Source: Aliarcobacter butzleri
GTDB taxonomy: Bacteria > Campylobacterota > Campylobacteria > Campylobacterales > Arcobacteraceae
Length of the DNA stretch: 64,000 bases
Assembly: GCF_900187115.1 (NCBI RefSeq)
Contig: NZ_LT906455.1
Span: forward strand, 868,001-932,000
Direction of reading: 5' to 3'
Below are positions 1 through 64,000 of the stretch, one piece after another. A program made the translations under genes and the position numbers. Below the pieces are notes generated by a model. The model searched no databases and had not been told where the DNA came from. It saw only the letters and a list, made by a program, of their open reading frames with translations. How positions within the stretch are numbered: position 1 is the stretch's first letter; each line of letters starts with the position of its first letter.

Positions 1-39
1 AAAGCCTAACCAACCTGCACCTAAGATAGTAAGTTTCAT
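1..39 (-). CDS. Start of a Rossmann-fold NAD(P)-binding protein (cut by window edge)
   Basis: Only the first 13 codons are inside the window, reading MKLTILGAGWLGF. The GAGWLG stretch after a short beta strand is the usual opening of a dinucleotide-binding Rossmann fold, as in NAD-dependent epimerases and dehydrogenases. The ATG follows the stop codon of the next upstream gene with no spacer, so the two are probably co-transcribed. The enzyme class cannot be decided from this fragment. Confidence 0.45.
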   Translation of the reverse strand, partial: MKLTILGAGWLGF

Positions 40-423
40 TTAATCTTTTAAAATACCATAAGCTAAGATTAACCAAGCAATAATTAAAAGTGTTCCACCA
101 ATTGGTGTAATTGCTCCTAAAATTGGCATGTTTAAAATAGTTAATAAGTATAAAGAAAAAGAAAAAATACTCATTCCAATTAAAATTAAAATCATCGATA
201 CAAATACTTTTTTCTTTGAAGTTAATATATAAATAAATGTTGCTGTAAAAAGTCCTAAAGTGTTATAAAAATGGTATTGAACACCTGTATTATAAACTTT
301 TAACATTTGCTCATCTAAAACTGATTTTAATCCATGAGCTCCAAAAGCACCTAAAGCTATAGCTAAAGCCATCATAAAAGCACAAATTGCTAAAAATAGT
401 TTTGCTTGTTTATTTATTGTCAT
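40..423 (-). CDS. DUF423 family inner-membrane protein
   Basis: 127 residues, almost entirely hydrophobic, with four predicted membrane segments (about residues 8-28, 52-68, 72-94, 98-122). The GAFGAHGLK motif after the first segment, the TGVQYHFYNTLGLF motif before the second and the ITPIGGT motif near the C-terminus are the family signature, which E. coli YgdD also carries. Length is normal for the family. The molecular role is unknown. It lies 12 bases downstream of the phosphoribosyltransferase gene, probably in the same transcript. Confidence 0.8.
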   Translation of the reverse strand: MTINKQAKLFLAICAFMMALAIALGAFGAHGLKSVLDEQMLKVYNTGVQYHFYNTLGLFTATFIYILTSKKKVFVSMILILIGMSIFSFSLYLLTILNMPILGAITPIGGTLLIIAWLILAYGILKD

Positions 424-435
424 TTTTTTTCCTTT

Positions 436-882
436 TTATTTAACATCAACTTCCCAAAAAAAGTCAATCCAAACATCTGCATTTTTTACATAATAATCAG
501 GTTTTATAACAGCTGTTTTTTTATAAAAAATTGTTGCAAGTTTAAATTCTACTTTTGGAAACTTTTCTTTTAATATTTTTATTATTTCTTTCATAGTTTT
601 TCCAGAATCCACTATATCATCAATTATTAAAACCTTTTTTGCATCTGTTAAATCTGGTATATTAAAAATATTTGGAGCTGATATTTGTTTATCTTTGTCA
701 TAAGAGACACAATTTATACTAAATAAATTTCTAATATCTAAAGCTTGAGCCATTAAGTGAGAAAGTGTTAATCCTCCTCTTGCAACTGCTAATAAAACTT
801 CTGGGTTAAAATCTCTACATTTGTCCACTAAAGTTTGTGTATCATCTTTAAATATTTCATAACTATAATATAATTTTTCCAA
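436..882 (-). CDS. Purine-type phosphoribosyltransferase (Gpt/xanthine PRTase-like)
   Basis: 148 residues with a type I phosphoribosyltransferase fold. The PRPP-binding loop is VLIIDDIVDSGKT at about residues 84-96, and the upstream VARGGLTLSHLMA segment matches the PPi-loop of xanthine/guanine enzymes. It would transfer ribose-5-phosphate from PRPP to a free purine in the cytoplasm (purine salvage). The start is a TTG preceded by AAAGG at good spacing; there is no ATG nearby. Substrate preference (xanthine, guanine or hypoxanthine) cannot be read from sequence. Confidence 0.75.
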   Translation of the reverse strand: MEKLYYSYEIFKDDTQTLVDKCRDFNPEVLLAVARGGLTLSHLMAQALDIRNLFSINCVSYDKDKQISAPNIFNIPDLTDAKKVLIIDDIVDSGKTMKEIIKILKEKFPKVEFKLATIFYKKTAVIKPDYYVKNADVWIDFFWEVDVK

Positions 883-959
883 TATTAGACCTTTAAAATT
901 CGAATCAAACGCTTATTTTATTAAAAATTTGATTAATTGTAACCAAAATGTAATTGTTG

Positions 960-965
960 TATACT
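960..965 (+). promoter_or_regulatory. Possible -10 box upstream of the 214-residue membrane protein
   Basis: TATACT sits 32 bases before the ATG at 997, in the AT-rich gap between two divergent genes. A TTTATAAGG stretch with the ribosome site lies between. No convincing -35 is seen, which is normal for Campylobacterota sigma-70 promoters. Confidence 0.35.
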
Positions 966-996
966 TCGCGTTTAATTTTTTTTTATAAGGTTAGTT

Positions 997-1641
997 ATGT
1001 CAAATAATAATTTTAATCAAATCGATTTAAAAGAAGCAAAAAATATTATTGTAGATAGTTTAAAATATCTTTTTGTTGTGGCTAGTATTTGTGCTATTGT
1101 TCCTTTAATTTTAAGAATAGATATAAAATTTTTTGGAACTTTTAATCATGAAAGTTCATTATTAGAGTGGTTTCAGTTACTTTGTTTGTTTTTAACAATA
1201 ACAATATTTACTAGGTTGTCATTTATAATACCAAATTTAAAAAGAGCTAGTATGTTAATAGCAGCTTTTTATCTTGTACTTTTTATTAGAGAAAATGATG
1301 ATATTTTTGATCTTGTTTATCATGGGTTTTGGGCTCCTTGGGCTTTTTTAGTTGCTTTAATTGCAATAGTTTATGCATTTAAAGATTGGAAAAAAGGTGT
1401 TTTAGAATTAGCAACTTATTTAAAAATACCACATATGAAATTAATGATATTTTCTGTTATGTTTTTATTTGTTTTTTCAAGATTGTTTGGAATGGGAAGT
1501 TTTTGGCGACAAGTAATGCAAGATAATTTTGTATATGAAGTAAAAGCAATGATTGAAGAAGGAACAGAACTTTTAGCTTATGGTTTAATACTTTACTCAG
1601 CGTATTTAATTTACAAATATCTTGTAAACGAAAACATTTAG
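997..1641 (+). CDS. Hypothetical polytopic membrane protein
   Basis: 214 residues with six likely membrane helices (about 22-40, 58-78, 84-100, 110-128, 147-165, 190-209). A short acidic stretch, RENDDIFDL, follows helix 3, and an acidic EEGTELLAYG segment starts the last helix. No family is recognised with confidence. It has its own leader in the divergent gap and an AAGG ribosome site close to the ATG. It ends two bases from the stop of the convergent small gene. No charged catalytic motif stands out; function unknown. Confidence 0.7.
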   Translation: MSNNNFNQIDLKEAKNIIVDSLKYLFVVASICAIVPLILRIDIKFFGTFNHESSLLEWFQLLCLFLTITIFTRLSFIIPNLKRASMLIAAFYLVLFIRENDDIFDLVYHGFWAPWAFLVALIAIVYAFKDWKKGVLELATYLKIPHMKLMIFSVMFLFVFSRLFGMGSFWRQVMQDNFVYEVKAMIEEGTELLAYGLILYSAYLIYKYLVNENI

Positions 1642-1643
1642 AA

Positions 1644-1844
1644 CTATTTTTGATTATCCGTACATTTTTCTATGATTAATTCATCGAGTTTGTTCGGATT
1701 TTCTTTTACTTCTTGAAATACTTTTGCATCTTCACAAGGGGCAATAACTACTTTTTCTTCTTGTTTTTCAATACCTTTATTATAAATAATAATCCCAATA
1801 AATATAAAAAATGCTAAAAAAGTTAGGTATACAGTTGGTTTCAT
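1644..1844 (-). CDS. Small membrane-anchored hypothetical protein
   Basis: 66 residues: one N-terminal hydrophobic segment (about residues 4-21) followed by a charged Lys/Glu-rich tail with two cysteines. The tail would lie in the periplasm if the N-terminus is cytoplasmic. The gene begins 3 bases after the stop of the YggS-family gene, so it is very likely translated from the same mRNA. No family is recognised. Confidence 0.6.
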   Translation of the reverse strand: MKPTVYLTFLAFFIFIGIIIYNKGIEKQEEKVVIAPCEDAKVFQEVKENPNKLDELIIEKCTDNQK

Positions 1845-1847
1845 AAT

Positions 1848-2528
1848 TTACTCTTTAAATAAAGTAGAGCCAACTCTAATCATATTTGAACCACACGCAA
1901 TTGCTAATTCAAAATCACTACTCATTCCCATAGAACAATATTTTGCTCCAAAAGGAACTAATTCATCAAAAATATTTTTTGTAATTTTAAATGATTCTTT
2001 AATCAGTTTTATATCAGTTGAATTTGCTCCAATACACATAACACCTTTTAATATGATATTTGGACAAGTTTCTAAAATCTCTTTATAAATTTTCACAGCA
2101 TCTTTTGCTTCAACTCCAGATTTTGTATCTTCGTTTGCAGAGTTTATTTGAAGTAAACAAGATAGTTTTTTGTTTTTAGCTTCTAACTTCTTATTTAATT
2201 CTTGCGCTAAATCTAAAGAGTCTAAAGAGTGTATTAATGTTGGATTTAAATCTATTAGATTATTGATTTTATTTTTTTGTAAAGTTCCTACAAAATGCCA
2301 TTCAATAGGAAGTTCATCCAATTCCTCACTTTTTTGTTTTAAATCTTGAACTTTATTTTCTCCAAAAGCCCTTTGACCTGCTTCATAAAGAGTTTTTATA
2401 TCTTGTGTTGTAGAGTATTTTGAAATACCAATGACTTTTACAATATGATGTTCTGAGATTTTTAATCTGGCACCTTCAACTTTTGTTATTAGATTATCTA
2501 GATTTTTTGTTGCTGTTTTTTTATCCAT
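1848..2528 (-). CDS. YggS/PLPBP family pyridoxal-phosphate homeostasis protein
   Basis: 226 residues, the normal length of the family. It has the type III alanine-racemase-like TIM-barrel signature: the PLP-lysine segment IGISKYST near residue 35, GENKVQDLKQK, WHFVGTLQKNK and the C-terminal SMGMSSDFELAI and MIRVGSTLF motifs. YggS proteins bind PLP and buffer vitamin B6 and amino-acid pools; no catalytic reaction is established. It follows rseP by 11 bases in the same orientation, within the envelope gene run. Confidence 0.9.
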   Translation of the reverse strand: MDKKTATKNLDNLITKVEGARLKISEHHIVKVIGISKYSTTQDIKTLYEAGQRAFGENKVQDLKQKSEELDELPIEWHFVGTLQKNKINNLIDLNPTLIHSLDSLDLAQELNKKLEAKNKKLSCLLQINSANEDTKSGVEAKDAVKIYKEILETCPNIILKGVMCIGANSTDIKLIKESFKITKNIFDELVPFGAKYCSMGMSSDFELAIACGSNMIRVGSTLFKE

Positions 2529-2539
2529 TTTGTACTCTT

Positions 2540-3598
2540 TTAATTATTTAAAAATATTCTATTAATATCATTATAAATTCCAAGAAGCATCAAACTTCCC
2601 AAAATCATCCATCCCATTATAGTCAAAAATACAAACACTCTATCACTTGGTTTTTTTCTTACTATCATTTCATATAAGTTAAACATAATATGTCCACCAT
2701 CAAGTGCTGGTATAGGAAGAAGATTTAAAACACCAAGATTTACGGAAATCAAAGCCGTAATTGTAAGTAGTGCGATGATAGAACTTTCACTTGCATCTGA
2801 AATAACTTTTCCTATGCTAATAACACCACCTATTTCACTTGTAGGAACTATTCCTGAAATTAGTTTTTGAACACCTTGAAAAATCACAGTTGAAGCAAAG
2901 ATAGTTTTTTCATAAGCAAAAACTAAAGATTGAGAAAAAGACAAATCTAAAGTTATAATTTTTCCACTTGGACTAATTCCAATCATTCTTTTTTTGATAT
3001 TTTCTCTAAACATATTTTGACTATCTGAAATCTCTGGATTTATAGTTTTTATTAGAACTTGATTATCTCTTTTTATAAAAAATTGTAAAGCACCTTGTGT
3101 TGTTGTAATAACTTTACCTATTTCTTCCCAAGATTTTATGTCTATGTCATTTATTCTAATAATTTCATCATTAGCTTTTATGTCAGCAATAAATGCAGGA
3201 GAATTTTCTTGAACACTACCAACTTGTGCAGCCCAAGTATTTGCTCCTGATAGAGCTATTATAAAGTATAAAATTGCAGCAAGAATAAAGTTAGCAAATG
3301 GACCTGCAAACAAAATTATAATTCTTTGCCAAGGTTTTTTTGCATTATATGAATCTTCTCCATCTTCAATTAAAGCTGGATTTGAATCATCTTGACCTTT
3401 CATTTTTACATATCCACCAAGTGGAATTAGAGCAATCTGCCAAGTTGTACCTTTCCAATATTTTGAATAGATTTGTTTTCCAAACCCAATAGAAAATGTA
3501 TGCACTTTTACACCAAAAAACTTAGCAGCTAAAAAGTGACCAAGTTCATGAAAAAATACTAAAAATGATAAAACTAATAAAAAAGTAATAGTACCCAC
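2540..3598 (-). CDS. rseP: RseP-type site-2 intramembrane zinc protease
   Basis: 352 residues. The zinc motif HELGH (HExxH) is in the first membrane helix at about residue 18, one PDZ domain follows (about 120-200), and the third zinc ligand lies in NLLPIPALDGGH near residue 293. It cleaves membrane-spanning substrates such as anti-sigma factors or signal-peptide remnants in the inner membrane. A GTG start is preceded by AAAGG. It is shorter than the E. coli enzyme, which has two PDZ domains, as expected outside the gammaproteobacteria. It lies directly downstream of pgsA. Confidence 0.92.
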   Translation of the reverse strand: MGTITFLLVLSFLVFFHELGHFLAAKFFGVKVHTFSIGFGKQIYSKYWKGTTWQIALIPLGGYVKMKGQDDSNPALIEDGEDSYNAKKPWQRIIILFAGPFANFILAAILYFIIALSGANTWAAQVGSVQENSPAFIADIKANDEIIRINDIDIKSWEEIGKVITTTQGALQFFIKRDNQVLIKTINPEISDSQNMFRENIKKRMIGISPSGKIITLDLSFSQSLVFAYEKTIFASTVIFQGVQKLISGIVPTSEIGGVISIGKVISDASESSIIALLTITALISVNLGVLNLLPIPALDGGHIMFNLYEMIVRKKPSDRVFVFLTIMGWMILGSLMLLGIYNDINRIFLNN

Positions 3599-3607
3599 AA
3601 AAAACCT

Positions 3608-4153
3608 TTAGAGTTTGAAATAATCTCTTGTATATTCATATCCTGAATAAATAGTCAAAATAACTGCTAACCATAAAAATTCTATTGCAAATGGCCAATT
3701 CATAGTTAAAAAACCAATAGCAATCATTTGTACAACAGTTTTTATTTTTCCAGCCATTGTTGAAGAGACATTTTTCCCTTCACTTACAGCAACGACTCTT
3801 AGTCCAGTAATAAAAAATTCTCTTGAAAGGATTAAAAATATAGCCCAAACACTTGCTCTATCAATTGCCATAAGCCCTAAAAAACCTGCAAGTACAAGCA
3901 TTTTATCTGCAAGGGGGTCTAAAATTCCACCTAGTTTTGTCATCTGATCCCAATTTCTTGCGATAAATCCATCAAAAAAATCAGTAACTGAAGCAATTAC
4001 AAAAATAAGTCCTGCAAAATAATCGAACCAAGACGGATGCCAAGATGAAAAAATAGGATTGTGTCTGTCAATAAAAAACCATAGCATTAGCGGTGCTAAT
4101 GCTATTCTAAAAAGTGCTAAAAGATTTGGAAGATTTAACGATGCTTTTGTCAT
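3608..4153 (-). CDS. pgsA: CDP-diacylglycerol--glycerol-3-phosphate 3-phosphatidyltransferase
   Basis: 181 residues with several membrane helices and the CDP-alcohol phosphatidyltransferase motif: D at the start of DFFDGFIAR, then GGILDPLADK, giving the pattern DGxxAR...GxxxDxxxD at about residues 60-83. It makes phosphatidylglycerol-phosphate, the precursor of PG and cardiolipin, at the inner membrane. The ATG overlaps the stop of the upstream FabL-like gene by one base, so translation is coupled. Confidence 0.92.
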   Translation of the reverse strand: MTKASLNLPNLLALFRIALAPLMLWFFIDRHNPIFSSWHPSWFDYFAGLIFVIASVTDFFDGFIARNWDQMTKLGGILDPLADKMLVLAGFLGLMAIDRASVWAIFLILSREFFITGLRVVAVSEGKNVSSTMAGKIKTVVQMIAIGFLTMNWPFAIEFLWLAVILTIYSGYEYTRDYFKL

Positions 4154-4932
4154 TATCTAAAAGTTGTCCCACCATCAACAATTAATGTGTGACCTGTAAT
4201 CCAAGAAGCATCATTTGTACACAAGAAATAACAAGATTGTGCTAAATCTTCTGGTTGACCAATTCTATTTAATGGAGAGTATTCAGCAGTTTTTGCTTTT
4301 ACTTCTTCATAATTTGTAAATGCTTTAAGAGCATCAGTATCGATAGGACCTCCTGAAACTGCATTTACTCTAATATTAAATTCACCTAATTCATTTGCAG
4401 CATATCTAACCATTGCTTCAACTGCAGCTTTATTTGTTCCATGACCTGCATAATTTTCAATATACACTAAATTTCCAGTAGAACTTAAACTAACTATTGC
4501 TCCACCACCAATTTTTTGCATTCTTTTTGCTGCTTGTTGTGCTCCACATACAAAGGCATTTACTGTTGCAGTATAAATATTGTTTAATCCTCTTGGTTTT
4601 AATTTCATAAATTTACCATAACCACCAACAACTGCTCTTCCATAAATCATTGCATTTGAAATAAAGAAATCTACTCTATCAAAGTCTTTATCTATTTCTT
4701 CAAATAGCTCAGAATATTTTTCAGGCTCTAAAATATTAAATGGATATGCACGACATTTCACACCAAATTTTTTCTCAACATCTTTACAGATTTCTTGAGC
4801 TACTTCACCATTTGAGTTGTAAGTAAATGCTACGTTTACACCATTACTTGCGAATTTATAAACACACTCTTTACCAATACCTTTTGTTCCACCTGAAATT
4901 ACTAAAGTTTTCCCTTGCATGTTGTTATTCAT
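4153..4932 (-). CDS. FabL-like enoyl-ACP reductase (SDR family)
   Basis: 259-residue short-chain dehydrogenase. The cofactor loop is GGTKGIGKE near residue 14 and the Asn motif is ISNAM. The catalytic region reads SLSSTGNLVYIENYAGHGTN followed by K: the tyrosine is seven residues before the lysine (YX6K) rather than four (YX3K). YX6K plus the following SGGPIDTDALK is the pattern of FabL-type enoyl-ACP reductases, so fatty-acid elongation is more likely than a FabG role. That assignment is inferred from motifs; a plain oxidoreductase cannot be excluded. It abuts dapA and pgsA, both coupled. Confidence 0.65.
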   Translation of the reverse strand: MNNNMQGKTLVISGGTKGIGKECVYKFASNGVNVAFTYNSNGEVAQEICKDVEKKFGVKCRAYPFNILEPEKYSELFEEIDKDFDRVDFFISNAMIYGRAVVGGYGKFMKLKPRGLNNIYTATVNAFVCGAQQAAKRMQKIGGGAIVSLSSTGNLVYIENYAGHGTNKAAVEAMVRYAANELGEFNIRVNAVSGGPIDTDALKAFTNYEEVKAKTAEYSPLNRIGQPEDLAQSCYFLCTNDASWITGHTLIVDGGTTFR

Positions 4933-5819
4933 TATTTTATTACCTCATATTTTATTAAAATTTTTTCTAATTTTTGCATTGTTTCTGCACTTGGATTAGT
5001 CAATGGTAGTCTAAATTCTAAACTATCTAATAATCCAGATAAATACATAGCAGCTTTAATTGGAATAGGGTTACTTTCACAGAATAAAGTTTTATTTAAT
5101 TCATAAAGATCATTATGAATACTTAAGGAAGTTTTATAATCACCTTCTAGTACACTACTTACTAATTTTGATTTCAAGTTTGGTAAAAGATTTGAAGTAA
5201 CAGAGATAATTCCTCTTGCACCACTTGCAAGCATAGGAAAATCAACACTATCATCTCCTGAAACTACTACAAAATCTTTTCTTGCTGACATTAATGAAGT
5301 TGCTCTTTCTAAACTTCCTGTCGCTTCTTTTATTCCATAGATATTTTTTACATCATCAAACAGTCTTATTGCTGTTTCTGGAAGTAAATCAACTCCTGTA
5401 CGACCTGGAACATTATATAACATTAAAGGAAGTTCAACAGAGTTTGCTATTGCTTTATAGTGTTGATATAATCCCTCTTGAGTTGGTTTATTATAATATG
5501 GAGCAATTGATAAAATCCCATCTGCTCCTACTTCTTGAGCAAATTTAGCGATATCGCAAGCTTCATGAGTTGCATTTGAACCAGCACCAGCAAGAACTTT
5601 TACACCACTGTTTTTACAAGTTGCAACGGCAACTTCAATACATTCTTTATGTTCTTTATGTGATAAAGTAGCACTTTCTCCTGTTGTTCCAACTGGTGAA
5701 ACAGCATTTATCCCTTGAGCTATTTGTCTTTTTATTAAAGATTCATATTTTTGTAAATCAACTTTTCCATTTTTAAATGGTGTAATTAGTGCGGTCATAG
5801 AACCGGTAATAATATCCAT
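4932..5819 (-). CDS. dapA: 4-hydroxy-tetrahydrodipicolinate synthase
   Basis: 295 residues, the standard family length. It condenses pyruvate with aspartate semialdehyde, the first committed step to lysine and meso-diaminopimelate. The TTGES motif, catalytic tyrosine in YNVPGRTG and Schiff-base lysine in GIKEATG (about residue 162) are intact. Its stop codon overlaps the next gene start by one base. Upstream lies an M16 protease gene, the same order as in Campylobacter. Confidence 0.95.
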   Translation of the reverse strand: MDIITGSMTALITPFKNGKVDLQKYESLIKRQIAQGINAVSPVGTTGESATLSHKEHKECIEVAVATCKNSGVKVLAGAGSNATHEACDIAKFAQEVGADGILSIAPYYNKPTQEGLYQHYKAIANSVELPLMLYNVPGRTGVDLLPETAIRLFDDVKNIYGIKEATGSLERATSLMSARKDFVVVSGDDSVDFPMLASGARGIISVTSNLLPNLKSKLVSSVLEGDYKTSLSIHNDLYELNKTLFCESNPIPIKAAMYLSGLLDSLEFRLPLTNPSAETMQKLEKILIKYEVIK

Positions 5820-5842
5820 ACTTATCCTTTTTTACTAGTAGA

Positions 5843-7177
5843 TTATTTTTCTTCTTTTAAAATAACTGTTGTTGAGTTTTTTTCAATTAAATATTTATTT
5901 GCAACATCAATTAAATCTTTTTTAGTCAATTTTTCTACATTTTTTTCATAATTTAAAAGAGGAGTTATATTTCCTCTTACTAAATAAGAACCATATAAAG
6001 AAGCTACTTCGCTTGAACTTTCAAGTGAAAAAATAAAATCAGCTTTTGTATTGATTTTTATTTTGTTTATATCTTTTTCTTCAAATTGTCCTTGTTTAAT
6101 TTGCGCAATTGTATCTAAAATTTCTTTTTCTATTTTTAAAGCATCAACACCTTCATTTGCTACAGCCATAAACATAAATAATCCAGGGTCTTTTAAATCC
6201 ATATTATAAGCATAAATAGTATTAACTAATCTTTTTTCATCAACTAATTTTTTTTGTAAAATTGAGCTTTTACCATTGCTTAAAAGTTCACTTAATGCTG
6301 AAAGTGCAACTTGATCTTCATGTTCAAAATTTGGAATATGATAAGTGATTGCTATCATTTGTACAGCTGATTCTTTATGAATAGTTACTCTTTTTGCACC
6401 ATCTTGTTCTGGTTCTGTTGTATGGATAGATGATGGGATTTCTTTACTGTTTTTGATATTTTTAAAATGTTTTTCAACTGATTTAAAAATTTCATCTTTA
6501 TCTATATCCCCTGCAACTACTACTATTGCATTTTTTGGTTGATAATAAGTACTATGAAAATCTTTTATATCTTCAATTGTCCAATTTTTAATGTCGTTCA
6601 TAAATCCAATTGGAGTCCAATGATATGGATGATAAATATAAGCATTGTTAAATAATCTAAATTGCAAATATCCCATTGGATTATTATCTGTTCGCCATCT
6701 TCTTTCTTCTGCAACTACATCTCTTTCTGGCTGGAATTCTTCATCTTTAAGTGTAAGATTTTCCATTAAATCTGCAAATAATTCTAAAGATTTATCCATG
6801 TTTTTTGAACTTGATTTTATAAAGTAATGAGTGTAATCAAAAGATGTAGAAGCATTGTTTACTCCTCCAAATCCTTTTACAATTTCATCAAATTCACCAG
6901 CTTTTAAATTTTTTGTAGATTTGAAATTTAAGTGTTCTAACATATGAGCAATTCCACTTTTACCCATTTTTTCATTTCTACTTCCAACTTTATAAAAAAC
7001 ATCAGTAGATACTACATCTGAACCATTTTTCATAGGGATTGCTACTATTTCAAGACCATTTTCTAAAGTTTTTGTATAATATTTTGGTAAGTTACTACCC
7101 ATTGATTCTCCCGATATTATTATTAATAAAAAAAGTTGAACAAAAAATATTTTGAATAGATTTTTTATATAATTCAT
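5843..7177 (-). CDS. M16 family zinc peptidase (PqqL/insulinase-type), exported
   Basis: 444 residues. A hydrophobic N-terminal segment (about 8-24) looks like a signal peptide or anchor. The inverted zinc motif HxxEH is HMLEH at residues 78-82, and the distal glutamate lies in VVAEERR about 75 residues later. The N-terminal catalytic half and the C-terminal peptidase-like half are both present, so it is a complete single-ring-half M16B protein. It likely degrades peptides in the periplasm. Its start overlaps the pyrD stop by one base. Confidence 0.88.
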   Translation of the reverse strand: MNYIKNLFKIFFVQLFLLIIISGESMGSNLPKYYTKTLENGLEIVAIPMKNGSDVVSTDVFYKVGSRNEKMGKSGIAHMLEHLNFKSTKNLKAGEFDEIVKGFGGVNNASTSFDYTHYFIKSSSKNMDKSLELFADLMENLTLKDEEFQPERDVVAEERRWRTDNNPMGYLQFRLFNNAYIYHPYHWTPIGFMNDIKNWTIEDIKDFHSTYYQPKNAIVVVAGDIDKDEIFKSVEKHFKNIKNSKEIPSSIHTTEPEQDGAKRVTIHKESAVQMIAITYHIPNFEHEDQVALSALSELLSNGKSSILQKKLVDEKRLVNTIYAYNMDLKDPGLFMFMAVANEGVDALKIEKEILDTIAQIKQGQFEEKDINKIKINTKADFIFSLESSSEVASLYGSYLVRGNITPLLNYEKNVEKLTKKDLIDVANKYLIEKNSTTVILKEEK

Positions 7178-8235
7178 TATTTTAAATTAGCTCCAATAGC
7201 TTCTTGAATATTTTCAAAACCATCTTTATCAAGTAGTTCTAAAATCTCTTGGTTTATTTTTCTAACCATTGCAGGTCCTTCAAAAATAAGTCCTGAATAT
7301 GCTTGAACTAAAGTTGCACCATTTTTTATTCTTTCATAAGCTTGAGCACCATTTGAAATACCACCAGCTGAAATTAAAATAGTTTTTCCAAATAATTCCC
7401 GTGCTATTTCTTTAAAAAGTTGTGAAGATTTTTGCGTTAGACAAGATCCACTTAAACCACCAAAGTTTTGACAATTTGGTACTAAACTATAATCAATTGT
7501 TGTATTTGTTGCAATTATTCCACTTGCACCTGCTTCAACAGCAGTTTTACATAAATTTATCGCTGTTTGCACTTCCATATCAGGTGCAATTTTTAGTAAA
7601 ATTGGTTTTGTTGTTAAAGTTTTTGCCATAGTAAATAATTCTGTAATAAACTTTTCATTTTGTAAATCTCTTAAATTTGGAGTATTTGGACTAGAGATAT
7701 TTATTACTAAATAATCACTTATTTTATGGAATTTTTTAATTAAGTTTTTATAATCACTTAAAGCAAACTCTTCAGGAGTTATTTTATTTTTTCCAATATT
7801 TACACCAACTGGTATCTCAAAAGGATAAACTTTTTTTAGATTTTTTAAAACAGCATGCGCACCAAGATTGTTAAATCCCATAGCATTTTGAACAGATTTA
7901 GCCTCAGCATATCTAAACATTCTAGGTTTTGGATTTCCATCTTGAGGAAGTAAAGTTACAGTTCCAATCTCTGTAAAACCAAAACCTAAAGATTTCATAG
8001 CTTTTATCATAGTTGCATTTTTGTCAAAACCAGCGGCAAGTCCAACAGGATTTGAAAAATTTAGGTCAAAAATTTTTTGATTTAATCTTGGATGAAAAAT
8101 ATAATTCTCTTTTTCCATTATATTTTTTAGAATAAAACATTTACCTAATGTTTTTAGACCAAATTCCGCTATATTGTGAGCAGTTTCTGGTTGAAATTTA
8201 AATAGTACTTTTTTTACTGTTTCATAACTAATCAA
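7177..8235 (-). CDS. pyrD: Dihydroorotate dehydrogenase (quinone), class 2
   Basis: 352 residues. It oxidises dihydroorotate to orotate with transfer of electrons to the quinone pool (pyrimidine synthesis). The N-terminal helical extension for membrane association is present. The FMN-site motif GLAAGFDKNA and the class 2 catalytic serine in NISSPNTPNLR are visible, with ATNTT and SGGLSG-like loops further on. It sits between the MsbA-type exporter and the M16 protease in one minus-strand run. Confidence 0.94.
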   Translation of the reverse strand: MISYETVKKVLFKFQPETAHNIAEFGLKTLGKCFILKNIMEKENYIFHPRLNQKIFDLNFSNPVGLAAGFDKNATMIKAMKSLGFGFTEIGTVTLLPQDGNPKPRMFRYAEAKSVQNAMGFNNLGAHAVLKNLKKVYPFEIPVGVNIGKNKITPEEFALSDYKNLIKKFHKISDYLVINISSPNTPNLRDLQNEKFITELFTMAKTLTTKPILLKIAPDMEVQTAINLCKTAVEAGASGIIATNTTIDYSLVPNCQNFGGLSGSCLTQKSSQLFKEIARELFGKTILISAGGISNGAQAYERIKNGATLVQAYSGLIFEGPAMVRKINQEILELLDKDGFENIQEAIGANLK

Positions 8236-8278
8236 AATTTATCCTTTTTAAAAAGTTGAATATTTTATCTAAATATCA

Positions 8279-9988
8279 TCAAATATTAGCTGAACTAGAT
8301 AGTCTTTGATACTCTTCGCAATTGCTTTTTAACTCTTGTTCTGTTCCAATAGAAACGATTTCTCCACTTTTAAATACTGCAATTTTTGAAGCATTTTTTA
8401 TTGTACTTAGTCTATGAGCAATAATAAAAGTTATTTTATCACGACTAACTTCATTAATAACTTCACTTATTATAGATTCACTTTTATTATCAAGTGCTGA
8501 TGTTGCTTCATCTAAAATTAAAATTTTTGGATTTTTATATAAAGCTCTTGCTATTGCTATTCTTTGTCGTTGCCCACCACTTAAATTTGTACCAAATTCA
8601 TCTAAGATTGTATGAATTCCCTTTTTCATTTGCATTACAAAATCATAAGCATGAGCTTGTTTTAAAACTTCAATAACTTTTATTTCATCAATTTCGTAAC
8701 CATAAGCAATATTTGCAGCTATTGTGTCATTAAAAATATAAACTCTTTGAGTTACTATTGAAATATTTTCTCTTAGAGATTTCAAATCTAAATCTTTTAT
8801 AGAATCATTATTTATCAAAATCTCACCATTTGTAGTATCATAAAATCTTACAATTAGATTTATTAAAGAAGATTTTCCTCCTCCACTATCACCTACAAGA
8901 GCTACTGTTTCACCTTTTTTTGCATCTAAATTTATATTTTTTAGTGCTACAAAATCATCATATTTTAGTTCAACATTTTTAAAATGAATCTCTTTTATAT
9001 CTACAATCTCTTTTATATCTCCAGAAATAATTGAAGGTTTTTTTGAAAACATATCATTGATTCTTTCATTTGCAGCAATTGCATCTTGCATACTATTATA
9101 AAGATTAGAAATTTTTTTAATTGGAGTATAAAGCATAAAAAGGGCAGCTATGAATGAACTAAATTCTCCCGTTGTAAGTTCTCCTGAAATTACTTTTGAA
9201 CCACCAACAATAATAACTGCTGCAAAAGCAAAAGCACCAATAATTTCCATAAGAGGTGAAGTTAATTGATTTGTTTTTACTGCTTTCATATTGTATTTGA
9301 AAAATAACATATTGTGAACAGAAAACTTTGTAACTTCAACTTTTTCAGTTGAATTTGCTTTTATTATTTCTATATTATTAAAAGATTCATTTAAACTTGA
9401 AGTAATATCAGAGTTACTTTCTTGAGATTTAAAAGATAGTTTTTTCATTCTTTTTGCTAGTCGAGAAAGAGGATAAATAGCAAGTGGTAAAACAATTAAA
9501 CCATAAAATGCAAGCTCAGGTGAATGATAAATAACAAGTCCTACAAGTCCAACAATAGTTAATGATTCTCTAATTATTTCTGCAAGATTATTTGAAATGG
9601 CTCTTTGAATTCTATTTATATCATTTACGATTCTACTTACAAGTTCTCCACCATGAATTTTTTGGAAAAAATCCATATCCAAAGTTAGAATATGAGAAAA
9701 AAGTTTGTCTCTTACAATTCTTGTAATATCTTGACCAATAAAGGAAATAAAATAAGCTTGAATATAACTACCAAAACCTTTCGCTGTATAAAGAATAATA
9801 ACAAAAATAGGCATGATATAAAGCATTTCAGCATCTTTTTTTATAAAAATATCATCTAATAATGGTTGAATTGCATAAGCTGTTCCTGCAGTTGCAGAAG
9901 CAACAAGAACAATACCTATAGCAGCATAAAAAAATTCTAATTTATAATTTTTATAATAAGGGATATATTGTTTAAAAAATTTTCGCAT
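8279..9988 (-). CDS. msbA: MsbA-type ABC exporter (fused permease-ATPase)
   Basis: 569 residues: six membrane helices in the N-terminal 300 residues, then an ATPase domain with Walker A GDSGGGKSS, signature LSGGQRQRIAIARAL, Walker B ILILDEATSALD and an H-loop IIAHRLST. Proteins of this size and architecture flip lipid A-core from the inner to the outer leaflet as homodimers. Substrate is inferred from the family and from the neighbouring envelope genes; a general lipid or multidrug exporter is the alternative. Confidence 0.82.
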   Translation of the reverse strand: MRKFFKQYIPYYKNYKLEFFYAAIGIVLVASATAGTAYAIQPLLDDIFIKKDAEMLYIMPIFVIILYTAKGFGSYIQAYFISFIGQDITRIVRDKLFSHILTLDMDFFQKIHGGELVSRIVNDINRIQRAISNNLAEIIRESLTIVGLVGLVIYHSPELAFYGLIVLPLAIYPLSRLAKRMKKLSFKSQESNSDITSSLNESFNNIEIIKANSTEKVEVTKFSVHNMLFFKYNMKAVKTNQLTSPLMEIIGAFAFAAVIIVGGSKVISGELTTGEFSSFIAALFMLYTPIKKISNLYNSMQDAIAANERINDMFSKKPSIISGDIKEIVDIKEIHFKNVELKYDDFVALKNINLDAKKGETVALVGDSGGGKSSLINLIVRFYDTTNGEILINNDSIKDLDLKSLRENISIVTQRVYIFNDTIAANIAYGYEIDEIKVIEVLKQAHAYDFVMQMKKGIHTILDEFGTNLSGGQRQRIAIARALYKNPKILILDEATSALDNKSESIISEVINEVSRDKITFIIAHRLSTIKNASKIAVFKSGEIVSIGTEQELKSNCEEYQRLSSSANI

Positions 9989-10045
9989 AGTTATCCTAAC
10001 AAATTTTGTATATAAGGCTTAGATTATAACTTAATCTTACTAAAT

Positions 10046-11347
10046 TTAATTTTTAAACATTTTTATAAAGTTATTAAATCCAAATGCTTTAATTGTAAGA
10101 AAAAATAAAATAAAACCACTTAAAGTACTTGCAAAAGCAAGACCTGCTGCTTCAAATGGTTTTATCAATAATAGTGAGAAAACAATATTACAAGCTAAAC
10201 TTTGCATTGATATTTTTGCTGTTAGTAATTGTTGTTCTTTTGCATACAGCCAAAGAGAAAATATTTTTGCCAAACCAAAAGGAAGTAAACCTATTAAATA
10301 CATAGTTAAAATTAGTGCCGTATTTATAGTATCTTCTTTAGTAAAAGCACCTCTTTCAAAAAGTATTTTTATTATAAAATTATCAAAAACAATTCCAATT
10401 ATTGTAGCAATACTTAGAAGTACAAATAAAATCAGAGAAGATTTTTTCATTAAACTTAGAGCTTTTTCTTCATTTTTATTTTTTATTGATTTTGCTATCA
10501 TTGGAAATAAAGCTATTGAAGTTGCAATTGCAAAAATAGCAAGAGGAAGTTGGAAAATCCTATTTGCATAATATAAATAAGATATTGAACCACTTACTAA
10601 AAGAGAAGCTAACCAAGTATCAATAAACGCTGAAATATGCATAGTTGAAGAACCAAGTGTTGCTGAAAAAAAGTTTTTATAAAATTTTGTTTCTTCTTTT
10701 TTCTTATATTTTTTTAAATGAAATATTTTACATAAATTAGCTTTTTTTATCGAATATACATGAACTATTATTTGTAAAATTCCTCCAAAAATAACGCCAT
10801 AAGAAAGATAAAAAGTAATTTCATATTTATCCATATTTTTTGATATTAATAAAGCACATATCATTGCAAGATTTAATAAAGCAGTTGAATATGCACTTGT
10901 TGCAAAACGGTGTTTATATTGTAAAAGTGCAGCCATAAAAGTAACTGTAAAAATAATAGGCAAATAGTAAAAATTTATAGCAAAAAGTGGTGCAGCTAAA
11001 TCAATAGTTTCTTGACTAAATCCAATAGCAAAAGCTTTTGCAACAAGATGTGAAAACATAGTAACAATTAAAGATAAAATTAGTAAAAAACCAATCAATT
11101 GTAAAAATATTATTGATGAAAATCTAATTTTATGTTTAGATTTTGCATAAGAAGGAATAAAAGCTTGCGTAAAAGCTCCATCAGCAAAAATACTTCTAAA
11201 CAGATTTGGAAGTTTAAATGCTATAAAAAATATATCAGAATATACATTTGCTCCTAAAATTGAAGCAGTTAATAAATCTCTTACAAATCCTGTAACTCTT
11301 GAAACTAAAATACCTGAACTATTTGTGAAAATTGATTTTAATAACAT
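10046..11347 (-). CDS. murJ: Lipid II flippase MurJ
   Basis: 433 residues, a MOP-superfamily polytopic protein with about twelve helices. The N-terminal segment with SRVTGFVRDLLTASILG and KLPNLFRSIFADGAFTQAF is the MurJ signature, including the conserved arginines of the central cavity. It moves lipid II across the inner membrane for peptidoglycan synthesis. It is shorter than the E. coli protein (about 510), lacking roughly the last two helices. Its ATG overlaps the stop of the upstream exported phosphodiesterase gene by one base. Confidence 0.9.
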   Translation of the reverse strand: MLLKSIFTNSSGILVSRVTGFVRDLLTASILGANVYSDIFFIAFKLPNLFRSIFADGAFTQAFIPSYAKSKHKIRFSSIIFLQLIGFLLILSLIVTMFSHLVAKAFAIGFSQETIDLAAPLFAINFYYLPIIFTVTFMAALLQYKHRFATSAYSTALLNLAMICALLISKNMDKYEITFYLSYGVIFGGILQIIVHVYSIKKANLCKIFHLKKYKKKEETKFYKNFFSATLGSSTMHISAFIDTWLASLLVSGSISYLYYANRIFQLPLAIFAIATSIALFPMIAKSIKNKNEEKALSLMKKSSLILFVLLSIATIIGIVFDNFIIKILFERGAFTKEDTINTALILTMYLIGLLPFGLAKIFSLWLYAKEQQLLTAKISMQSLACNIVFSLLLIKPFEAAGLAFASTLSGFILFFLTIKAFGFNNFIKMFKN

Positions 11348-12927
11348 TATTTTTCTACTTTATAATCTGATAATTGATGTAAAATGATTTGCATATTTCC
11401 CTTGTATGAACCTAATTGTGCATTTAAAATTCTGATTTTTTCATTATCTTTAGGCAAAATATTTTTATCTTTTGCAAAAAGTTTAATAAACTTGCTTTCA
11501 TTTATATAAAGTTTTCCATTTTTTACTATTCCAGTTAAATTTGTAATAACTTCATTTTCATATTTGAAATCAAAAATATCTATATTTGACGCATCTAAAT
11601 ATAAATCTTTATAATTTTTTATCTCTTTATTTTCTTTAGAAATAAAAAAATCTTTTATCTCTTTTAATCCAAAAAAATCATAAATTTGATTTATCTGAAG
11701 ATTATATGAGTATCCTAATTTTAAATCTTTTGCATTTTGATAGATATAAATTGCTCTATCATTTTCTTTTTTTATTATTGCTTTTTCATCATCTTTGTAA
11801 ATTACAATAACATCATTTAAAAAAATTTGTTCAATTAATTTCTCTTTTTTATATAAAGATGATATTGTACTTAAATTTTCTTCGACTTGTAGATTATTTT
11901 TTGTTATATTATCATTTATAGAAAATTTTGCAAAAATTGGAAGATGATCAGAAAAACCTTCTCCTTTATGAATTTTAATATTTCTATCTTGAGTCATTTT
12001 CCATCTTTTAACTTCACCATTTTCATATAAATAGTTAGGTTTAAAAACTTCAAATGATTTTTTAATATAAGTAAGATTTTTATTATCAAAAAGTGATGAT
12101 GAAAGGATTATATTATCAGGAGTGTTGTTTTGATTTTTAAATTTTGTAGAAAACCTTTCACTTGTTTTTATATCTAACCAAAGATTATAGTGAACTTTTT
12201 TCTCTTCTTTTAAAATATCATCATAAGTTATAAAGTGATCGTCTATTGTAGTATTTAAAACATGATTTATTCCCGTAACTCCTGAAGTTAAATTTAGTTT
12301 TAAATCTTTTTTAAAAGTTTCAAATTCATTGTAATTAGAGTTAAAATCACCTAAAAGAATATAATCATAATCTTTTGGAAGTTTTAATAATCTATCTTGC
12401 AAAGTTTTTGCATATTTTATTCTATAATTTTCTGCAGCAGCTTTTGATGGCCAATGATTATTAAATATTTTAAATTCAACATTTTCATAAATAAAGGTTG
12501 TTTCTAAAATTGGTCTAAAAAGTTTATCAATAAATTTTACATCAATGCTTGAAGAGTTTTTTATCTCAACTTTTGATAAAAATCCTAAACCAACAGCTGA
12601 ATCTGGATATTTTATAAAAGAAAAATATTTATATTTTGGTAGTTTTTTTTGTAAAAGTTGCATCAAGTCTTTGTTTTCAATCTCTTGTAAACCGATTATA
12701 TCTGCATCTATATCATCAATAACTTTTATCAAGTTATTTAGTTTTACATTAAAATTTTTTTGATTCCATAAAGAGTTATTATTTGGAATAAATTCATTAT
12801 ATTCACTTTTATCATAACTTAAATCAAAAAAGTTTTCTACATTATACGAGGCAATTTTTAGGTTTGAACCATATAAAGAGATAGAAAAAATAAAAATTAT
12901 TAAAAGTTTTAACAAAATATTCTCCAA
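11347..12927 (-). CDS. Exported endonuclease/exonuclease/phosphatase-family protein
   Basis: 526 residues with an N-terminal signal peptide (about 1-20). The first 330 residues carry an EEP/DNase I-like catalytic set: ASYNVENFF (Asn), GLQEIEN (Glu), NNHWPS (His), LLGDFNSN (Asp/Asn) and FSDHLPIF (Asp-His). The last ~190 residues match nothing I recognise. It would act in the periplasm or outside the cell as a nuclease or phosphodiesterase; the substrate is unknown. It lies upstream of murJ in the same transcript. Confidence 0.75.
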   Translation of the reverse strand: MENILLKLLIIFIFSISLYGSNLKIASYNVENFFDLSYDKSEYNEFIPNNNSLWNQKNFNVKLNNLIKVIDDIDADIIGLQEIENKDLMQLLQKKLPKYKYFSFIKYPDSAVGLGFLSKVEIKNSSSIDVKFIDKLFRPILETTFIYENVEFKIFNNHWPSKAAAENYRIKYAKTLQDRLLKLPKDYDYILLGDFNSNYNEFETFKKDLKLNLTSGVTGINHVLNTTIDDHFITYDDILKEEKKVHYNLWLDIKTSERFSTKFKNQNNTPDNIILSSSLFDNKNLTYIKKSFEVFKPNYLYENGEVKRWKMTQDRNIKIHKGEGFSDHLPIFAKFSINDNITKNNLQVEENLSTISSLYKKEKLIEQIFLNDVIVIYKDDEKAIIKKENDRAIYIYQNAKDLKLGYSYNLQINQIYDFFGLKEIKDFFISKENKEIKNYKDLYLDASNIDIFDFKYENEVITNLTGIVKNGKLYINESKFIKLFAKDKNILPKDNEKIRILNAQLGSYKGNMQIILHQLSDYKVEK

Positions 12928-12986
12928 AATTTTTGAAATATTACCAAAGATAAAATTTTTAAGAGGTAAAAGTTAAAAAAATTTTG

Positions 12987-12992
12987 TATAAT
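12987..12992 (+). promoter_or_regulatory. Distal -10 box upstream of perR
   Basis: TATAAT preceded by ATTTTG, the Campylobacterota sigma-70 pattern. It lies 119 bases before the perR ATG at 13111. A 17-codon reading frame begins at 13000, right where transcription would start, but has no other support as a gene. Confidence 0.5.
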
Positions 12993-13048
12993 AAACGCTA
13001 TGCAAAATATTTTAGAAGAAAAATATTATCTTATGAAAAAAATTATGG

Positions 13049-13054
13049 TATAAT
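13049..13054 (+). promoter_or_regulatory. Proximal -10 box upstream of perR
   Basis: A second TATAAT, in the context TTATGGTATAATAACG, lies 57 bases before the perR start. The flanking TTAT...ATAA symmetry could be part of a Fur/PerR operator, since these regulators commonly repress themselves; that is inference. An AAAGGA ribosome site precedes the ATG. Confidence 0.5.
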
Positions 13055-13110
13055 AACGTTAAAAAAGATTAACATTTTTTAGGATATTATTCCAGCAAAG
13101 GAAAAAAATT

Positions 13111-13515
13111 ATGACAAATTATACAAATTTATTAAAAGAATATGACTTAAAAGTTACTCCACAAAGAGTTGCAATTGTTGAAGAACTTTATAAAAATGGA
13201 CATATGAATATTGATGATTTATATAAAAAATTATTAGCTAAGTTCCCATCTATCTCTTTAGCTACTATTTATAAAAATATCAATGCAATGGTAGAGAAAG
13301 TTTTTCTTTCAGAAGTGAAAATTCCAGAAACAAAATCTGTTTATGAATTGGTAAAAGCTGAACATGCTCATTTAGCTTGTTCTTGTTGTGGATACATCGA
13401 AGATATTATGCTTGATTCTTCAGATATTGCAGAACAAGTTTCAAAAATCAGCTCTTTTAAAGTAAATTCTACAAATATCGTTATAAGTGGAATTTGTTCA
13501 AAATGTTCAAAATAG
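13111..13515 (+). CDS. perR: Fur-family regulator, PerR-like
   Basis: 134 residues. An N-terminal winged helix (about 1-80, with TPQRVAIVEELY and SLATIYKNINAM) is followed by a metal-binding dimerisation domain with two CxxC pairs, CSCC near residue 90 and CSKC at the end, which form the structural zinc site. The short length, His-rich AEHAH segment and lack of a long C-terminal extension fit the peroxide-sensing PerR branch better than Fur. It is expected to repress peroxide-defence genes when bound to iron. A hairpin terminator begins at its stop codon. Confidence 0.75.
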   Translation: MTNYTNLLKEYDLKVTPQRVAIVEELYKNGHMNIDDLYKKLLAKFPSISLATIYKNINAMVEKVFLSEVKIPETKSVYELVKAEHAHLACSCCGYIEDIMLDSSDIAEQVSKISSFKVNSTNIVISGICSKCSK

Positions 13516-13535
13516 TCTAATTTTAGACTATTTTG
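13508..13535. terminator. Hairpin terminator between perR and ybeY
   Basis: A perfect 12-bp inverted repeat (CAAAATAGTCTA and its complement) with a 4-base loop spans the perR stop codon. The T-rich right side suits perR, and the A-rich left side serves the convergent ybeY gene, so it is probably bidirectional. Confidence 0.7.
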
Positions 13536-13539
13536 TATT

Positions 13540-13962
13540 TTAAGAATTTCTAACTATTAAACTACTTGGAAGTTTAAATTTTTCAATCAACTCTTCTTCT
13601 TTTAATCTGTGTTCTCCATTATCAATTTCATGGTCAAATCCTAAAAGGTGTAAAAGTCCATGAATGAATAAAAGTGTAAATTCTTCATTAAAACTATGTT
13701 TAAACTCTTTCGCTTTTTCTTGAACAAAATCTGTTGAAATTACAATAGAACCTAATAATGGCATATCAATCACTTCAAAATTCATAGGAAAACTTAAAAC
13801 ATCAGTTGGTTTATCTATATTTCTATACTCTTTATTTAATTCTTGAATTTCATCATTTTTTACAACAATCAATTCAATATCTTTTGTTGTAAGAGTATTT
13901 GCTATATTTTCTAAATTAAGAGTGTCTATTTCAAATTCTGTACTATTTTCTAAATCAATCAT
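13540..13962 (-). CDS. ybeY: Endoribonuclease YbeY (16S rRNA maturation)
   Basis: 140 residues, standard length. The zinc motif HGLLHLLGFDH (HGxxHxxGxDH) lies near residue 103. YbeY is a metal-dependent RNase involved in 16S rRNA 3'-end maturation and ribosome quality control in the cytoplasm. The conserved TDVLSFP motif before it is intact. The gene is convergent with perR and separated from it by a shared hairpin. Confidence 0.93.
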   Translation of the reverse strand: MIDLENSTEFEIDTLNLENIANTLTTKDIELIVVKNDEIQELNKEYRNIDKPTDVLSFPMNFEVIDMPLLGSIVISTDFVQEKAKEFKHSFNEEFTLLFIHGLLHLLGFDHEIDNGEHRLKEEELIEKFKLPSSLIVRNS

Positions 13963-14052
13963 TTAATATCCATAAAATTTTTCAAAAATTATAACTAAAA
14001 ATTAATAAGTTAGAGTGTAATATTAATTTACCTAAAACATTAAGGAGAGAAA

Positions 14053-14457
14053 ATGAGTTTAGAGATTGGAACAAAAGCTACAATTGATTATAAAGTTTTA
14101 AATAAAGATTTAGCTGCAAATTTACAAATATCAAAAGATGATGCATTTCCAGAAGTTTTTGCAACTGCAAGAATGGTTGCTTTAATGGAGTGCAGCGCTG
14201 CAAAAATGATGTTACCTTTATTAAAAGATGGTGAGTTAAGTGTTGGTGTAGAAGTTAATATAAAACATCTTGCTCCAACTTTAGAAGGAGATACTGCTAT
14301 TTCAACTGCAACTTTTGTAGGAATGGAAGGAAAACTTTTTAAATTTGAAATAGAGGTTGTTGATAGTGGTGGAGTTATTGGAAATGGTACTCACACAAGA
14401 GCAATAGTTTCTAACGAAAGATTAATGAATGGTGCAAAAAAAAGAGTAGAGAAATAG
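14053..14457 (+). CDS. Hotdog-fold thioesterase (FlK-like family)
   Basis: 134 residues with a single hotdog domain. The segment FATARMVALMECSAAKMM has a threonine eight residues before a glutamate, and a later VNIKHLAPT gives a histidine. These match the Thr/Glu/His arrangement of the fluoroacetyl-CoA thioesterase FlK group. Related bacterial proteins hydrolyse acyl-CoA thioesters of unknown identity; fluoroacetate specificity is not implied. AAGGAGAG precedes the ATG, giving a strong ribosome site. Confidence 0.7.
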   Translation: MSLEIGTKATIDYKVLNKDLAANLQISKDDAFPEVFATARMVALMECSAAKMMLPLLKDGELSVGVEVNIKHLAPTLEGDTAISTATFVGMEGKLFKFEIEVVDSGGVIGNGTHTRAIVSNERLMNGAKKRVEK

Positions 14458-14471
14458 AATTTCTATTTCTC
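14449..14471. terminator. Bidirectional hairpin between convergent genes
   Basis: GAGAAATAG and its complement are separated by five bases and overlap the stop codons of both the thioesterase gene and the S51 peptidase gene. Tracts are A/T-rich but there is no long T run, so strength is uncertain. Confidence 0.45.
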
Positions 14472-15089
14472 CTCTTTAATTTGAATAAAATCAATTTTAT
14501 TATCAACAACTAAAATAGCATCTTTGTTACTAATAGGAGATAAATTTAATTTTGAAGAGTAATCTTCTATTATTTTTTCTACGGTTTTTTCAAATGGAAA
14601 ATTAGTATAATGTGGAATTACATAAAAATCTACTAGATTTAATCCACTAAACTCTGTTAAATTTGGAGCTTTTTTTACATCATCCATTCTTTTTGCATAT
14701 TCTACATTTGCTGATGTAACAATTGCACCTGCTGATTCTCCTATATAAAGTTTACCTTTATTTATTTCATCAATAATTATTTTATCTGAACCTGTTTTTT
14801 TAAGCTCTTGTAATAAAAAGAATGTATTTCCACCTGTAATATAAATAAAATCATTATTTCTTAGTTTGCTATTTATTTCATCATTTGATGCAGTAGATAT
14901 ATCTAATTCATCGATAATTAATCCTAATTTTTGAAGTGCTTTTTTTCCCGAATTTACATAAAATACAACCTTTTCTACTTTACTTGCTGTTGGTATAAAA
15001 GTTACTGTTTTCCCTTTTAGATCTTTTTCAAAATCTGCAAAAATATTTGCAACATCTTTGAATGATGAAGCTAAAAATAGTTTTTTCAT
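14463..15089 (-). CDS. Peptidase S51 family protein (dipeptidase E/cyanophycinase-like)
   Basis: 208 residues. The nucleophile elbow IGESAGAIV carries the S51 serine near residue 116, and the upstream YITGGNTFFLLQ motif is the family's conserved glycine-rich loop. Members are serine peptidases that cleave Asp-containing dipeptides or cyanophycin. Length is near that of dipeptidase E. It follows radA in the same direction with a 15-base gap. The substrate is not predictable. Confidence 0.75.
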   Translation of the reverse strand: MKKLFLASSFKDVANIFADFEKDLKGKTVTFIPTASKVEKVVFYVNSGKKALQKLGLIIDELDISTASNDEINSKLRNNDFIYITGGNTFFLLQELKKTGSDKIIIDEINKGKLYIGESAGAIVTSANVEYAKRMDDVKKAPNLTEFSGLNLVDFYVIPHYTNFPFEKTVEKIIEDYSSKLNLSPISNKDAILVVDNKIDFIQIKEEK

Positions 15090-15104
15090 TAGTTTTCCTT
15101 TTTG

Positions 15105-16454
15105 TTAAAATAATTCAATCATTTTAGATACTTCATCAACTGCAAAAGTTTTAATATCTAATTTTAGATTTGTTTTTTGTGCAATTACAGCTTTTTTTAT
15201 TCCTTGTGCTTGAGCTTCTTTTAGCCTAATATCAATAGAATAAACATCTTTTATTTCGCCAGTTAGTGAAACTTCACCAATAAATACAGACTCTTTTGAA
15301 ATTGGTCTATCTCTAAAACTTGAAATTATTGCAGCAATTACAGCTAAATCAGCTGAACTCTCTTTTATTCTAATTCCTCCACTAATATTTATAAAAACAT
15401 CATAATTATTTAGAGGCAAATCAATCTTTTTTTCAAGTAAAGCTAAAAGCATTGTAAGTCTATTTGTATCAAATCCTGTAGCACTTCTTTTAGGATTTGG
15501 ATAAGTGCTTTCACAAACAAGTGCTTGAACTTCTAAAATTATTGCTCGACTTCCTTCCATTGATACTGTTAATGCTGAACCACTTTGTGATTTGTTTTTA
15601 TCGAAGAATTTTGAAGCTATATCTTTTGCACTTATAAGTCCTTCTGCTGTCATCTCAAATATACCAATTTCAGAAGTTGAACCAAATCGATTTTTGAAAC
15701 CTCTTAACATTCGTAATTCTCTACTAGCTTCACCTTCAAAATATAAAACTGTATCAACCATATGTTCCAAAACTCTAGGACCTGCAATACTTCCATCTTT
15801 TGTTATGTGTCCAATTATAAACATGGCAATATTTGACTCTTTTGCTTTACGCATTAGTTCAAAAGTGATTTCTCTTACTTGTGAAACACTTCCTGGTGCA
15901 CTAGTTAAACTTGAAGAATAAATTGTTTGAATTGAGTCAATAATACAAACTTCATAATCTTCTCTTAAAAGTTCATCCATAATCTCTTCAAGTTTAATTT
16001 CACTTAATAAAAATAGATTATCGCTATTTGCTTCAAGTCTATTTGCTCTTAGTTTTATCTGTCCAGCACTTTCTTCTCCTGAAACATATAAAACTTTTTT
16101 ATTACTTTTTGCAATACTTCCTGCAACTTTAAGCAAAAGTGTAGATTTCCCAACACCTGGACTTCCTCCAATTAAAGTTAAACTTCCAGGAACTATTCCA
16201 CCTCCTAAAACTAAATCAAATTCATAATTAAAAGAAGAAAATCTTGAAACATCATCTTGTAAAATTTCTGTAATTGGTTTTGCTTTAGAAGTTGAATTTG
16301 AAACTTTTATAGTTTGTTTTAATACTTCTTGTTGTTCTTGATTTAATTCAATAAAACTATCCCAAGAGTCACAATTTGGACATTTACCAAGCCATTTTGA
16401 TGATTGTTCTCCACAATGCTGACACTCAAAAAGTGAAATTTTTTTCTTTGCCAT
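15105..16454 (-). CDS. radA: DNA repair/branch-migration protein RadA (Sms)
   Basis: 449 residues. The N-terminal zinc ribbon is CQHCG...CPNCDSW, followed by a RecA-like ATPase with Walker A GGSPGVGKST, the RadA-specific KNRFG motif in GFKNRFGSTSEIG and a C-terminal Lon-protease-like domain (about 300-449). It promotes branch migration of recombination intermediates and helps in homologous repair and transformation. All motifs are intact and the length is standard. Confidence 0.95.
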   Translation of the reverse strand: MAKKKISLFECQHCGEQSSKWLGKCPNCDSWDSFIELNQEQQEVLKQTIKVSNSTSKAKPITEILQDDVSRFSSFNYEFDLVLGGGIVPGSLTLIGGSPGVGKSTLLLKVAGSIAKSNKKVLYVSGEESAGQIKLRANRLEANSDNLFLLSEIKLEEIMDELLREDYEVCIIDSIQTIYSSSLTSAPGSVSQVREITFELMRKAKESNIAMFIIGHITKDGSIAGPRVLEHMVDTVLYFEGEASRELRMLRGFKNRFGSTSEIGIFEMTAEGLISAKDIASKFFDKNKSQSGSALTVSMEGSRAIILEVQALVCESTYPNPKRSATGFDTNRLTMLLALLEKKIDLPLNNYDVFINISGGIRIKESSADLAVIAAIISSFRDRPISKESVFIGEVSLTGEIKDVYSIDIRLKEAQAQGIKKAVIAQKTNLKLDIKTFAVDEVSKMIELF

Positions 16455-16571
16455 CTAAAAAACCTTTAAAAATTTTGTTGATTTTATCTAAAATTCTTTT
16501 GTATCTTATGAAATATTTCAATATGTAATACTTTTTTGAGTATTATTATTTAAAAATTTAGGAAAAATAAA

Positions 16572-17135
16572 ATGATAATTTATATTCATGGTTTTGCTAG
16601 TTGTGGATTTGGTTCAAAAGCACAAAAATTTAAAGAGTATTTTGAAGAGGAGATAATTACTATTTCTCTTCCTACAATTCCAAATTTAGCTATTGATACT
16701 TTAGAACAAATAATAGAATTTTCTTTAAATAAAGATGAAAATGTATATTTGATTGGTTCTTCTTTAGGTGGTTTTTATGGTTTATATTTGGCAAATAAAT
16801 ATGATTTAAAAGCAGTTTTAATAAATCCTGCTGTTAATCCTTGGAATACTTTGCATAGATATGAAGGAGTTGAATTTGTGACAAATTATTATGATAATTC
16901 TCGATTCGAATTTACTCAAAGTCATATAAATTCATTAAAAAATTATAAGGTTGAAGATCTAAAAAATCCACAAAATTTTATAACTTTATTACAAGAAGAA
17001 GATGAAGTTTTAGATTTTAATGAAGCAGCGATAAAATTAGAGGATACTGAACTTATTGTAGAAGAGGGCGGAAGCCACTCTTTTGATGGAATTGAAAGAT
17101 ATTTTAGAAAAATTAATAGCTTTTTTAGCTTTTAA
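16572..17135 (+). CDS. YqiA/YcfP-family alpha/beta-hydrolase esterase
   Basis: 187 residues with a compact alpha/beta-hydrolase fold. The oxyanion region is YIHGFASCGFGSKA, the nucleophile elbow is GSSLGGFYG (serine near residue 75), and the C-terminal GGSHSFDGIER provides the catalytic His. Family members are small esterases with poorly known physiological substrates. An AGGAAAAA ribosome site precedes the ATG. It stands alone between radA and the peroxidase gene. Confidence 0.8.
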   Translation: MIIYIHGFASCGFGSKAQKFKEYFEEEIITISLPTIPNLAIDTLEQIIEFSLNKDENVYLIGSSLGGFYGLYLANKYDLKAVLINPAVNPWNTLHRYEGVEFVTNYYDNSRFEFTQSHINSLKNYKVEDLKNPQNFITLLQEEDEVLDFNEAAIKLEDTELIVEEGGSHSFDGIERYFRKINSFFSF

Positions 17136-17196
17136 ACTTCATATATACTTTATCCTATCACCTTATATCGAAAATTAACAAGAACCTAAAAGAGAT

Positions 17197-17202
17197 TATA
17201 AT
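17197..17202 (+). promoter_or_regulatory. -10 box(es) for the peroxidase/GGDEF-EAL operon
   Basis: Two overlapping TATAAT boxes (17197-17202 and 17202-17207) lie about 30-38 bases before the peroxidase TTG start. There is no other promoter-like element in the gap after the esterase gene. Confidence 0.5.
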
Positions 17203-17234
17203 ATAATTAAAAATATTATTTTTTGGAGTTCTTT

Positions 17235-18152
17235 TTGATAAAATCTATTATATTTTTAACTATTGGATTTTCTTTTTTGTATTCACAAGAACCAATTACG
17301 GCAATTCCTACAAAAATTAATGTTGATAAAAATAAAGTTAATTTAGGGAAAGAACTTTTTTTTGATAAAAGATTATCTAAAGATGAAACTATTTCTTGTC
17401 ATTCTTGTCATTCGTTTAGCCATGGAGGGGCTGATGATAAAAAATTTTCTTTGGGAATTGAAAAGAAAGTTGGAGATATAAATACTCCTACAGTATTTAA
17501 TAGTGTATTTAATTTTGCACAATTTTGGAATGGAAGATCAAAAAACCTTTATGAACAAGCTATTGGACCTATTACAAAAGATAATGAAATGGGAATGAAT
17601 CTTCAAGAGTTAGTTATTAAACTAAATAATACGGAATATAAAAATAAATTTAAAAAGATTTACGAAGATGGTATTACTCAAAATAATTTAATAGATGCAA
17701 TTGTTGAATATGAAAAGACTTTGATTACTCCAAATTCTCGTTTTGATAGATATTTAAAAGGAGAAAAAGATGCTATAACACAGGAAGAAAAACGAGGATA
17801 TATTATATTTAAAGAACAAGGTTGTATTGCCTGTCATCATGGTACAAATGTGGGTGGAAATTTATATGCTAGATTTGGCGTTGTAGATAAAGTCAATTCT
17901 ATTTCTAAAGGAAGATTTGAAGTAACAAAGAATGAAGATGATTTATATTATTTTAAAGTAGCAAGTTTAAGAAATGTTCAATTTACATCACCATATTTGC
18001 ACGATGGAAGATTTGATAATTTATCTGACACTGTAAAATTTATGGCAAATTATCAATTAGGTAAATCTTTAAGTGAAGAAGATATTGATAGCATAGTTTC
18101 ATTTTTAAAATCTTTAACTGGAGAATTGTATGATTATCAAGAAGAACAATAG
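17235..18152 (+). CDS. Di-haem cytochrome c peroxidase (CcpA/MauG family)
   Basis: About 305 residues. I choose the TTG at 17235 because GGAG at 17225-17228 is six bases upstream; an in-frame TTG at 17223 lies inside that site. Signal peptide about 1-17. Two haem motifs: CHSCH at residue 55 and CIACH at about 197. The FDKRLSKD and NTPTVFNS segments are typical of bacterial di-haem peroxidases, which reduce H2O2 in the periplasm with electrons from small cytochromes. It overlaps the next gene by 23 bases. Confidence 0.87.
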   Translation: MIKSIIFLTIGFSFLYSQEPITAIPTKINVDKNKVNLGKELFFDKRLSKDETISCHSCHSFSHGGADDKKFSLGIEKKVGDINTPTVFNSVFNFAQFWNGRSKNLYEQAIGPITKDNEMGMNLQELVIKLNNTEYKNKFKKIYEDGITQNNLIDAIVEYEKTLITPNSRFDRYLKGEKDAITQEEKRGYIIFKEQGCIACHHGTNVGGNLYARFGVVDKVNSISKGRFEVTKNEDDLYYFKVASLRNVQFTSPYLHDGRFDNLSDTVKFMANYQLGKSLSEEDIDSIVSFLKSLTGELYDYQEEQ

Positions 18153-20610
18153 AATAAATTTTCTTAAATATTTTGATAAGGTGAGCTTTATTCTTTTATT
18201 GTTTGTAATTATTACTTCTTTTTTTATATATAATTTAAATAAGATAAATGAAAAAATAGAGAATTTCAACATATATTATAGCAATGTAATAAACTTAAAA
18301 ATTCTACATAATGAATTTAATAATTTTATAAACAATAAAGCAACATTCATAAATTATGATAATCTAAACAAGAAGATATCTGAAACTGAAATCTTAATAA
18401 GTAGTTTTGACACAGAAAATTTTTATAAAAACTATGGCTATAACTTTGAAAATTTAATAAAGAATTTATCACATGAATGGCAAAAAGAGATTACCTATAT
18501 CGAAAGATTCAAATCTTTAAATTCTTCTGTTGTTGGCTCATTAAATTATATTTTAGAACTTAGTCAAAGTTTAAGAACTAAATATTTAATGAATTCGATT
18601 AAAGATATTATTATTTTAGATAATGCATTAAATTCATCTACAAAACTTTTTGTGAATAATGAAGGGAATAATTTTGAAATAGCTCAAATAAATATCAATA
18701 ACTTAGATAGTTTAGTTGAAAAATATAATGTTTCTGAAATCAAGTTTTTAACTAAAAGATTGAAATCTTTATCTTCTGATTTAGAAAAAATAAATAATAC
18801 TAAAATAGAATATTCTAAACTTGAATATAAAAATTTTTTAAATAAGATAGAAACTGAATTAAATAATATAAACTATATAAATTTAAAAAGACAAAAAAAT
18901 TTATCTTTTATCTTATTTGTTGCTTCTATATTTTTATTGTGTTCTTTTATATATACATATCAAAAATCATTAAAAACAAAAAATGAATTAAATGCTTTTA
19001 AATATGCTGTCGCAAATAGTGATAATTCAATAGTGATTACAGATGAAAATAGAAATATTTTATATGTGAATGAAGCTTTTGAAAAAGCAACTGGATACAC
19101 AAAGGATGAGATGATAGGTCAAAATCCAAGAATATTGAAATCAGGACTTCTTCCAGCTGAATTTTATAAGAATATAAATGCTATTTTAGATAGAGGAGAA
19201 AAATGGATAGGCGAATTTAAAAATAAAAAGAAAAATGGAGAGATATATTATGAAACAGCTTCAATTACGCCTATTATTTTAAATGAAAATATAAAAGGTT
19301 ATTTAGCGATAAAGCTAGATGTAACTGATTATATAAAAGAGAAAGAAAAAGTTGAATTTTTAGCATATCATGATAGTTTAACAATGCTTCCAAATAGAAG
19401 AAGTTTACAAATAAAAGTAGAAAAAATTATAGAAGATAGTTTTAAAAATAATAAAAAATTTGCACTTTTATTTATTGATTTGGATGGCTTTAAAGTTATA
19501 AATGATGTTCTAGGACATGATACTGGAGATAAACTATTAAAAGAGGTAAGCCTTAGATTTAAAAATATTTTTGATGGCAATAGTTTAGTTTTTAGAATAG
19601 GTGGAGATGAGTTTGCTATTATCTTTGAATATGAAAATGATGATTTGATAATATTAAATGCTCAATATATTATTAAAAATTTGAATGAAACAATAGTTAT
19701 TGGTAATAATTCTTTGCATATTGGTTGTAGTATAGGAATTGCACGGTATCCTTTAGATGGAGATGATTTAGTTAGTTTACTTAAATATTCTGATACAGCA
19801 ATGTACAAAGCAAAACAAAAATCTAAAAATCGATATGAATTTTATACTGAGGATTTAACTAAAACAGTTAGTTCTAGATTAAAAATTGAGCAAGCTTTGA
19901 GTAAAGCTTTAGAAAATGAAGAATTTTATCTTGTTTATCAACCAAAATACAATCTTAAAACAAAAGAAATTTTTAGTGTAGAAACACTTTTAAGGTGGAA
20001 AAATCCTATTTTAGGAAATGTTAGCCCTGATGAATTTATTTATATTGCTGAAGAGATTGGGCTTATTCATGAATTAGGTTTTTTTGTATTTAAAAAAGCT
20101 TGTGAAGATTTTGTTAAACTACAAAATAAAATAAATATTCAAATGATAACTATAAATGTATCAACTTTACAACTTGTAAGATCAAATTTTATTGATGAAA
20201 TCAAAAAAATATTAATTCAAACTAATATTGATACTATAAACATAGGAATAGAAATAACTGAAACTTATTTTATTGAAAATATGAAAGATACAGAAAAGAG
20301 TTTAAATGAATTACAAAATTTAGGTTTTAAAATACTTATTGATGATTTTGGTACAGGTTATTCATCTTTACAGTATTTGCAAAAATTACCAATTGATATT
20401 ATAAAAATAGATAAATCATTTGTTTCTTCTTTAGATGACAATAATGATAGTATCATAAGAGCCATAGTAGCTCTTTCTAAAAGTTTTAATTATACAACAG
20501 TTGCAGAAGGAATAGAAACAAAAGAGCAAGAAGATAAACTTATTGAATTAGGAGTTGATTTTGGACAAGGATATTTATTTTCTAAACCAAAATTATTAAT
20601 AGAGTTTTAA
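18130..20610 (+). CDS. Membrane PAS-GGDEF-EAL c-di-GMP signalling protein
   Basis: 826 residues. Two helices (about 15-33 and 258-276) bracket a Lys/Asn-rich periplasmic sensor region; then PAS (about 288-400), GGDEF (motif GGDEF near 490) and EAL domains (about 572-826). The EAL motif reads ETL (ETLLRW), keeping the metal-binding Glu; DDFGTGYSSL and the later IKIDKSFV are intact. The inhibitory-site RxxD position reads DGNS, so no I-site. GGAG at 18120-18123 supports the ATG inside the peroxidase gene, so the two are coupled. Net cyclase or phosphodiesterase activity is not predictable. Confidence 0.9.
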   Translation: MIIKKNNRINFLKYFDKVSFILLLFVIITSFFIYNLNKINEKIENFNIYYSNVINLKILHNEFNNFINNKATFINYDNLNKKISETEILISSFDTENFYKNYGYNFENLIKNLSHEWQKEITYIERFKSLNSSVVGSLNYILELSQSLRTKYLMNSIKDIIILDNALNSSTKLFVNNEGNNFEIAQININNLDSLVEKYNVSEIKFLTKRLKSLSSDLEKINNTKIEYSKLEYKNFLNKIETELNNINYINLKRQKNLSFILFVASIFLLCSFIYTYQKSLKTKNELNAFKYAVANSDNSIVITDENRNILYVNEAFEKATGYTKDEMIGQNPRILKSGLLPAEFYKNINAILDRGEKWIGEFKNKKKNGEIYYETASITPIILNENIKGYLAIKLDVTDYIKEKEKVEFLAYHDSLTMLPNRRSLQIKVEKIIEDSFKNNKKFALLFIDLDGFKVINDVLGHDTGDKLLKEVSLRFKNIFDGNSLVFRIGGDEFAIIFEYENDDLIILNAQYIIKNLNETIVIGNNSLHIGCSIGIARYPLDGDDLVSLLKYSDTAMYKAKQKSKNRYEFYTEDLTKTVSSRLKIEQALSKALENEEFYLVYQPKYNLKTKEIFSVETLLRWKNPILGNVSPDEFIYIAEEIGLIHELGFFVFKKACEDFVKLQNKINIQMITINVSTLQLVRSNFIDEIKKILIQTNIDTINIGIEITETYFIENMKDTEKSLNELQNLGFKILIDDFGTGYSSLQYLQKLPIDIIKIDKSFVSSLDDNNDSIIRAIVALSKSFNYTTVAEGIETKEQEDKLIELGVDFGQGYLFSKPKLLIEF

Positions 20611-20624
20611 ATTAAAACTCTATT
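20598..20624. terminator. Bidirectional terminator hairpin
   Basis: A perfect 13-bp inverted repeat (AATAGAGTTTTAA) overlaps the stop codons of two convergent genes, with T-rich flanks on the right and A/T-rich on the left. Confidence 0.65.
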
Positions 20625-21454
20625 TTCATTCTGTAATATCTTGGGAAATGTGCTTTTATAGAATCTTCAATAACAACAGGGAATGACTCTTCAATTGAAG
20701 ATTTTATTAAATTAAAATAACCCATATTTCCACTTACATAAGTTAATTGTTCATAACCACCATCTTTTAAAAATGTAACTCTAATATTTACGAATTGACC
20801 ACTTCTTAAAGCTGATTTATCAACATTCTTATTTATGTTATCATAAACTTTTCTTTCAAAATTTTTGAAAAATTGATCAACATTTGTTTTATCGTTTGTA
20901 TCTCTATTTTCATTTTCATTTGTTTGAATATCTTGTATTTGAGAATCAGGAGTTTTAGTTTCGATTTTTCCAGCTTCTTCACTAATCACAATTTCATTAT
21001 TTTTTGAAATTTCAATTGGATTTGAAGTTTGAGCACTAACTTCTGTTTTTGTTTCTTCAATTGGAGCAACAGTTTGAGCCATATTTTCTTGGTGATTTGT
21101 ATGATTTAAAGAAGTTTCTTCTATTTTTTTCTCTTCTTCTTTTATCTCATTGTTTATTACTTCATGTTTATGGATAGGATTTTCTTCAACATTTTGTGAT
21201 GGTTCTTCAACTTTTTGTTCTTGTTGTTTTGTTACAGAAACGATTTTTTCAACTCTATTTTCAATTTGCCCTTTTATTTCATTGATAATTGGTTTTGTTG
21301 TTTCTTCAATTTTTTCTTGAACTACATTATTTGTTAGTAAAGTTTCACTTTTTTCATCATCTGAGAAAAAGAAAATATATACAAAAAATATAATAACTCC
21401 AATTATTAAAAGTACAAATAAATCTTCAAAAAAGTTCTTTGTTTTTGTTCTCAT
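20612..21454 (-). CDS. Single-span periplasmic protein with TonB/TolA-like C-terminus
   Basis: 280 residues. One N-terminal helix (about 12-31), a long Glu/Lys/Thr-rich flexible linker (about 35-190), and a folded C-terminal domain of ~85 residues with the pattern VNIRVTFLKDGGYEQL...SGN...IEESFPVV, reminiscent of TonB or TolA C-terminal domains. It likely spans the periplasm to contact an outer-membrane or peptidoglycan partner. No ExbBD genes lie beside it, so a TonB energy-transfer role is uncertain. It follows ftsY by 17 bases. Confidence 0.55.
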   Translation of the reverse strand: MRTKTKNFFEDLFVLLIIGVIIFFVYIFFFSDDEKSETLLTNNVVQEKIEETTKPIINEIKGQIENRVEKIVSVTKQQEQKVEEPSQNVEENPIHKHEVINNEIKEEEKKIEETSLNHTNHQENMAQTVAPIEETKTEVSAQTSNPIEISKNNEIVISEEAGKIETKTPDSQIQDIQTNENENRDTNDKTNVDQFFKNFERKVYDNINKNVDKSALRSGQFVNIRVTFLKDGGYEQLTYVSGNMGYFNLIKSSIEESFPVVIEDSIKAHFPRYYRMKIEF

Positions 21455-21471
21455 TAATTTTCCTTCTTTAT

Positions 21472-22401
21472 TTATTCTGAAATATAGATTTGATCAAGTA
21501 GACTATCTACAAAATTATCAGGAGAAAACTCAACTAAATCATCTTGTTTTTCGCCAATTCCTACATAAAAAATAGGAAGTTCTAATTGATTTGAAATAGA
21601 AAATAGTGCCCCACCTTTTGCAGTTCCATCAAGTTTTGTAACTATTATACCATCAATTCCAACTATTTCGTGAAATGCACGAGCTTGTGCAATAGCGCTA
21701 TTTCCTTGTGTTCCATCTAAAATAAGTAATTTTTGATGAGGCGCATCACTCATAGCTTTTGAACAAACTTTAACAATCTTTTTTAGTTCATTATTTAAAT
21801 TTGTTTGTGTTTGTAATCTTCCTGCTGTATCTATAATAACATCATCAATATTTCTTGCAATCGCCGCACTAATCGTATCAAATGCAACTGCACTTGCGTC
21901 GTGTCCTTGTTGTGTTTTTATAATAGGAATCTCTAGCTTATTTGCCCAAGTAGAAAGTTGTTCTATCGCTGCTGCTCTAAATGTATCACCAGCTCCTAGA
22001 ATTACAGATTTTCCTTCTTTTTTTAGTTTATTTGCTAATTTTGCAATAGTTGTAGTTTTACCTGCTCCATTTACACCAATTATTAATCTTACAAATGGTT
22101 TTGTGTTTGCTAAATTAACTTCAGGAGCATGTTCAAAAAGCATTACAAGTCTATGTCGAAGTTGTTTTCTTGTAATCATATCAGGAAGTCCATTCATAGC
22201 TTTTTCTATGATTTCATATTCCATATCAGCTTCTATTAGTAACTCTTCTACTTCATCAAAAGATATTTTTTCCTTTTTTTGGGGAACAACACTTTTTATG
22301 CTTGAAAAAGTTTTTTCTAAAGCTTTTGAAAAAAAAGATTTATCTTCTTCTATTTTTTTCTCAACTTCTAAAGTTTCATCTTTTTTAAAGAAACTAAACA
22401 T
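21472..22401 (-). CDS. ftsY: Signal recognition particle receptor FtsY
   Basis: 309 residues: a short acidic/basic N-terminal A-like region, the four-helix N domain and the NG GTPase domain. G1 is GVNGAGKTTTIAKLA, followed by DTFRAAAIEQL, DTAGR and TKLDGTAKGG. It docks SRP-ribosome complexes at the inner membrane for co-translational insertion. It lacks the very long acidic A domain of E. coli FtsY, as is common in this phylum. It lies 12 bases downstream of the TlpA-like gene. Confidence 0.95.
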   Translation of the reverse strand: MFSFFKKDETLEVEKKIEEDKSFFSKALEKTFSSIKSVVPQKKEKISFDEVEELLIEADMEYEIIEKAMNGLPDMITRKQLRHRLVMLFEHAPEVNLANTKPFVRLIIGVNGAGKTTTIAKLANKLKKEGKSVILGAGDTFRAAAIEQLSTWANKLEIPIIKTQQGHDASAVAFDTISAAIARNIDDVIIDTAGRLQTQTNLNNELKKIVKVCSKAMSDAPHQKLLILDGTQGNSAIAQARAFHEIVGIDGIIVTKLDGTAKGGALFSISNQLELPIFYVGIGEKQDDLVEFSPDNFVDSLLDQIYISE

Positions 22402-22413
22402 TAATTTTGACTC

Positions 22414-22965
22414 CTATTTAGCTAATACTTTTTTAATATCGATTTCCATCATTTCACTAGGAACTAATCCTACATATTTTTGGAAAATATTTCCATCTTT
22501 ATCCACTAAGAACATTGTTGGAATAGATTTTATTCCACCTAAACTTTTTGCTAAATCAAAGTTTTCAGAAGCATTAGTAATAGGATAATTTATATTAAAA
22601 GTTGTAATGAATTTTTGTAGTTCTTCGTGTGTTTTCATATCTTCAAGTAAGATAGATACAATTACAAAGTCATTTTTATAATCATTTTGAAGTTGTATTA
22701 AATTTGGAATTTCAGCTTTACAAGGTGGACACCATGTTGCAAAAAAGTTTAATAAAACTATTTTATTTGGATAATCTTTGAATAAAATTTTATCATTTAA
22801 TAAAGTGATATTAATTGTTTGTTTATCAGCTGTTTCTAGTTGAAATTCAGTTACTCTATCTGCTTGTTGTGTTTGTGCTTTATTTTGACTATTATCTTTT
22901 GAATCACAACCTGTAAAAAATAAAATAGTTAAAATAGATAAAAATGCTAAAGTTTTAAACTTCAT
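22414..22965 (-). CDS. TlpA/ResA-like thioredoxin lipoprotein
   Basis: 183 residues. A lipoprotein signal peptide ends at LFFTGC (Cys 20), followed by a thioredoxin fold with active site WCPPC near residue 74 and the cis-proline region SIPTMFLVD. Such membrane-tethered periplasmic reductases keep thiols reduced, often for cytochrome c maturation. The window has several c-type cytochromes that could benefit, but a direct link is inference. Confidence 0.85.
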   Translation of the reverse strand: MKFKTLAFLSILTILFFTGCDSKDNSQNKAQTQQADRVTEFQLETADKQTINITLLNDKILFKDYPNKIVLLNFFATWCPPCKAEIPNLIQLQNDYKNDFVIVSILLEDMKTHEELQKFITTFNINYPITNASENFDLAKSLGGIKSIPTMFLVDKDGNIFQKYVGLVPSEMMEIDIKKVLAK

Positions 22966-23026
22966 TTCAATTCCTTTAGGTAAAATTATTTATTAGGTAG
23001 AGATTTTACCTAAGTGAGGCTTAAAT

Positions 23027-23563
23027 ATGGAGAAGAATCACAAAAGTGATTTTAGAAAATCGTGTATAAAAAAAATGGAATCTATTTCTTTTTGTACAAA
23101 GTATTATAAAAACAAAATTATTGTAAAAAAAATTGATAAGTTTATAAAAAATAGTAAAGCGAGAAATATTTTATTATACATACCTTTGGGTATGGAAGTA
23201 GATGTTAAACCTTTAATAAATAACTTAAGAAAATATAGAAAAAATGTTTATGTACCATTTATGCATCTGGAGAGCTTTAAAATAGTAAAGTATAGACTTC
23301 CTTTGCATAAAAAGAGATTTGGAATAAAAGAACCAAATAACTCTTTTTTAAAACCTAAAAAAATTGATGTTGCCATTGTTCCAATTGTTGGAGTTGATGC
23401 TTTAAACAAAAGAATAGGTTATGGAAAAGGTATGTATGATAGATTTTTTGACAAATTGAATTATAAACCAACAATAGTTTTTACACAATTAGTACTTTGT
23501 AAAAGTAATAGTATTTTAAGTGATAATTACGATATAAAAGCAGATTATATTATTACAAATTAA
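23027..23563 (+). CDS. 5-formyltetrahydrofolate cyclo-ligase family protein
   Basis: 178 residues. The C-terminal signature GYGKGMYDRFF with preceding VDVAIVP-like strand is diagnostic of the family, and the basic N-terminal segment and YIPLGMEVDVKPL match the ATP and substrate sites. It converts 5-formyl-THF to 5,10-methenyl-THF using ATP. It is followed by rny after 12 bases. The protein is rather Lys-rich, as expected for this low-GC genome. Confidence 0.87.
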   Translation: MEKNHKSDFRKSCIKKMESISFCTKYYKNKIIVKKIDKFIKNSKARNILLYIPLGMEVDVKPLINNLRKYRKNVYVPFMHLESFKIVKYRLPLHKKRFGIKEPNNSFLKPKKIDVAIVPIVGVDALNKRIGYGKGMYDRFFDKLNYKPTIVFTQLVLCKSNSILSDNYDIKADYIITN

Positions 23564-23575
23564 GGTTTAAATAAA

Positions 23576-25120
23576 ATGGAAGATTTGATAGTAGCGATAG
23601 TTGTCGGAGCCTTCAGCTCGGCGATTAGTATTTTTGTTGTGAGAAAATTAGATAGGGCGAAGTTTGAGGTTTTTATTGAGCAAGCAAAAGCGAAAGCGAA
23701 AGTAATTGAACATGAGGCTGAAATGGCTTTAAAAGATGCACAATTAAAAGCAAAAATAGAATGTGATAGGGAATTTAAAAGTGCAAAAAGAGAATATGAA
23801 GCAATGCTTCTAAAAATCGAAAGGAAAGAAAGAGAATTAAATGAACATTTAGAATCTGAATTAAAAGCCATAAAACTTGAAAAAGAACAAATAGTTGAAA
23901 AAAATAGAAAGATTACTACTTTAAAAGATGGACTTGAAGAACAAAAGAAAACTTATGAAGAAAAGACTTTAGAAGCTATAAAAATTCTTGAAAATGCCTG
24001 TGGATTAACTCAAAGTGAAGCAAAAGAGTTGATGTTAAAAAAAGTTAAAGAAGATTCAAGAGCGGAAATTTCATCAATATTTAGAAAAAGATATAAAATT
24101 GCAGAACAAAATACAAAAAATGAAATAAACAATATGCTATCACAAGCTGTAACTCGATATGCAGGAGAATTTGCAGCTGAAAGACTTATAAATAATATTC
24201 CTTTAAATGATGAAGAAACAAAAGGGAAAATCATAGGAAAAGAAGGAAGAAATATAAAAGCATTAGAGATGCTTTTAGGTGTTGATATTATCATTGATGA
24301 TACACCAAATACAATAACTGTTTCATCATTTAACTTATATAGAAGAGCAGTTGCTACAAAAACAATAAGAGAACTACTTGAAGATGGAAGAATCCAACCT
24401 GCTAGAATAGAAGAAATTTATAAAAAAGTTAAATCAGAATTTGATAAAAATATTCAAAAAGAGGGTGAAGATGTTGTGATGGAGCTAGGAATAAAAACTA
24501 TGCATCCAGAACTTATCAAACTTGTGGGAAGACTAAGATATAGAGCATCTTATGGACAAAATGCACTTGCTCATACTTTAGAAGTTGCTCATTTATCAGG
24601 ACTTTTGGCTTCTCAAATGGGTGGAGATGCAATACTTGCTAGACGAGCAGGGCTTTTACATGATATAGGAAAAGCTTTAACTCATGAAGCTCCTGGAAGT
24701 CATGTTGATTTAGGTGCAGAAATATGTAAAAGATATGATGAATGTGATACAGTTATAAATGCAATTTATGCTCATCATGGACATGAAGAACCTATAAATG
24801 TAGAAAGTGCAGCTGTTTGTGCGGCTGATGCACTAAGTGCTGCAAGACCAGGAGCTAGAAGAGAAGTTTTAGAAAGCTTCTTAAAAAGAGTGGAAGAGGT
24901 AGAAAATATCTCTACAAGTAAACTTGGTGTTTTAAATGCTTATGCAATAAATGCAGGACGAGAAGTAAGAGTTATAGTAAAAGCAGAACTTGTAAATGAT
25001 GATGAAGCAGTTTTATTAGCAACTGAAATAGCAAAAGAGATAGAAGAAAAAGTTCAATATCCTGGTGAAATAAAAGTAAATGTAATTAGAGAAACTAGAG
25101 CAGAAAGTTACGCAAGATAA
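23576..25120 (+). CDS. rny: Ribonuclease Y
   Basis: 514 residues: an N-terminal membrane anchor (about 5-22), a long coiled coil (about 30-190), a KH domain (GKIIGKEGRNIKALE near 220) and an HD domain (HTLEVAHLSG, LLHDIGKA, AHHGHEEP). It is a membrane-bound endoribonuclease initiating mRNA decay. Standard length and complete motifs. It probably shares an operon with the cyclo-ligase upstream and rsmD downstream (18-base gap). Confidence 0.95.
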   Translation: MEDLIVAIVVGAFSSAISIFVVRKLDRAKFEVFIEQAKAKAKVIEHEAEMALKDAQLKAKIECDREFKSAKREYEAMLLKIERKERELNEHLESELKAIKLEKEQIVEKNRKITTLKDGLEEQKKTYEEKTLEAIKILENACGLTQSEAKELMLKKVKEDSRAEISSIFRKRYKIAEQNTKNEINNMLSQAVTRYAGEFAAERLINNIPLNDEETKGKIIGKEGRNIKALEMLLGVDIIIDDTPNTITVSSFNLYRRAVATKTIRELLEDGRIQPARIEEIYKKVKSEFDKNIQKEGEDVVMELGIKTMHPELIKLVGRLRYRASYGQNALAHTLEVAHLSGLLASQMGGDAILARRAGLLHDIGKALTHEAPGSHVDLGAEICKRYDECDTVINAIYAHHGHEEPINVESAAVCAADALSAARPGARREVLESFLKRVEEVENISTSKLGVLNAYAINAGREVRVIVKAELVNDDEAVLLATEIAKEIEEKVQYPGEIKVNVIRETRAESYAR

Positions 25121-25138
25121 TCTCATAAAGGGGAAATA

Positions 25139-25732
25139 ATGGGAAATAATAAACCAACTACAAAAATAATTGCTGGTGTTTATAAAGGAAAAGTTTTAGA
25201 ATTACCATCTTTAGATGTTACTAGAAGTTCAAAATCTGCATTAAAAGAGTCAGTTTTTAATGTTTTACAATTTGATATCATAGATAAAATATTTATTGAA
25301 TCTTTTGCAGGAAGTGGTTCTATTGGACTTGAAGCAATCAGTAGAGGAGCTAAAAGATCTTATTTTATAGAACTTGATAAAAACTCTTACTCTATTTTAG
25401 TAAGAAACTGTAAATCTATTGATATAGAAAAATGTCAAACTATTCAAGGAAATGCTTTTGTTCAAACTCCTTTGATTTTAGACTTTATGAGAAATTCAAA
25501 AGATGAAATCATCTTATATGTTGATCCACCATTTGATTATAGAGAAGGAATGGATGATATTTATGAAAAATCTTTTCATATGATAGAAAATATTGAAGCT
25601 GATAATATTTTTATGATTATAATTGAACACGTATCAAAACTAGAAGTTCCTCAAACTTTAGGAAAATTTTCTTTAGATAAAACAAGAAAATTTGGTAAAA
25701 GTTCACTTTCTTATTTTACTTATACGAAGTAA
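25139..25732 (+). CDS. rsmD: 16S rRNA (guanine966-N2)-methyltransferase RsmD
   Basis: 197 residues with an SAM-dependent Rossmann methyltransferase fold. The N-terminal IIAGVYKGK, the SRSSK-like TRSSKSALKESVFNVL segment, the SAM loop FAGSGSIGLEA and the catalytic DPPF in YVDPPFDYREG are all present. It methylates G966 of 16S rRNA during 30S assembly. Its stop is five bases from the ATG of the permease gene. Confidence 0.92.
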   Translation: MGNNKPTTKIIAGVYKGKVLELPSLDVTRSSKSALKESVFNVLQFDIIDKIFIESFAGSGSIGLEAISRGAKRSYFIELDKNSYSILVRNCKSIDIEKCQTIQGNAFVQTPLILDFMRNSKDEIILYVDPPFDYREGMDDIYEKSFHMIENIEADNIFMIIIEHVSKLEVPQTLGKFSLDKTRKFGKSSLSYFTYTK

Positions 25733-25736
25733 AAAT

Positions 25737-26537
25737 ATGTTTAAAATAGCTTTAGGAATTTTAATAGTAGTTGTTTTAACTATCTTTTTCCTTCCTATTT
25801 TTTATACTATTTCTCCTTTTGAATTAAATCCAACTAAGATTTTACAAGCACCATCTTTTGAACATCTATTTGGTACAGATAGACTTGGACGTGATGTTTT
25901 AGCAAGAGTTCTTGAAGGTGGACAAACATCTTTAATCATTGGCTTTTTAGCTGCATCTATTTCTTCACTTGTTGGATTGTTTATTGGGATAACTGCAGGA
26001 TTTTTAAAAGGAAATGTTGATAGAGCTATAACAATAATAATTGATTTGTTTTTGACATTTCCAACATTCTTTTTACTTTTAGCATTGGTATCTTATATTC
26101 AAGCTTCTTCAATTATTTTGATTATTGTGATATCAATAACTGGTTGGATGGGAATGTCAAGAATGATAAGAAGTGAGAGTTTTGCTATAAGTAATAAACC
26201 ATATATCAAGATTTTAAAAATATCAAATATTTCAAACTTTAAAATAGTTTTTAAATACTTTGCTCCACTTCTTGCTCCTATCTTTCTTATATCTTTCACT
26301 TTTGGAGTTGGTGGAGCTATTTTAGCTGAATCTGGATTGTCATTTTTAGGACTTGGTATCAATCCTCCAAATATGAGTTGGGGAAGTTTGCTTAGTGATG
26401 GAAAAGCTGTTATTGATATAGCTTGGTGGGTTAGTTTCTTCCCTGGTTTTATGATATTTGTAATAACTTTTTGTTTAATCCAAATAAGTGATTATCTACA
26501 AAACTTAGCAAATAGAAAAGAGATAATAAACTACTAA
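25737..26537 (+). CDS. DppC/OppC-like ABC transporter permease, orphan
   Basis: 266 residues from the ATG at 25737; an upstream in-frame start at 25692 would overlap rsmD and adds no conserved sequence. Six helices, GTDRLGRDVLARVLEGGQTS near the N-terminus and the EAA-type loop AESGLSFLGLGINPPNMSWG identify a peptide/nickel permease of the DppC type. The partner DppB, ATPases and binding protein are not in the window, so they must be encoded elsewhere if it is active. Confidence 0.85.
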   Translation: MFKIALGILIVVVLTIFFLPIFYTISPFELNPTKILQAPSFEHLFGTDRLGRDVLARVLEGGQTSLIIGFLAASISSLVGLFIGITAGFLKGNVDRAITIIIDLFLTFPTFFLLLALVSYIQASSIILIIVISITGWMGMSRMIRSESFAISNKPYIKILKISNISNFKIVFKYFAPLLAPIFLISFTFGVGGAILAESGLSFLGLGINPPNMSWGSLLSDGKAVIDIAWWVSFFPGFMIFVITFCLIQISDYLQNLANRKEIINY

Positions 26538-26576
26538 ATTTTATATATTTAATATATTACTATTGGAGGAATAAAG

Positions 26577-27008
26577 GTGAAAGAGGAAGATAATGATATT
26601 AAAAAAAAGAATATTGAAAATTCAATATTAATTATTTGTGATAAATGTTCTGCGGAAAATAAAATTTTATTGTCAAAAGATATTAAATGTAAAAAATGTG
26701 ATAAAAGTTTGATTGGGAGTAAATATAAAGAGTATATTATCTCTGGATTTACAACAATTTTAATTGGTGTAGGAATAGGTGCAGTAGCTGATAGTTATGT
26801 GAATATTCAAAGACCCTCTGTAAAAACTGAGTATAAAATGATGAGTTGGTGTACAGAAAAATATGGTAAAACTGAAATAGTTAGAGATAATTGTGCTTGT
26901 GCAGTTGAGTATATGGCAGGAATTATTGATGCTAAAAAAGCTAGATTACATAAAGGAGACTACTGGGGTGATATTTTAATAGAAAGATATGAAAGTTGTA
27001 TAAACTAG
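26577..27008 (+). CDS. Hypothetical zinc-ribbon membrane protein
   Basis: 143 residues from a GTG start with GGAGG seven bases upstream. The N-terminal third has a CDKC...CKKC pair (about residues 20-40), a probable zinc ribbon, followed by one membrane helix (about 55-72) and a C-terminal domain with a CTEKYGK...CACAVEYMAG segment, three more cysteines and a C-terminal Cys. No family is recognised. It starts a patch of small unknown genes. Confidence 0.6.
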   Translation: MKEEDNDIKKKNIENSILIICDKCSAENKILLSKDIKCKKCDKSLIGSKYKEYIISGFTTILIGVGIGAVADSYVNIQRPSVKTEYKMMSWCTEKYGKTEIVRDNCACAVEYMAGIIDAKKARLHKGDYWGDILIERYESCIN

Positions 27009-27340
27009 TCAAACCAATGTTGTGGATATTCATCAGGAAGTAATTCTTGATAACAATAGTTTTCATTTAGACTTTTATAATATTTGAGTAACTCTTCAAA
27101 AGTTTTTTCTTGAAATATATTGTTATTTAGCCTTTCTTCCCATCTTTTTAGTTTTCTTTCTAAATTTTTTATAGGATTACCTTTTGTATTATTTTCATCA
27201 CAAATAGTATTATTTTTAATATAGTATTTAGCAAATCCATAAAATGAATTTCTATCAAGCTTTTTTGAAGTTTTTATTTCATTTCTAAATTTCTCAAACA
27301 AGTTTATAAATTTTACAGAAATTTCAGATTTTGTCCTCAT
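27005..27340 (-). CDS. Hypothetical protein, 111 residues
   Basis: The ATG at 27340 has GGAG six bases upstream; a TTG further upstream overlaps that site and is less likely. The sequence is charged and helical (EKFRNEIKTSKKLDR, NLERKLKRWEERLNNN) with aromatic residues at the C-terminus (DEYPQHWFD). No signal or membrane segment and no known family. It overlaps the end of the convergent zinc-ribbon gene by four bases. Confidence 0.5.
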   Translation of the reverse strand: MRTKSEISVKFINLFEKFRNEIKTSKKLDRNSFYGFAKYYIKNNTICDENNTKGNPIKNLERKLKRWEERLNNNIFQEKTFEELLKYYKSLNENYCYQELLPDEYPQHWFD

Positions 27341-27417
27341 TTTTGTCTCCAAATCATATGTAATAATTATTTTACTGATAGATTAAATACTATCAGAATT
27401 CATTTTAGGAGAAGATT

Positions 27418-27558
27418 ATGTCAAACAATAATCATAAAGCAAATCAAGCTAATTCAAACAAAGGTACAAGTGGTACAAATAGTGCTAATGCAAAAGTGAA
27501 TGGAAATAGAGGTGCTCAAATGAACTCTAACAACACTAAAGGTTCAAAAGGTAAATAA
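27418..27558 (+). CDS. 46-residue Asn/Gly/Ser/Lys-rich disordered small protein
   Basis: An ATG at 27418 follows a TAGGAGAAGATT ribosome site and gives 46 codons ending at the TAA at 27556-27558. The product starts MSNNNHKANQANSNKGTSG and ends NTKGSKGK; it contains almost no hydrophobic residues and should be unstructured. The stop overlaps the ATG of the HicA-like gene (TAATG), so the two are translationally coupled. I do not recognise a family with confidence; it is far too short to be a HicB antitoxin. Confidence 0.55.
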   Translation: MSNNNHKANQANSNKGTSGTNSANAKVNGNRGAQMNSNNTKGSKGK

Positions 27559-27785
27559 TGGCTTCTTTATCTAATATAACAGGTAAAGAGTTGATAAAGT
27601 TTGTCAAATCTATAGGGTATAGATTTGACAGGCAAAAAGGAAATCATAGAATTTTTGTTCATGAAGAAAAGAAAACCCTTACAATTCCTGTATATAAAAA
27701 GAAAATAGTTAAAATTGGTTTATTAGGTGGAATATTAAGAGATATTGGTATTTCAAAAAATGAGTTTATAGATTTAATCATGTAA
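27558..27785 (+). CDS. hicA: HicA/YcfA-type mRNA interferase-like toxin
   Basis: 75 residues with the dsRNA-binding-like HicA fold: GKELIKFVKSIGYRFDRQKG, then NHRIFVH with the catalytic-type histidine near residue 31, LTIPVYKKKIVKIG and LRDIGISKNEFI. HicA toxins cleave mRNA and are normally followed by hicB. Here no HicB-like gene follows; the next gene is on the other strand after a hairpin. It is therefore either an orphan or controlled by an unusual partner, possibly the coupled 46-residue protein. Confidence 0.8.
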   Translation: MASLSNITGKELIKFVKSIGYRFDRQKGNHRIFVHEEKKTLTIPVYKKKIVKIGLLGGILRDIGISKNEFIDLIM

Positions 27786-27847
27786 GTTAGAATAAAATTA
27801 AAATCTCAAGAGAACGTAATTTTATATAAGAATATAAATAATGCAAA

Positions 27848-27875
27848 ATACTTCTAATTATCAAATTAGAAGTAT
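27848..27875. terminator. Hairpin after the hicA-like gene
   Basis: A perfect 12-bp inverted repeat (ATACTTCTAATT and complement) with a four-base loop lies between convergent genes. A-rich sequence on the left and T-rich sequence soon after on the right allow use in both directions. Confidence 0.6.
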
Positions 27876-27879
27876 GAAA

Positions 27880-28701
27880 TTAAATTTTATTTAACAGTTT
27901 ATCAAGTAAAGAGGTACTTAGAACTCTTTTGAAGAAACCTAAAATATGAGTAGCTTTTGTTACATAATATCTTGGTTTTGGTTTTTTACTATTCATTATC
28001 TTTAAAACTACATTTGCTACACTTGAAGCTGGAAGGTTAAAAGGTGCTTTGTCTTCTTTTGATTCAAGTCTTTTTTTAAGTTCTAAATTATAAGTTTCTT
28101 CCCAAAAACTTCCTTTCATTTTTATATTTTTATTAAAATTTTTTAGAGCATTTTCTCTAAAGTTTGAAGTAACAGGACCTGTGTTTATAGTACTTATAAA
28201 AATATTTGAACCCATAACTTCTTGTCTTAAAGTGTCATTTATTCCTTCAATAGCATATTTACTAGCATTATAAGCACCTCGAAATTTTAAAGCAATAATT
28301 CCTAAAACAGAGCTATGTTGTATAATTTTTCCATAACCTTGAGTTCTAAATATTTTCATAGCTTGAATAGTTACTTCATGAAGTCCAAAAAAGTTTGTAT
28401 TAAACTGTTTTTTTAAAGTTTTTACACTCAAATCTTCAACAGCTCCTGGTTGTCCAAAACCAGCATTATTAAAAACACAATCAAGTTTTAAATCATTTTC
28501 TAAAATAGTTTTAAGTGCAAATTCTATCTCTTTTTTATTTCTAACATCAATTTTAAAAGTAATAAATCCTAAATCTTTTAACATTTGTATATCTTTGTCT
28601 TTTCTTGCACTTGCATAAACTTTTATTCCATTGTTTTTTAAAATAAGCGCAGTTTCAAGTCCAATTCCACTTGAACAACCCGTAATTAGTATATTTTGCA
28701 T
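27880..28701 (-). CDS. Short-chain dehydrogenase/reductase (SDR)
   Basis: 273 residues from the ATG at 28701, which begins just before the Rossmann motif ITGCSSGIGLETA; a longer in-frame extension upstream adds only non-conserved sequence, and GGAT precedes the chosen start. The NNAGFG motif, catalytic Ser in QHSSVLG and YNASK (YxxxK) are intact. A classical SDR with unknown substrate; the C-terminal Lys-rich region resembles retinol-dehydrogenase-like or sterol-like SDRs. Divergent from the DUF2400 gene. Confidence 0.82.
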   Translation of the reverse strand: MQNILITGCSSGIGLETALILKNNGIKVYASARKDKDIQMLKDLGFITFKIDVRNKKEIEFALKTILENDLKLDCVFNNAGFGQPGAVEDLSVKTLKKQFNTNFFGLHEVTIQAMKIFRTQGYGKIIQHSSVLGIIALKFRGAYNASKYAIEGINDTLRQEVMGSNIFISTINTGPVTSNFRENALKNFNKNIKMKGSFWEETYNLELKKRLESKEDKAPFNLPASSVANVVLKIMNSKKPKPRYYVTKATHILGFFKRVLSTSLLDKLLNKI

Positions 28702-28772
28702 ATTTTTAATCCATATTTTTTTTTGAAATGGTATTATAACCAAATATATTTTTGATAAATTTTAGGGATTTT

Positions 28773-29555
28773 ATGACAAAAAAAGATAAAGAGATAAAAG
28801 AGCTTTTAGATATAGAAGTAAATAGTAGAAATAGTAGCCTTGAAATAAGTTATGATAAACCAGACCCACTTTTGGTTGCAAGAAGATACGATGATGAGTT
28901 TATCATACTTTTATGTGCTTTGTTTGCTTATGGAAATGCAAAGTTGATAGTTAAATTTTTGGATAGTTTGGACTTTTCACTTTTAAATGAAAGTGAAGAG
29001 AAAATAGAAAAAGAACTTAAAAATCACTATTATAGATTTCAAAATAGTGCTGATGTAATAGCTATATTTAAAACTTTTAGACGAATGAAACAAGAAAATA
29101 GTTTACAAAACTTATTTTATGAATCTTACAAAAAAGAGAACTCAATTTTAGAAGGTATTGATACTTTAATCCAAAAGATTTTTAAAGTAGCAAATCATAA
29201 CTCACAAGGTTTTACTTTTTTAGTTTCAAGTCCACTAAAAAGAGATAAACAAGGAATTATAAAAGAGAATGGAAATGCTCCATATAAAAGATGGAATATG
29301 TATCTTAGATGGATGATAAGAGATGATAATCTTGATTTAGGACTTTGGAAAAATATAGATAAAAAAGATTTGATACTTCCTCTTGATACTCACACTTTTA
29401 AAGTGAGTCAAAAACTTGGATTATTGACACGAAAAAACTATGATTTAAAATCAGCCTTGATGATAACTGATAAACTAAAAGAGTTTGATAAGCTTGACCC
29501 TATAAAATATGATTTTAGTTTATATAGAATAGGGCAGGAGAAAATTGTATTATAA
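28773..29555 (+). CDS. DUF2400/TIGR02757 family protein
   Basis: 260 residues from the ATG at 28773, preceded by AGGGA; an in-frame TTG at 28752 is the alternative. Conserved stretches are DPLLVARRYDDEFI, LLCALFAYGNAKLI, PYKRWNMYLRWMIRDD and the C-terminal LPLDTHTFKVSQ...YDFSLYRIGQ. The helical repeats and DTHxxR-like motif recall the helix-hairpin-helix DNA glycosylase fold, but no activity is established for the family. Confidence 0.8.
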   Translation: MTKKDKEIKELLDIEVNSRNSSLEISYDKPDPLLVARRYDDEFIILLCALFAYGNAKLIVKFLDSLDFSLLNESEEKIEKELKNHYYRFQNSADVIAIFKTFRRMKQENSLQNLFYESYKKENSILEGIDTLIQKIFKVANHNSQGFTFLVSSPLKRDKQGIIKENGNAPYKRWNMYLRWMIRDDNLDLGLWKNIDKKDLILPLDTHTFKVSQKLGLLTRKNYDLKSALMITDKLKEFDKLDPIKYDFSLYRIGQEKIVL

Positions 29556-29566
29556 AAAATATTTGT

Positions 29567-30889
29567 ATGGAAAATAAAATGAAAAAAAGATTTTATAGAA
29601 TTAGAAACCTTGATAGTTTATTAGACAAATATAAAGAATTAGAAAATCAAGAAATATTTTTTCAATCAACAGATAAACTAAATGACCCAATGGAAGGGTT
29701 TATGGATTTTATTTTTAAAGGTGATGAAGTTGTTTGGAAGAATTTAATTATTCATTTTATATTTTGTTTTAGTAAAGTTAATTTGATTTACCAAGTAATT
29801 GGAGAAAAAATTAAACTTGATAATAAAATTATTCCTATATTTGAAAAAATTGATTTACAAAAAAAACAATATTATTTTGATTTATTAGGTGATAGTAACA
29901 AAAATAAATTTTATGAATTTATAAACAAAGATAGTATTTCAAGAAGTGAATTAGAAAGTTTTTTAAAAGATATAAATCTTAGTTTTATTGGAGATATTTC
30001 ATTCTTAGAAAGTAAAATTTTTGAAAATGATAATTTACAAAATCTTCAATTCCTTTTAAATTTTTATTCTCATTATTTAGAAGTTATAGAACAATTTACT
30101 TATCCTAAATATTATATAGCTAGTTTTTTAAAAGAATCTTACAATTCATCTGTTTGGGGACATTATGGACAAGGTCATAGCGGAGTTTGTTTGATTTTTG
30201 AAACAAATAATGAAGGAGAAATACCATTTTTAAATGTTTACACAGGATTAAAGTTAAAAGAAGTAAATTATAATGGTAATTTCGAAGAAATAAATTTTTT
30301 TGAGTCATTGGGAAAAATACCCCAACCATTGGTAGAAAGTTTTTATATAGATGAGAATAAAAATAAAAGTATTTTATTTGATAAAGTTTTAAATAATCAA
30401 GAAGAATGGAGAAAACTTTTTTGGGATAAATATGAAAAGAATAAATTGACAAAAACTAAAGATTGGACGTATGAAAAAGAGTATAGAATAGTTTTAAATA
30501 GATTGATGGATTATGAAATTAAAGAAGAAGATAGAAAACTAAAATATGACTTTAATTGTTTAAAAGGTGTAATTTTTGGTATAAAAACTCCTCAAAATAA
30601 AAAAGATGAGATAATAGAGATTATAATAAATAAATGTCATGAAAATAATATTTTAGATTTTGAGTTTTATCAAGCTTTTTATTGTAAAGAATCAAAAAAT
30701 ATACAGCATAAAAAATTGGATGTAAATATCATAAATGATTTAATAAAAAAAGCTAAACAAAATAAATTAGATTTAAATATAGAATTTTTAACTTTAAATA
30801 AACGAAAAGAAGAGATAGATAATGAAAATGGAGAAGTGGAAAAACGAATAAGTAAATTGGAGGAAATAAATAATATTAAGAATACATAA
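29567..30889 (+). CDS. DUF2971-type hypothetical protein
   Basis: 440 residues. The N-terminal YRIRNLDSLLDKYKELENQE with FQSTDKLNDPMEG, the central WGHYGQGHSGVCLIFE and the later YEKEYRIV segments are the hallmarks of DUF2971. The C-terminal ~100 residues are Lys/Glu-rich and probably coiled. Start is ATG 29567; an ATG at 29579 with GGAAAA upstream is an alternative. Family function is unknown, and its members are often in variable genome regions, as here. Confidence 0.7.
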   Translation: MENKMKKRFYRIRNLDSLLDKYKELENQEIFFQSTDKLNDPMEGFMDFIFKGDEVVWKNLIIHFIFCFSKVNLIYQVIGEKIKLDNKIIPIFEKIDLQKKQYYFDLLGDSNKNKFYEFINKDSISRSELESFLKDINLSFIGDISFLESKIFENDNLQNLQFLLNFYSHYLEVIEQFTYPKYYIASFLKESYNSSVWGHYGQGHSGVCLIFETNNEGEIPFLNVYTGLKLKEVNYNGNFEEINFFESLGKIPQPLVESFYIDENKNKSILFDKVLNNQEEWRKLFWDKYEKNKLTKTKDWTYEKEYRIVLNRLMDYEIKEEDRKLKYDFNCLKGVIFGIKTPQNKKDEIIEIIINKCHENNILDFEFYQAFYCKESKNIQHKKLDVNIINDLIKKAKQNKLDLNIEFLTLNKRKEEIDNENGEVEKRISKLEEINNIKNT

Positions 30890-30984
30890 ACAATAGAAAT
30901 ATATTTTTGATATCATATTGTTATATTCGTGTTACATACAAATGTTATAGTCTTTTTAAGATAAATAGTAGGAGGAAATTATTT

Positions 30985-31983
30985 ATGAAAAAGATTGTAA
31001 CTGTTGCATTATTTGGTGCATTAGCTGTAAGTTCATTATTTGCAGATGAAGTTGTTAAATTTGATAAAAATCTTATCAAAGAAAGAAACAACATTGGATA
31101 CAAATACGAAGGACCAAAAATAGAGTGGAAAGCTCCAGATGAGAGTACTATTCCAAATAATCAATTTGGTGATTTAATCAAATATGGAAAAGAGTTAGTA
31201 ACTCATACGTACAAATACATAGGACCTGAAGTCGAAGATAAAAAGATGAGATTTGCTGGAAATAATCTTTCATGTCAAAGCTGTCATTTAGATGCTGGGA
31301 CAAAAGCTTACTCAGCTGGGTTTATTGGAGTATTTGCAAACTTTCCACAATATAGACCAAGAGAAAATACTATTGGAACTTTAGCAGATAGAATAAATGG
31401 TTGTATGGAAAGAAGTATGAACGGAAAAGCTCTTCCACTTGGTAGCAAAGAGATGAAAGCTTTTGAAGCTTATATGTATTGGTTAAGTCAAGGTATTCCA
31501 ATAGGTGCTAAAGTAGAAGGTTCAAGTTTAGCTGAAGTTAATAGAAAAATGATACAAACAACTAAAGCCGATACAGATAAAGGAAAAGTTGTGTATGATA
31601 CACAATGTGCAGCTTGTCATGGTGCAAACGGTGAAGGTGTTAAAAATGAAGGTAAGGCAAATGGATATATGTATCCGCCACTTTGGGGAAAAGATAGCTA
31701 TAACAAAGGTGCTGGAATGTACAGAACTTTAAAAGCTATGGATTTTATTAAAGCAAATATGCCTTTAGGTGCAACACATGAAAATCCTATTTTAACAGAT
31801 GAAGAAGCTTATAACGTTGCAGCTTTTATGAATATGAATGAGCATAAAAGACCAGAAAAAGCAAATAGAGAAAAAGATTTTCCAGATGCATCTGTAAAAG
31901 CTCCTGATACATATATTGAAGGAAAAGATCCTATTGAAAAACAAGTTGGACCATTTGGACAGTTTATTAAAACTAACAAATAA
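30985..31983 (+). CDS. tsdA: TsdA-type di-haem thiosulfate dehydrogenase/tetrathionate reductase
   Basis: 332 residues from the ATG at 30985, which has GGAGG nine bases upstream. Signal peptide about 1-20. Haem motifs: CQSCH near residue 97 and CAACH near 208. The segment RINGCMERSMNG places a cysteine near residue 139, the distal Cys ligand that gives the active-site haem of TsdA its His/Cys coordination. The enzyme interconverts thiosulfate and tetrathionate in the periplasm; the Campylobacter jejuni homologue favours tetrathionate reduction. Downstream lies a sensor gene set. Confidence 0.88.
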   Translation: MKKIVTVALFGALAVSSLFADEVVKFDKNLIKERNNIGYKYEGPKIEWKAPDESTIPNNQFGDLIKYGKELVTHTYKYIGPEVEDKKMRFAGNNLSCQSCHLDAGTKAYSAGFIGVFANFPQYRPRENTIGTLADRINGCMERSMNGKALPLGSKEMKAFEAYMYWLSQGIPIGAKVEGSSLAEVNRKMIQTTKADTDKGKVVYDTQCAACHGANGEGVKNEGKANGYMYPPLWGKDSYNKGAGMYRTLKAMDFIKANMPLGATHENPILTDEEAYNVAAFMNMNEHKRPEKANREKDFPDASVKAPDTYIEGKDPIEKQVGPFGQFIKTNK

Positions 31984-31987
31984 AGTA

Positions 31988-32008
31988 GGAGTATCTTTAT
32001 GATACTCC
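31988..32008 (+). promoter_or_regulatory. Hairpin sequestering the ribosome site and start of the Cache gene
   Basis: An 8-bp inverted repeat GGAGTATC...GATACTCC with a 5-base loop. The left arm contains the AGGAG ribosome site of the next gene, and its ATG (31999-32001) lies across the loop and right arm. A short T-rich stretch follows. It can act as a leaky terminator after tsdA, as a translation brake for the sensor gene, or both. Confidence 0.55.
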
Positions 32009-32943
32009 CTTTTATAAAAACTTACAAAAAGATATTTATTCTATTCATTATTATAATAACTATTATTTTATATTTTTTATATAAATATAACAATATTTTA
32101 GACAAAAAGTATCTTGATATTTTTGTATCAAATCAAGTGCAAATTGTACAAAATGAGTTAGAAAATCAGAAAAATCAAGCTTTATCTTTAGCTTTAATGT
32201 TCTCAAAAAATCAAGATATTATCAAAAATTTAGAAGAGAATAACCATATAGAGCTAAAAAAAGAGCTTTTAAAACTTTTGAATATTATAAAAACATATAC
32301 AAAAAATAGTATTGATATACAAATTCATACAAAAGATTTAGAAGTTTTTACAAGAAGTTGGGAAGATAAAGATTTTGGCTTAAAACTTCAAAGTTTTAGA
32401 GAAGGGCTTGTAAAAGTAAAAAATACAAATAAACCTTATGTTTCAAGTGAGTTAGGAAAAAGATTTAATATTAAAGCTATCGCACCAGTTTTTAATAGTG
32501 AAAACTCTTTTATCGGTTCTATTGAAGTAATAGTTGATTTTAACCCACTTGTAAGTAGGTTAAAAGTTTTGGGAATTGACTCCATAGTTTTACTTGAGAA
32601 AAACTATTTGAATATAGCAACATACCATAAAAATAGTATGGAGTTAGAAAATCATGTGATTTTAGAAAATAGTTTTAGTAAAAATTTATTTGATATTTTA
32701 TTAAAAAATCCAAACTATCTTAAAAAAGAGAGTTTTTATTATGAAACAAAAGATAGAGTATTTACTCAACTTCCTTTAGGAAGATTTGAAAATGGTAGTG
32801 TTGGAATTTTACTTATCTGTTTTGACAAAAATATAAATAATTTTAGATATTTACCAAATTATGACTATTTTGGACAGATAAATATCAAAAGCGAAAAGAG
32901 AGATGACAAAGATATTTCAAAAAAAGAGATAATAATTAGATGA
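31999..32943 (+). CDS. Membrane-anchored periplasmic Cache-domain sensor without output domain
   Basis: 314 residues. One helix at about 11-30 and then an extracytoplasmic domain to the end; there is no second helix, HAMP, kinase or methyl-accepting region. The core (FTRSWEDKDFG...GLVKVKNTNKPYVSSE...NIKAIAPVF...FIGSIEVIVDF) is the pattern of single Cache ligand-binding domains. Its 3' end overlaps the regulator gene start by four bases. It presumably binds a small molecule and passes the signal to the nearby kinase in the periplasm; this is inferred. Confidence 0.7.
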   Translation: MILPFIKTYKKIFILFIIIITIILYFLYKYNNILDKKYLDIFVSNQVQIVQNELENQKNQALSLALMFSKNQDIIKNLEENNHIELKKELLKLLNIIKTYTKNSIDIQIHTKDLEVFTRSWEDKDFGLKLQSFREGLVKVKNTNKPYVSSELGKRFNIKAIAPVFNSENSFIGSIEVIVDFNPLVSRLKVLGIDSIVLLEKNYLNIATYHKNSMELENHVILENSFSKNLFDILLKNPNYLKKESFYYETKDRVFTQLPLGRFENGSVGILLICFDKNINNFRYLPNYDYFGQINIKSEKRDDKDISKKEIIIR

Positions 32944-33602
32944 TAAAGATATTGTTACTGGAAGATGACTATTTATATAAAATTTCTATAAAAGAGTTTT
33001 TAGAGGAGTTAGATTTTATAGTTGATGACTTTGATAATGGTGAAGATGCCTTAAATGCAATCTTTGATAAAAAATATGATTTACTTTTACTTGATATTAG
33101 AGTCCCTAAAATGGATGGTTTTGAACTTGTAAAATATGTTAGAGAGGCTTTTATTGATACTCCAATTATTATTTTAACTTCACTTACAGATATAAAGAAT
33201 TTAAGTAAAGGATATGAGTTAGGGTGTAATGATTATATAAGAAAGCCATTTGATATGATAGAGTTAAAACATAGAATAGAGCAACAAATAAAGAATTATT
33301 TTCAAACAAGTGATGATGCAATTGTGCTTGATTTTGGTTTTAAATATAGTATAAAAAAATCTCTTTTGTATAAGGATAATATTATTATAGAACTTAGTTC
33401 AAAAGAGCTTGAACTTGTAGCTTTTTTAGTACAAAATCGTGGTTTTTTTGTATCTATTGAGAGTTTACATGAAAATGTTTGGGAAAAGAAAGATATTTCG
33501 TATGCAGATATAAGAATGTGCATTAAGAGAGTTAGAGAAAAGACAAATAAAGATTTTATAAAGACTAAGAGATTTTTAGGATATAAGATTGATAAACAAT
33601 AA
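32940..33602 (+). CDS. OmpR/PhoB-type response regulator
   Basis: 220 residues. Receiver domain (1-120) with the acidic pair ED at 8-9, phospho-acceptor Asp 52 in LLDIRVPKMDG, Thr in LTSLTD and Lys in RKPFD. A winged-helix DNA-binding domain follows (about 130-220, with SSKELELVAFLVQNRG and the recognition helix YADIRMCIKRVREK). It is translationally coupled to the Cache gene upstream and to the kinase gene downstream (14-base overlap). Confidence 0.92.
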   Translation: MIKILLLEDDYLYKISIKEFLEELDFIVDDFDNGEDALNAIFDKKYDLLLLDIRVPKMDGFELVKYVREAFIDTPIIILTSLTDIKNLSKGYELGCNDYIRKPFDMIELKHRIEQQIKNYFQTSDDAIVLDFGFKYSIKKSLLYKDNIIIELSSKELELVAFLVQNRGFFVSIESLHENVWEKKDISYADIRMCIKRVREKTNKDFIKTKRFLGYKIDKQ

Positions 33603-34737
33603 ACTTGAGTTAAAATATGTTGTAATACAAGTTACAATTAGTCTTCTTATAGCTTTTATTCCTATATATTTTTATATAGATGCAACAATAAAAAATCAAA
33701 ATATAAAAGATAAACTTGATTTACAAAATTATGCAAATCAAGTTGTTTTAATAATAGAAAATTTCGAGAAACAAAACAAGGATATCTTTTATTATCCACG
33801 CTCAAATATATTTTTTTCTAGTATCTTTGATGAAAATAAAAAAGAAATTTTTCACTCAAATACTCCTTTAGAACTTTTTGATGAAGATTTCCAAACTTTT
33901 AATGATAAGTTTTGTTATAAAGAGTATCTGTCTTCAAATATTTTGAGTGCTTCTTTTCTGATTGTTTGTAAAAATATTGATTATAGTGAAGTTATTTATA
34001 ATGCTTTAATTCTTCTTTTAATAGTGAGTTTTTTCATCTTTTTACTCTCATTTTTTGTAATAAAACAAAGCATTGAACCATATAAAAAGTTAAATATCTA
34101 TTTAGATGAATTTTTAAAAGATGCAATGCATGAACTCAAAACTCCTATTGGAGTTGCAAGAATAAATATTGATATTCTATCAATACGGTTAAAAAACGAT
34201 AAAAATATTTTAAGAATAAAATCAGCACTAAAAAATATGACAGTTATTTATGAAGATTTAGAATATTATATGCAACAAAATGCTGTAAAAGATGAAAAAA
34301 GAGCTATAAATCTATCAATATTTTTAGAAAAACGAGTAGAGTTTTTCAATGACTTAGCTATTTCAAAAAATATTAGTTTTACTAAATTTATAGAAAAAAA
34401 TATCAAAATAAATTTCAATGAAATAGAACTTTATAGAATAATAGATAATAACCTTTCAAATGCTATAAAATACTCAAAAGAAAACTCTAATATAACTGTA
34501 ATTTTAGAAACTGTAAATGAAGATTTGAAGCTAACATTTAAAGATGAAGGTGTTGGTATAAAAGATACTTCTAGTATTTTTAAAAGATATTATAGAGGTG
34601 ATAAAATAACTGGTGGTTTTGGAATAGGGCTTAGTATTGTAAAAAATATTTGTGACAAAAATGATATAAAAATAGAAGTTATATCAAAGGTACAAGAAGG
34701 AACTACTTTTATTTATAGTTTTGGTAAAATCTTTTAG
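33589..34737 (+). CDS. Sensor histidine kinase
   Basis: 382 residues from a TTG start inside the regulator gene, with AGGA seven bases upstream and no in-frame ATG nearby. Two helices (about 10-28 and 140-160) enclose a ~110-residue periplasmic part. The H-box DAMHELKTPIGVARIN holds the phospho-acceptor His near 181; the N-box (NNLSNAIKYS), GVGI and FGIGLSIV boxes are intact. With the coupled regulator it forms a two-component pair, probably reporting on the Cache protein and tsdA. Confidence 0.9.
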   Translation: MINNKLELKYVVIQVTISLLIAFIPIYFYIDATIKNQNIKDKLDLQNYANQVVLIIENFEKQNKDIFYYPRSNIFFSSIFDENKKEIFHSNTPLELFDEDFQTFNDKFCYKEYLSSNILSASFLIVCKNIDYSEVIYNALILLLIVSFFIFLLSFFVIKQSIEPYKKLNIYLDEFLKDAMHELKTPIGVARINIDILSIRLKNDKNILRIKSALKNMTVIYEDLEYYMQQNAVKDEKRAINLSIFLEKRVEFFNDLAISKNISFTKFIEKNIKINFNEIELYRIIDNNLSNAIKYSKENSNITVILETVNEDLKLTFKDEGVGIKDTSSIFKRYYRGDKITGGFGIGLSIVKNICDKNDIKIEVISKVQEGTTFIYSFGKIF

Positions 34738-34794
34738 TTTTTCATTATATTATTCTGTATATAATGTTTGAACTTTAAAATATGGTTATGTGAA

Positions 34795-35640
34795 ATGATA
34801 AACTTTAGTGACAATGAACTTTTAGAATATCTAAATGATGATATTCCTTACTTGGATTTGACTACATATCTTCAAAATATAAATGATAAAAAAGCAAAAT
34901 TAGAGATTTTTACAAGAGAAGATATTATAGTATCTTGTAGTGAAGAAGCTTCAAGAATAGCAATACTTCAAAATTGTAAAATAGAATATCTTATCCCTTC
35001 AAAGCAAAAATTAAAAGCAGGAGATAAAATCTTAGCTTTTAGTGGAGATTATAATACTGTTCATAAAATTTGGAGAACAGTACAACTTTTACTTGAATAT
35101 AGTTGTAAAATAGCAACTTACACAAATAATATGAAAGAAAAAATAGAAAAAGTAAATAGTAGTTGTGAACTTTTAACAACTAGAAAAACTTATCCATTTT
35201 CTAAAAAATTTTGTATAAAATCTATTTTAGTAGGTCAAGCTTTCCCTCATAGATTAAATTTGAGTGAAACTATTTTATTTTTTGCTCATCATAGAATTGT
35301 TTATAAAAATGATGAAGAATTTTACAAAGAGTTAAAAGTATTTAAACAAAAAGCACCTGAGAAAAAAATAGTCGTGGAAGTTACTACTTTTGAAGATGCA
35401 AAAGCAGTTCTTGAAGCTAAAGCTGATGTTTTACAGCTTGATAAACTAGATATAGAAACTATAAAAAAAATTGTAGATTATAAAAATGAAAACTTTGCAG
35501 ATGTTAAACTTCTCGCAACAGGTGGTATAAATTTAAATAATGTAGAAGAGTATGCAAAAACTCAAGTAGATGCAATTGTAACGAGTTCTATGTATTCGTG
35601 TGGAATGGCAAATTTAGGAAGTAAAATTTCTTTGATATAA
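34795..35640 (+). CDS. modD: ModD-like molybdenum-locus phosphoribosyltransferase-fold protein
   Basis: 281 residues from ATG 34795, the usual family length; an upstream in-frame TTG (34768) adds nothing conserved. It resembles quinolinate phosphoribosyltransferase: TTRKTYPFSKKFCIKSIL and PHRLNLSETILFFAHH, then the ATGGINLNN phosphate loop. ModD proteins usually sit in molybdate-transport operons, yet no modABC is near. The reaction is not established for the family; NadC itself is distinguished by other substrate-site residues. Confidence 0.75.
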   Translation: MINFSDNELLEYLNDDIPYLDLTTYLQNINDKKAKLEIFTREDIIVSCSEEASRIAILQNCKIEYLIPSKQKLKAGDKILAFSGDYNTVHKIWRTVQLLLEYSCKIATYTNNMKEKIEKVNSSCELLTTRKTYPFSKKFCIKSILVGQAFPHRLNLSETILFFAHHRIVYKNDEEFYKELKVFKQKAPEKKIVVEVTTFEDAKAVLEAKADVLQLDKLDIETIKKIVDYKNENFADVKLLATGGINLNNVEEYAKTQVDAIVTSSMYSCGMANLGSKISLI

Positions 35641-35653
35641 GAAGGAATAGAAA

Positions 35654-36769
35654 TTAGATTTCCATTCCATTTTCAAGTAATATTTTATTTCTTCCTGATT
35701 CTTTTGCTTTATATAATAACGCATCAGCTTTTTGCAAAGCATTTTCGTAAGTTGGATAGCTATTTCTTATCGCAACTCCTGCTGAAAAAGTGATTCTGAT
35801 TTTTTTGTCTTGATATAAAAAGCTGTTTTCTGTAACTATTGTTTTTATTCGTTTTAAAAACTGTAAAAGCTCTCTATTTAAGTTAAAATGAATAATAGCA
35901 ATAAACTCTTCTCCACCATAACGACCAACTAAATCATGCTCTCTTACAGTTTTATTTAAAATCTTTCCAAATGTAGATAATACAACATCTCCACATTCGT
36001 GACCATAACTATCGTTTAAAATTTTGAAGTGGTCTAAATCGAAAAATATTACAGCATATTGAGTATTTATTCTATTGTATGAACTTTCTATTCTTTTTAT
36101 TTCATCACTAAAAGCTCTTCTAGTTAAAACACCAGTTAAGTGGTCTGTCATATTTTCAGTTTTTGTTTTTGTAAGTTCATCTTCTAAACTTTTTATCTTT
36201 TCTTCCAAAGCTAAAATTTGACTTTTCCCTGATTCTAGTTTATTTGTAACTGAACTCATCTCTTTTTCTATCATAGAAGCTGCATTTACAAGTTCATCTT
36301 GTAATTTTGTAAGAGCTTCTATTCCATCTTGAGCTATATTTATAGATTCGATTTTTTCTCTGATATTTAAAATATTTTTTGTTCCAGAACCATTACTTGA
36401 AATAGCTTCATTGAAGTACTCTTCCATCATCAAAACAAGTTTTGAAATATCAGAAGTTTTTTGAACAACGACTAACTTATCTTTTTCAAATCTTTTTAAA
36501 ATTAGTTTTTCAATATGAATTTGAATAGCTTTATTAAATAAAAGATTTGGATTTTTTTCAATTTCTACAAATAACTTTTCTATTTCATCATCAACTTCAA
36601 CGCAGATAGAAGGAATTAATGCCTGTTTTAAAATAGATACCAAAATCTCTACATTTTGTGGATGAACACGTTTTAGTAAAAGAATGATAAGCTTCTCTAA
36701 GCTATCAACTTTTTTTTCTGCTACTTCTTTTATTTCTACTTCATTTAGATGACTTAAAAATCTCTTCAC
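35654..36769 (-). CDS. Soluble diguanylate cyclase (GGEEF)
   Basis: 371 residues. The first 190 residues are helical, with a coiled coil (about 140-195), and no membrane segment. The GGDEF domain follows, with active site GGEEF near residue 282 and an intact inhibitory site REHD five residues upstream. It makes c-di-GMP from two GTP in the cytoplasm and should be feedback-inhibited. The N-terminal helical region resembles those of Campylobacterota cyclases, but its signal is unknown. Confidence 0.87.
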   Translation of the reverse strand: MKRFLSHLNEVEIKEVAEKKVDSLEKLIILLLKRVHPQNVEILVSILKQALIPSICVEVDDEIEKLFVEIEKNPNLLFNKAIQIHIEKLILKRFEKDKLVVVQKTSDISKLVLMMEEYFNEAISSNGSGTKNILNIREKIESINIAQDGIEALTKLQDELVNAASMIEKEMSSVTNKLESGKSQILALEEKIKSLEDELTKTKTENMTDHLTGVLTRRAFSDEIKRIESSYNRINTQYAVIFFDLDHFKILNDSYGHECGDVVLSTFGKILNKTVREHDLVGRYGGEEFIAIIHFNLNRELLQFLKRIKTIVTENSFLYQDKKIRITFSAGVAIRNSYPTYENALQKADALLYKAKESGRNKILLENGMEI

Positions 36770-36790
36770 TATTTCATTCCTAAAAATATT

Positions 36791-37234
36791 TTATGCTAAA
36801 AGCTTCTTCACCATTTCGTTTATTCTTTTTCCATCTGCAACACCAGCAAATTTTTTAGAAGCAACTCCCATAACTTTTCCCATATCTTTTATCGTTGTTG
36901 CTCCAACTTCACTGATTACTTCTTTCATTCCTACTTCTAATTCTTCATTTGTTAATTGTTTTGGCAAATAAAGCATAAAAACATCAACTTGTTCTTGCTC
37001 TTTTTGTACTAAATCATCTCTTGAAGCAGCGCTATATTGTGCTATTGCTTCTTCTCTTTGTTTTATTCCTCTTTGAATCAGTTTGATTACTTCAGCATCA
37101 TCTAAAACTCTTCTTTCATCAACTTCAATTTGTTTTATCATTGTGTTTATTGCTCTTATAGAGTCTCTTTTAACAACATTTTTTTCTCTCATTGCTGTTT
37201 TTAAATCTTCATTTAATTGTTCTTTTAAACTCAT
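36791..37234 (-). CDS. GatB/YqeY domain-containing protein
   Basis: 147 residues, all YqeY domain: MSLKEQLNEDLKTAMREK at the start, RAINTMIKQIEVDERR, the RGIKQREEAIAQY motif and a C-terminal DMGKVMGVASKKFAG typical of the tRNA-binding tail of GatB. Stand-alone YqeY proteins are widespread, with a presumed role in tRNA-dependent amidation or tRNA binding that is not proven. Confidence 0.88.
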   Translation of the reverse strand: MSLKEQLNEDLKTAMREKNVVKRDSIRAINTMIKQIEVDERRVLDDAEVIKLIQRGIKQREEAIAQYSAASRDDLVQKEQEQVDVFMLYLPKQLTNEELEVGMKEVISEVGATTIKDMGKVMGVASKKFAGVADGKRINEMVKKLLA

Positions 37235-37272
37235 TTAAACTCCCTTATTAAATTATTTTTTATTATATCTTT

Positions 37273-39222
37273 TTATGAATTAAAGCTCTCAACTAGCTCT
37301 TCAAGTTCTAAAAACCTTTCAACTTTTAATTCATATAGTTCTTTTGTCTCTTCTAACTCTTTTGAAATAGCAACAATTCCTTTTTGTTCATAACATTTTG
37401 GATTTGCTAAACAGTTATTTATTTCTTCTAGTTTTGATTCTAACTCTTCTAACTCTTTTGGCAATAAATCATACTCTCTTTGGTCTTTGTATGATAGTTT
37501 TGTCTGTTTTTTAGCTTGTTGAGGAACTTGAACAGATGTTTTTTCTTTTTCTATATCAAACTCTAAAGAATCAAGTTCTTTTAATTCTTTTTCAATCTCT
37601 AAGTATTCACTATAAGGTTGGAAACTTTCCATAATATGACCATTTCCTTGGAATACAAAGAGTTTTTTTGCTATTTTATCTACAAAATATCTATCATGTG
37701 ATACAAATATCAAAGCACCTTGAAAATTCTGTAAATACTCTTCTAAAATATTTATTGTAGGAATATCTAAGTCATTTGTTGGTTCATCAAGTATCAAACA
37801 ATCAACTTTTTTTGTAAAAAGTAGGGCAAGAGCAACTCTATTTTTTTCTCCACCACTTAAAACACCCACTTTTTTATCAAGGTATTCTCTTGGAAATAAG
37901 AAGTTTTTCAAATATCCAAAAACATGCATATTTCTTCCATCATCAAGGATTACTCTATCTCCACCATTTGGACAGAAAGTTTCCATTAGATTTTTATTGT
38001 CATCAAGCATATCTCTTTGTTGGTCGAAATATCCTATATTGAAATCACCTTTTTTAAAAGTTCCTTTATCAATTTTTAGTTTTTCCATAAAAATTTTTAA
38101 TAAAGTTGATTTCCCACTTCCATTTGGTCCAACTATTGCAATAGTATCTTTTTGTAAAATTCTAGTTGTAAAGTCTTTGATTAACTCTTTTTCACCTAAA
38201 GATTTATAAACATTGTCCAATTCATAAAGCATTTTTTTTCTATTTTGTTGTTTCTCTTCACCATTAAAAGATTTTTGTTCTCTTTGAAGTTCTAAAGACA
38301 TCTTTCTAATCATAGCAGGATTAGATCTTGCTTTTTGTTTTAAATCAAAATATTCAGATTTTCTTCTTTCGTTTCTTTTTCTTCTAGCCGTTACTCCATG
38401 TTGCATCCAGTGAGCTTCACGTTTTACCATTCGTAAAAGATTTTCATGCTCTTTTTGCATATTTTCTAAAATCTGAGCTTTTTGTTCTAAATATGAAGAG
38501 TATCCGCCATTGAACTTTCTTAATGTTCCACCATCAACTTCAACAACGCTTGTTGCTATATTATCAATAAAATATCTATCGTGAGAGATGAAAAGTAAAG
38601 TAAAATTGTTTTTTAATAAAAGTTGTTCTAAAAACTCAACCATATAAACATCAAGGTGGTTTGTAGGCTCATCTAAAAGTAAAACATCGGGCTTTTTCAA
38701 AATAAGCCCTGCAAGACTAACTCGACGTTGTTCTCCACCACTAAGCAAGTTTACATCTTTAAGTTCATATTGTTTTAACTGAAATTCAATCAAAACTCTT
38801 TCAATCATATTATCTAAATCCCAAGCATTATGAAACTCTAAAAATGAAGCTAACTCACTTTGTTTTCTTAAAAGATTTTCATCTTCATAGTTTGTCATAA
38901 GCTCATTTGTGATTTTTTCATATTCTACTTTTGCAGTTTTTAACTCAGTTAATTGATTTTCAATTGCTTCTCTTACTGTTAAGTTTGCTTTGAATTTTGG
39001 TTGCTGGTCAAGCATCTCGATTTTTATTGATTTATCGATAGCCATTTCACCACTATCAGGTTCTACTGTTCTCATAATTATTTTAAAAAGTGTAGATTTT
39101 CCTTGACCATTTTGCCCAATAACTGCAATTCTTTGTCCACTGTTTAAAGTGAAATTTACATCTTTTAAAATAACTTTAGTATCGTATTGTTTTGAAATAT
39201 TCTGAATGTCGATTAGTGCCAT
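37273..39222 (-). CDS. uup: ABC-F family ATPase, Uup-like
   Basis: 649 residues from ATG 39222, which follows AAAGGG; an in-frame extension to 39306 is unlikely. Two ATPase domains: Walker A GQNGQGKST and GPNGSGKST, signatures LSGGEQRRVSLAG and LSGGEKNRVALAL, Walker B LLLDEPTNHLD and LILDEPTNDLD. The C-terminal coiled coil (about 560-649) distinguishes Uup from EttA-type members. No membrane segment: ABC-F proteins act on ribosomes or, for Uup, on branched DNA and ribosome assembly. Confidence 0.9.
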   Translation of the reverse strand: MALIDIQNISKQYDTKVILKDVNFTLNSGQRIAVIGQNGQGKSTLFKIIMRTVEPDSGEMAIDKSIKIEMLDQQPKFKANLTVREAIENQLTELKTAKVEYEKITNELMTNYEDENLLRKQSELASFLEFHNAWDLDNMIERVLIEFQLKQYELKDVNLLSGGEQRRVSLAGLILKKPDVLLLDEPTNHLDVYMVEFLEQLLLKNNFTLLFISHDRYFIDNIATSVVEVDGGTLRKFNGGYSSYLEQKAQILENMQKEHENLLRMVKREAHWMQHGVTARRKRNERRKSEYFDLKQKARSNPAMIRKMSLELQREQKSFNGEEKQQNRKKMLYELDNVYKSLGEKELIKDFTTRILQKDTIAIVGPNGSGKSTLLKIFMEKLKIDKGTFKKGDFNIGYFDQQRDMLDDNKNLMETFCPNGGDRVILDDGRNMHVFGYLKNFLFPREYLDKKVGVLSGGEKNRVALALLFTKKVDCLILDEPTNDLDIPTINILEEYLQNFQGALIFVSHDRYFVDKIAKKLFVFQGNGHIMESFQPYSEYLEIEKELKELDSLEFDIEKEKTSVQVPQQAKKQTKLSYKDQREYDLLPKELEELESKLEEINNCLANPKCYEQKGIVAISKELEETKELYELKVERFLELEELVESFNS

Positions 39223-39350
39223 ATATAAAAACCCTTTAATTTTGAAGTGTGATTTTATCAAAAAAAGTGTTATATGTGGCTTTTTATGGTTAATATTTTT
39301 TATCAAATAATAAAAAAATAATTATAAGTTTAAATTAACTTTAAGAAATG

Positions 39351-39356
39351 TATAAT
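39351..39356 (+). promoter_or_regulatory. -10 box for the 202-residue gene
   Basis: TATAAT lies 23 bases before the ATG at 39380, with AAAGGAG between them. The next gene upstream is divergent. Confidence 0.55.
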
Positions 39357-39379
39357 TTAGAAAATTAAAAGGAGTTTTT

Positions 39380-39988
39380 ATGCAAGTTTCAAATAGTACA
39401 AGTCAAGCTCTAAATGCGTTTAAACAAAACTCGAATAGTGGTGTAAATAGTTCAACAACTACAAAACAACCAGAAACTAAAGAGAAATCTTTAGAAGAAA
39501 TAGTAAATGATTCAGCAACAAAAGTTACAATATCAATGAATGCTCAATATATTTTATTTGAGATGAATGCTTCAAATGTAACAAAAACAAATAGTCTTGC
39601 TCAATTTGGTTTAACAGGACTAACAGATCAACAAAATGATGTTTTAAGTTTTTTGAATGGTGGAACAAGTGATGGTTTAACTCTTAGTGATTTAGGTTAT
39701 CAAGGAAAACCAATTTTACAGTTATCTCAAGACGAAGCAACACAACTTGTAAGTGAAGATGGATTTTTTGGTGTAACTCAAACTTCTGATAGAGTTGCAG
39801 GTTTTGTATTGAGTTTTGCAGGTGATGATTTGGAACTTTTACAAAAAGGAAGAGAAGGAATAGTAAAAGGTTTTGAAGAAGCTGAAAAACTATTTGGAGG
39901 ACAACTTCCTGAGATTTCATATAAAACTCAAGAAAGAACTTTAGCTCTAATCGATGAAAAAATAAAATCATTAAAAGGAGAAGAATAA
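39380..39988 (+). CDS. Conserved Campylobacterota protein, DUF5610-like
   Basis: 202 residues, polar, no signal peptide or membrane segment. The N-terminal 40 residues are Ser/Asn/Thr-rich and probably disordered. The C-terminal part (GREGIVKGFEEAEKLFGGQLPEISYKT) resembles proteins carrying DUF5610, and this family is sometimes labelled hydrogenase-4 component G in related genomes, a name with no support here because no hydrogenase genes are near. Function unknown. A strong terminator follows. Confidence 0.55.
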   Translation: MQVSNSTSQALNAFKQNSNSGVNSSTTTKQPETKEKSLEEIVNDSATKVTISMNAQYILFEMNASNVTKTNSLAQFGLTGLTDQQNDVLSFLNGGTSDGLTLSDLGYQGKPILQLSQDEATQLVSEDGFFGVTQTSDRVAGFVLSFAGDDLELLQKGREGIVKGFEEAEKLFGGQLPEISYKTQERTLALIDEKIKSLKGEE

Positions 39989-40004
39989 TCTTCTTCTTTT
40001 TTTT
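39973..40004 (+). terminator. Rho-independent terminator after the DUF5610-like gene
   Basis: AAAAGGAGAAGA pairs with TCTTCTTCTTTT (one G-T pair) around a four-base loop that contains the stop codon, and is followed directly by a T tract. Confidence 0.85.
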
Positions 40005-40596
40005 AAGCTTTTACATCGTGAACAACAGCTACTTTTCCTGCCCATTTTTCAAAAATATCACAAGCAACTTTTGTTCCATCTCCACTTGCGCAAGCAAACA
40101 TTGTAGGAACACCACTAGCAAGTCCAGCAACATATAGATTTTCAGAAATAATATTGTTTTTATTTGCTAAATAAATTAAGTTTGGTTTTGGAACAAAGTT
40201 ATTATCTTTTACTTCAACTCCTGCACACTCAATTTCAAATTTATGTAAACCTGTTGCAAGTACAACAATATTTGCTTCAAAAGTCTCATTTTCTGTTGTT
40301 ACTGTAAAAGTATCACTATTTTTTACTATTTTTGAAACAGTTGTATTTTTTAGTTCACAATCTTTATAATTTGTAAGTTGTTTTTTCATTTTCTCTAGTA
40401 AATCAACTCCATTTATTCCAAATTCAACACCTGCAACATTGCAGTATTTTCCAACATTTAAATCACTTTTGTTGTTGTCTAAAATTAGGTATTTTTTATC
40501 TTTTGCCCAGTCAAATTTGTCATTTGCACTAGCAAGTGTTAATGCACAACCAAATCCAGCAGCTCCTGCTCCAACTATAATTACATCATATTTCAT
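40003..40596 (-). CDS. Short FAD-dependent oxidoreductase-like protein
   Basis: 197 residues. An FAD-type Rossmann motif GAGAAGFGCALTLA starts the protein, VLATGLHKFE gives the second conserved ATG loop and NLYVAGLASG the C-terminal FAD-binding segment. It looks like thioredoxin reductase or a flavin-dependent NAD(P)H oxidoreductase from which the NADPH domain and the CxxC redox centre are missing. It is a short one-domain flavoprotein or a trimmed relative; activity is uncertain. Confidence 0.65.
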   Translation of the reverse strand: MKYDVIIVGAGAAGFGCALTLASANDKFDWAKDKKYLILDNNKSDLNVGKYCNVAGVEFGINGVDLLEKMKKQLTNYKDCELKNTTVSKIVKNSDTFTVTTENETFEANIVVLATGLHKFEIECAGVEVKDNNFVPKPNLIYLANKNNIISENLYVAGLASGVPTMFACASGDGTKVACDIFEKWAGKVAVVHDVKA

Positions 40597-40677
40597 ATCA
40601 AATCCTTTAGAAAATTTTGAGTCATTAGTATAATACTTGTCTAATAATAAGCTTCTTAAATTTTATGATAATAGTTT

Positions 40678-41379
40678 TCAAAAAGCATTCATCCAAAGTT
40701 TTATATTATTTGCTAATTCTTTAGGATATTCCAAAGGTATAATATGGCTTGTACTTTCAAGTGAGATTATTTTTATTTTATCTTCTAAAAGATTTATTTT
40801 TTCTAGTGCTTCTTTATTTAAAAGTCGGTCATTTTTACTATAAAATATCCAAATAGGAAAATCTAAATTTATTAGTTTTTCAAAAATATCTTTTCTATTA
40901 AGTGTAGATGTTAATTGAGATATAAAAGTCTCTTTTCCTAGTTCATCAAACATATCAATTATCGTTTTTATCAAATCTTCATCATTTTGATTTTTTTCTT
41001 CAACTAAAGATAAAGCTTTTTTATAACTTAGTTTTAATTTACCTTTTTGCACTTTCTTTAAGTACTCTTTTCTTTTTTCATATTCATCAATTGGAGTTGA
41101 ACTTGCAGTTGCGGCAACCATAAAAAGTCTTTTTATTTTTTGTGGATAAGTTATTGCAAAATATGAAGCAATATAACCACCTAAAGAAAATCCTAAAAGA
41201 TTTATTTTTTCTTCATTTTTAAATTCTTCAAAAAGAATTTTATTTATTTCATCAAAATATGTACTTTGAGGTATAGAAATATGAACTATCTCATATTTAT
41301 CATCAAGTAGTGGTAAAACTCTCTTCCAAAGTCTATTATCAGTCATAAGTCCAGGAATAAAATATATTTTTTCTTTCAC
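40678..41379 (-). CDS. Alpha/beta-hydrolase
   Basis: 233 residues. The oxyanion segment is FIPGLMTDNRLWKRV, the nucleophile elbow GFSLGGYIA gives the serine near residue 65, an Asp lies in SKNDRLLN and a His in STSHIIPLEYP. The complete triad suggests an active esterase or lyase-like hydrolase in the cytoplasm. Substrate unknown. It has no clear operon partner. Confidence 0.8.
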   Translation of the reverse strand: MKEKIYFIPGLMTDNRLWKRVLPLLDDKYEIVHISIPQSTYFDEINKILFEEFKNEEKINLLGFSLGGYIASYFAITYPQKIKRLFMVAATASSTPIDEYEKRKEYLKKVQKGKLKLSYKKALSLVEEKNQNDEDLIKTIIDMFDELGKETFISQLTSTLNRKDIFEKLINLDFPIWIFYSKNDRLLNKEALEKINLLEDKIKIISLESTSHIIPLEYPKELANNIKLWMNAF

Positions 41380-41497
41380 AATAAAGCCTAAATATTAAGT
41401 TTAAATTCTAAAAATTGTACAAAAAATAGGCTTAACTAATATATTCTCGTCTTAATAAAATAAGTTTTACTTATTTATAATAAATTAAGAATAGTTA

Positions 41498-41503
41498 TAT
41501 AAT
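41498..41503 (+). promoter_or_regulatory. -10 box for the YgaP-like gene
   Basis: TATAAT lies 33 bases before the ATG at 41536, in a very AT-rich divergent gap; AGGAGAA follows as the ribosome site. Confidence 0.45.
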
Positions 41504-41535
41504 AATTTACAAAAATTTATTAATAGGAGAATAAA

Positions 41536-41730
41536 ATGAATATATATGAGAAAATAAGAGCATTTTGCAGACCATTTAGAATTATTATTGGATTAGTTTT
41601 AATAGCTATTGGATATTTTACAGGAATTGTGTGGTTTTATTTAGGAATTATTCCATTAGTTATAGGATTAGTTGGTTTTTGTCCAGTTTGTATTATAAGT
41701 AAAAAGTGTACACCAAGAATGAAGTCTTAA
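41536..41730 (+). CDS. DUF2892 small membrane protein (YgaP-like transmembrane part)
   Basis: 64 residues: PFRIIIGLVLIAIGYFTG and a second hydrophobic stretch form a helical hairpin, then GFCPVCIISKKC near the C-terminus. This FCPVC-type tail is typical of DUF2892 proteins, the membrane part of YgaP-like sulfurtransferases; here there is no rhodanese domain. The cysteines may bind metal or take part in sulfur transfer; that is inference. Confidence 0.75.
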   Translation: MNIYEKIRAFCRPFRIIIGLVLIAIGYFTGIVWFYLGIIPLVIGLVGFCPVCIISKKCTPRMKS

Positions 41731-41736
41731 AAAGAG

Positions 41737-41762
41737 AAGAGGATTTTTTTATCCTCTTTTTT
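41737..41762. terminator. Bidirectional terminator
   Basis: AAGAGGAT and ATCCTCTT are separated by six T residues, with a T tract on the right and an A-rich left flank, between the YgaP-like gene and the convergent carboxypeptidase gene. Confidence 0.8.
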
Positions 41763-43062
41763 AATCTATGAAGTTTATTGTAATCATCCCATAAAAGTTA
41801 TTGTCTTTATAGAATTCTACTCTATATTGTTTATTGTTTGTATCTATTGAAAAGCTATCAACCATATCAGATTTTTTAAGTAATATGTCATCTTCACTAT
41901 CTACACCAGTTTTACTAAATCCAATAACATTTACCCTGAAAAAGTCATTTTTTACTATTTTAAAACTATTTTTTACATCTATTACTTCACCAAGTTTTGT
42001 ATTTATAACCTTTCCATCAACTTCAATTTTTATACTATCTTTGTACTCTTTTACGTCAAAAATTTGAGGAAAAAGATTTGTTACATTTATGTTTCCAATA
42101 TATATTTCGTATTTATTATCAACTATTTTTGTAGCACCCAAAGAGTTTTCAAATTTAAATTCATTGTTCTCTTTTTTTAAAGGTATAAATCTTAATATTT
42201 TTCTAGTGTCACTTAAATCGAAAGCAATATTTTCATTTATTTTTACTTCACCAAAATCAAAAAGTCTTTTTTTAACTTCTTCATAATTATTTATATCAAA
42301 ATCTCTTTGAAACTCAATATCCATGATTTTCATAAACTCTTCTATAGATTTTAATTGATAGATAACTTTTTCTGTTAAATCAGTGATATTTTTGCTTGTT
42401 TCTATTGCAAATGCTGGTTTATTGTTTGTTATGGCAAAATATGTAAGTGAAAGTTGCATTTGTTCATCTTTGAACTTTGTTTGAGTATTTTTTACACCAA
42501 AAGAGTGAAATTCTTGGAACAATTTATCTTTATTTAGATTGTTTTTTACTTGAGTCGCAATTTTGTCTAAATCACCAAATTTATCAAGTCCATTTATCTT
42601 GTCTTGGTCTATTATCGTAGCTTGTCCCCAAGCTTTTGGATTGAAGATTGCATTTTCATGAGTTTCTCTATAAAAACCATGTCCATCGTGTAGGTTTAAA
42701 ATCAAATCAACTTTTTTATCTAATATAATCTTTTTTACTCTTTCTATTATGAAATAATCAGGGTCATCTTTTTCAATAACGCTAAATTTTCTATTCATAT
42801 CATTATAAATTCCTCTTTGATTTGCAATGATACTATCCCCGTTTATATTTGGTATAACCCAAACGCTTCCTTTTGTGATTTTATAATACTTTTCAAAAAA
42901 AGCAGGTGCAAAATATGCTCCAGGTTCATCTCCATGAATTCCACCAATTATAAGCAAAGTGTGACTTGGTGTTTGAGATTCTTTTTTGTAGATGCTGAAA
43001 TCTCTATTTGTTACAGCAAAAAGGTTGATTACTAAAAGTAAAAAAACAACAATAAACTTCAT
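41761..43062 (-). CDS. M14-type zinc carboxypeptidase, Csd4/Pgp1-like (cell shape)
   Basis: 433 residues with a signal peptide (about 1-17). The zinc motif GGIHGDEPGAYF gives His and Glu near residues 43 and 46, and LILNLHDGHGFY gives the third ligand near 124. The NINGDS, RGIYNDMNRKF and C-terminal beta domains match Campylobacter Pgp1 and Helicobacter Csd4, which trim muramyl tripeptides and set helical shape. The first zinc ligand here is His, whereas Csd4 is reported with a Gln. Function inferred from homology; another M14 amidase is the alternative. Confidence 0.72.
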   Translation of the reverse strand: MKFIVVFLLLVINLFAVTNRDFSIYKKESQTPSHTLLIIGGIHGDEPGAYFAPAFFEKYYKITKGSVWVIPNINGDSIIANQRGIYNDMNRKFSVIEKDDPDYFIIERVKKIILDKKVDLILNLHDGHGFYRETHENAIFNPKAWGQATIIDQDKINGLDKFGDLDKIATQVKNNLNKDKLFQEFHSFGVKNTQTKFKDEQMQLSLTYFAITNNKPAFAIETSKNITDLTEKVIYQLKSIEEFMKIMDIEFQRDFDINNYEEVKKRLFDFGEVKINENIAFDLSDTRKILRFIPLKKENNEFKFENSLGATKIVDNKYEIYIGNINVTNLFPQIFDVKEYKDSIKIEVDGKVINTKLGEVIDVKNSFKIVKNDFFRVNVIGFSKTGVDSEDDILLKKSDMVDSFSIDTNNKQYRVEFYKDNNFYGMITINFID

Positions 43063-43149
43063 ATTTCTCCTAAGTTTCTAATAAAAATTACCAAAAATTG
43101 GCTTGTATAATAGCAAAAGGCTATTTAGATGTGGTTTAAGGTCATATTT

Positions 43150-43497
43150 TTATTCTCCATTTAAAACCGACATAACAGTTGCTCTACTTGTTTTTAGTTC
43201 ATTTGTGATTTTTGATATATTTAATTCACCATTTTCATTATAATAATTTTCATCATCTAACATTTTTAATATCAAATCTTTTTTTTCAAGTATCTCTTGT
43301 GATGTTTGTCTTGTTTGAAACTTGAAATCTTCTTCATCCATAGTTTTAATGGCTTCTAAATCTTTTTTTATTGTTTGGACTGTAACTTTTAACTTTTCGG
43401 CTAAATCTATTGGATTTTCAATACCTCTTAAAATCAAATCTCTTATGGCTATTCTTCTTGTTTTTATTTTGCGTCTTCGATGATAAGAGATTTTCAT
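43150..43497 (-). CDS. Small helix-turn-helix protein
   Basis: 115 residues, very basic at the N-terminus (HRRRKIKTRRIAIR). The first HTH-like region (NPIDLAEKLKVTVQTIKKDLEAI) resembles DeoR-type helices; a second possible HTH lies near the C-terminus (NISKITNELKTSRATVMSVLNG). It probably binds DNA. It follows the 169-residue gene by eight bases, likely one operon. No characterised family is recognised. Confidence 0.55.
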   Translation of the reverse strand: MKISYHRRRKIKTRRIAIRDLILRGIENPIDLAEKLKVTVQTIKKDLEAIKTMDEEDFKFQTRQTSQEILEKKDLILKMLDDENYYNENGELNISKITNELKTSRATVMSVLNGE

Positions 43498-43505
43498 TTG
43501 TTTCC

Positions 43506-44015
43506 TTAAAAAATATTTTTTATATCTTCTTTTATTTTTAAAGAACTTTGTGTCAATGCTAACTTGTCATTTTTTGAGATAAATTCATCTAAACCTGAAA
43601 TTTTCATTGGAAAATCTTTTGAAAATTTGATAATTTCTTCATCTAAAGTAGAAACACCAGCTTTTGTTTGAACTAAAGAAATAGTAAAAATATCATCTTT
43701 TATAGAAAATTTCACATGATTAAAATAAACCTTTACTTCTTTAAAAATCTTATCTAAATTCAAAGTATCTTTTCTAAAAAATGGAAAAGCTTGTTTTGCT
43801 TCTCCTAAAACTTCACAAATTAGATAATATCCTAAAGTATCAGCTGTTATATTTTTTCCATAAATTTTATTTTCTTTTTTTAAAAACTCATCAACTAGTC
43901 TTACGAAAAAATCAGATGACATCACTCCAATATCTTTTAATAGTTCACTATTAATGTATTCATATATCAAAGGTGAATTTTCTTTTATAAAGGCTTTTAG
44001 TTCATTTTCTTGCAT
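43506..44015 (-). CDS. Hypothetical protein, 169 residues
   Basis: A soluble protein without signal peptide or membrane segment; mixed alpha/beta by eye, with charged surface residues and an aromatic VYFNHVKFSIKDDIFTISLVQ central segment. No family recognised. Upstream partner of the small HTH protein (eight-base gap) and divergent from selO. Confidence 0.5.
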   Translation of the reverse strand: MQENELKAFIKENSPLIYEYINSELLKDIGVMSSDFFVRLVDEFLKKENKIYGKNITADTLGYYLICEVLGEAKQAFPFFRKDTLNLDKIFKEVKVYFNHVKFSIKDDIFTISLVQTKAGVSTLDEEIIKFSKDFPMKISGLDEFISKNDKLALTQSSLKIKEDIKNIF

Positions 44016-44090
44016 TTATGTTTCCTATAAAATAATAACTTAGGCAGATTATAATAAGTTTTGTTAAAATTTTGATAAATAAAAAAATTT

Positions 44091-45806
44091 ATGGAAAATA
44101 TTATGATAAATGAAAACAATAAAAAAAATATAGAAACTTTTGATGAACTTACTAATTTAAGTGATTACTCTTTTATAGAAAACCTAAATAGCGACCCTGA
44201 TGCAAAACACAATGGAGATAACAAATTTCCAAGAGAGGTTTTTAGTGGACATTATGTTCCTGTAAGTCCAACTGCTATTAAAGAGCCAATATATATTTCT
44301 CATAGCATTAACTTTTTTAAAGAGTTAGGCTTTAGTGAGAACTTACTAAAATCAGATGATTTTATCAAACTCTTTTCAGGAGATATGTCAAATATTTCTA
44401 ATTTAAAGCAAAATATAGGTTGGGCAACAGGATATGCGCTTTCTATTTATGGAACAGAATATTATGCTCAATGTCCTTTTCAAACTGGAAATGGCTATGG
44501 AGATGGTAGAGCAATCTCAGTTTTAGAAGCAGTAATAAATGGTAAAAGATGGGAATTTCAACTAAAAGGTGCAGGAAGAACGCCATATTGTAGAGGTGCA
44601 GATGGAAGAGCTGTTTTAAGATCAAGTGTAAGAGAATTTTTGGCTCAAGAACATATAAACGTACTTGGAATTCCTACTTCAAGATCTTTAACTCTATTTA
44701 CTTCTAAAAAAGAGCAGGTGACTAGACCTTGGTTCAATGAGAATTCTTACTCAAAAGACCCTGAAGTTATGATAGAAGAAGATGTTGCGATTACAACAAG
44801 GGTTGCCTCTTCTTTTTTAAGAGTTGGACAAATAGAACTTTTTGGAAGACGAGCTAGAAAAAATGAACATAAAAATGCTTTAAAAGAGTTAGAAATGATT
44901 GTTTTACACTTAATTGATAGAGAATATAGTGAAGTAATCAATCAAGATTTAACTTTAGAAAAAAAGATAATATTACTAGCAAATGAGTTTCAAAATCGTC
45001 TCACATCTTTAGTAGCAGATTGGATAAGAGTTGGATATTGTCAAGGAAATTTCAACAGTGATAACTGTGCAGCTGGTGGTTTTACACTTGATTATGGACC
45101 ATTTGGATTTATAGAGATGTTTGAGCCAAAATATCAATCTTGGACTGGTGGAGGAATGCACTTTTCATTTTTTAATCAACCAGTTGCAGCTTTTAAAAAC
45201 TTCAAATCATTTTGTAGTGCTTTAAAACCACTACTTAGTTCAAATAAAGAAACTTTAGAAGAACTTGAAAAAATCGAAAATAACTTTAGCAAAGTTATGC
45301 AAGAAAAGATGCAAAATATGTGGATTAAAAAACTTGGACTTGATAAGTTTGATGTTGAACTATTTGAAGAACTAATAAATCTTATGATAGATACAAAAGT
45401 TGACTATACAATATTTTTTAGAGAGTTATCAAATATTCCCCATAATTTGAGTAACCTTGAAAAAAGTTTTTATGGAAATTTGAAAGATGAAAATATCAAA
45501 CTAAGATGGAATAGTTGGCTAGAAAAGTGGAAATTACTTATAAATGTAAATGATGAAGAATCAAAACAAAAACTATCAAAGCAAATGAAACTAACTAATC
45601 CAAAATATACTTTAAGAGAATGGCATCTTGTTTGGGCATATCAAGAAGCAGAGAATGGAAACTATGAACCAGTAAATGAACTACAAGAGATAATGACAAA
45701 ACCATATGAAGAGCAAACAAAAGAGATAGAAGAGAAATACTATACTAAAAAACCAACAGATTTTTTTGGAATAGCTGGAATTTCTCATGTTAGTTGTTCG
45801 TCGTAG
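44091..45806 (+). CDS. selO: Protein adenylyltransferase SelO (YdiU/UPF0061)
   Basis: 571 residues with the pseudokinase-like SelO fold: [38 protein letters not shown] with the inverted kinase elements, [19 protein letters not shown] (metal and nucleotide site) and [12 protein letters not shown]. It transfers AMP from ATP to Ser, Thr or Tyr residues of protein targets. The C-terminus is SCSS, the cysteine version of the selenocysteine tail. An ATG at 44091 is the first in-frame start; ATG 44103 is the alternative. Its last 73 bases recur downstream at 47819. Confidence 0.93.
45734..45806 (+). repeat. selO 3'-end repeat, copy 1 (inside selO)
   Basis: The final 73 bases of selO, including its TAG stop, recur at 47819-47890 in the same direction. 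By eye alignment 69 of 73 positions agree; the differences are three substitutions and one single-base deletion in the second copy. This is the intact copy. Confidence 0.85.
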
Positions 45807-45835
45807 GGAAATATAGATTTTAAATAACCATTCAG

Positions 45836-45869
45836 GGGACAATCCACAAACGATTGTTTGTTCCCTTTT
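45836..45869 (+). terminator. Terminator-like hairpin behind selO
   Basis: ACAAAC and GTTTGT form a stem around GATT, extended by an outer GGGA/TCCC pair with a six-base bulge, and TTTT follows. It can terminate selO. The sequence AGGGGACAATCC also recalls ends of REP-associated elements, but there is no second copy in the window. Confidence 0.4.
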
Positions 45870-46017
45870 AGTTTAGATGGATAATAGTAAATAAAGCCAA
45901 TAATTTTCAAATTGTTGACTTATAGCTTTTTTAATAATTGGTTGTATTTCTTTCAGCTGTTAATAATATTCTTTCTCATCTAATACCTGTCACGTAAATA
46001 GTTTTTTTATGGTGATT

Positions 46018-46024
46018 GTTATGC
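46018..46024 (-). other. R''-like half site at the end of the cupin gene
   Basis: On the minus strand GCATAAC holds the cupin stop codon TAA, followed by AATCA exactly as after the GTATAAC of the attC-like site at 46376-46443. Integron cassettes often have the stop inside this R'' box (consensus RYYYAAC; one mismatch here). I find no good matching R' box within normal attC length, so only a half site is supported. Confidence 0.35.
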
Positions 46025-46360
46025 AATTACTCGATCTCCGTGACTGGGTGGTGTTGATACAACAAGAAATACTAAGTCTTCAGTCTGATGATTACTTAAT
46101 TGATGTGGTATTCCTGCTGGTACATGAATACCACTTCCCGCTGTCATTTGATATATATTACCATCAACTTCCATTGTCGCTATACCAGAAAGCACATAAA
46201 AAAACTGTTCCGAACGTTCATGATAATGTCTAACCTCAGAGCAACCATGCGGAACTCTTTCTTGTATTACACTAAGACTAGAGCTTTTAGCTAAATGCCA
46301 ACCATCGCACTTTTCGCCCCAAAAATAGTGTTCTGCATTTTTGATAGATACTAATGCCAC
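46019..46360 (-). CDS. Small cupin-domain protein, probably acquired
   Basis: 113 residues, a single cupin beta-barrel: VRHYHERSEQFFYVLSG (the HxH..E metal motif), GSGIHVPAGIPHQLSNH (second motif with His). GTG start with AGGAGG upstream. Cupins of this size bind a metal and often a sugar or carboxylate; no reaction is predictable. I count about 39 % GC (132 of 340 bases), against about 20 % in two 60-base lines of the neighbouring 261-residue gene, so it comes from another source. Its stop codon lies in an integron-like GCATAAC box. Confidence 0.75.
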   Translation of the reverse strand: MALVSIKNAEHYFWGEKCDGWHLAKSSSLSVIQERVPHGCSEVRHYHERSEQFFYVLSGIATMEVDGNIYQMTAGSGIHVPAGIPHQLSNHQTEDLVFLVVSTPPSHGDRVIA

Positions 46361-46375
46361 TTAACCCTCCTGAAG

Positions 46376-46443
46376 GTATAACATTTAAAATTAGCCAATG
46401 AATTCTTCTCAGGGTAATTTATTGGCTCTACTGATTGTTATAC
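46376..46443 (-). repeat. attC-like recombination site (candidate)
   Basis: A 68-base imperfect palindrome. Outer arms GTATAACA (46376-46383) and TGTTATAC (46436-46443) pair perfectly over 8 bp; an unpaired 9/8-base spacer follows; inner arms 46393-46404 and 46416-46427 pair over 12 positions with one G-T; an 11-base loop closes it. R box, unpaired spacer, L box, loop is the integron attC plan. Each R box deviates from consensus at one position. The stop codon of the upstream minus-strand gene is inside the first box, and the cupin start lies 16 bases past the last. Confidence 0.5.
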
Positions 46444-46782
46444 TTTTTTATTTTTATTTACGATTTGACTTATTCTTGATTGACTTAAATTAGTCGCATC
46501 TGCCACTTCTTGTTGTGTATGGCTATCTTTACATAGTTCGACAATTGCACTATCTCGTTCTTGATTATTGCTAAAAATTGGAACAGAGATATTTCTTTGG
46601 GTTTTAACTCCATTAGTATAGTTGGTTTGTTGTAATAATGTATTATTTGTTGTTACGATTGTAGTTTTAATTTTATTTTCTTCTTTTATTTGTACAATTT
46701 TTTTAATTTCTGGATTATGAATTGTTAATTCATTACCTATATTAGATTCAACAATTTCACCTTTTATAATTTCATTTTTCAT
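46438..46782 (-). CDS. Hypothetical protein with C-terminal helix-turn-helix
   Basis: 114 residues from ATG 46782; GGAG lies 12 bases upstream, and a TTG at 46800 that contains the GGAG is less likely. The first 75 residues are Asn/Thr/Ile-rich with no known fold. The C-terminal part (SAIVELCKDSHTQQEVADAT then NLSQSRISQIVNK) is a clear helix-turn-helix of the phage/Xre or sigma-like sort. It lies 33 bases downstream of the 261-residue gene, and its stop sits inside the attC-like R'' box. Confidence 0.6.
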   Translation of the reverse strand: MKNEIIKGEIVESNIGNELTIHNPEIKKIVQIKEENKIKTTIVTTNNTLLQQTNYTNGVKTQRNISVPIFSNNQERDSAIVELCKDSHTQQEVADATNLSQSRISQIVNKNKKV

Positions 46783-46815
46783 TTTGATATTTCTCTCCAA
46801 TGTTTTGTTAGATAT

Positions 46816-47601
46816 TTACATATAGAGCATTTGAAAATTTGTTTGTTCTTGTTCTATATCTTTGATAAATTTATTCAAAATATAATCATTCAATACTCTT
46901 GAAATGTTATTTTTCGTATTTAAAAAGAACTTTTCTATCTCATCTGTATTTGCTGTTTTAAAATCAATTTTACTTTGATTCGTTATTTCTTTAGAAAATA
47001 TAGAATATAATTCAGTAAGTTCTTTGGTATTAAAAGTCAATATTTCTCTATTATTAGCATTATATACAAAAAACAATAATTGTATATTTGTGTCCTGTAG
47101 ATTTTTAATAAAATCTTCTGATAATAAACTATTAAATGAATCTCCATTTGTACCACCAGCTTTTATCATACTATCAATAAGATTTTTTAAATTTATATGT
47201 TTGTTGTAATTTGTAATATTTCCATTTTCATCACATACTATACTTGGTTCAGATGTATTTGAATTTACTAATACTTGTTCATTCCTTAATTTACTGTAAT
47301 CATCAACCAAATTATAACAATATTCAATTGGTATATTACATTTTCTTAATATCATATTAATAATATGTTGTCGTTGATTATAACTTCTAAATATTTTATT
47401 ATCATCAGTAACTTTTATTTCTAAAATTAATAATGAAGACTCATTAATTCTTTTAATTAAATCAAAGCACTTACTAGTATCTAATTTATTAAATGCTTGT
47501 TTCCGCTCATTTGGAGTATATGCTCGTTCAAAAGTATTTTCTAAATAAGCGTCTAATGTACTTGCAAGAGTAGTTGTATAGTTTCTTTCTTCTAAAGACA
47601 T
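46816..47601 (-). CDS. Hypothetical protein, 261 residues, island gene
   Basis: A soluble, Asn/Lys/Ile-rich protein with no signal peptide, membrane segment or motif I can name. Very low GC even for this window (about 20 % in two 60-base lines counted). ATG 47601 has an AAAGGA ribosome site and a minus-strand TATAAT at 47643-47648. Upstream, GTTAGAT at 47633-47639 (minus strand) fits the integron GTTRRRY core, and ATCTAAC follows its stop codon. The HTH gene downstream is probably its operon partner. Confidence 0.5.
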   Translation of the reverse strand: MSLEERNYTTTLASTLDAYLENTFERAYTPNERKQAFNKLDTSKCFDLIKRINESSLLILEIKVTDDNKIFRSYNQRQHIINMILRKCNIPIEYCYNLVDDYSKLRNEQVLVNSNTSEPSIVCDENGNITNYNKHINLKNLIDSMIKAGGTNGDSFNSLLSEDFIKNLQDTNIQLLFFVYNANNREILTFNTKELTELYSIFSKEITNQSKIDFKTANTDEIEKFFLNTKNNISRVLNDYILNKFIKDIEQEQTNFQMLYM

Positions 47602-47642
47602 TATCGTAATCCTTTGTATTATTTTATTCTATATCTAACTAT

Positions 47643-47648
47643 ATTATA
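47643..47648 (-). promoter_or_regulatory. -10 box for the 261-residue/HTH gene pair
   Basis: On the minus strand TATAAT lies about 42 bases before the ATG at 47601, in a GTATATAATATAG context. No -35 box is evident. Confidence 0.45.
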
Positions 47649-47818
47649 TACAAGATAGTCTGAAAATCAATAAATAACATACATTAAAAGTGTCGGTATA
47701 TTAAGACAACGATAAACACTTTAAATAAGAGAATTCTTAAATATATCATTAAAATATACAAGCTTTAAGAGATAAACAAAAAAATATATTTCAGTAGGTC
47801 TTACGATAGATGAAGTAA

Positions 47819-47890
47819 GAAATATTATACTAAAAAACAACAGATTTTTTTGGAGTAGCTGGAATTTCTCATGTAAGTTGTTCGTCGTAG
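47819..47890 (+). pseudogene. selO 3'-end remnant, copy 2
   Basis: 72 bases matching the selO end at 45734-45806, same orientation, with three substitutions and a one-base deletion that breaks the frame. The remnant includes the terminal TCGTCGTAG but no upstream selO sequence of significance. It marks a duplication of the selO end across the 2-kb insert. Confidence 0.8.
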
Positions 47891-47907
47891 AGGAGATTTA
47901 ACTCATA

Positions 47908-47933
47908 CATTCCCAAGCTAAAGCTTGGGAATG
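47908..47933. repeat. Perfect 12-bp palindrome, isolated
   Basis: CATTCCCAAGCT and its complement with two bases between. It stands 17 bases after the selO remnant and 15 before the stop of the coiled-coil gene. For that gene (minus strand) a T run lies before, not after, the hairpin, so it is a poor terminator. Hairpins of this kind are also found at IS200/IS605 ends and in attC sites; ATTTAAC at 47896-47902 (GTTAAAT on the minus strand) fits the integron core. Confidence 0.5.
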
Positions 47934-47948
47934 AAAAAAACTTATATT

Positions 47949-48455
47949 TTATTTTATAAATTCTATAATATCTTTAAAATAAGTCCCCAGTGCCGCACCT
48001 AAAATAAGAGTTACTAGCCATGTTCCTAAGGAAACTAGTTGCCTTAATCTTTTACCTTTATTTTCTTGTTCAATTAACTCATGTTTTAATGCTTCTTCCA
48101 TTTCAACCTTAAATGCTTCAAAGGCTTCTTTATTTGTATTAGCTAATGTTTGATATCTATCCGCTAACTTCTTTTTTTCTGAAATAGTATCTATTAAATC
48201 ATTTAATTGTTTATCTTGAGAATAAAGATCATCTTGTATATCTCGAATTATATTTGAAGCTGCTTCAATATGTTTCTTTGCAGCTTCAACTCTATTTTTA
48301 GCGGCTAATTCATCTTGGCTAGAAGGAAAGAATTCTTTTAAATACTTACCAGTTGCACCTTTTGTAATATTTTTTATTTCTTCATCAGTATAAAGTTTTC
48401 CATTAATACTTCTTACTATTTCTAAAACAATACTACTAAATAAATCTAAAGACAT
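47949..48455 (-). CDS. Coiled-coil protein with C-terminal membrane anchor
   Basis: 168 residues from ATG 48455, preceded by AAAGG; an upstream in-frame extension runs into the guaA-proximal hairpin and is unlikely. Helical throughout, with a long coiled coil (about 55-130: NRVEAAKKHIEAASNIIRDI, then EKKKLADRYQTLANTNKEAF) and one helix at about 145-163 (GTWLVTLILGAALGTYF). The N-terminus would be cytoplasmic (tail-anchored). No family recognised. It lies between the large hairpin and the selO remnant, so it may belong to the same island. Confidence 0.6.
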   Translation of the reverse strand: MSLDLFSSIVLEIVRSINGKLYTDEEIKNITKGATGKYLKEFFPSSQDELAAKNRVEAAKKHIEAASNIIRDIQDDLYSQDKQLNDLIDTISEKKKLADRYQTLANTNKEAFEAFKVEMEEALKHELIEQENKGKRLRQLVSLGTWLVTLILGAALGTYFKDIIEFIK

Positions 48456-48472
48456 TAAATAACCTTTGATAA

Positions 48473-48578
48473 AATTTCTAACAAGTTTTATGTAGATTTT
48501 ATCAAAGTTTGGCAAAGGTGTGCTCCAAGTACATCGAGCCAAACTTTGGTGAAAGATGCGTGGAAAGTGTTAGAAATT
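48473..48578 (-). repeat. 106-base long imperfect hairpin behind guaA
   Basis: Two 41-base arms (48473-48513 and 48538-48578) with a 24-base loop. The outer 11 bp (AATTTCTAACA) and inner 11 bp (CAAAGTTTGGC) pair perfectly; between them most positions pair if G-T is allowed. The right arm includes the first two bases of the guaA stop codon. TTCTAAC/GTTAGAA at the outer ends resemble attC R boxes with one mismatch each. Base composition is richer in GC than the flanks. Confidence 0.7.
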
Positions 48579-50112
48579 ATTCCCACTCGATAGTTGCTGG
48601 TGGTTTTGATGAAATATCATACACTACTCTGTTGATTCCATCAACTTCGTTGATGATTCTTCTTGAGATAGTTTCAAGTATTTCATGTGGAATATGTGCA
48701 AAAGTTGCTGTCATACCATCTGTTGCATCTACTATTCTTACACAAACTGTATTATCATAAGTTCTATTATCACCCATAACACCAACAGATTTTACATTTA
48801 ATAATACTGTAAATGCTTGCCAAGTTTTATCATAATATCCAGTTGAATGTAATACATCAAGCATGATAACATCAGCTTTTCTTAAAAGTTCTAAATCAGG
48901 TTTATTTACTTCACCCATAATTCTAATAGCAAGACCAGGACCAGGGAATGGATGTCTGCTTATCATACTTTTTGGAAGACCAAGTTCTAATCCTAAAGCT
49001 CTAACTTCATCTTTGAAGATTTCTCTTAGAGGTTCAATTAGTTCAAATTTCATCCAATCAGGAAGACCACCAACATTATGGTGAGATTTGATAGTTTTAC
49101 TTGGACCTTTTACAGAAACTGATTCGATAACATCTGTATATAAAGTTCCTTGTGCTAAAAACTCAATTCCAGAGTGTTTTTTTGCTTCTACATCAAATAC
49201 TTCGATAAATGTTTCACCAATGATTTTTCTTTTTTTCTCTGGGTCTGTAACACCAGCTAGTTTTGATAAGAAAGTTTCACTTGCATCAACTGTGATTAGA
49301 TTTACACCTCTGCTTTTGAACATAGTTTCAACTTGTTCTCTTTCATTTGCTCTTAAAAGTCCATTATCTACAAATACAGGAATTACTTGTTCTCCAATAG
49401 CTTCAGCTAATAAAGTTGCTACAACTGAGCTATCAACTCCACCTGAAACTGCACATAATACTTTTTTATTTCCAACTTTATCTTGGATTTGTTTTATTTG
49501 CTCTTTTGCAAAACTTCCCATATTCCAAGTAGATTCACAACCACAAATATGTTTAGCAAAGTTTTTAAGAAGTTTGCTTCCTTCTTGTGAGTGATAAACT
49601 TCTGGGTGAAATTGAAATGCATAAATATTTCTATTTATATCTGCAATAGCTGCAAATGGAGAATTTTCACTTGTTGCGATTTTTTCAAATCCAGCAGGGA
49701 TATTTTCAACTCTATCTCCGTGGCTCATCCAAACAATTTGACCATCTTGTGTATCTTTGAAAATTGGATTTTCAACTTCAAATTGTAATTTAGCTTTTCC
49801 ATATTCGTGATGACTTGCTGGAATTACACTTCCACCAAAATGTTGAGAGATTAGTTGCATTCCATAACAAATACCTAAAATTGGAAGACCCAATTCAAAT
49901 ATTGTAGTATCTGGATGATAAGCATCAACAGCATAAACAGATGCTGGTCCACCTGATAGAATAATTCCTTTTGGAGTTCTAGCTACTATATCTCCAATAG
50001 GTTCATTATAAGGAACTATTTCAGAGTAAACACCTGCTTCTCTAAGTTTTCTAGCAATGATTTGAGTATATTGACTACCGAAATCTAAAACTACTATTGG
50101 TACATGTTTCAT
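48577..50112 (-). CDS. guaA: GMP synthase (glutamine-hydrolysing)
   Basis: 511 residues, complete. The class I amidotransferase domain (1-190) has the nucleophile Cys in LGICYGMQL and His/Glu in FQFHPEVYH. The ATP-pyrophosphatase domain carries SGGVDSSVV near residue 224, and the C-terminal dimerisation domain ends in TIEWE. It makes GMP from XMP. The stop is immediately followed by the large hairpin. Confidence 0.97.
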
Positions 50113-50176
50113 ATGATATTTTCCTTTTTTGTGTTTAACTCTTAATTTTTAATCGTAAATTTTATCTAAACTCGTT

Positions 50177-51628
50177 TTAATCTTCTTTTATAAAGTGAGC
50201 GCCAAGCGATTTTTTTCTATTCAAAGCAGCTTTTAAAATAGATTTTGCTGTTAAAAGTCTAAGATATAATAGCCGTCCAACATCTTTTTTTAGATACTCT
50301 TCAATTTTTTCTAAAGATTTTTTAAGTTCACTAGGAATTCTTACAATTCCTGCATTTACCCACATGATTTTTCTTAAATCATCTTTTATATCTTTGTCTA
50401 TTTCTTTATTTCTAACAAAGTTTATGATAGGTTTATCATAATTTGAAGGATTGATTTTAAAGTTTTCTTTCATTGAAGTTTCAACAGCAATTTCAGAAAA
50501 AACTAAACCTTCTAAAAGTGAATTTGAAGCCAATCTATTTGCTCCATGAACTCCTGTACAAGCAAGTTCACCTATTGCATAAAGATTTTTCATTCCTTTT
50601 ATTTTTGCATTTAGTTCTGTTTCAACTCCACCCATAGAGTAGTGGAAAGCTGGACTTATAGGAACTCTTTCAAAAGGAAGTTCATAACCTAAATCTTTTA
50701 AGTTTGCATAAATATTTGGAAATCTTTGTTTAAATGCTTTTTTCTCAAAAGTTCCAAAAGATAAAAATATTTTTAATCCAGTTTTTTTATGATAATCAAA
50801 AATAGAACGGCTAACTACATCTCTAGGAGCAAGTTCACCATCTTTATGATAATCAAATAAAAATCTATATCCGTTTTCATCTACAATATGCGCGCCTTCA
50901 CCTCTTAAAGCTTCACTTAAAAGAGGTTTTCGTGCAAAAGATGTTCCTTTTACAACTGTTGGGTGAAATTGCATCATCTCCATATCTTTTAATGGAAGAT
51001 TTTTTTCAGAAATAATTCCTTGTACTTCACCTGCATTTGCTGTTGAATTTGTATGATATTTGTAGATAGAACCAACTCCACCACTTGCAAGTATTGTTGT
51101 ATGTGCGAAAGCAACTTTTTGTTCAGTTTCACTTACAAAATATTGAACACCATAACAAATGTCATCTTTTATTAGTAAATCACAAACAACAGCTTGAGTT
51201 ACAATCTCATGTTTGCAATGTTCAAGTAAAAAGATATGAATCATTCTTCCAGTTGCATCACCATCAGCATGTAAAATACGATTTCTACTATGAGCAGCTT
51301 CTTTTGTATAAGCTAGTTTTCCTTCATTGTTTAAATCAAATTTCATTCCATCATGGATTAAATTTTTGATTGTAGAAATAGATTTATGACTTAAAAGCTC
51401 AACAGCTTCTTTGTCATTGTAGTTTACACCAGCTTCTAAAGTATCTTTTATGTGAGTTGGAATATCACTTTCATCAACTGCACTTGCTATTCCACCTTGA
51501 GCCCAAAAAGTATTACAATTCCAAGTAGACATTTTACAAAGAATTAAAACTCTTTTATCTTTAGGAATTAGTCTAGCTGCATTTAGTCCTGCAACTCCAG
51601 TTCCAACTATTATATAATCGTAAATCAT
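50177..51628 (-). CDS. nadB: L-aspartate oxidase
   Basis: 483 residues. The FAD-binding start is VGTGVAGLNAARLI; HSRNRILHADGDATG and LLSEALRGEGAHIVDENGYR match the active-site region shared with the succinate dehydrogenase flavoproteins, and FHYSMGGVETE and ACTGVHGANRLASNSL are typical of NadB. It oxidises aspartate to iminoaspartate for NAD synthesis. The ATG overlaps the stop of a small lipoprotein gene by four bases (ATGA). Slightly shorter C-terminus than E. coli NadB. Confidence 0.94.
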   Translation of the reverse strand: MIYDYIIVGTGVAGLNAARLIPKDKRVLILCKMSTWNCNTFWAQGGIASAVDESDIPTHIKDTLEAGVNYNDKEAVELLSHKSISTIKNLIHDGMKFDLNNEGKLAYTKEAAHSRNRILHADGDATGRMIHIFLLEHCKHEIVTQAVVCDLLIKDDICYGVQYFVSETEQKVAFAHTTILASGGVGSIYKYHTNSTANAGEVQGIISEKNLPLKDMEMMQFHPTVVKGTSFARKPLLSEALRGEGAHIVDENGYRFLFDYHKDGELAPRDVVSRSIFDYHKKTGLKIFLSFGTFEKKAFKQRFPNIYANLKDLGYELPFERVPISPAFHYSMGGVETELNAKIKGMKNLYAIGELACTGVHGANRLASNSLLEGLVFSEIAVETSMKENFKINPSNYDKPIINFVRNKEIDKDIKDDLRKIMWVNAGIVRIPSELKKSLEKIEEYLKKDVGRLLYLRLLTAKSILKAALNRKKSLGAHFIKED

Positions 51629-51756
51629 TTGTTTGTTTGTTCTTGTTTATCAGAAGAAACATAAATTGGGTCAGCTTTATAACCACAACCACTAAATGAT
51701 AATATAAAACTCGCTATAATTAGCGTATGAAAAAAATTAGTGAAATACTTAGTCAT
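51625..51756 (-). CDS. LptM-like small lipoprotein (43 residues)
   Basis: An ATG at 51756 gives MTKYFTNFFHTLIIASFILS, then FSGCGYKADPIYVSSDK and a short polar tail. The hydrophobic segment ending in SGC is a lipoprotein signal with the lipid-modified Cys at residue 24. The following CGYKADPIY fits the CGxKxPLY-type pattern of LptM (YifL) lipoproteins, which assist the LPS translocon in E. coli; that link is inference. Its stop overlaps the nadB start (ATGA). Its first 30 bases overlap the divergent DUF721 gene. Weak ribosome site. Confidence 0.6.
   Translation of the reverse strand: MTKYFTNFFHTLIIASFILSFSGCGYKADPIYVSSDKQEQTNK
51715..51720 (+). promoter_or_regulatory. -10 box directly before the DUF721 gene
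   Basis: TATAAT ends six bases before the ATG at 51727, inside the opposite-strand lipoprotein gene. Transcription from it would start at or next to the start codon, so the mRNA may be leaderless; no ribosome site is seen before this ATG. Confidence 0.45.
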
Positions 51757-52143
51757 CTTAAAAATTATCCTGAATTCAAGAAGTTTAATACATATTCTTT
51801 AATTGTAAAGTTTATTGATGTACTTCCTTTAAAACTAAAAAAAGGTGTAAAGTTTGCTTATGTTAAAAATCAAACTTTATATTTTGTATTAACTCATCCT
51901 GTTTATAAAATGGAGTTTGAGTATAACAAAGCAGATATAAAATCATTATTAAAAAATTTTAAAATTGCAAATGTTGAAGAGATAGCTTTCTTTGTCACGA
52001 ATGTAGTAGAAAAAAAAGAAAAAGAGCTTGCACAAAAACCTTTTTATGAAGAGAGAAGTTATGGGATTTTTGAAAATAAAGCAAAAGATGAAAAGATTTT
52101 TAAAAAATTTGAAAATATCAGAGATATTATAAAAAATTCTTAA
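51727..52143 (+). CDS. DUF721 (DciA-like) protein
   Basis: 138 residues. The N-terminal LSHLKNYPEFKKFNTYSLIVKFIDVLPLKL and the KGVKFAYVKNQTLYFVLTHPVYKMEFEYNK core resemble DUF721 proteins, a family including the helicase loader DciA. The C-terminal tail is charged. Its 3' end overlaps the convergent YgjP-type gene by 17 bases. Assignment as DciA is tentative because the helicase-loading role is not shown for this branch. Confidence 0.6.
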   Translation: MKKISEILSHLKNYPEFKKFNTYSLIVKFIDVLPLKLKKGVKFAYVKNQTLYFVLTHPVYKMEFEYNKADIKSLLKNFKIANVEEIAFFVTNVVEKKEKELAQKPFYEERSYGIFENKAKDEKIFKKFENIRDIIKNS

Positions 52144-52720
52144 ACTCTTTTTCTATTTGTTTGTAGTTTGGACAATACTTTTCTACTAAATTCCAAAAGT
52201 TTTTTGAGTGATTTTTGTGTTTTATATGAGAAAGCTCGTGAATTACGACATATTGCATAGTTTCAAGTGGAAATTTCATAAGCAAAATATTAAAATTTAG
52301 ACCATTTTTGAAGTTACATGAACCCCAAGTTCTTTTATTTTTTCTATAACTAATTGAAGTTGGATATAAATCCATTTTTTTAGAAAATATCTCAACTATG
52401 TTTGGCAAAATCTTTTCTATCTCATTTTTATAAAATTTATCTAAATTTTTTATATTGTAATCTTGTAATTTTTTTACTTCACCTAAATATAAAAATTCAT
52501 CTTCTAAAAGTGCATTTTTTGAAACTTTTTTTATAGCATTTTCAAGCCAATTTTTTCTTTTTTCTACTAAAATTTTTGCATCATATAGCGAAAAATAGAT
52601 GTTTGATTTTATTTCTATTAAATCATCTTTTAAAACTTTGATATAACAATGTTTTACATTTTTTTTATTTACAAGTTTGACTGTTACTTGTTTTTCGTTT
52701 AGTTCTATTTGAAAACTCAA
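52127..52720 (-). CDS. YgjP/DUF45-type metallopeptidase
   Basis: 197 residues. The zinc motif HELSHIKHKNHSKNFW (HExxH plus a third His) near residue 155 with the preceding RTWGSCN and LMKFPLETMQYVVIHE block is the family signature (M48-related, SprT-like). The LWRKW-like region is replaced by VEKRKNWLENAI. Cytoplasmic, substrate unknown. It is convergent with the DUF721 gene, with overlapping 3' ends. Confidence 0.85.
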   Translation of the reverse strand: MSFQIELNEKQVTVKLVNKKNVKHCYIKVLKDDLIEIKSNIYFSLYDAKILVEKRKNWLENAIKKVSKNALLEDEFLYLGEVKKLQDYNIKNLDKFYKNEIEKILPNIVEIFSKKMDLYPTSISYRKNKRTWGSCNFKNGLNFNILLMKFPLETMQYVVIHELSHIKHKNHSKNFWNLVEKYCPNYKQIEKEFKNFL

Positions 52721-52771
52721 GTTTATCCTTAAGGAATGATTAGATAAAATCCAGCACTATTATATACAAAA

Positions 52772-52777
52772 TATAAT
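52772..52777 (+). promoter_or_regulatory. -10 box for aspC
   Basis: TATAAT lies 24 bases before the aspC ATG at 52802, with GAGGAAA between as the ribosome site. Confidence 0.6.
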
Positions 52778-52801
52778 GATAATTTGATTTGAGGAAAAAT
52801 A

Positions 52802-53968
52802 ATGAAAATTGCAAACAGAATGGAGCAACTATCTCCATCACTTACTTTGGCAATTACAGCCTTAGGAAGAGAGCTAAAAGCTCAAGGTAAAGATATACTA
52901 AGTTTTAGTGCAGGTGAACCTGACTTTGATACGCCACAAATTGTAAAAGATGCAGCAATTAAAGCTATTAATGAAGGACAAACTAAATACACGGCAGTAG
53001 AAGGTATTATCAAAACTAAGCAAGCAATTATTAACAAATTAAAAAAAGACCACAATTTAGATTATAAATTAGAAGGGATTGTAATAAGTAATGGAGCAAA
53101 ACACTCATTATTTAATCTTTGTCAAGTGTTAATTGAAAATGGTGATGAAGTGATTATTCCAAGTCCTTATTGGGTTACATATCCTGAACAAGTTAAATAT
53201 TCTGGTGGAGTTCCTGTATTTATTGAAACAGATGAATCAACAAACTTTAAAATTACACCAGAGCAATTAAAAAAAGCTATTACACCAAAAACAAAAATTT
53301 TGATGTTAAATACTCCTTCAAATCCAACAGGTTCAATTTATTCTAAAGAAGAACTAACAGCTATTGGAAAAGTTTTAGAAGGAACAGATATTATAGTTTT
53401 CTCTGATGAAATGTATGAAAAAATCATCTTCAATGGGAAAAAATTTACTGCTGCAGCTGAAGTTAGTGCTGATATGTACAACAGAACAGTTACAATAAAT
53501 GGTTTAAGTAAAGCTGTTGCGATGACTGGATGGAGATTTGGTTATGTTGCAACACCAAATGTTGCATTAGCAAAAGCTATGACAAAACTTCAAGGTCAAG
53601 TAACATCAAATATTAATACTATGACTCAATATGCTGCTATTCCAGCACTTGAAGGTGAAGCAGATAAAGACATCGAAATGATGAGAGCTGAATTTGAAAA
53701 AAGAAAAGATTATATTGTAAAAGCAATAAATGAAATAGATGGTTTATCTTGTTATGAACCTGATGGAGCATTTTATGTTTTCATCAATATCAAAAAAATA
53801 AGCAATGATTCGATGAAATTTTGTGCAGATTTACTAGAACAAAAAGGTGTTGCATTAGTTCCTGGACTTGCATTTGGTATGGAAGGTTACGCAAGATTCT
53901 CATTTGCTACAAGTTTAGAAGTAATCAAAGAAGGTGTAAAAAGAATCAAAGAGTTTACTCAAAAGTAA
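52802..53968 (+). CDS. aspC: Aspartate aminotransferase (class I/II, PLP)
   Basis: 388 residues. The PLP lysine lies in NGLSKAVAMTGWRFGY near residue 237, and SAGEPDFDTP, NTPSNPTGS and the C-terminal ARFSFATS (substrate-carboxylate Arg) are the fold type I aspartate/aromatic aminotransferase (subgroup I-gamma) motifs. It converts oxaloacetate and glutamate to aspartate, linking to NadB and DapA nearby in the window. The metal exporter gene begins right after its stop. Confidence 0.92.
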   Translation: MKIANRMEQLSPSLTLAITALGRELKAQGKDILSFSAGEPDFDTPQIVKDAAIKAINEGQTKYTAVEGIIKTKQAIINKLKKDHNLDYKLEGIVISNGAKHSLFNLCQVLIENGDEVIIPSPYWVTYPEQVKYSGGVPVFIETDESTNFKITPEQLKKAITPKTKILMLNTPSNPTGSIYSKEELTAIGKVLEGTDIIVFSDEMYEKIIFNGKKFTAAAEVSADMYNRTVTINGLSKAVAMTGWRFGYVATPNVALAKAMTKLQGQVTSNINTMTQYAAIPALEGEADKDIEMMRAEFEKRKDYIVKAINEIDGLSCYEPDGAFYVFINIKKISNDSMKFCADLLEQKGVALVPGLAFGMEGYARFSFATSLEVIKEGVKRIKEFTQK

Positions 53969-54865
53969 ATGATGTCTCCACAAAAAAAAGCTACTGCTGT
54001 TTCATCTAGTGTTGCAGCAGTTCTTACTCTACTAAAACTTATACTTGGAATTGTAAGTGGATCTGTTGCTGTTTTAGCTTCAGCGATAGATTCTGTTTTA
54101 GATATGTTTGTATCTATTTTTAACTATTTTGCTATCTCAAAATCTGAAAAGCCTGCTGATGAACGATTTAATTATGGAAGAGGAAAAATTGAAGCTTTAG
54201 CTTCTGTAATTGAAGGAACGATTATCTCTATTTCAGGATTGTTTCTTCTTTATCAAGCATTTTTAAAAGCATATATTGGGGAAACTTCTTCTTATTTAGG
54301 TATTTCTATTTTAGTGATGATTATCTCTTTGTCTATTACAATTGTTTTAGTTTTATATCTAAATTATATTGCTAAAAAGACAAATAGTATGGTTATAAAA
54401 GCTGATGCATTACATTATAAAACTGATGTTTTTAGTACTTTAGCTGTTTTAATCTCTCTTTTACTTGTTTATTTTACAGGTTATGAAATCATTGATTCAC
54501 TTATTGGTGGGGGAATTGCTATATATATTATATTTTCTGCTTATAAATTAATCTATGATGGAATTATGGTTTTACTTGATAGAGCAGTTGATGAAAAACT
54601 TGTCCAAGAAATAGTAACTATAATAAAAGAAAATAAAAGAATTCATAGTTTTCATTTACTAAAAACAAGAGAAGCTGCAAATCAAACTTTTGTTGAAGTG
54701 CATTTAGTTTTTGATAATTTAATCTCTTTAGTAGAAGCTCATAAAGTAAGTGATTCAATAGAATCAAAAATAAAAGAACTAGATAAAAAAAGAGATTGGA
54801 ATATTATTATCCATCTTGATCCTTATGATGATTTAAAAGTAGATAAATTTATTATTAATAACTAA
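53969..54865 (+). CDS. CDF-family divalent metal cation exporter (FieF-like)
   Basis: 298 residues, six helices and a C-terminal cytoplasmic domain. The metal site in helix 2 reads ASAIDSVLDMFVS (D...D) and in helix 5 ADALHYKTDVFS (H...D), the set of Zn/Fe/Cd exporters such as FieF. EVHLVFDNLISL and IHLDPYDD are in the cytoplasmic dimer domain. The ATG follows the aspC stop with no gap; a second ATG three bases on is equally possible. Confidence 0.88.
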   Translation: MMSPQKKATAVSSSVAAVLTLLKLILGIVSGSVAVLASAIDSVLDMFVSIFNYFAISKSEKPADERFNYGRGKIEALASVIEGTIISISGLFLLYQAFLKAYIGETSSYLGISILVMIISLSITIVLVLYLNYIAKKTNSMVIKADALHYKTDVFSTLAVLISLLLVYFTGYEIIDSLIGGGIAIYIIFSAYKLIYDGIMVLLDRAVDEKLVQEIVTIIKENKRIHSFHLLKTREAANQTFVEVHLVFDNLISLVEAHKVSDSIESKIKELDKKRDWNIIIHLDPYDDLKVDKFIINN

Positions 54866-54883
54866 AAAATAAATTATTTTTGT

Positions 54884-54889
54884 TATAAT
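54884..54889 (+). promoter_or_regulatory. -10 box for the MBL-GAF-HD-GYP gene
   Basis: TTTTTGTTATAAT, the extended Campylobacterota promoter pattern, lies 35 bases before the ATG at 54924. AAGGAAATA follows as the ribosome site. Confidence 0.6.
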
Positions 54890-54923
54890 CTTATATTATG
54901 AATGAATTAAGGAAATAATATAG

Positions 54924-57257
54924 ATGAACTATGTAAAAATATTAGGCTCAAGTGGAAGTAAATCAAAGAACTTAGGAACAACATCATTTCAAATATCAAG
55001 AGATATTATTATTGATACTGGAAATGTTATTAATATTTTAGGCGATAAATCTTCACTAATAAATCATATATTTTTGACTCATTCTCACTCTGACCATATA
55101 GCTGATTTACCTTTTTTATTAGATAGTTTTTTTGAAAATAGAAGAGAAACCCTTATTATTTATGCTTCAAAAGAAACGATTGAAGTTTTAAAAGAGCATA
55201 CTTTTAATGATAAAGTTTGGCCTGATTTTTCTAAAATAAATTTAATTGGAAGTGAAAAGAAATCTTTAGCTTTTAAAGAAATAAAAGAAAATGAAGAAAC
55301 TATTATTGATAACTACAAAATAAAAGCTATAAGTGCAACACATATTGAAGGTTCTTTTGGATTTGTTATTACAAAAGATGAAAAAGAGGCTTATATTATA
55401 AGTGGTGACACATATATAAATGAAAAAATAATCCAAGAGATAAATTTAAATCAAAAAATAAAATTGTTGATTATAGAGTGCTCTTTTCCAAATAAAATGG
55501 AAAAACTTGCCTTTGATAGTAAACATTTAACTCCAAAAATATTAAAAGAGATGTTAAATAAAATAAATAGAGATATTCAAATATTTATTTATCATATTAA
55601 ACATTTATATTTAGAAGAGATAAAAACTCAATTGGAAGAAATAGCTGTTTTTAAAAATGGAGGAAAGATTTTAGAAGATGGAGATATTATTCATATAAAT
55701 AGTGGAAAGATTGATTATGAATTACTTGATCATACCGTATTTGAAAGGGTTATGAATATAAATTTGGAATTATCAAGTCAGCTAGATAAAGATAAATTAT
55801 ATGAGATGATTTTAACTTTAACTAGAGAACTAACTCATAGTGATGGAGGAACTTTATATATAAAATCTGATGATAAAAAATATTTAGATTTTAAAATAGT
55901 TCAAAATGATAGTTTAAATATTCATTTAGGAGGAAAAGAGAAAATTTCTTGGAACTCTTTACCTTTATATTTGGAAAATGGAGAAGAGAATAAATCTATG
56001 GTTGCTGTTGTTTCTGCTTTGGAAAATAGAATTATTAATATTCCAGATGTTTATGAATGTGAAAACTATAACTTTGAAGGTACAAAAATTTTTGATAAAT
56101 CAACAGGTTATCGCTCAAAATCAATGTTAGTTATCCCTTTAATAAATCACGAAAAAGATGTAATTGGAGTAATACAATTAATAAATAAAAACATAAATCA
56201 AACAGAGACAATTTCATATAATGAATATGATGAAAGAATCATAAAGGCATTATCTTCACAAGCTGCGATGGCTTTAACAAATAGTCAACTAATAATAAGT
56301 TTAGAAAAATTTTTGGAATCTTTTGTTTCTACAATAGCAAGTGCAATAGATGCAAAATCAAAACATACTTTAAATCATATTACAAAAATGGCAAAACTAG
56401 CACCATTAATTGCTCAATCAATCTCTTTAGATGAAACTATTTATAAAGATGTAAAATACTCAAAGAATAATTTAAAAGAGATAGAATTAGCGGCAAAACT
56501 TCATGATATTGGTAAAATCTCGATGCCAGAATGGATTATTGATAAAGCTACAAAACTACAACATATGGTTGATGGAATAGAAGTAATCAAAGAGAGAGTA
56601 GAGATTTTAAAAAGAGACTTTGAAATAGAATATTTAAAAAATATTATTACAAAAGAAGAATATGAAGTTAAGATTTCTAATTTAGAAGATGATTTTAAAT
56701 TTATTGAAAAAGCAAATATTGGTTCAGAATTTATGAAAAAAGAGGATTGTGAGCGAATTGAAAAAATTTCTTCATATAAATATTATAAAGATAATAAATT
56801 AGTAGATTTTATAAATGATAAAGAAAAATACAATTTATTAATTCAAAAAGGTACTTTAACAAATGAAGAAAAAGATAAGATGAATTCTCATGCACAATTA
56901 TCTTATGAAATGTTATCAGTTTTACCTTTCCCTAAAAAATATGAAAATGTGATGCATATTGCAGTAAATCATCATGAAAAATTAAATGGAAAAGGTTATC
57001 CTAGAGGATTAAACGAAAATGATTTAGTTTTAGAAGATAGAATTATGATTTTAGCAGATATTTTTGAAGCTTTAACTTCAAATGATAGACCATATAAACA
57101 GACAAAGAAACTCTCAGAGGTATTTAAAATCCTAGATTTTATGGTAAAAGATGGAGAAATTGATGGAAAATTACTGGAGTTTTTTAAAAATAGTGAAGCT
57201 TTAAAAACTTATATAAATGAAGAGTTATTAAAAGAGCAAATAGATGATTTTAAATAA
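54924..57257 (+). CDS. MBL-fold phosphodiesterase-like + GAF + HD-GYP fusion
   Basis: 777 residues in three parts. Residues 1-260: metallo-beta-lactamase fold of the cyclic-nucleotide phosphodiesterase type, motif THSHSDHIADLP near 52 plus GDTYI and later metal His. About 280-455: a GAF domain (DGGTLYIKS, GVIQLINKN). About 465-770: HD-GYP, with LHDIGK near 526 and HHEKLNGKGYPRG near 689; the gap between HD and GYP is some 100 residues longer than usual. It should hydrolyse c-di-GMP; the MBL part may act on another cyclic nucleotide. It overlaps the cyclase gene by 14 bases. Confidence 0.85.
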   Translation: MNYVKILGSSGSKSKNLGTTSFQISRDIIIDTGNVINILGDKSSLINHIFLTHSHSDHIADLPFLLDSFFENRRETLIIYASKETIEVLKEHTFNDKVWPDFSKINLIGSEKKSLAFKEIKENEETIIDNYKIKAISATHIEGSFGFVITKDEKEAYIISGDTYINEKIIQEINLNQKIKLLIIECSFPNKMEKLAFDSKHLTPKILKEMLNKINRDIQIFIYHIKHLYLEEIKTQLEEIAVFKNGGKILEDGDIIHINSGKIDYELLDHTVFERVMNINLELSSQLDKDKLYEMILTLTRELTHSDGGTLYIKSDDKKYLDFKIVQNDSLNIHLGGKEKISWNSLPLYLENGEENKSMVAVVSALENRIINIPDVYECENYNFEGTKIFDKSTGYRSKSMLVIPLINHEKDVIGVIQLINKNINQTETISYNEYDERIIKALSSQAAMALTNSQLIISLEKFLESFVSTIASAIDAKSKHTLNHITKMAKLAPLIAQSISLDETIYKDVKYSKNNLKEIELAAKLHDIGKISMPEWIIDKATKLQHMVDGIEVIKERVEILKRDFEIEYLKNIITKEEYEVKISNLEDDFKFIEKANIGSEFMKKEDCERIEKISSYKYYKDNKLVDFINDKEKYNLLIQKGTLTNEEKDKMNSHAQLSYEMLSVLPFPKKYENVMHIAVNHHEKLNGKGYPRGLNENDLVLEDRIMILADIFEALTSNDRPYKQTKKLSEVFKILDFMVKDGEIDGKLLEFFKNSEALKTYINEELLKEQIDDFK

Positions 57258-59415
57258 AAAAATAAAAAAATTCTCAATCTATTTTGTTCTTTCTTTATCT
57301 TTATCTATATTTCTTTCAGTTATTTATATATTTTTTCCTAGTTTACCTGACTCTTTAGATAATAGACTAAGAGATTATTTATTTACAATAAGAGGAGAAC
57401 TTCCTCATAATCAAAATGTAGTTATAGTAGATATTGATGAAACTTCGATTAAAAGTTTAGGACAATGGCCTTGGAGTAGGGATAAATTAGCTAAAATCTT
57501 AGAAAATCTAACTTTAGCTAATGTTGGAATAGTTGGGCTTGATATTGTTTTTGCAGAAGAAGATAGAACTTCACCACATAAAATTTTACAAGATTTAAAG
57601 ATTTATAAAAAAGATGTTTCAAATTATGATTTAGAGTTTGCAAATGTAGTTGAAAATTCACCAGTGATTTTAGGATATCAGTTTGATTTAGTAAAAAAAG
57701 ATAATGCAAATGCAAAAGTTCCTCAAATTCCAGCAATATTTATAGAAAAAGATAAACCTCAAGATAAAAGCTATTTAATAGAAGCATATAATACTATTTT
57801 AAATATACCTCAGATTCAAGATAAAGCATATTCAAGTGGTTTTTTTAATAACATTCCAGATGATACAGGAATTATAAGAAGTGTTCCTTTGATTATTTCC
57901 TATGATGATACTATTTATCCATCTTTGGCTTTGGAAGTTATTCGAGTTATAAATGATACACAAAAAGTTGTAGTTCAATATGATGAAAACGGAATATCAA
58001 ATATTGTTTTAGATGATATTTCAATTCCAACTGATAGATATGGAAGAATGTTAATAAACTTTAGAGGTCCAGAAAGAAGTTTTAAATATATTAGTGCAAT
58101 TGATATTTACAACAATAGTTTTGATAAAAGTGAAATAGATGGAAAAATTGTACTTATAGGAACAAGTGCTGCTGGACTTTTTGATTTAAGAGCAACTCCG
58201 TTTGATTCTATTTTTCCTGGAGTTGAAGTTCATGCAAATATTATAGATAATATTTTGATGCAAGATTTTATATATAAAGCATCTTGGCTTGATGGTGCAA
58301 ATATCTTAATAATATTTGTTTTGTCAATTATAGTAGTAATGCTTACAACTTATACTACTTTTTGGGCAAATCCTATAATCTTTCTCTCTTTTTCGATTAG
58401 TTATCTTTTTTTAGTTTATAACTTATTATTTGATTATGGAATTGTTTTAAATATACTTTTTCCAATAGCTACAGTTTTAATTGCATCTATTATGACTACT
58501 TTATTTGATTATTTTTACAATATTAAAAAAGAAGAAGCTATAAAAGCAAAATTTGCTTCAAAGGTTTCAAAAAATGTTATGGATGATATTTTAAAAAATA
58601 TTGATAAAAATGAGTTTAGTGCAAAAAGTAAAGAAGTAACAATATTTTTTAGTGATATTAGAGGATTTACAAATATTTCAGAAAAACTTGATGCAAAAGA
58701 TTTAATAAGTTTTTTAAATAGATATATGCAACCTATGAGTGAAATTATTATCAAATATCAAGGAACTATTGATAAATTTATTGGTGATGCTATTATGGCT
58801 TATTGGAACGCTCCAATTGATATAAAAAATCATTGTGATTTAGCTTTAAAAGCAAGTCTTGAACAACTAGAAGTATTAGAAAAGTTAAATGTTGAACTTG
58901 AAAAAGAGAATTTACCAAAAATAGATATTGGAATAGGTCTAAATACAGGAACTGTTATCGTTGGTGAAATGGGAAGTAGTTTAAGAAGTGATTATACAGT
59001 TATAGGAGATACAATAAATCTTGGTTCAAGAGTTGAATCTTTATGTAAATATTATGATTCTAAGTTAAATATTTCAAACTTTACGAAAGATAAATTACAA
59101 GAAAAATATATATTTAGATTTTTAGATTTGGTAAAAGTAAAAGGAAAAAATGAACCAGTTGAAATCTGGCAAGTTTTAGGAAAAGGTGAAGCAAACGAAA
59201 GTTTAAAAGAAGAGTTAGATTTATATCATAAAGCAATAGAGTTTTACAAAAATAGTGATTTTATAAATGCATTAGAAATATTTGAGAGTTTAGAAAACAA
59301 TGAAAATAAAACAAATAAAAACATTTATAAGATTTATATAACTAGATGTAAAGAGTTTATAAAAACACCACCAAAGAATTTTGATGGTGTTTATGAGCAT
59401 ACAACAAAAGCTTAG
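57244..59415 (+). CDS. CHASE2-domain class III adenylate/guanylate cyclase
   Basis: 723 residues. An N-terminal helix is followed by a periplasmic CHASE2 domain (about 30-320, VVIVDIDETSIKSLGQWPWS), three helices (about 335-425) and a class III cyclase domain (about 455-640). The two metal Asp are in FFSDIRGFT (near 469) and GDAIMAYWN (near 513); TVIGDTINLGSRVE supplies the Asn/Arg of the transition state and an Asp favouring ATP. A short C-terminal helical region resembles a TPR unit. Probably makes cAMP in response to an outer signal. Confidence 0.88.
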   Translation: MILNKKIKKFSIYFVLSLSLSIFLSVIYIFFPSLPDSLDNRLRDYLFTIRGELPHNQNVVIVDIDETSIKSLGQWPWSRDKLAKILENLTLANVGIVGLDIVFAEEDRTSPHKILQDLKIYKKDVSNYDLEFANVVENSPVILGYQFDLVKKDNANAKVPQIPAIFIEKDKPQDKSYLIEAYNTILNIPQIQDKAYSSGFFNNIPDDTGIIRSVPLIISYDDTIYPSLALEVIRVINDTQKVVVQYDENGISNIVLDDISIPTDRYGRMLINFRGPERSFKYISAIDIYNNSFDKSEIDGKIVLIGTSAAGLFDLRATPFDSIFPGVEVHANIIDNILMQDFIYKASWLDGANILIIFVLSIIVVMLTTYTTFWANPIIFLSFSISYLFLVYNLLFDYGIVLNILFPIATVLIASIMTTLFDYFYNIKKEEAIKAKFASKVSKNVMDDILKNIDKNEFSAKSKEVTIFFSDIRGFTNISEKLDAKDLISFLNRYMQPMSEIIIKYQGTIDKFIGDAIMAYWNAPIDIKNHCDLALKASLEQLEVLEKLNVELEKENLPKIDIGIGLNTGTVIVGEMGSSLRSDYTVIGDTINLGSRVESLCKYYDSKLNISNFTKDKLQEKYIFRFLDLVKVKGKNEPVEIWQVLGKGEANESLKEELDLYHKAIEFYKNSDFINALEIFESLENNENKTNKNIYKIYITRCKEFIKTPPKNFDGVYEHTTKA

Positions 59416-60725
59416 AAAGAGTAGTAAATATTTGATTTTACTACATATTTATCGTATTCATAGATATTTTGATTAGAGTCATTATTTATATATCTAAAAG
59501 TTGCTCCTAAAGAGAGATTTTTATTTATAGATTGAATAACTCCTAAATCATAAATAACTTTGTCATTTTTTCTTTTGTTTCCATATAAGAACTCTTCATT
59601 TTCTTTATAAATATCTTTATATAGTTCAATACCATTTGTTAAGATTGTACTTTTTGTGAGTGGATACATATTTTCATATCTTAAACTTGCAAAGTCATAA
59701 TCTACATTATAGTGGCTTCCTTTATCTTTATTATCTGTTCCAAATGTAAAACTAAATGTATTTATTCCAAAATCTTGTGTTAAGAATGCAAGACTATTTT
59801 GTAATTCATAATATGTTGAATCTCTAAATTCATATTGCGTTTGTTTAAAATCTTTTTTGATTAATTTTAGTTTAGTTTTATACATCAAATTTGCATCAAT
59901 TTGATAGTCAAATGATGGAGTTAGAATATAATTATTCAAATAAGTGCTATTGTCTAACCAAACATAATTATAATCAAATGCTAATGATAGTTTTGATTTT
60001 TGTGTATAGTAAGATAATCCAGTTCCAAAAACAGTAAGACTTAAATCGTTATCATATTCATTGTTATATTTTTGAATATAACCAACAAACCTATTATCAA
60101 TAGTTAAATCATCTTTTAGTTTGTATGTATGATTTAAAGCAAGGATATACTCTGCAACATGGTCACTTTTTTTATCTTCCATACTTAAAGGAATATTTCC
60201 CCAATATACAAGGTTGTCACTTGAATTATTATCTACATTTGAGTCAAATCCATATCCAAAACCTAAAGTTGTTTTTATAAAATTCTTTTGAGATTTTTTA
60301 TCAAGTGAATTTAAAGTAAATTCGATATTTTTTCTAACATTTTCTGGTAATCCTGTTTCTTTTAAAACCTCTTCATATAAAGCTTTTGCTTCATCGTATT
60401 GTTTTAGTTGAAAATATGTTTGAGCAAGTTCTAGTTTTACTCTATTGTTATTTGGATTCTCTTTTAACATACTTTTGTATAAATTTAAAGCTTCCGAAAA
60501 TTTACCTATTTCATAAGCACTTCTTGCAAGTATAAAAGTAGTATCAGATGATAGTTTGTTCTCTTTTGTATATTGTTGAAGAAGAATATAACTATCTTGA
60601 AATAATCTATTTTGATAACTCTCAATAGCTTTTTGAAAATGCTCATTTGAGTAATTCTCATTTGCTAAAACTGAAGTTAAAGAAACTGTACTTAAAATGA
60701 AAGCTGATAATAATTTTTTATTCAT
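59412..60725 (-). CDS. TPR-repeat protein with C-terminal outer-membrane-type barrel
   Basis: 437 residues with a signal peptide (about 1-21). Residues 25-145 form three or four TPR units (AIESYQNRLFQDSYILLQQY, then ALNLYKSMLKENPNNNRVKL). The C-terminal ~290 residues show alternating aromatic/polar strands ending in YKFVVKSNIYYSF, with a terminal Phe typical of outer-membrane barrels. It resembles the SLAM-like TPR-barrel group, but no exported partner is evident. It follows the FecR-domain gene by eight bases. Confidence 0.65.
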   Translation of the reverse strand: MNKKLLSAFILSTVSLTSVLANENYSNEHFQKAIESYQNRLFQDSYILLQQYTKENKLSSDTTFILARSAYEIGKFSEALNLYKSMLKENPNNNRVKLELAQTYFQLKQYDEAKALYEEVLKETGLPENVRKNIEFTLNSLDKKSQKNFIKTTLGFGYGFDSNVDNNSSDNLVYWGNIPLSMEDKKSDHVAEYILALNHTYKLKDDLTIDNRFVGYIQKYNNEYDNDLSLTVFGTGLSYYTQKSKLSLAFDYNYVWLDNSTYLNNYILTPSFDYQIDANLMYKTKLKLIKKDFKQTQYEFRDSTYYELQNSLAFLTQDFGINTFSFTFGTDNKDKGSHYNVDYDFASLRYENMYPLTKSTILTNGIELYKDIYKENEEFLYGNKRKNDKVIYDLGVIQSINKNLSLGATFRYINNDSNQNIYEYDKYVVKSNIYYSF

Positions 60726-60733
60726 AGTTTTGA

Positions 60734-61924
60734 TTACCTTGTTGCAGAGAATGTACCATTTGTTGTTATTCCTCCTGGGTATTGCATTTTTATTATACCT
60801 CCAACACTACTAATATTTTGCCCATAATACTTTCCTTCTATAAAAGAATCACTAGAATCTGAAGCAAAAAATCCATCTTTATCGACAGTGCTGTTTACAA
60901 AAGTACCACTATAATTCCTTAATTGATTTGTACTAAAGTTATAATTTCCAGCTACAGAATTACTACCTCCTCCTAAATAAATATCAAGAGAAATAAAGCT
61001 ACTAGGATCAATAGTTTCACCAGGATTTAACTCCGTAGAAGAAATAGTACCTGAAAAAGATAGTTGAATAGAATTTGCTGAATCCATTAAACTTTGAACA
61101 TAAGAAGAATCTGTTATTGCAACAGCAGGATTATTATCAGTTGAATTAATTCCATTTTGTATTGAATTATTCAAAATTGCATTATTTTTATCATCTTGTA
61201 ATGATTGTAAGTTTTCATTCCAGTTTCCCCAAGAATTTTGATTATCAAGGTTGTCTAAAGTTCTTAAAGTTGAGCCTTCTAAAGCTAAAGGAGAACTTGG
61301 AACATTATTGAAGTTATCAACACCGTTATTACTACTTTGGTTATTTGTATTTAATCTTTCAATTATATTGTCTAAAGTACTATTTTCAAGAGGTAATGGC
61401 ACAGAAGGTCTTTGGTTTGCAAAAATGTTTATATAGTTTCCTGAAGGAACATCTACAGAAACACTATTTGATAATACTATAATTCTTCCTTGTGTACAAA
61501 CTATCCTATTTTCATCACCATAAAATTCAGTTCCTCTAATACCAATAGATGCTGATTTTGTTTTTAGTTTAAACTTATCTGGATTAACTTTTCCAATTTC
61601 TCCAGTTATTGTATGAAAAGCTCCTTTTAGAACATTTAATTCTGTTTTAGCTTCTTTTGTTGAGGTATTAAAAATATATTCTTCAATATTTAAACTAGAT
61701 TCTTTACCTATTGTAACAATAGTATTATCTATAAAAGTAATTTTTATTTTTGAGTTTACTTGTGTAGAAATAACATCTTTATTCTCTACTTTATCTCCGA
61801 TGTTTGCACCAAGAGTTTGCCCATTTCTTAAAATGGTAGCTTTACCTTCTACTAAAGAAACTATTCCTATATTTGCAAACAAAAAAGAAGCAAATAAAAG
61901 TAGTAATGTAAATATTTTTAACAT
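60734..61924 (-). CDS. Exported FecR-domain protein
   Basis: 396 residues. Signal peptide about 1-17, then a FecR domain (about 20-165: GIVSLVEGKATILRNGQ, VISTQVNSKIKITFID, ASIGIRGTEFYG). The rest is a Ser/Asn-rich region without known domain, with a Gly-rich C-terminus. FecR-domain proteins of this sort lie in the periplasm and are often encoded near CHASE2 cyclases. It shares the locus with the cyclase and the TPR-barrel gene. Confidence 0.8.
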   Translation of the reverse strand: MLKIFTLLLLFASFLFANIGIVSLVEGKATILRNGQTLGANIGDKVENKDVISTQVNSKIKITFIDNTIVTIGKESSLNIEEYIFNTSTKEAKTELNVLKGAFHTITGEIGKVNPDKFKLKTKSASIGIRGTEFYGDENRIVCTQGRIIVLSNSVSVDVPSGNYINIFANQRPSVPLPLENSTLDNIIERLNTNNQSSNNGVDNFNNVPSSPLALEGSTLRTLDNLDNQNSWGNWNENLQSLQDDKNNAILNNSIQNGINSTDNNPAVAITDSSYVQSLMDSANSIQLSFSGTISSTELNPGETIDPSSFISLDIYLGGGSNSVAGNYNFSTNQLRNYSGTFVNSTVDKDGFFASDSSDSFIEGKYYGQNISSVGGIIKMQYPGGITTNGTFSATR

Positions 61925-62060
61925 AATTTTATCCCCTTGTTTTATTATTATAATAATAAAAATTACTTAAAATAATATCAAAATAATTTTTTAATAATCT
62001 TAAGATATTATTAAATATATAAAAATTATTTTTCTTATTAAATTGTAATCGATTTTAGGC

Positions 62061-62066
62061 TATAAT
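62061..62066 (+). promoter_or_regulatory. -10 box for the acyltransferase gene
   Basis: TATAAT in the context GATTTTAGGCTATAATCC, the Campylobacterota pattern, 42 bases before the ATG at 62109. A strong GGGAGG ribosome site lies 11 bases before the start. Confidence 0.65.
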
Positions 62067-62108
62067 CCGCCCGATTTAAAAAAAAATAATAGGGAGGTTG
62101 CGTAACTA

Positions 62109-63296
62109 ATGGGTCCAATTACTCTTACGGATGATACGATATTATCTACAAATATAGTTATTGCAGTTGTATTACTAGTTTTATTTCTTACTTTTAAGAA
62201 ATCTCAACATACAGATGTTTTTCCAATATCAGTTACAAATGAGTTAAAAGGTTTAGGAATATTAACAGTTGTATTTGCACACTTTGCATATATGAAAGTT
62301 ACAAATGCAGATTTTTTATTCCCTCTGTCGATTATAGCTGGGGTTGGTGTTGATTTATTCTTATTTATGTCAGGATATGGACTGAGTGTTGGAATGCTTA
62401 AAAGACCTATGAAAACTCTTGATTTTTATAAAAAAAGAGTAATAAAAATCTTTATTCCATTTTGGGTAGCTTTAATCATCATTTTTGCAGCAGATGCAAT
62501 ATTCTTAAAAGAGTATTATATGGCTACATCTTTAACTACAACAGGTGAAGGTGGTTCAATTGCTCTTTATATATTTAGATCAATGTTAGGTTTTTTCCCA
62601 ACTGCATTAGGTTTTGGAGATGTTAACTCACCATTTTGGTATATTACATGGATGATAATGTTTTATTTATTATTCCCAATTGTATTTTTCAAAGATAAAC
62701 CATGGTTAACAGCTCTTATATTAGCTGTTATTGCTACAATTATTGGAACATTTAATCCAGGAGATTTAGGAGATAATTGGCTTCATAGATTACACACTTT
62801 AGCGTTTCCTATGGGAATAATCGCTGCTTGGTTACTTCAAGTAAAAGAGGGTGAAGAAAACAAGTTTGTTACTTTTATAAAAGAGTTTAGACTAAAAAAA
62901 GTTGGATTAGTAAGATATTTAATCATCGCTTTAATGTTTGTAGTTGTTTATTATGTATCTCAAAATACAACTGCAAATTCTTGGCCAACATTAACTGCAA
63001 TTTTTGTAAAAGGTTTCTATGTTGAACAATTAATGTCATTAGTTATTATGATGGCATTTATTGTGATTTTTGTACTTAAAAAAGTTGATAATAAATTTTT
63101 AGCAATTTATGGAGTTTATTCTTACGAAGTATATTTAATCCACTGGCCTTTAATTGGAAGATATGATTTCTTCTTTGATTATTTACCATCTTGGGCTGCT
63201 GTAATTTGTTGGTTAGTTGCATTTATTTTAGTAAGTATGTTATTAAATAAAATTGTTAAACCAATTAGTGCTTGGGTTGATAAAATAGCAAAATAA
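62109..63296 (+). CDS. Acyltransferase-3 family membrane protein
   Basis: 395 residues with about ten helices. The N-terminal TNELKGLGILTVVFAHFAY carries the family histidine, FLFMSGYGLSVG and KKRVIKIFIPFWVAL are also conserved. These proteins move O-acyl groups, for example acetyl, to extracytoplasmic sugars. Donor and acceptor are unknown here; no sugar-biosynthesis cluster is adjacent. It has its own promoter and terminator. Confidence 0.85.
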   Translation: MGPITLTDDTILSTNIVIAVVLLVLFLTFKKSQHTDVFPISVTNELKGLGILTVVFAHFAYMKVTNADFLFPLSIIAGVGVDLFLFMSGYGLSVGMLKRPMKTLDFYKKRVIKIFIPFWVALIIIFAADAIFLKEYYMATSLTTTGEGGSIALYIFRSMLGFFPTALGFGDVNSPFWYITWMIMFYLLFPIVFFKDKPWLTALILAVIATIIGTFNPGDLGDNWLHRLHTLAFPMGIIAAWLLQVKEGEENKFVTFIKEFRLKKVGLVRYLIIALMFVVVYYVSQNTTANSWPTLTAIFVKGFYVEQLMSLVIMMAFIVIFVLKKVDNKFLAIYGVYSYEVYLIHWPLIGRYDFFFDYLPSWAAVICWLVAFILVSMLLNKIVKPISAWVDKIAK

Positions 63297-63301
63297 ATTT
63301 T

Positions 63302-63332
63302 AAAAAGTAAGCTTTTATAGCTTGCTTTTTTT
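63302..63332 (+). terminator. Rho-independent terminator after the acyltransferase gene
   Basis: AAAAAGTAAGC and GCTTGCTTTTT pair (one G-T) around a seven-base loop, followed by a T run. Confidence 0.85.
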
Positions 63333-63342
63333 CTTATAAGAT

Positions 63343-64000
63343 ATGAAAATAGAAAACTTAAAAAAACTTATACAAAATAATCTTGAAAATAAAACATTTG
63401 AAATCAAAAGAGTTTTTCACGGACGTGGCAATTTCTACGAAGATTTTAATTATTTAACAGTTGATAGTTTAAATGAGATTTTATTTGCTACTTTTTTTGA
63501 AGAAAGTAGCGATGAAAATGAAATAATAAAAGCTTTAAAAGATATTGCAAATGCTTATAACTATAAAACATTTATTGTGCAAAAAAAATATAAAAAAGAT
63601 GAATTAAATGAAGCTATTATTGGAGAAATTCCTCCTTTTTATATTGTGGTTGAAAATGGATTAAAATATAAAATTAACTTTTTCAATAAAAACATCGGAA
63701 TCTTTTTAGATATGAAAATAGGGCGCGAATATATAAGTTCTATTTGTAATGATAAAAATGTTCTAAATCTTTTTTCTTATACTTGTGCTTTTTCTGTTGT
63801 TGCAATAAATGCAAAAGCAAAACAAGTTGTAAATGTAGATATGGCAAAAGGTGCTTTAACAACTGGAAGAGAAAATCATCACATAAATAATCTTGATACT
63901 AAAAAAGTAAAATTTATGCCTTATGATATCTTAAAATCATGGAATAGAATAAAAAAAGAAGGACCTTATGATATTATCATAATTGATCCTCCATCTTTTC
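63343..64000 (+). CDS. RlmI/RlmK-like rRNA methyltransferase (cut by window edge)
   Basis: The first 219 codons lie in the window, starting at ATG 63343. VFHGRGNFYEDFNYLTVD and a short N-terminal domain precede a SAM-dependent Rossmann fold: LNLFSYTCAFSVVA (SAM loop), VVNVDMAKGALTTGREN and IIIDPPSF, which is the catalytic DPPxF motif of the YccW/RlmI and RlmK group. It would methylate 23S rRNA. The C-terminus is missing, so the exact subfamily is uncertain. Confidence 0.75.
   Translation, partial: MKIENLKKLIQNNLENKTFEIKRVFHGRGNFYEDFNYLTVDSLNEILFATFFEESSDENEIIKALKDIANAYNYKTFIVQKKYKKDELNEAIIGEIPPFYIVVENGLKYKINFFNKNIGIFLDMKIGREYISSICNDKNVLNLFSYTCAFSVVAINAKAKQVVNVDMAKGALTTGRENHHINNLDTKKVKFMPYDILKSWNRIKKEGPYDIIIIDPPSF

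Follow-up and report, generated by a model that had tools for sequence, protein, structure and literature searches.

In TorT/TorS/TorR and other three-component systems, a separate periplasmic protein relays the signal of a respiratory substrate to a sensor kinase; TorT is a soluble binding protein, whereas in the tsdA-linked set described here the Cache protein is held in the membrane by a single helix. Campylobacterota are prominent sulfur cyclers at vents and are also present in the gut, and the control of thiosulfate oxidation or reduction in this phylum seems to be undescribed. Elsewhere, thiosulfate is sensed by ThsS/ThsR of Shewanella halifaxensis and tetrathionate by TtrS/TtrR; according to the available part of the report, both kinases use a PF12974 sensor, and each membrane kinase and its regulator are encoded next to a thiosulfate or tetrathionate reductase whose promoter they activate (PMC5408782). 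The locus that we analyzed in Aliarcobacter butzleri is alike in having a membrane kinase and a regulator encoded next to a sulfur enzyme, but it has a separate double-Cache protein in place of a PhnD-like PF12974 sensor within the kinase. We found no published description of this Cache–regulator–kinase set in the literature searched, and the accessible sections of a paper on CemR of A. butzleri (PMC11334517) and of two others (PMC10045233 and PMC7952632) contain nothing on it.

We consider it likely, in the absence of ligand, expression or binding data, that the locus encodes a sulfur-oxyanion-responsive three-part system that is specific to tsdA and activates it. This reading is built on observed gene content, conserved linkage, clade structure and promoter architecture, together with a modelled fold. 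If it is true, a large part of tsdA, phs and sox regulation throughout the phylum comes down to one sensor family. Its Cache-type sensor would be of another kind than the unrelated PhnD-like sensors in engineered gut sensors, and the system would offer a clean model of how a kinase receives its signal from a separate subunit in the periplasm.

Gene content of the tsdA locus

The window, by which we mean the whole 64-kb stretch analyzed, covers positions 868,001–932,000 of the forward strand of NZ_LT906455.1 (assembly GCF_900187115.1). Its locus has the order tsdA–Cache–RR–HK (RR, response regulator; HK, kinase), with every feature on the forward (+) strand. The Cache gene (31999–32943) encodes a membrane-anchored protein, which we regard as a putative sensor subunit; a Pfam search identifies dCache_3 in it (61.2 bits against a cut-off of 25.7) but no output domain. 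It shares 4 nt with the regulator gene (32940–33602), which in turn shares 14 nt with the kinase gene (33589–34737, TTG start at 33589). The earlier note had described tsdA followed by an anchored, output-less Cache protein, an OmpR-type regulator and a kinase with overlapping frames, and reading frames and Pfam bear this out, the overlaps being those among the last three genes. It had also given the kinase a small periplasmic domain, which fits a five-stranded domain at residues 75–129 of our model, flanked by a long helix on each side, and had set the system apart from TtrS/TtrR. That distinction stands: neither the Cache protein nor the kinase matches PF12974 (phosphonate-bd) up to an E value of 0.1, and the TtrS and ThsS kinases carry this domain, as far as the available part of the source goes (PMC5408782).

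The first gene, tsdA (30985–31983; ATG at 30985, stop at 31981–31983), encodes a predicted di-haem thiosulfate dehydrogenase/tetrathionate reductase with SoxA-TsdA_cyt-c (58.4 bits, cut-off 27) and Cytochrom_C domains, and it matches the thiosulfate dehydrogenase of Allochromatium vinosum over residues 44–290 (6.2e-47). Cys140, the ligand at haem 1, aligns opposite Cys96 of the A. vinosum enzyme (4wqc), and Asn258-Met259 lies at haem 2; C97, C100, H101, C140, C208, C211, H212 and M259 are invariant in 17/17 rows. Two CxxCH haems with Cys at haem 1 and Met at haem 2 are likewise found in the C. jejuni and A. vinosum enzymes, and in the former, which works in both directions, an Asn also precedes the haem-2 Met, as described in the accessible text (PMC5146829). 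The protein thus has the two c-type haem motifs and the Cys axial ligand that define TsdA, and its enzyme activity is inferred from these.

By its domains, Response_reg and Trans_reg_C, the regulator is of the OmpR/PhoB type, with a receiver carrying an acceptor Asp (Asp52 by motif) and a winged helix; ThsR and TtrR, by comparison, presumably have an output domain other than the OmpR type. The kinase, a sensor histidine kinase, has a HATPase_c domain (66.5 bits, cut-off 26.4) and His181 by motif, and HisKA scored below threshold (22.5 bits, cut-off 26.9).

Linkage to tsdA and to other thiosulfate enzymes

In a family search, the Cache gene adjoins tsdA, with RR and HK next, in 62 of 63 tsdA genomes. 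The 62 include G017, whose contig stops within RR, and in the remaining genome, G101, tsdA lies 184 nt from a contig end. A separate GTDB scan found tsdA adjacent in 53/53 loci with full flanks. The sets occur in three orders, namely tsdA–Cache–RR–HK, Cache–RR–HK–tsdA and divergent. The compared rows are related species, and the counts are not independent events; given these co-occurrence counts, the placement of the set next to tsdA is not due to chance. The locus is, by its conserved gene arrangement, a three-component system in the sense of a separate sensor gene conserved next to a kinase and a regulator, with contact between the proteins and the need for the sensor inferred. Co-occurrence therefore supports the tetrathionate/thiosulfate three-component system that the earlier note had proposed, without showing its ligand, a Cache–kinase contact or a change in expression.

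The same note had held that a Cache–kinase set widespread without tsdA would refute the proposal. This condition does not hold for the tsdA-type Cache clade. It does hold for the wider family, but the sets there lie mostly beside phsA or soxXYZAB, which are also thiosulfate enzymes. The Cache tree divides by its neighbor, tsdA, phsA (thiosulfate reductase) or soxXYZAB, which points to thiosulfate as the shared chemistry. Two molybdenum subunits of phs-type sets match the NCBIfam thiosulfate reductase PhsA at 1063.5 and 1064.5 bits (cut-off 694). On a quick Cache tree, tsdA subtype changes seven times with the set still adjacent (for the subtype-2 label, at least four changes are forced by starred branches), and enzyme class (tsdA, phs or sox) changes just twice among rows with an enzyme nearby.

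We rejected exclusivity of the set to tsdA for the wider family on the basis of a class search. In that class sample the Cache gene is adjacent, by coordinates, in at least 50 of 105 tsdA genomes, and so is absent there in up to 55. Other families have tsdA without the set. In G420 its neighbors are a TtrA-like enzyme and a kinase of another kind, and no Cache–RR–HK set appears near tsdA within the genes shown for nine neighborhoods (L252–L260). Some related RR–HK pairs have multihaem cytochromes or a NiFe hydrogenase as neighbors, and around others no sulfur gene was seen. Phs-type Cache genes at L149, L150 and L166 appeared as orphans; in two of these genomes, G238 and G227, the RR–HK pair proved to lie elsewhere, next to phsABC. 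The related sets beside other thiosulfate enzymes suggest a common, unstudied way of sensing sulfur compounds in the phylum. We offer only tentatively, as a possibility, the broader view that Campylobacterota have one modular sulfur-sensor family, in which the kinase of an HK–RR core receives its signal from an exchangeable, separate periplasmic subunit. The CitA-like Cache protein would be a thiosulfate receptor governing tsdA, phsABC or soxXYZAB through one promoter design, with its conserved C-terminal tail as the coupling peptide to the kinase, and an SBP_bac_3-PAS protein would replace the sensor beside a hydrogenase in a sister lineage.

The Cache protein and the kinase as candidate sensors

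Because a PDB sequence search with the Cache protein gave no match up to an E value of 1, we studied its fold by modelling. The model (pLDDT 85.1) has a single long N-terminal helix and no C-terminal helix, and its top fold matches are CitA, DcuS and DctB: the membrane-distal module superposes on CitA (Z 19.3, r.m.s.d. 1.5 over 123 residues) and the double module on DctB (Z 15.7, r.m.s.d. 5.3 over 211), with 10–16% sequence identity in the matched rows. As modelled, the protein is a double-Cache sensor domain, comprising two modules behind the N-terminal helix. CitA, DcuS and DctB share this fold of the periplasmic sensor domain; unlike the Cache protein, they carry it as part of the kinase, and their ligands are carboxylates (citrate and succinate).

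We propose that the CitA-like distal module binds a sulfur oxyanion in the periplasm, either thiosulfate or tetrathionate; thiosulfate is named as a candidate because it is common to the related sets, and the ligand remains an inference. The bound Cache protein would then alter the state of the neighboring kinase, a step that may involve the conserved C-terminal tail of the former and the small periplasmic domain of the latter, and the kinase would phosphorylate the regulator at Asp52; both the signalling step and the phosphotransfer are inferred.

The alternative that survives best, although we judge it unlikely, is that the kinase itself senses, through its small periplasmic domain or by responding to membrane or redox state, and that the Cache protein is a modulator such as a brake rather than the primary ligand sensor. 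The five-stranded domain is the kinase's own and has invariant P70, S72 and N117 in a 72-row alignment; a fold search with the kinase returned generic kinase cores and did not address this domain. Moreover, RR–HK adjoins phsABC in G227 and G238 with the phs-type Cache gene elsewhere in the genome, so the set can be split, and G173 has no Cache gene after RR–HK. Against a mere modulator, the distal module has eight residues, all polar or aromatic (Q108, W121, R134, E151, K154, R155, N157 and K159), that are conserved in 77/77 rows, beyond the needs of a brake, with H110 and R119 in 76/77, and the order and spacing of the Cache–RR–HK set are unchanged in most loci seen.

By analogy with its nearest fold neighbors, all carboxylate sensors, the Cache ligand could instead be a carboxylate. 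The protein would then sense an organic acid or another anion, and tsdA would track carbon supply or another cue. We find this improbable: a shared fold need not mean a shared ligand, and the three thiosulfate enzyme systems beside the sets share a sulfur substrate and no carbon pathway.

Promoter architecture upstream of tsdA

Unsupervised EM revealed direct repeats with an 11-bp period upstream of tsdA, soxX and phsA. In the window the repeat is GTTAT-N6-GTTAC (30920–30935), followed exactly 10 nt past the second half-site by a −10-like TATAGT (30946–30951). The element (30920–30951) falls outside the interval considered in the earlier note (30985–34737). We interpret the repeat, which also occurs upstream of tsdA elsewhere, as a putative operator for the OmpR-type regulator; DNA binding is inferred from sequence alone, with no binding data.

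The repeat with TAnnnT is present upstream of tsdA in 35/36 other loci of the window's gene order, of soxX in 26/27 and of phsA in 16/21. TAnnnT stands exactly 10 nt past the repeat in 35/35, 7/8, 26/26 and 16/16 repeats, against a background of 4.9% per position. The patterns of the sets other than order B were taken from the EM results, the TAnnnT test was run after the repeats had been found, and where one stretch held several matches we preferred the one with TAnnnT at 10 nt. A lag of 11 is enriched upstream of tsdA (36/73), phsA (16/21) and soxX (16/27) relative to controls (28/193); the next-highest tsdA value is 17/73 at lag 13, and controls reach 37/193 at lag 10. The composite is found at tsdA in 27/27 tsdA genomes of the genus, and in the 2.35-Mb genome it matches once, at 30920–30951 of the window (reversed control, three). 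The bare repeat in the 64-kb window alone is not significant (one match versus 0.40 expected).

Not all sets conform equally. The repeat is absent upstream of 5 of the 21 phsA genes, all among the 18 beside a phs-type set, and the cognate link is therefore weaker for phsA. For order-B tsdA, EM at first gave only the ribosome-binding site and, after masking, a weaker repeat; a degenerate pattern occurs in 28/29 but is only supportive, having been written after viewing the sequences. EM upstream of the sox-type and order-B Cache genes gave no such repeat. The stretches upstream of seven genes beside the cytochromes of cytochrome- or hydrogenase-type sets yielded just one exact and one near match to repeat-N10-TAnnnT, and four further phsA genes yielded a match in three. 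That the neighbors form an ordinary two-component system functionally unrelated to tsdA, and that the repeats belong to another regulator, is hardly tenable: regulators often adjoin unrelated genes, tsdA occurs without the set in other families and set-adjacent phsA can lack the repeat, but this reading has to contend with adjacency counts that span three gene orders and recurrent changes of enzyme, and with half-site letters that vary between enzyme classes within a constant architecture.

A partial precedent, by analogy, comes from the same phylum. In the available part of the report on tetrachloroethene-responsive PceP/PceS of Sulfurospirillum, an OmpR-type regulator binds direct repeats near the −35 box (consensus CTATW-N17-CTATW, 22 bp apart); the −35 box of pceAB holds a third CTATA, placed between the two repeats with gaps of six nucleotides (PMC7755780). 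The stated period there is 22 rather than 11 bp, the kinase has seven transmembrane helices and the accessible text mentions no Cache protein (PMC7755780). In the three-part system that we favor, a regulator dimer on the 11-bp-period repeat, in place of a −35 box, would activate the tsdA promoter; the direction of regulation is inferred, and we found no expression data for the tsdA system. The predicted operator makes this reading directly testable.

In the window's gene order, the tsdA transcript would continue into Cache–RR–HK through a hairpin with a predicted 8-bp stem directly 3′ of the tsdA stop codon (31988–32008), and such read-through would amount to positive autoregulation restrained by the hairpin. 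Both the start codon of the Cache gene and its putative ribosome-binding site lie within the hairpin, and the region folds at z below −2 in 35/36 other loci of this order.

Gene content of the tsdA locus

By sequence, the tsdA gene of the window (30985–31983) encodes a true TsdA: its best solved match is the thiosulfate dehydrogenase of A. vinosum (E 6.2e-47), and its haem-1 cysteine aligns opposite Cys96 of that enzyme. The genes that follow encode a Cache protein (31999–32943) with a long N-terminal helix, a double Cache domain (dCache_3) and no output domain; a regulator of the OmpR type (32940–33602); and a kinase (33589–34737) in which His181 and the N and G boxes were identified by motif. 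This four-gene make-up had been claimed in the earlier note and is borne out, as is the small periplasmic domain claimed for the kinase, which is five-stranded in a structure model. Because no relative of the DUF2971 protein encoded between DUF2400 and tsdA (29567–30889) was found in the family loci compared, its gene looks like a local insertion.

The Cache–regulator–kinase set adjoins tsdA across genomes

Within the family of the window's genome, tsdA was found at E 1e-20 in 63 of 104 genomes, and in 62 of these the neighbourhoods place the Cache gene set directly beside it. The order is tsdA–Cache–regulator–kinase in 33 loci (counting the window, and G017, whose contig stops inside the regulator gene) and Cache–regulator–kinase–tsdA in 29. 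In the 63rd genome, G101, the contig stops 184 nt from tsdA; G100 has the Cache gene and a partial regulator gene at a contig end, and no tsdA was detected in that genome. GTDB contigs, scanned separately, yielded 80 loci, and tsdA is adjacent in all 53 with enough flanking sequence on both sides (regulator and kinase pass the filter in 51; the regulator of the other two was missed by the filter and is visible on the map). The remaining 27 loci are cut, with tsdA visible in 15 and not in 12. The co-occurrence with tsdA that the earlier note had put up for checking thus holds in both samples (62/63 and 53/53). The GTDB loci carry the genus names Aliarcobacter, Arcobacter, Poseidonibacter, Malaciobacter, Halarcobacter, Sulfurospirillum, Sulfurimonas, Sulfurovum, Sulfuricurvum and Nitratifractor; the rest are titled only with higher groups of the phylum, except L220, titled Proteobacteria.

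In the class sample, comparison of coordinates by eye among the matches listed places the Cache gene adjacent to tsdA in at least 50 of 105 tsdA genomes. The enzyme gene is also present without its sensor genes: ten other tsdA neighbourhoods (L252–L261), one of them at a contig end (G101), show no such set. In G420 (L252:3112–11716), its place is taken by a kinase with a fused dCache_3, a regulator and a TtrA-like operon, whose TtrA-like subunit scores 924 bits, under the 1750 cut-off.

Related sets accompany phs and sox genes

A class-wide search covered 397 genomes, with at most five candidates scored in each and counts referring to the matches listed, from which we chose 60 stretches outside the family. 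These contain paralogous sets of two kinds: in one, regulator, kinase and Cache adjoin a molybdenum operon; in the other, Cache–regulator–kinase stands ahead of soxXYZAB. All three molybdenum subunits tested, from the sets of L155 and L113 and from a second copy near a tsdA set (L118), are NCBIfam PhsA (1063.5–1102.4 bits versus a cut-off of 694), and SoxA and SoxY from one sox locus exceed their cut-offs. Of the 132 Cache proteins from L033–L167, 126 have an enzyme gene no more than 3.5 kb away, which is tsdA for 74, phs for 25 and sox for 27; the other six are at a contig end (L037), in a cut locus (L141), orphans of the phs type (L149, L150 and L166) or beside a DsrE-like gene (L164). On a quick Cache tree of 133 rows including the window, in which 32 of 130 inner branches are weak, two changes suffice to explain enzyme class, the minimum possible for three classes. 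The tsdA subtypes 1 and 2 swap seven times, with at least four swaps of the subtype-2 label forced by starred branches. Thiosulfate is the only compound that TsdA, Phs and Sox share, and from this we infer that it is the signal of the Cache sets.

The occurrence of tsdA without the set argues against a reading limited to sulfur, and so do other neighbours. Searching with the kinase led to related regulator–kinase sets adjoining multihaem c-type cytochromes (L264–L268 and L270; Pfam was run on L264 and L266 only, and the others were called by similar sequence). Their Cache–regulator–kinase genes are closest to the sox type, and the cytochromes, with doubled CXXCH motifs, are of unknown role. 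Three further sets (L262, L263 and L269) have no recognised sulfur gene in the neighbourhood. At L271 and L272, regulator and kinase occur without a Cache gene beside an SBP_bac_3–PAS_3 protein (L271:6631–7902; L272:4470–5798), possibly a sensor swap, with a NiFe hydrogenase adjoining (Pfam for L271).

We found no description of the Cache–regulator–kinase set in the titles, abstract openings and passages available, subscription literature being mostly outside this scope. The accessible portions of a review on how Campylobacterota regulate respiration name PsrR for polysulfide and no regulator of tsdA or sox (PMC6682613); those of the A. butzleri genome paper state that non-chemotaxis two-component systems gave no functional prediction (PMC2147049).

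Several smaller features of these loci were also observed. At L164 the DsrE-like gene (7015–7518) lies ahead of a divergent Cache–regulator–kinase set, with no sox, phs or tsdA nearby. Where Cache is convergent to regulator and kinase (L145–L167), a small gene of ~120 aa often precedes it; the single example tested, from L150, has a HIT domain. G227 and G238 have the Cache gene separated from regulator–kinase–phsABC.

The Cache protein as a putative sensor

In the structure model of the Cache protein (pLDDT 85.1), the distal module resembles citrate-bound CitA (Z 19.3, rmsd 1.5, 123 residues) and the whole resembles DctB (Z 15.7, rmsd 5.3, 211 residues). Residues Q108, W121, R134, E151, K154, R155, N157 and K159 are identical in 77/77 tsdA-type rows, and H110 and R119 in 76/77. 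An 18-row alignment spanning all three classes leaves R119, W121, R134 and E151 invariant, and the 154–160 motif varies by class. Judged from alignment alone, with the conserved residues not placed in a pocket, this would fit one type of anionic ligand with tuning by class. The model is disordered beyond residue 281. Even so, the protein's last residues follow a pattern, either [IVL]-x-[IV] with no more than one residue after it or an ending [IV][KRE], in 72/75 tsdA-type and 24/27 sox-type proteins, as opposed to 3/25 of the phs type and 1/6 with no enzyme nearby; that this end is a coupling tail is a guess.

A conserved hairpin between tsdA and the Cache gene

Of 36 loci that share the window's gene order, 35 have a fold z below −2 directly 3′ of the tsdA stop (mean −4.4); inside tsdA, the same test gives a mean of −1.0 and 10/36 pass. 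The stem (31988–32008 in the window, between the tsdA stop and Cache) hides the Cache ribosome-binding site and contains the Cache ATG, and its letters vary on both sides between species. The hairpin might restrict read-through, or tie translation of the Cache gene to translation of tsdA, leaving more enzyme than sensor. Because 16/28 loci of the other gene order also pass 3′ of tsdA, part of the signal may reflect ordinary 3′ ends.

Promoters share direct repeats with an 11-bp period

Upstream of tsdA and soxX, unsupervised motif search recovered direct repeats whose period is 11 bp; once coding and ribosome-binding sequence was masked, it recovered them upstream of phsA as well. Near-identical 6-mer pairs at lag 11 occur between −85 and −35 in 36/73 tsdA, 16/21 phsA and 16/27 soxX promoters, versus 28/193 controls, which are promoters taken from these same stretches; the best of the other lags gives 17/73, 4/21, 5/27 and 37/193, respectively. 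A −10-like TAnnnT stands exactly 10 nt past the second half-site in 35/35 repeats at tsdA in the window's order (36 loci), 7/8 at divergent tsdA, 26/26 at soxX (27 loci) and 16/16 at phsA (21 loci), against a background of 917/18634 positions (4.9%). The 36th tsdA locus (L097), unmatched at first, has an overlong frame, and its site was recovered in a genus-wide pattern search. The composite GTTAY-N6-GTTAY-N10-TAnnnT is present at tsdA in 27/27 tsdA genomes of the genus; elsewhere it has 21 matches in 31 genomes, no more than the 37 of a reversed control (sums of printed rows). In the window's genome it occurs once only, at 30920–30951, where the repeat (30920–30935) is followed by TATAGT (30946–30951).

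The half-site varies by class (GTTAY, TTGAC, TTTAC) on a constant architecture, which fits regulators that may have diverged together with their sites. A Sulfurospirillum OmpR-type regulator is reported to bind CTATW-N17-CTATW, a direct repeat whose copies are spaced by 22 bp; at pceAB a third CTATA sits between the two, in the −35 box (PMC7755780). This design is related to the 11-bp repeats here but not identical. Among 18 phsA genes beside phs-type sets, 13 have the repeat and the five without it are all from f10 genomes; second phsA copies near a tsdA set have it in 3/3. In those three loci (L118, L122 and L132), the same genome's phsA beside the phs-type set lacks the repeat.

Follow-up and report, generated by a model that had tools for sequence, protein, structure and literature searches.

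A probable remnant of a guaA-anchored chromosomal integron in Aliarcobacter butzleri

Described integrons and the guaA locus of Aliarcobacter butzleri

In Xanthomonas, an ancestral integron anchored at ilvD has been inherited vertically while its integrase gene, intI, was repeatedly truncated and its arrays were left behind, and the same genomes carry additional CALINs away from the ilvD integron (PMC12444791). CALINs are clusters of attC sites lacking an integrase, for which the default of IntegronFinder is two sites (PMC9024848), and they and their proposed origins have been treated in PMC8618304 and PMC9024848. Campylobacterota are among the integron-bearing phyla (PMC8618304). A guaA-anchored locus in Arcobacteraceae was not found described in the open-access literature, to which our search was confined, subscription papers lying outside it.

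The locus considered here lies in a stretch of 64,000 nucleotides of the A. butzleri chromosome (hereafter the window), between selO and guaA, and is very probably the remnant of a guaA-anchored chromosomal integron. Like the ilvD integron of Xanthomonas, it is anchored by one housekeeping gene, its intI has decayed, and extra CALINs occur elsewhere in the genome; it differs in the phylum concerned, in having guaA as the anchor, and in that only about 38 intI codons and one near-complete attC are left. It shares its phylum with the recorded integrons of the Campylobacterota, and its attC and attI match those found beside intact intI in the same order. With CALINs the locus shares an attC without an intact intI, whereas it departs from them in having just one near-complete attC, fewer than the default of two, and yet retaining attI and a fragment of intI. 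The remnant points to an apparently ancient guaA-anchored chromosomal integron lineage in Arcobacteraceae, in which all stages from intact to nearly erased can be seen, and would thus provide, beside Xanthomonas, a second natural series on integron death and the later fate of cassettes. The features are as follows, in window coordinates.

44091..45806, plus strand: selO, left flank of the fossil
46019..46360, minus strand: cupin cassette gene, 113 aa (Cupin_2, PF07883), whose start closely follows R' of the attC
46376..46443, minus strand (the cassette-reading strand): attC site, with R'' GTATAAC, L stem AGCCAATAAATT/AATTCATTGGCT and R' GTTATAC, matched by covariance model R1
46438..46800, minus strand: HTH gene, 120 aa if read from TTG, its stop TAA within the attC R'' GTATAAC
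46787..46813, minus strand: left half of a second attC, ATCTAACAAAACATTGGAGAGAAATAT, the right half lost
46816..47601, minus strand: first cassette gene, 261 aa, no function assigned, its first 57 aa recurring behind an intact attI elsewhere
47633..47639, minus strand: cassette boundary G^TTAGAT (attI x cassette junction), complement of R'' ATCTAAC
47640..47740, minus strand: remnant of attI and cassette promoter (Pc-like, TTGATT-16-TATAAT), 13 nt gone beside the crossover
47728..47832, plus strand: intI fragment, 38 codons with one in-frame stop, IntI residues ~106-143, 5' and 3' ends missing
47818..47890, plus strand: duplicated selO 3' tail, frameshifted, fused to the intI fragment
48577..50112, minus strand: guaA, right flank, directly adjoined by intI, attI and attC in many relatives of the family

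The degraded attC site and its cassettes

A sequence-only reading of the window had drawn attention to a palindrome of 68 bases at 46376-46443 and proposed that it was an attC. The structure is present as described, with an outer stem GTATAACA/TGTTATAC, spacers of 9 and 8 bases, an inner stem of 12 bp and a loop of 11 bases. Folding of the single strand, a check which that reading had suggested, gave -11 kcal/mol with flanks of 10 bases (z -3.66), and none of 200 shuffled sequences folded equally well. The R'' and R' boxes, GTATAAC and GTTATAC, pair at seven of seven positions, and each has, as had been claimed, one mismatch to the consensus RYYYAAC/GTTRRRY. BLAST of the palindrome against its own genome returned only short, chance-level matches, and a covariance model was therefore needed. 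For this model, R1, 24 attC sites neighboring intact intI genes of the same bacterial order were used, all detected de novo in regions of up to 18 kb around 20 intI genes, own-genome sequence being excluded. Both stems covary in the 24-site alignment, in which 50 cells show double changes as opposed to 20 in shuffled versions; paired cells make up 88%, as compared with 33-45% when the alignment is slid. On the window, R1 matched the palindrome on the minus strand with 57.5 bits (E 8e-11; E 3.1e-9 genome-wide), while the opposite orientation of the same site scored only 29.6 bits. Judged by its sequence, the palindrome is a genuine integron attC site, and the proposed identity is borne out by this independent match and by two further attC sites in the genome, which flank an unrelated cassette.

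Among the training sites the closest is the nearly identical attC of L088, a locus of the same family with an intact intI next to the site, which reads GTATAAC AAATCAGTGGAGCCAATAAATTACCCTGCGGGCAATTCATTGGCTCATTTTAAAC GTTATAT, as against GTATAAC AATCAGTAGAGCCAATAAATTACCCTGAGAAGAATTCATTGGCTAATTTTAAAT GTTATAC in the window. The unpaired G that is invariant in the 24 related sites is here an A, so that the L stem lacks its extrahelical base, in keeping with the earlier remark that none is obvious in the inner stem; in addition, the G-C pair closing the inner stem has become G-A, and the consensus of the loop (VTS) is altered. Since these differences fall on functionally important points, the site is named a degraded rather than a canonical attC, and with the unpaired G and the VTS consensus lost it may be inactive.

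Read on the minus strand, the order is the attI and promoter remnant, the boundary, the 261-aa cassette with its half attC, the HTH gene, the near-complete attC and the cupin gene. Stop codons lie inside the boxes, as had been noted, the HTH gene ending with TAA in GTATAAC and the cupin gene with TAA in the R''-like GCATAAC (46018-46024), with AATCA trailing both. The AGGAGG and GTG start of the cupin gene, likewise pointed out before, come directly after R' of the attC. A second attC, which this layout had been taken to imply after the cupin gene, could not be upheld: with filters off, the best nearby covariance match was 12 bits, and no recognizable remainder was found. The locus has one near-complete attC and one half site; an inverted-repeat match between 45881-45906 and 46416-46441 is weak and was excluded from the count. 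Over 24 nt the half attC is identical to an attC that accompanies an intact intI; the alignment scores 48, and 200 controls reach at most 33. Its GGAG probably now serves as ribosome site of the HTH gene, as the arrangement of the sequence suggests, and for this gene a start at the ATG at 46782, giving 114 aa, is more likely than the TTG.

The first cassette begins with TTAGAT, the exact complement of its own R'' ATCTAAC (46807-46813), as is expected of a formerly circular cassette. In a genome of another family of the same order (G097), the first 57 aa of the 261-aa gene recur with 84-88% identity behind an intact attI, at the same G^TTAGAT; no attC and no intI were found in the 3 kb covered there. 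The copy there (L284, on G097:C48) is truncated after these 57 aa. No plasmid homologues of the 261-aa and HTH proteins were found. No homologue of the cupin gene occurs among 104 genomes of the family; proteins sharing 60-79% identity with its product come from Saccharospirillum, Shewanella, Aliikangiella, Marinobacterium, Microbulbifer and others. These relatives are marine gammaproteobacteria, and the Microbulbifer copy is flanked by two attC-like sites, a setting consistent with travel as a cassette. The locus may therefore illustrate a route by which a marine gammaproteobacterial gene entered a campylobacterotal genome.

Remnants of attI and intI and the integrons beside guaA in relatives

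Behind the first cassette, the minus-strand stretch 47740-47640 shares 79-81% identity with the sequence that separates intI from the first cassette in L085 and L086. Across the order the attI core reads TATATAATGTATGTTCAATAAATAG^TT, of which the window keeps TATAAT and ATAG^TT, the 13 intervening bases being absent. Other members of the genus also contain the segment 47640-47745, the stronger copies of which stop at the same base or a few bases away. On the plus strand, 47728-47832 translates as REFLNISLK-YTSFKR*TKKYISVGLTIDEVRNIIL, which has ~47% identity to IntI (tblastn, E 0.006 in a small search); its DNA shares 73-82% identity with several intI genes, and internal sequence of intI genes is matched by 47820-47740. 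An intI relic is thus found next to attI and cassettes, as in a degraded integron, and two relatives (G241 and G428) have a near-full-length intI at the same locus; of the functional intI of a complete integron there is only the 38-codon fragment with a stop. The sequence-only reading had seen no integrase in the window and had spoken of an integrase-less attC cluster. The former statement is correct as to an intact gene but overlooked the fragment at 47728-47832; the latter label is too weak, since attI and the intI fragment remain and the site therefore belongs to a decayed integron at the integron locus of the relatives, and not to a stray cassette.

The genome itself (2.35 Mb, one contig) yielded no intact IntI above the cut-off of 265 bits. 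Its best match to the integron-integrase family reaches 54 bits, and on this ground its tyrosine recombinases were rejected as IntI. The search for an integrase elsewhere in the genome, which had been recommended, was accordingly negative, while that for further attC sites returned two, at 1.327 Mb. IntI above the cut-off is present in 60 of 399 genomes of the order and in none of the 31 genomes of the genus, a search in which the controls were silent too and whose query did detect IntI across the order.

The guaA side of the locus is occupied by integrons in several relatives. In G241, which belongs to another genus of the same family, the order is nadB, guaA, intI, attI and cassettes, which when reversed is that of the window. 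The survey was extended to 30 more genomes from other genera of the family, in which ~6 kb beyond guaA was read (1 kb for one of them). Sites of the attC type lie beside guaA in 13 of the 30 (G250, G148, G427, G429, G086, G380, G409, G362, G426, G386, G424, G430 and G428), and three more (G268, G404 and G259) have an attI-like match alone, weak in places; the remaining guaA loci of the survey gave no convincing integron trace. An intI beside guaA is near full length in G428 and G241. In G427, G409, G430, G386, G429 and G148 it is interrupted, partial or reduced to a small relic. From intact to relic, these integrons have the same order and orientation beside guaA, and the surveys imply that guaA-side integrons exist in several genera and have decayed repeatedly. 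A closure of the arrays by selO at the far end was sought over 20-40 kb in other genera and is unsupported, and this counts against the guaA-anchored reading. On the 3' side of guaA, window positions 48473-48578 hold a 41-nt imperfect inverted repeat, conserved beside guaA in many genomes of the genus.

History of the locus and related units in the genus

What we infer for the recombination mechanism, the immobility of the array and the route of the selO-tail duplication can be put as follows. The ancestral IntI, encoded on the plus strand and facing guaA, would have put circular gene cassettes into attI as known integrons do, with a cut at G^TT that was joined to the bottom strand of attC in its folded form, and a promoter within attI would have driven the first cassette. 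Decay has brought intI down to ~38 codons with a stop and deprived attI of 13 bases and one attC of its right half; the attC after the cupin gene is lost beyond recognition or was never present. One nearly complete attC is left between the HTH and cupin cassettes, and its hairpin can still form. The array is probably immobile in this strain: given that the genome has no IntI, it is predicted to be frozen, and mobilizable only on the arrival of an IntI. A second, frameshifted copy of the last 59 nt of selO (45748-45806), 95% identical to the first, lies at 47832-47890. Past the first copy of the tail the sequence resembles that of one relative (G017), and past the second copy that of four others (G003, G004, G007 and G010), and the junction between intI fragment and selO tail falls in ~20 bases of similar sequence. 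The simplest inference from these sequences is that a single recombination event, illegitimate or through short homology, accounts both for the loss of most of intI and for the acquisition of the selO tail of another strain.

In Aliarcobacter, selO and guaA are neighbors whose interval holds variable genes and lacks attC, and among the sampled species the relic is found at this position only in the species of the window. Wherever the selO-guaA interval could be read in the remaining genomes sampled from the genus, it has neither attC nor attI, and the fossil may therefore have come by recombination and not by inheritance. A recent import of the decayed integron from another lineage, by homologous recombination at selO and guaA, is accordingly given somewhat less than an even chance. 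It is favored by G001, whose GuaA is 100% identical and whose interval has no integron trace, as well as by the duplicated selO tail with its two different downstream relatives and by the short similarity at the intI-selO junction, while the occupation of the orthologous guaA-side locus in several other genera speaks for an ancestral relic. An import of this kind changes the history of the element and leaves its identity as it is. A different origin, in which the cassettes were inserted off target (attG-type) by an IntI located elsewhere and the locus never held an integron, is among the three routes published for the origin of CALINs (PMC8618304) and would agree with the scatter of attC sites through the genome and the genus without IntI. 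However, the first cassette is immediately followed by the attI remnant and intI fragment, correctly ordered and oriented, and relatives carry integrons beside guaA; insertion without an integron is contradicted by these remnants, and we hold the whole account to be very unlikely.

Least credible of all, to the point of being negligible, is that the palindrome has nothing to do with integrons and is instead a terminator or an RNA element. It folds well and is followed by a T-run on the plus strand, but the attC match is asymmetric, far stronger on one strand than on the other, the stop codon within R'', the cassette layout and the adjoining attI and intI fit a cassette site, and an Rfam search of the window gave no family. 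Whether the site might still be active, and be mobilized in trans by the IntI of a plasmid or a co-resident bacterium, is a separate matter. Its R'' and R' are intact and perfectly complementary, and plasmids of the genus bear attI and attC sites; against this, the invariant extrahelical G and the closing stem pair are lost and IntI is absent from all 31 genomes of the genus, and we consider activity unlikely. The preferred reading thus remains that of a decayed guaA-anchored integron. The earlier proposal had named a missing attC match, the lack of related sites and an unvarying gene order as findings that would speak against it; instead, a match was found, related sites exist, and the selO-guaA interval varies among relatives. 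The interval (window 45806-48577; orthologues L105-L121) is a variable spot even where it has no integron trace, and its genes in the genus include a MazEF-like pair, an acetyltransferase, an HNH gene and other small genes. As these intervals contain no attC, a cassette nature of their genes is unsupported.

Sites of the attC type occur in 10 of the 31 genomes of the genus, several of them on plasmids, and decayed integrons would explain such sites in a genus free of IntI. In the genome of the window, the pair at 1327570-1327639 (56.2 bits) and 1326933-1327002 (49.8 bits) brackets a gene for a membrane-protein-like product of 184 aa, with small genes on either side, and this locus (L152, G000:C1:1326722-1327981) is a typical CALIN. 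About 1 kb from the pair there is a gene of 405 aa (1324757-1325974) whose product, to judge by its sequence, looks like a P4-type tyrosine integrase.

Many genomes of the genus contain, sometimes several times over, units in which attI is accompanied by up to ~200 bases of intI leader but not by intI itself. These units are found in genomes and on plasmids (L184, L186, L187, L188, L190, L192, L161 and L195), with a common upstream breakpoint at GTTGTTGAACTTGTTTTATAAC, immediately ahead of the missing intI, and one plasmid of A. faecis carries several. A repeat of ~100 bases, containing an inverted repeat (TTTTGGAACA...TGTTCCAAAA), occurs right after attC and again upstream of attI. It bounds array units in direct orientation in L190 (4465-4567, 8118-8205 and 12122-12222) and likewise in L184 and L187, and a serine-type recombinase gene is sometimes found near such units. 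Very tentatively, the Aliarcobacter units of attI, cassette and attC without intI may represent a mobile cassette carrier which no longer uses an IntI of its own, and perhaps uses the nearby serine recombinase, the window element being a chromosomal relic of that stock. L192 (~7045) and L161 (~1720) share an attI unit that is fused, at one and the same base, to a truncated methionine-aminopeptidase-like gene, a join that recalls the selO tail beside the window element.
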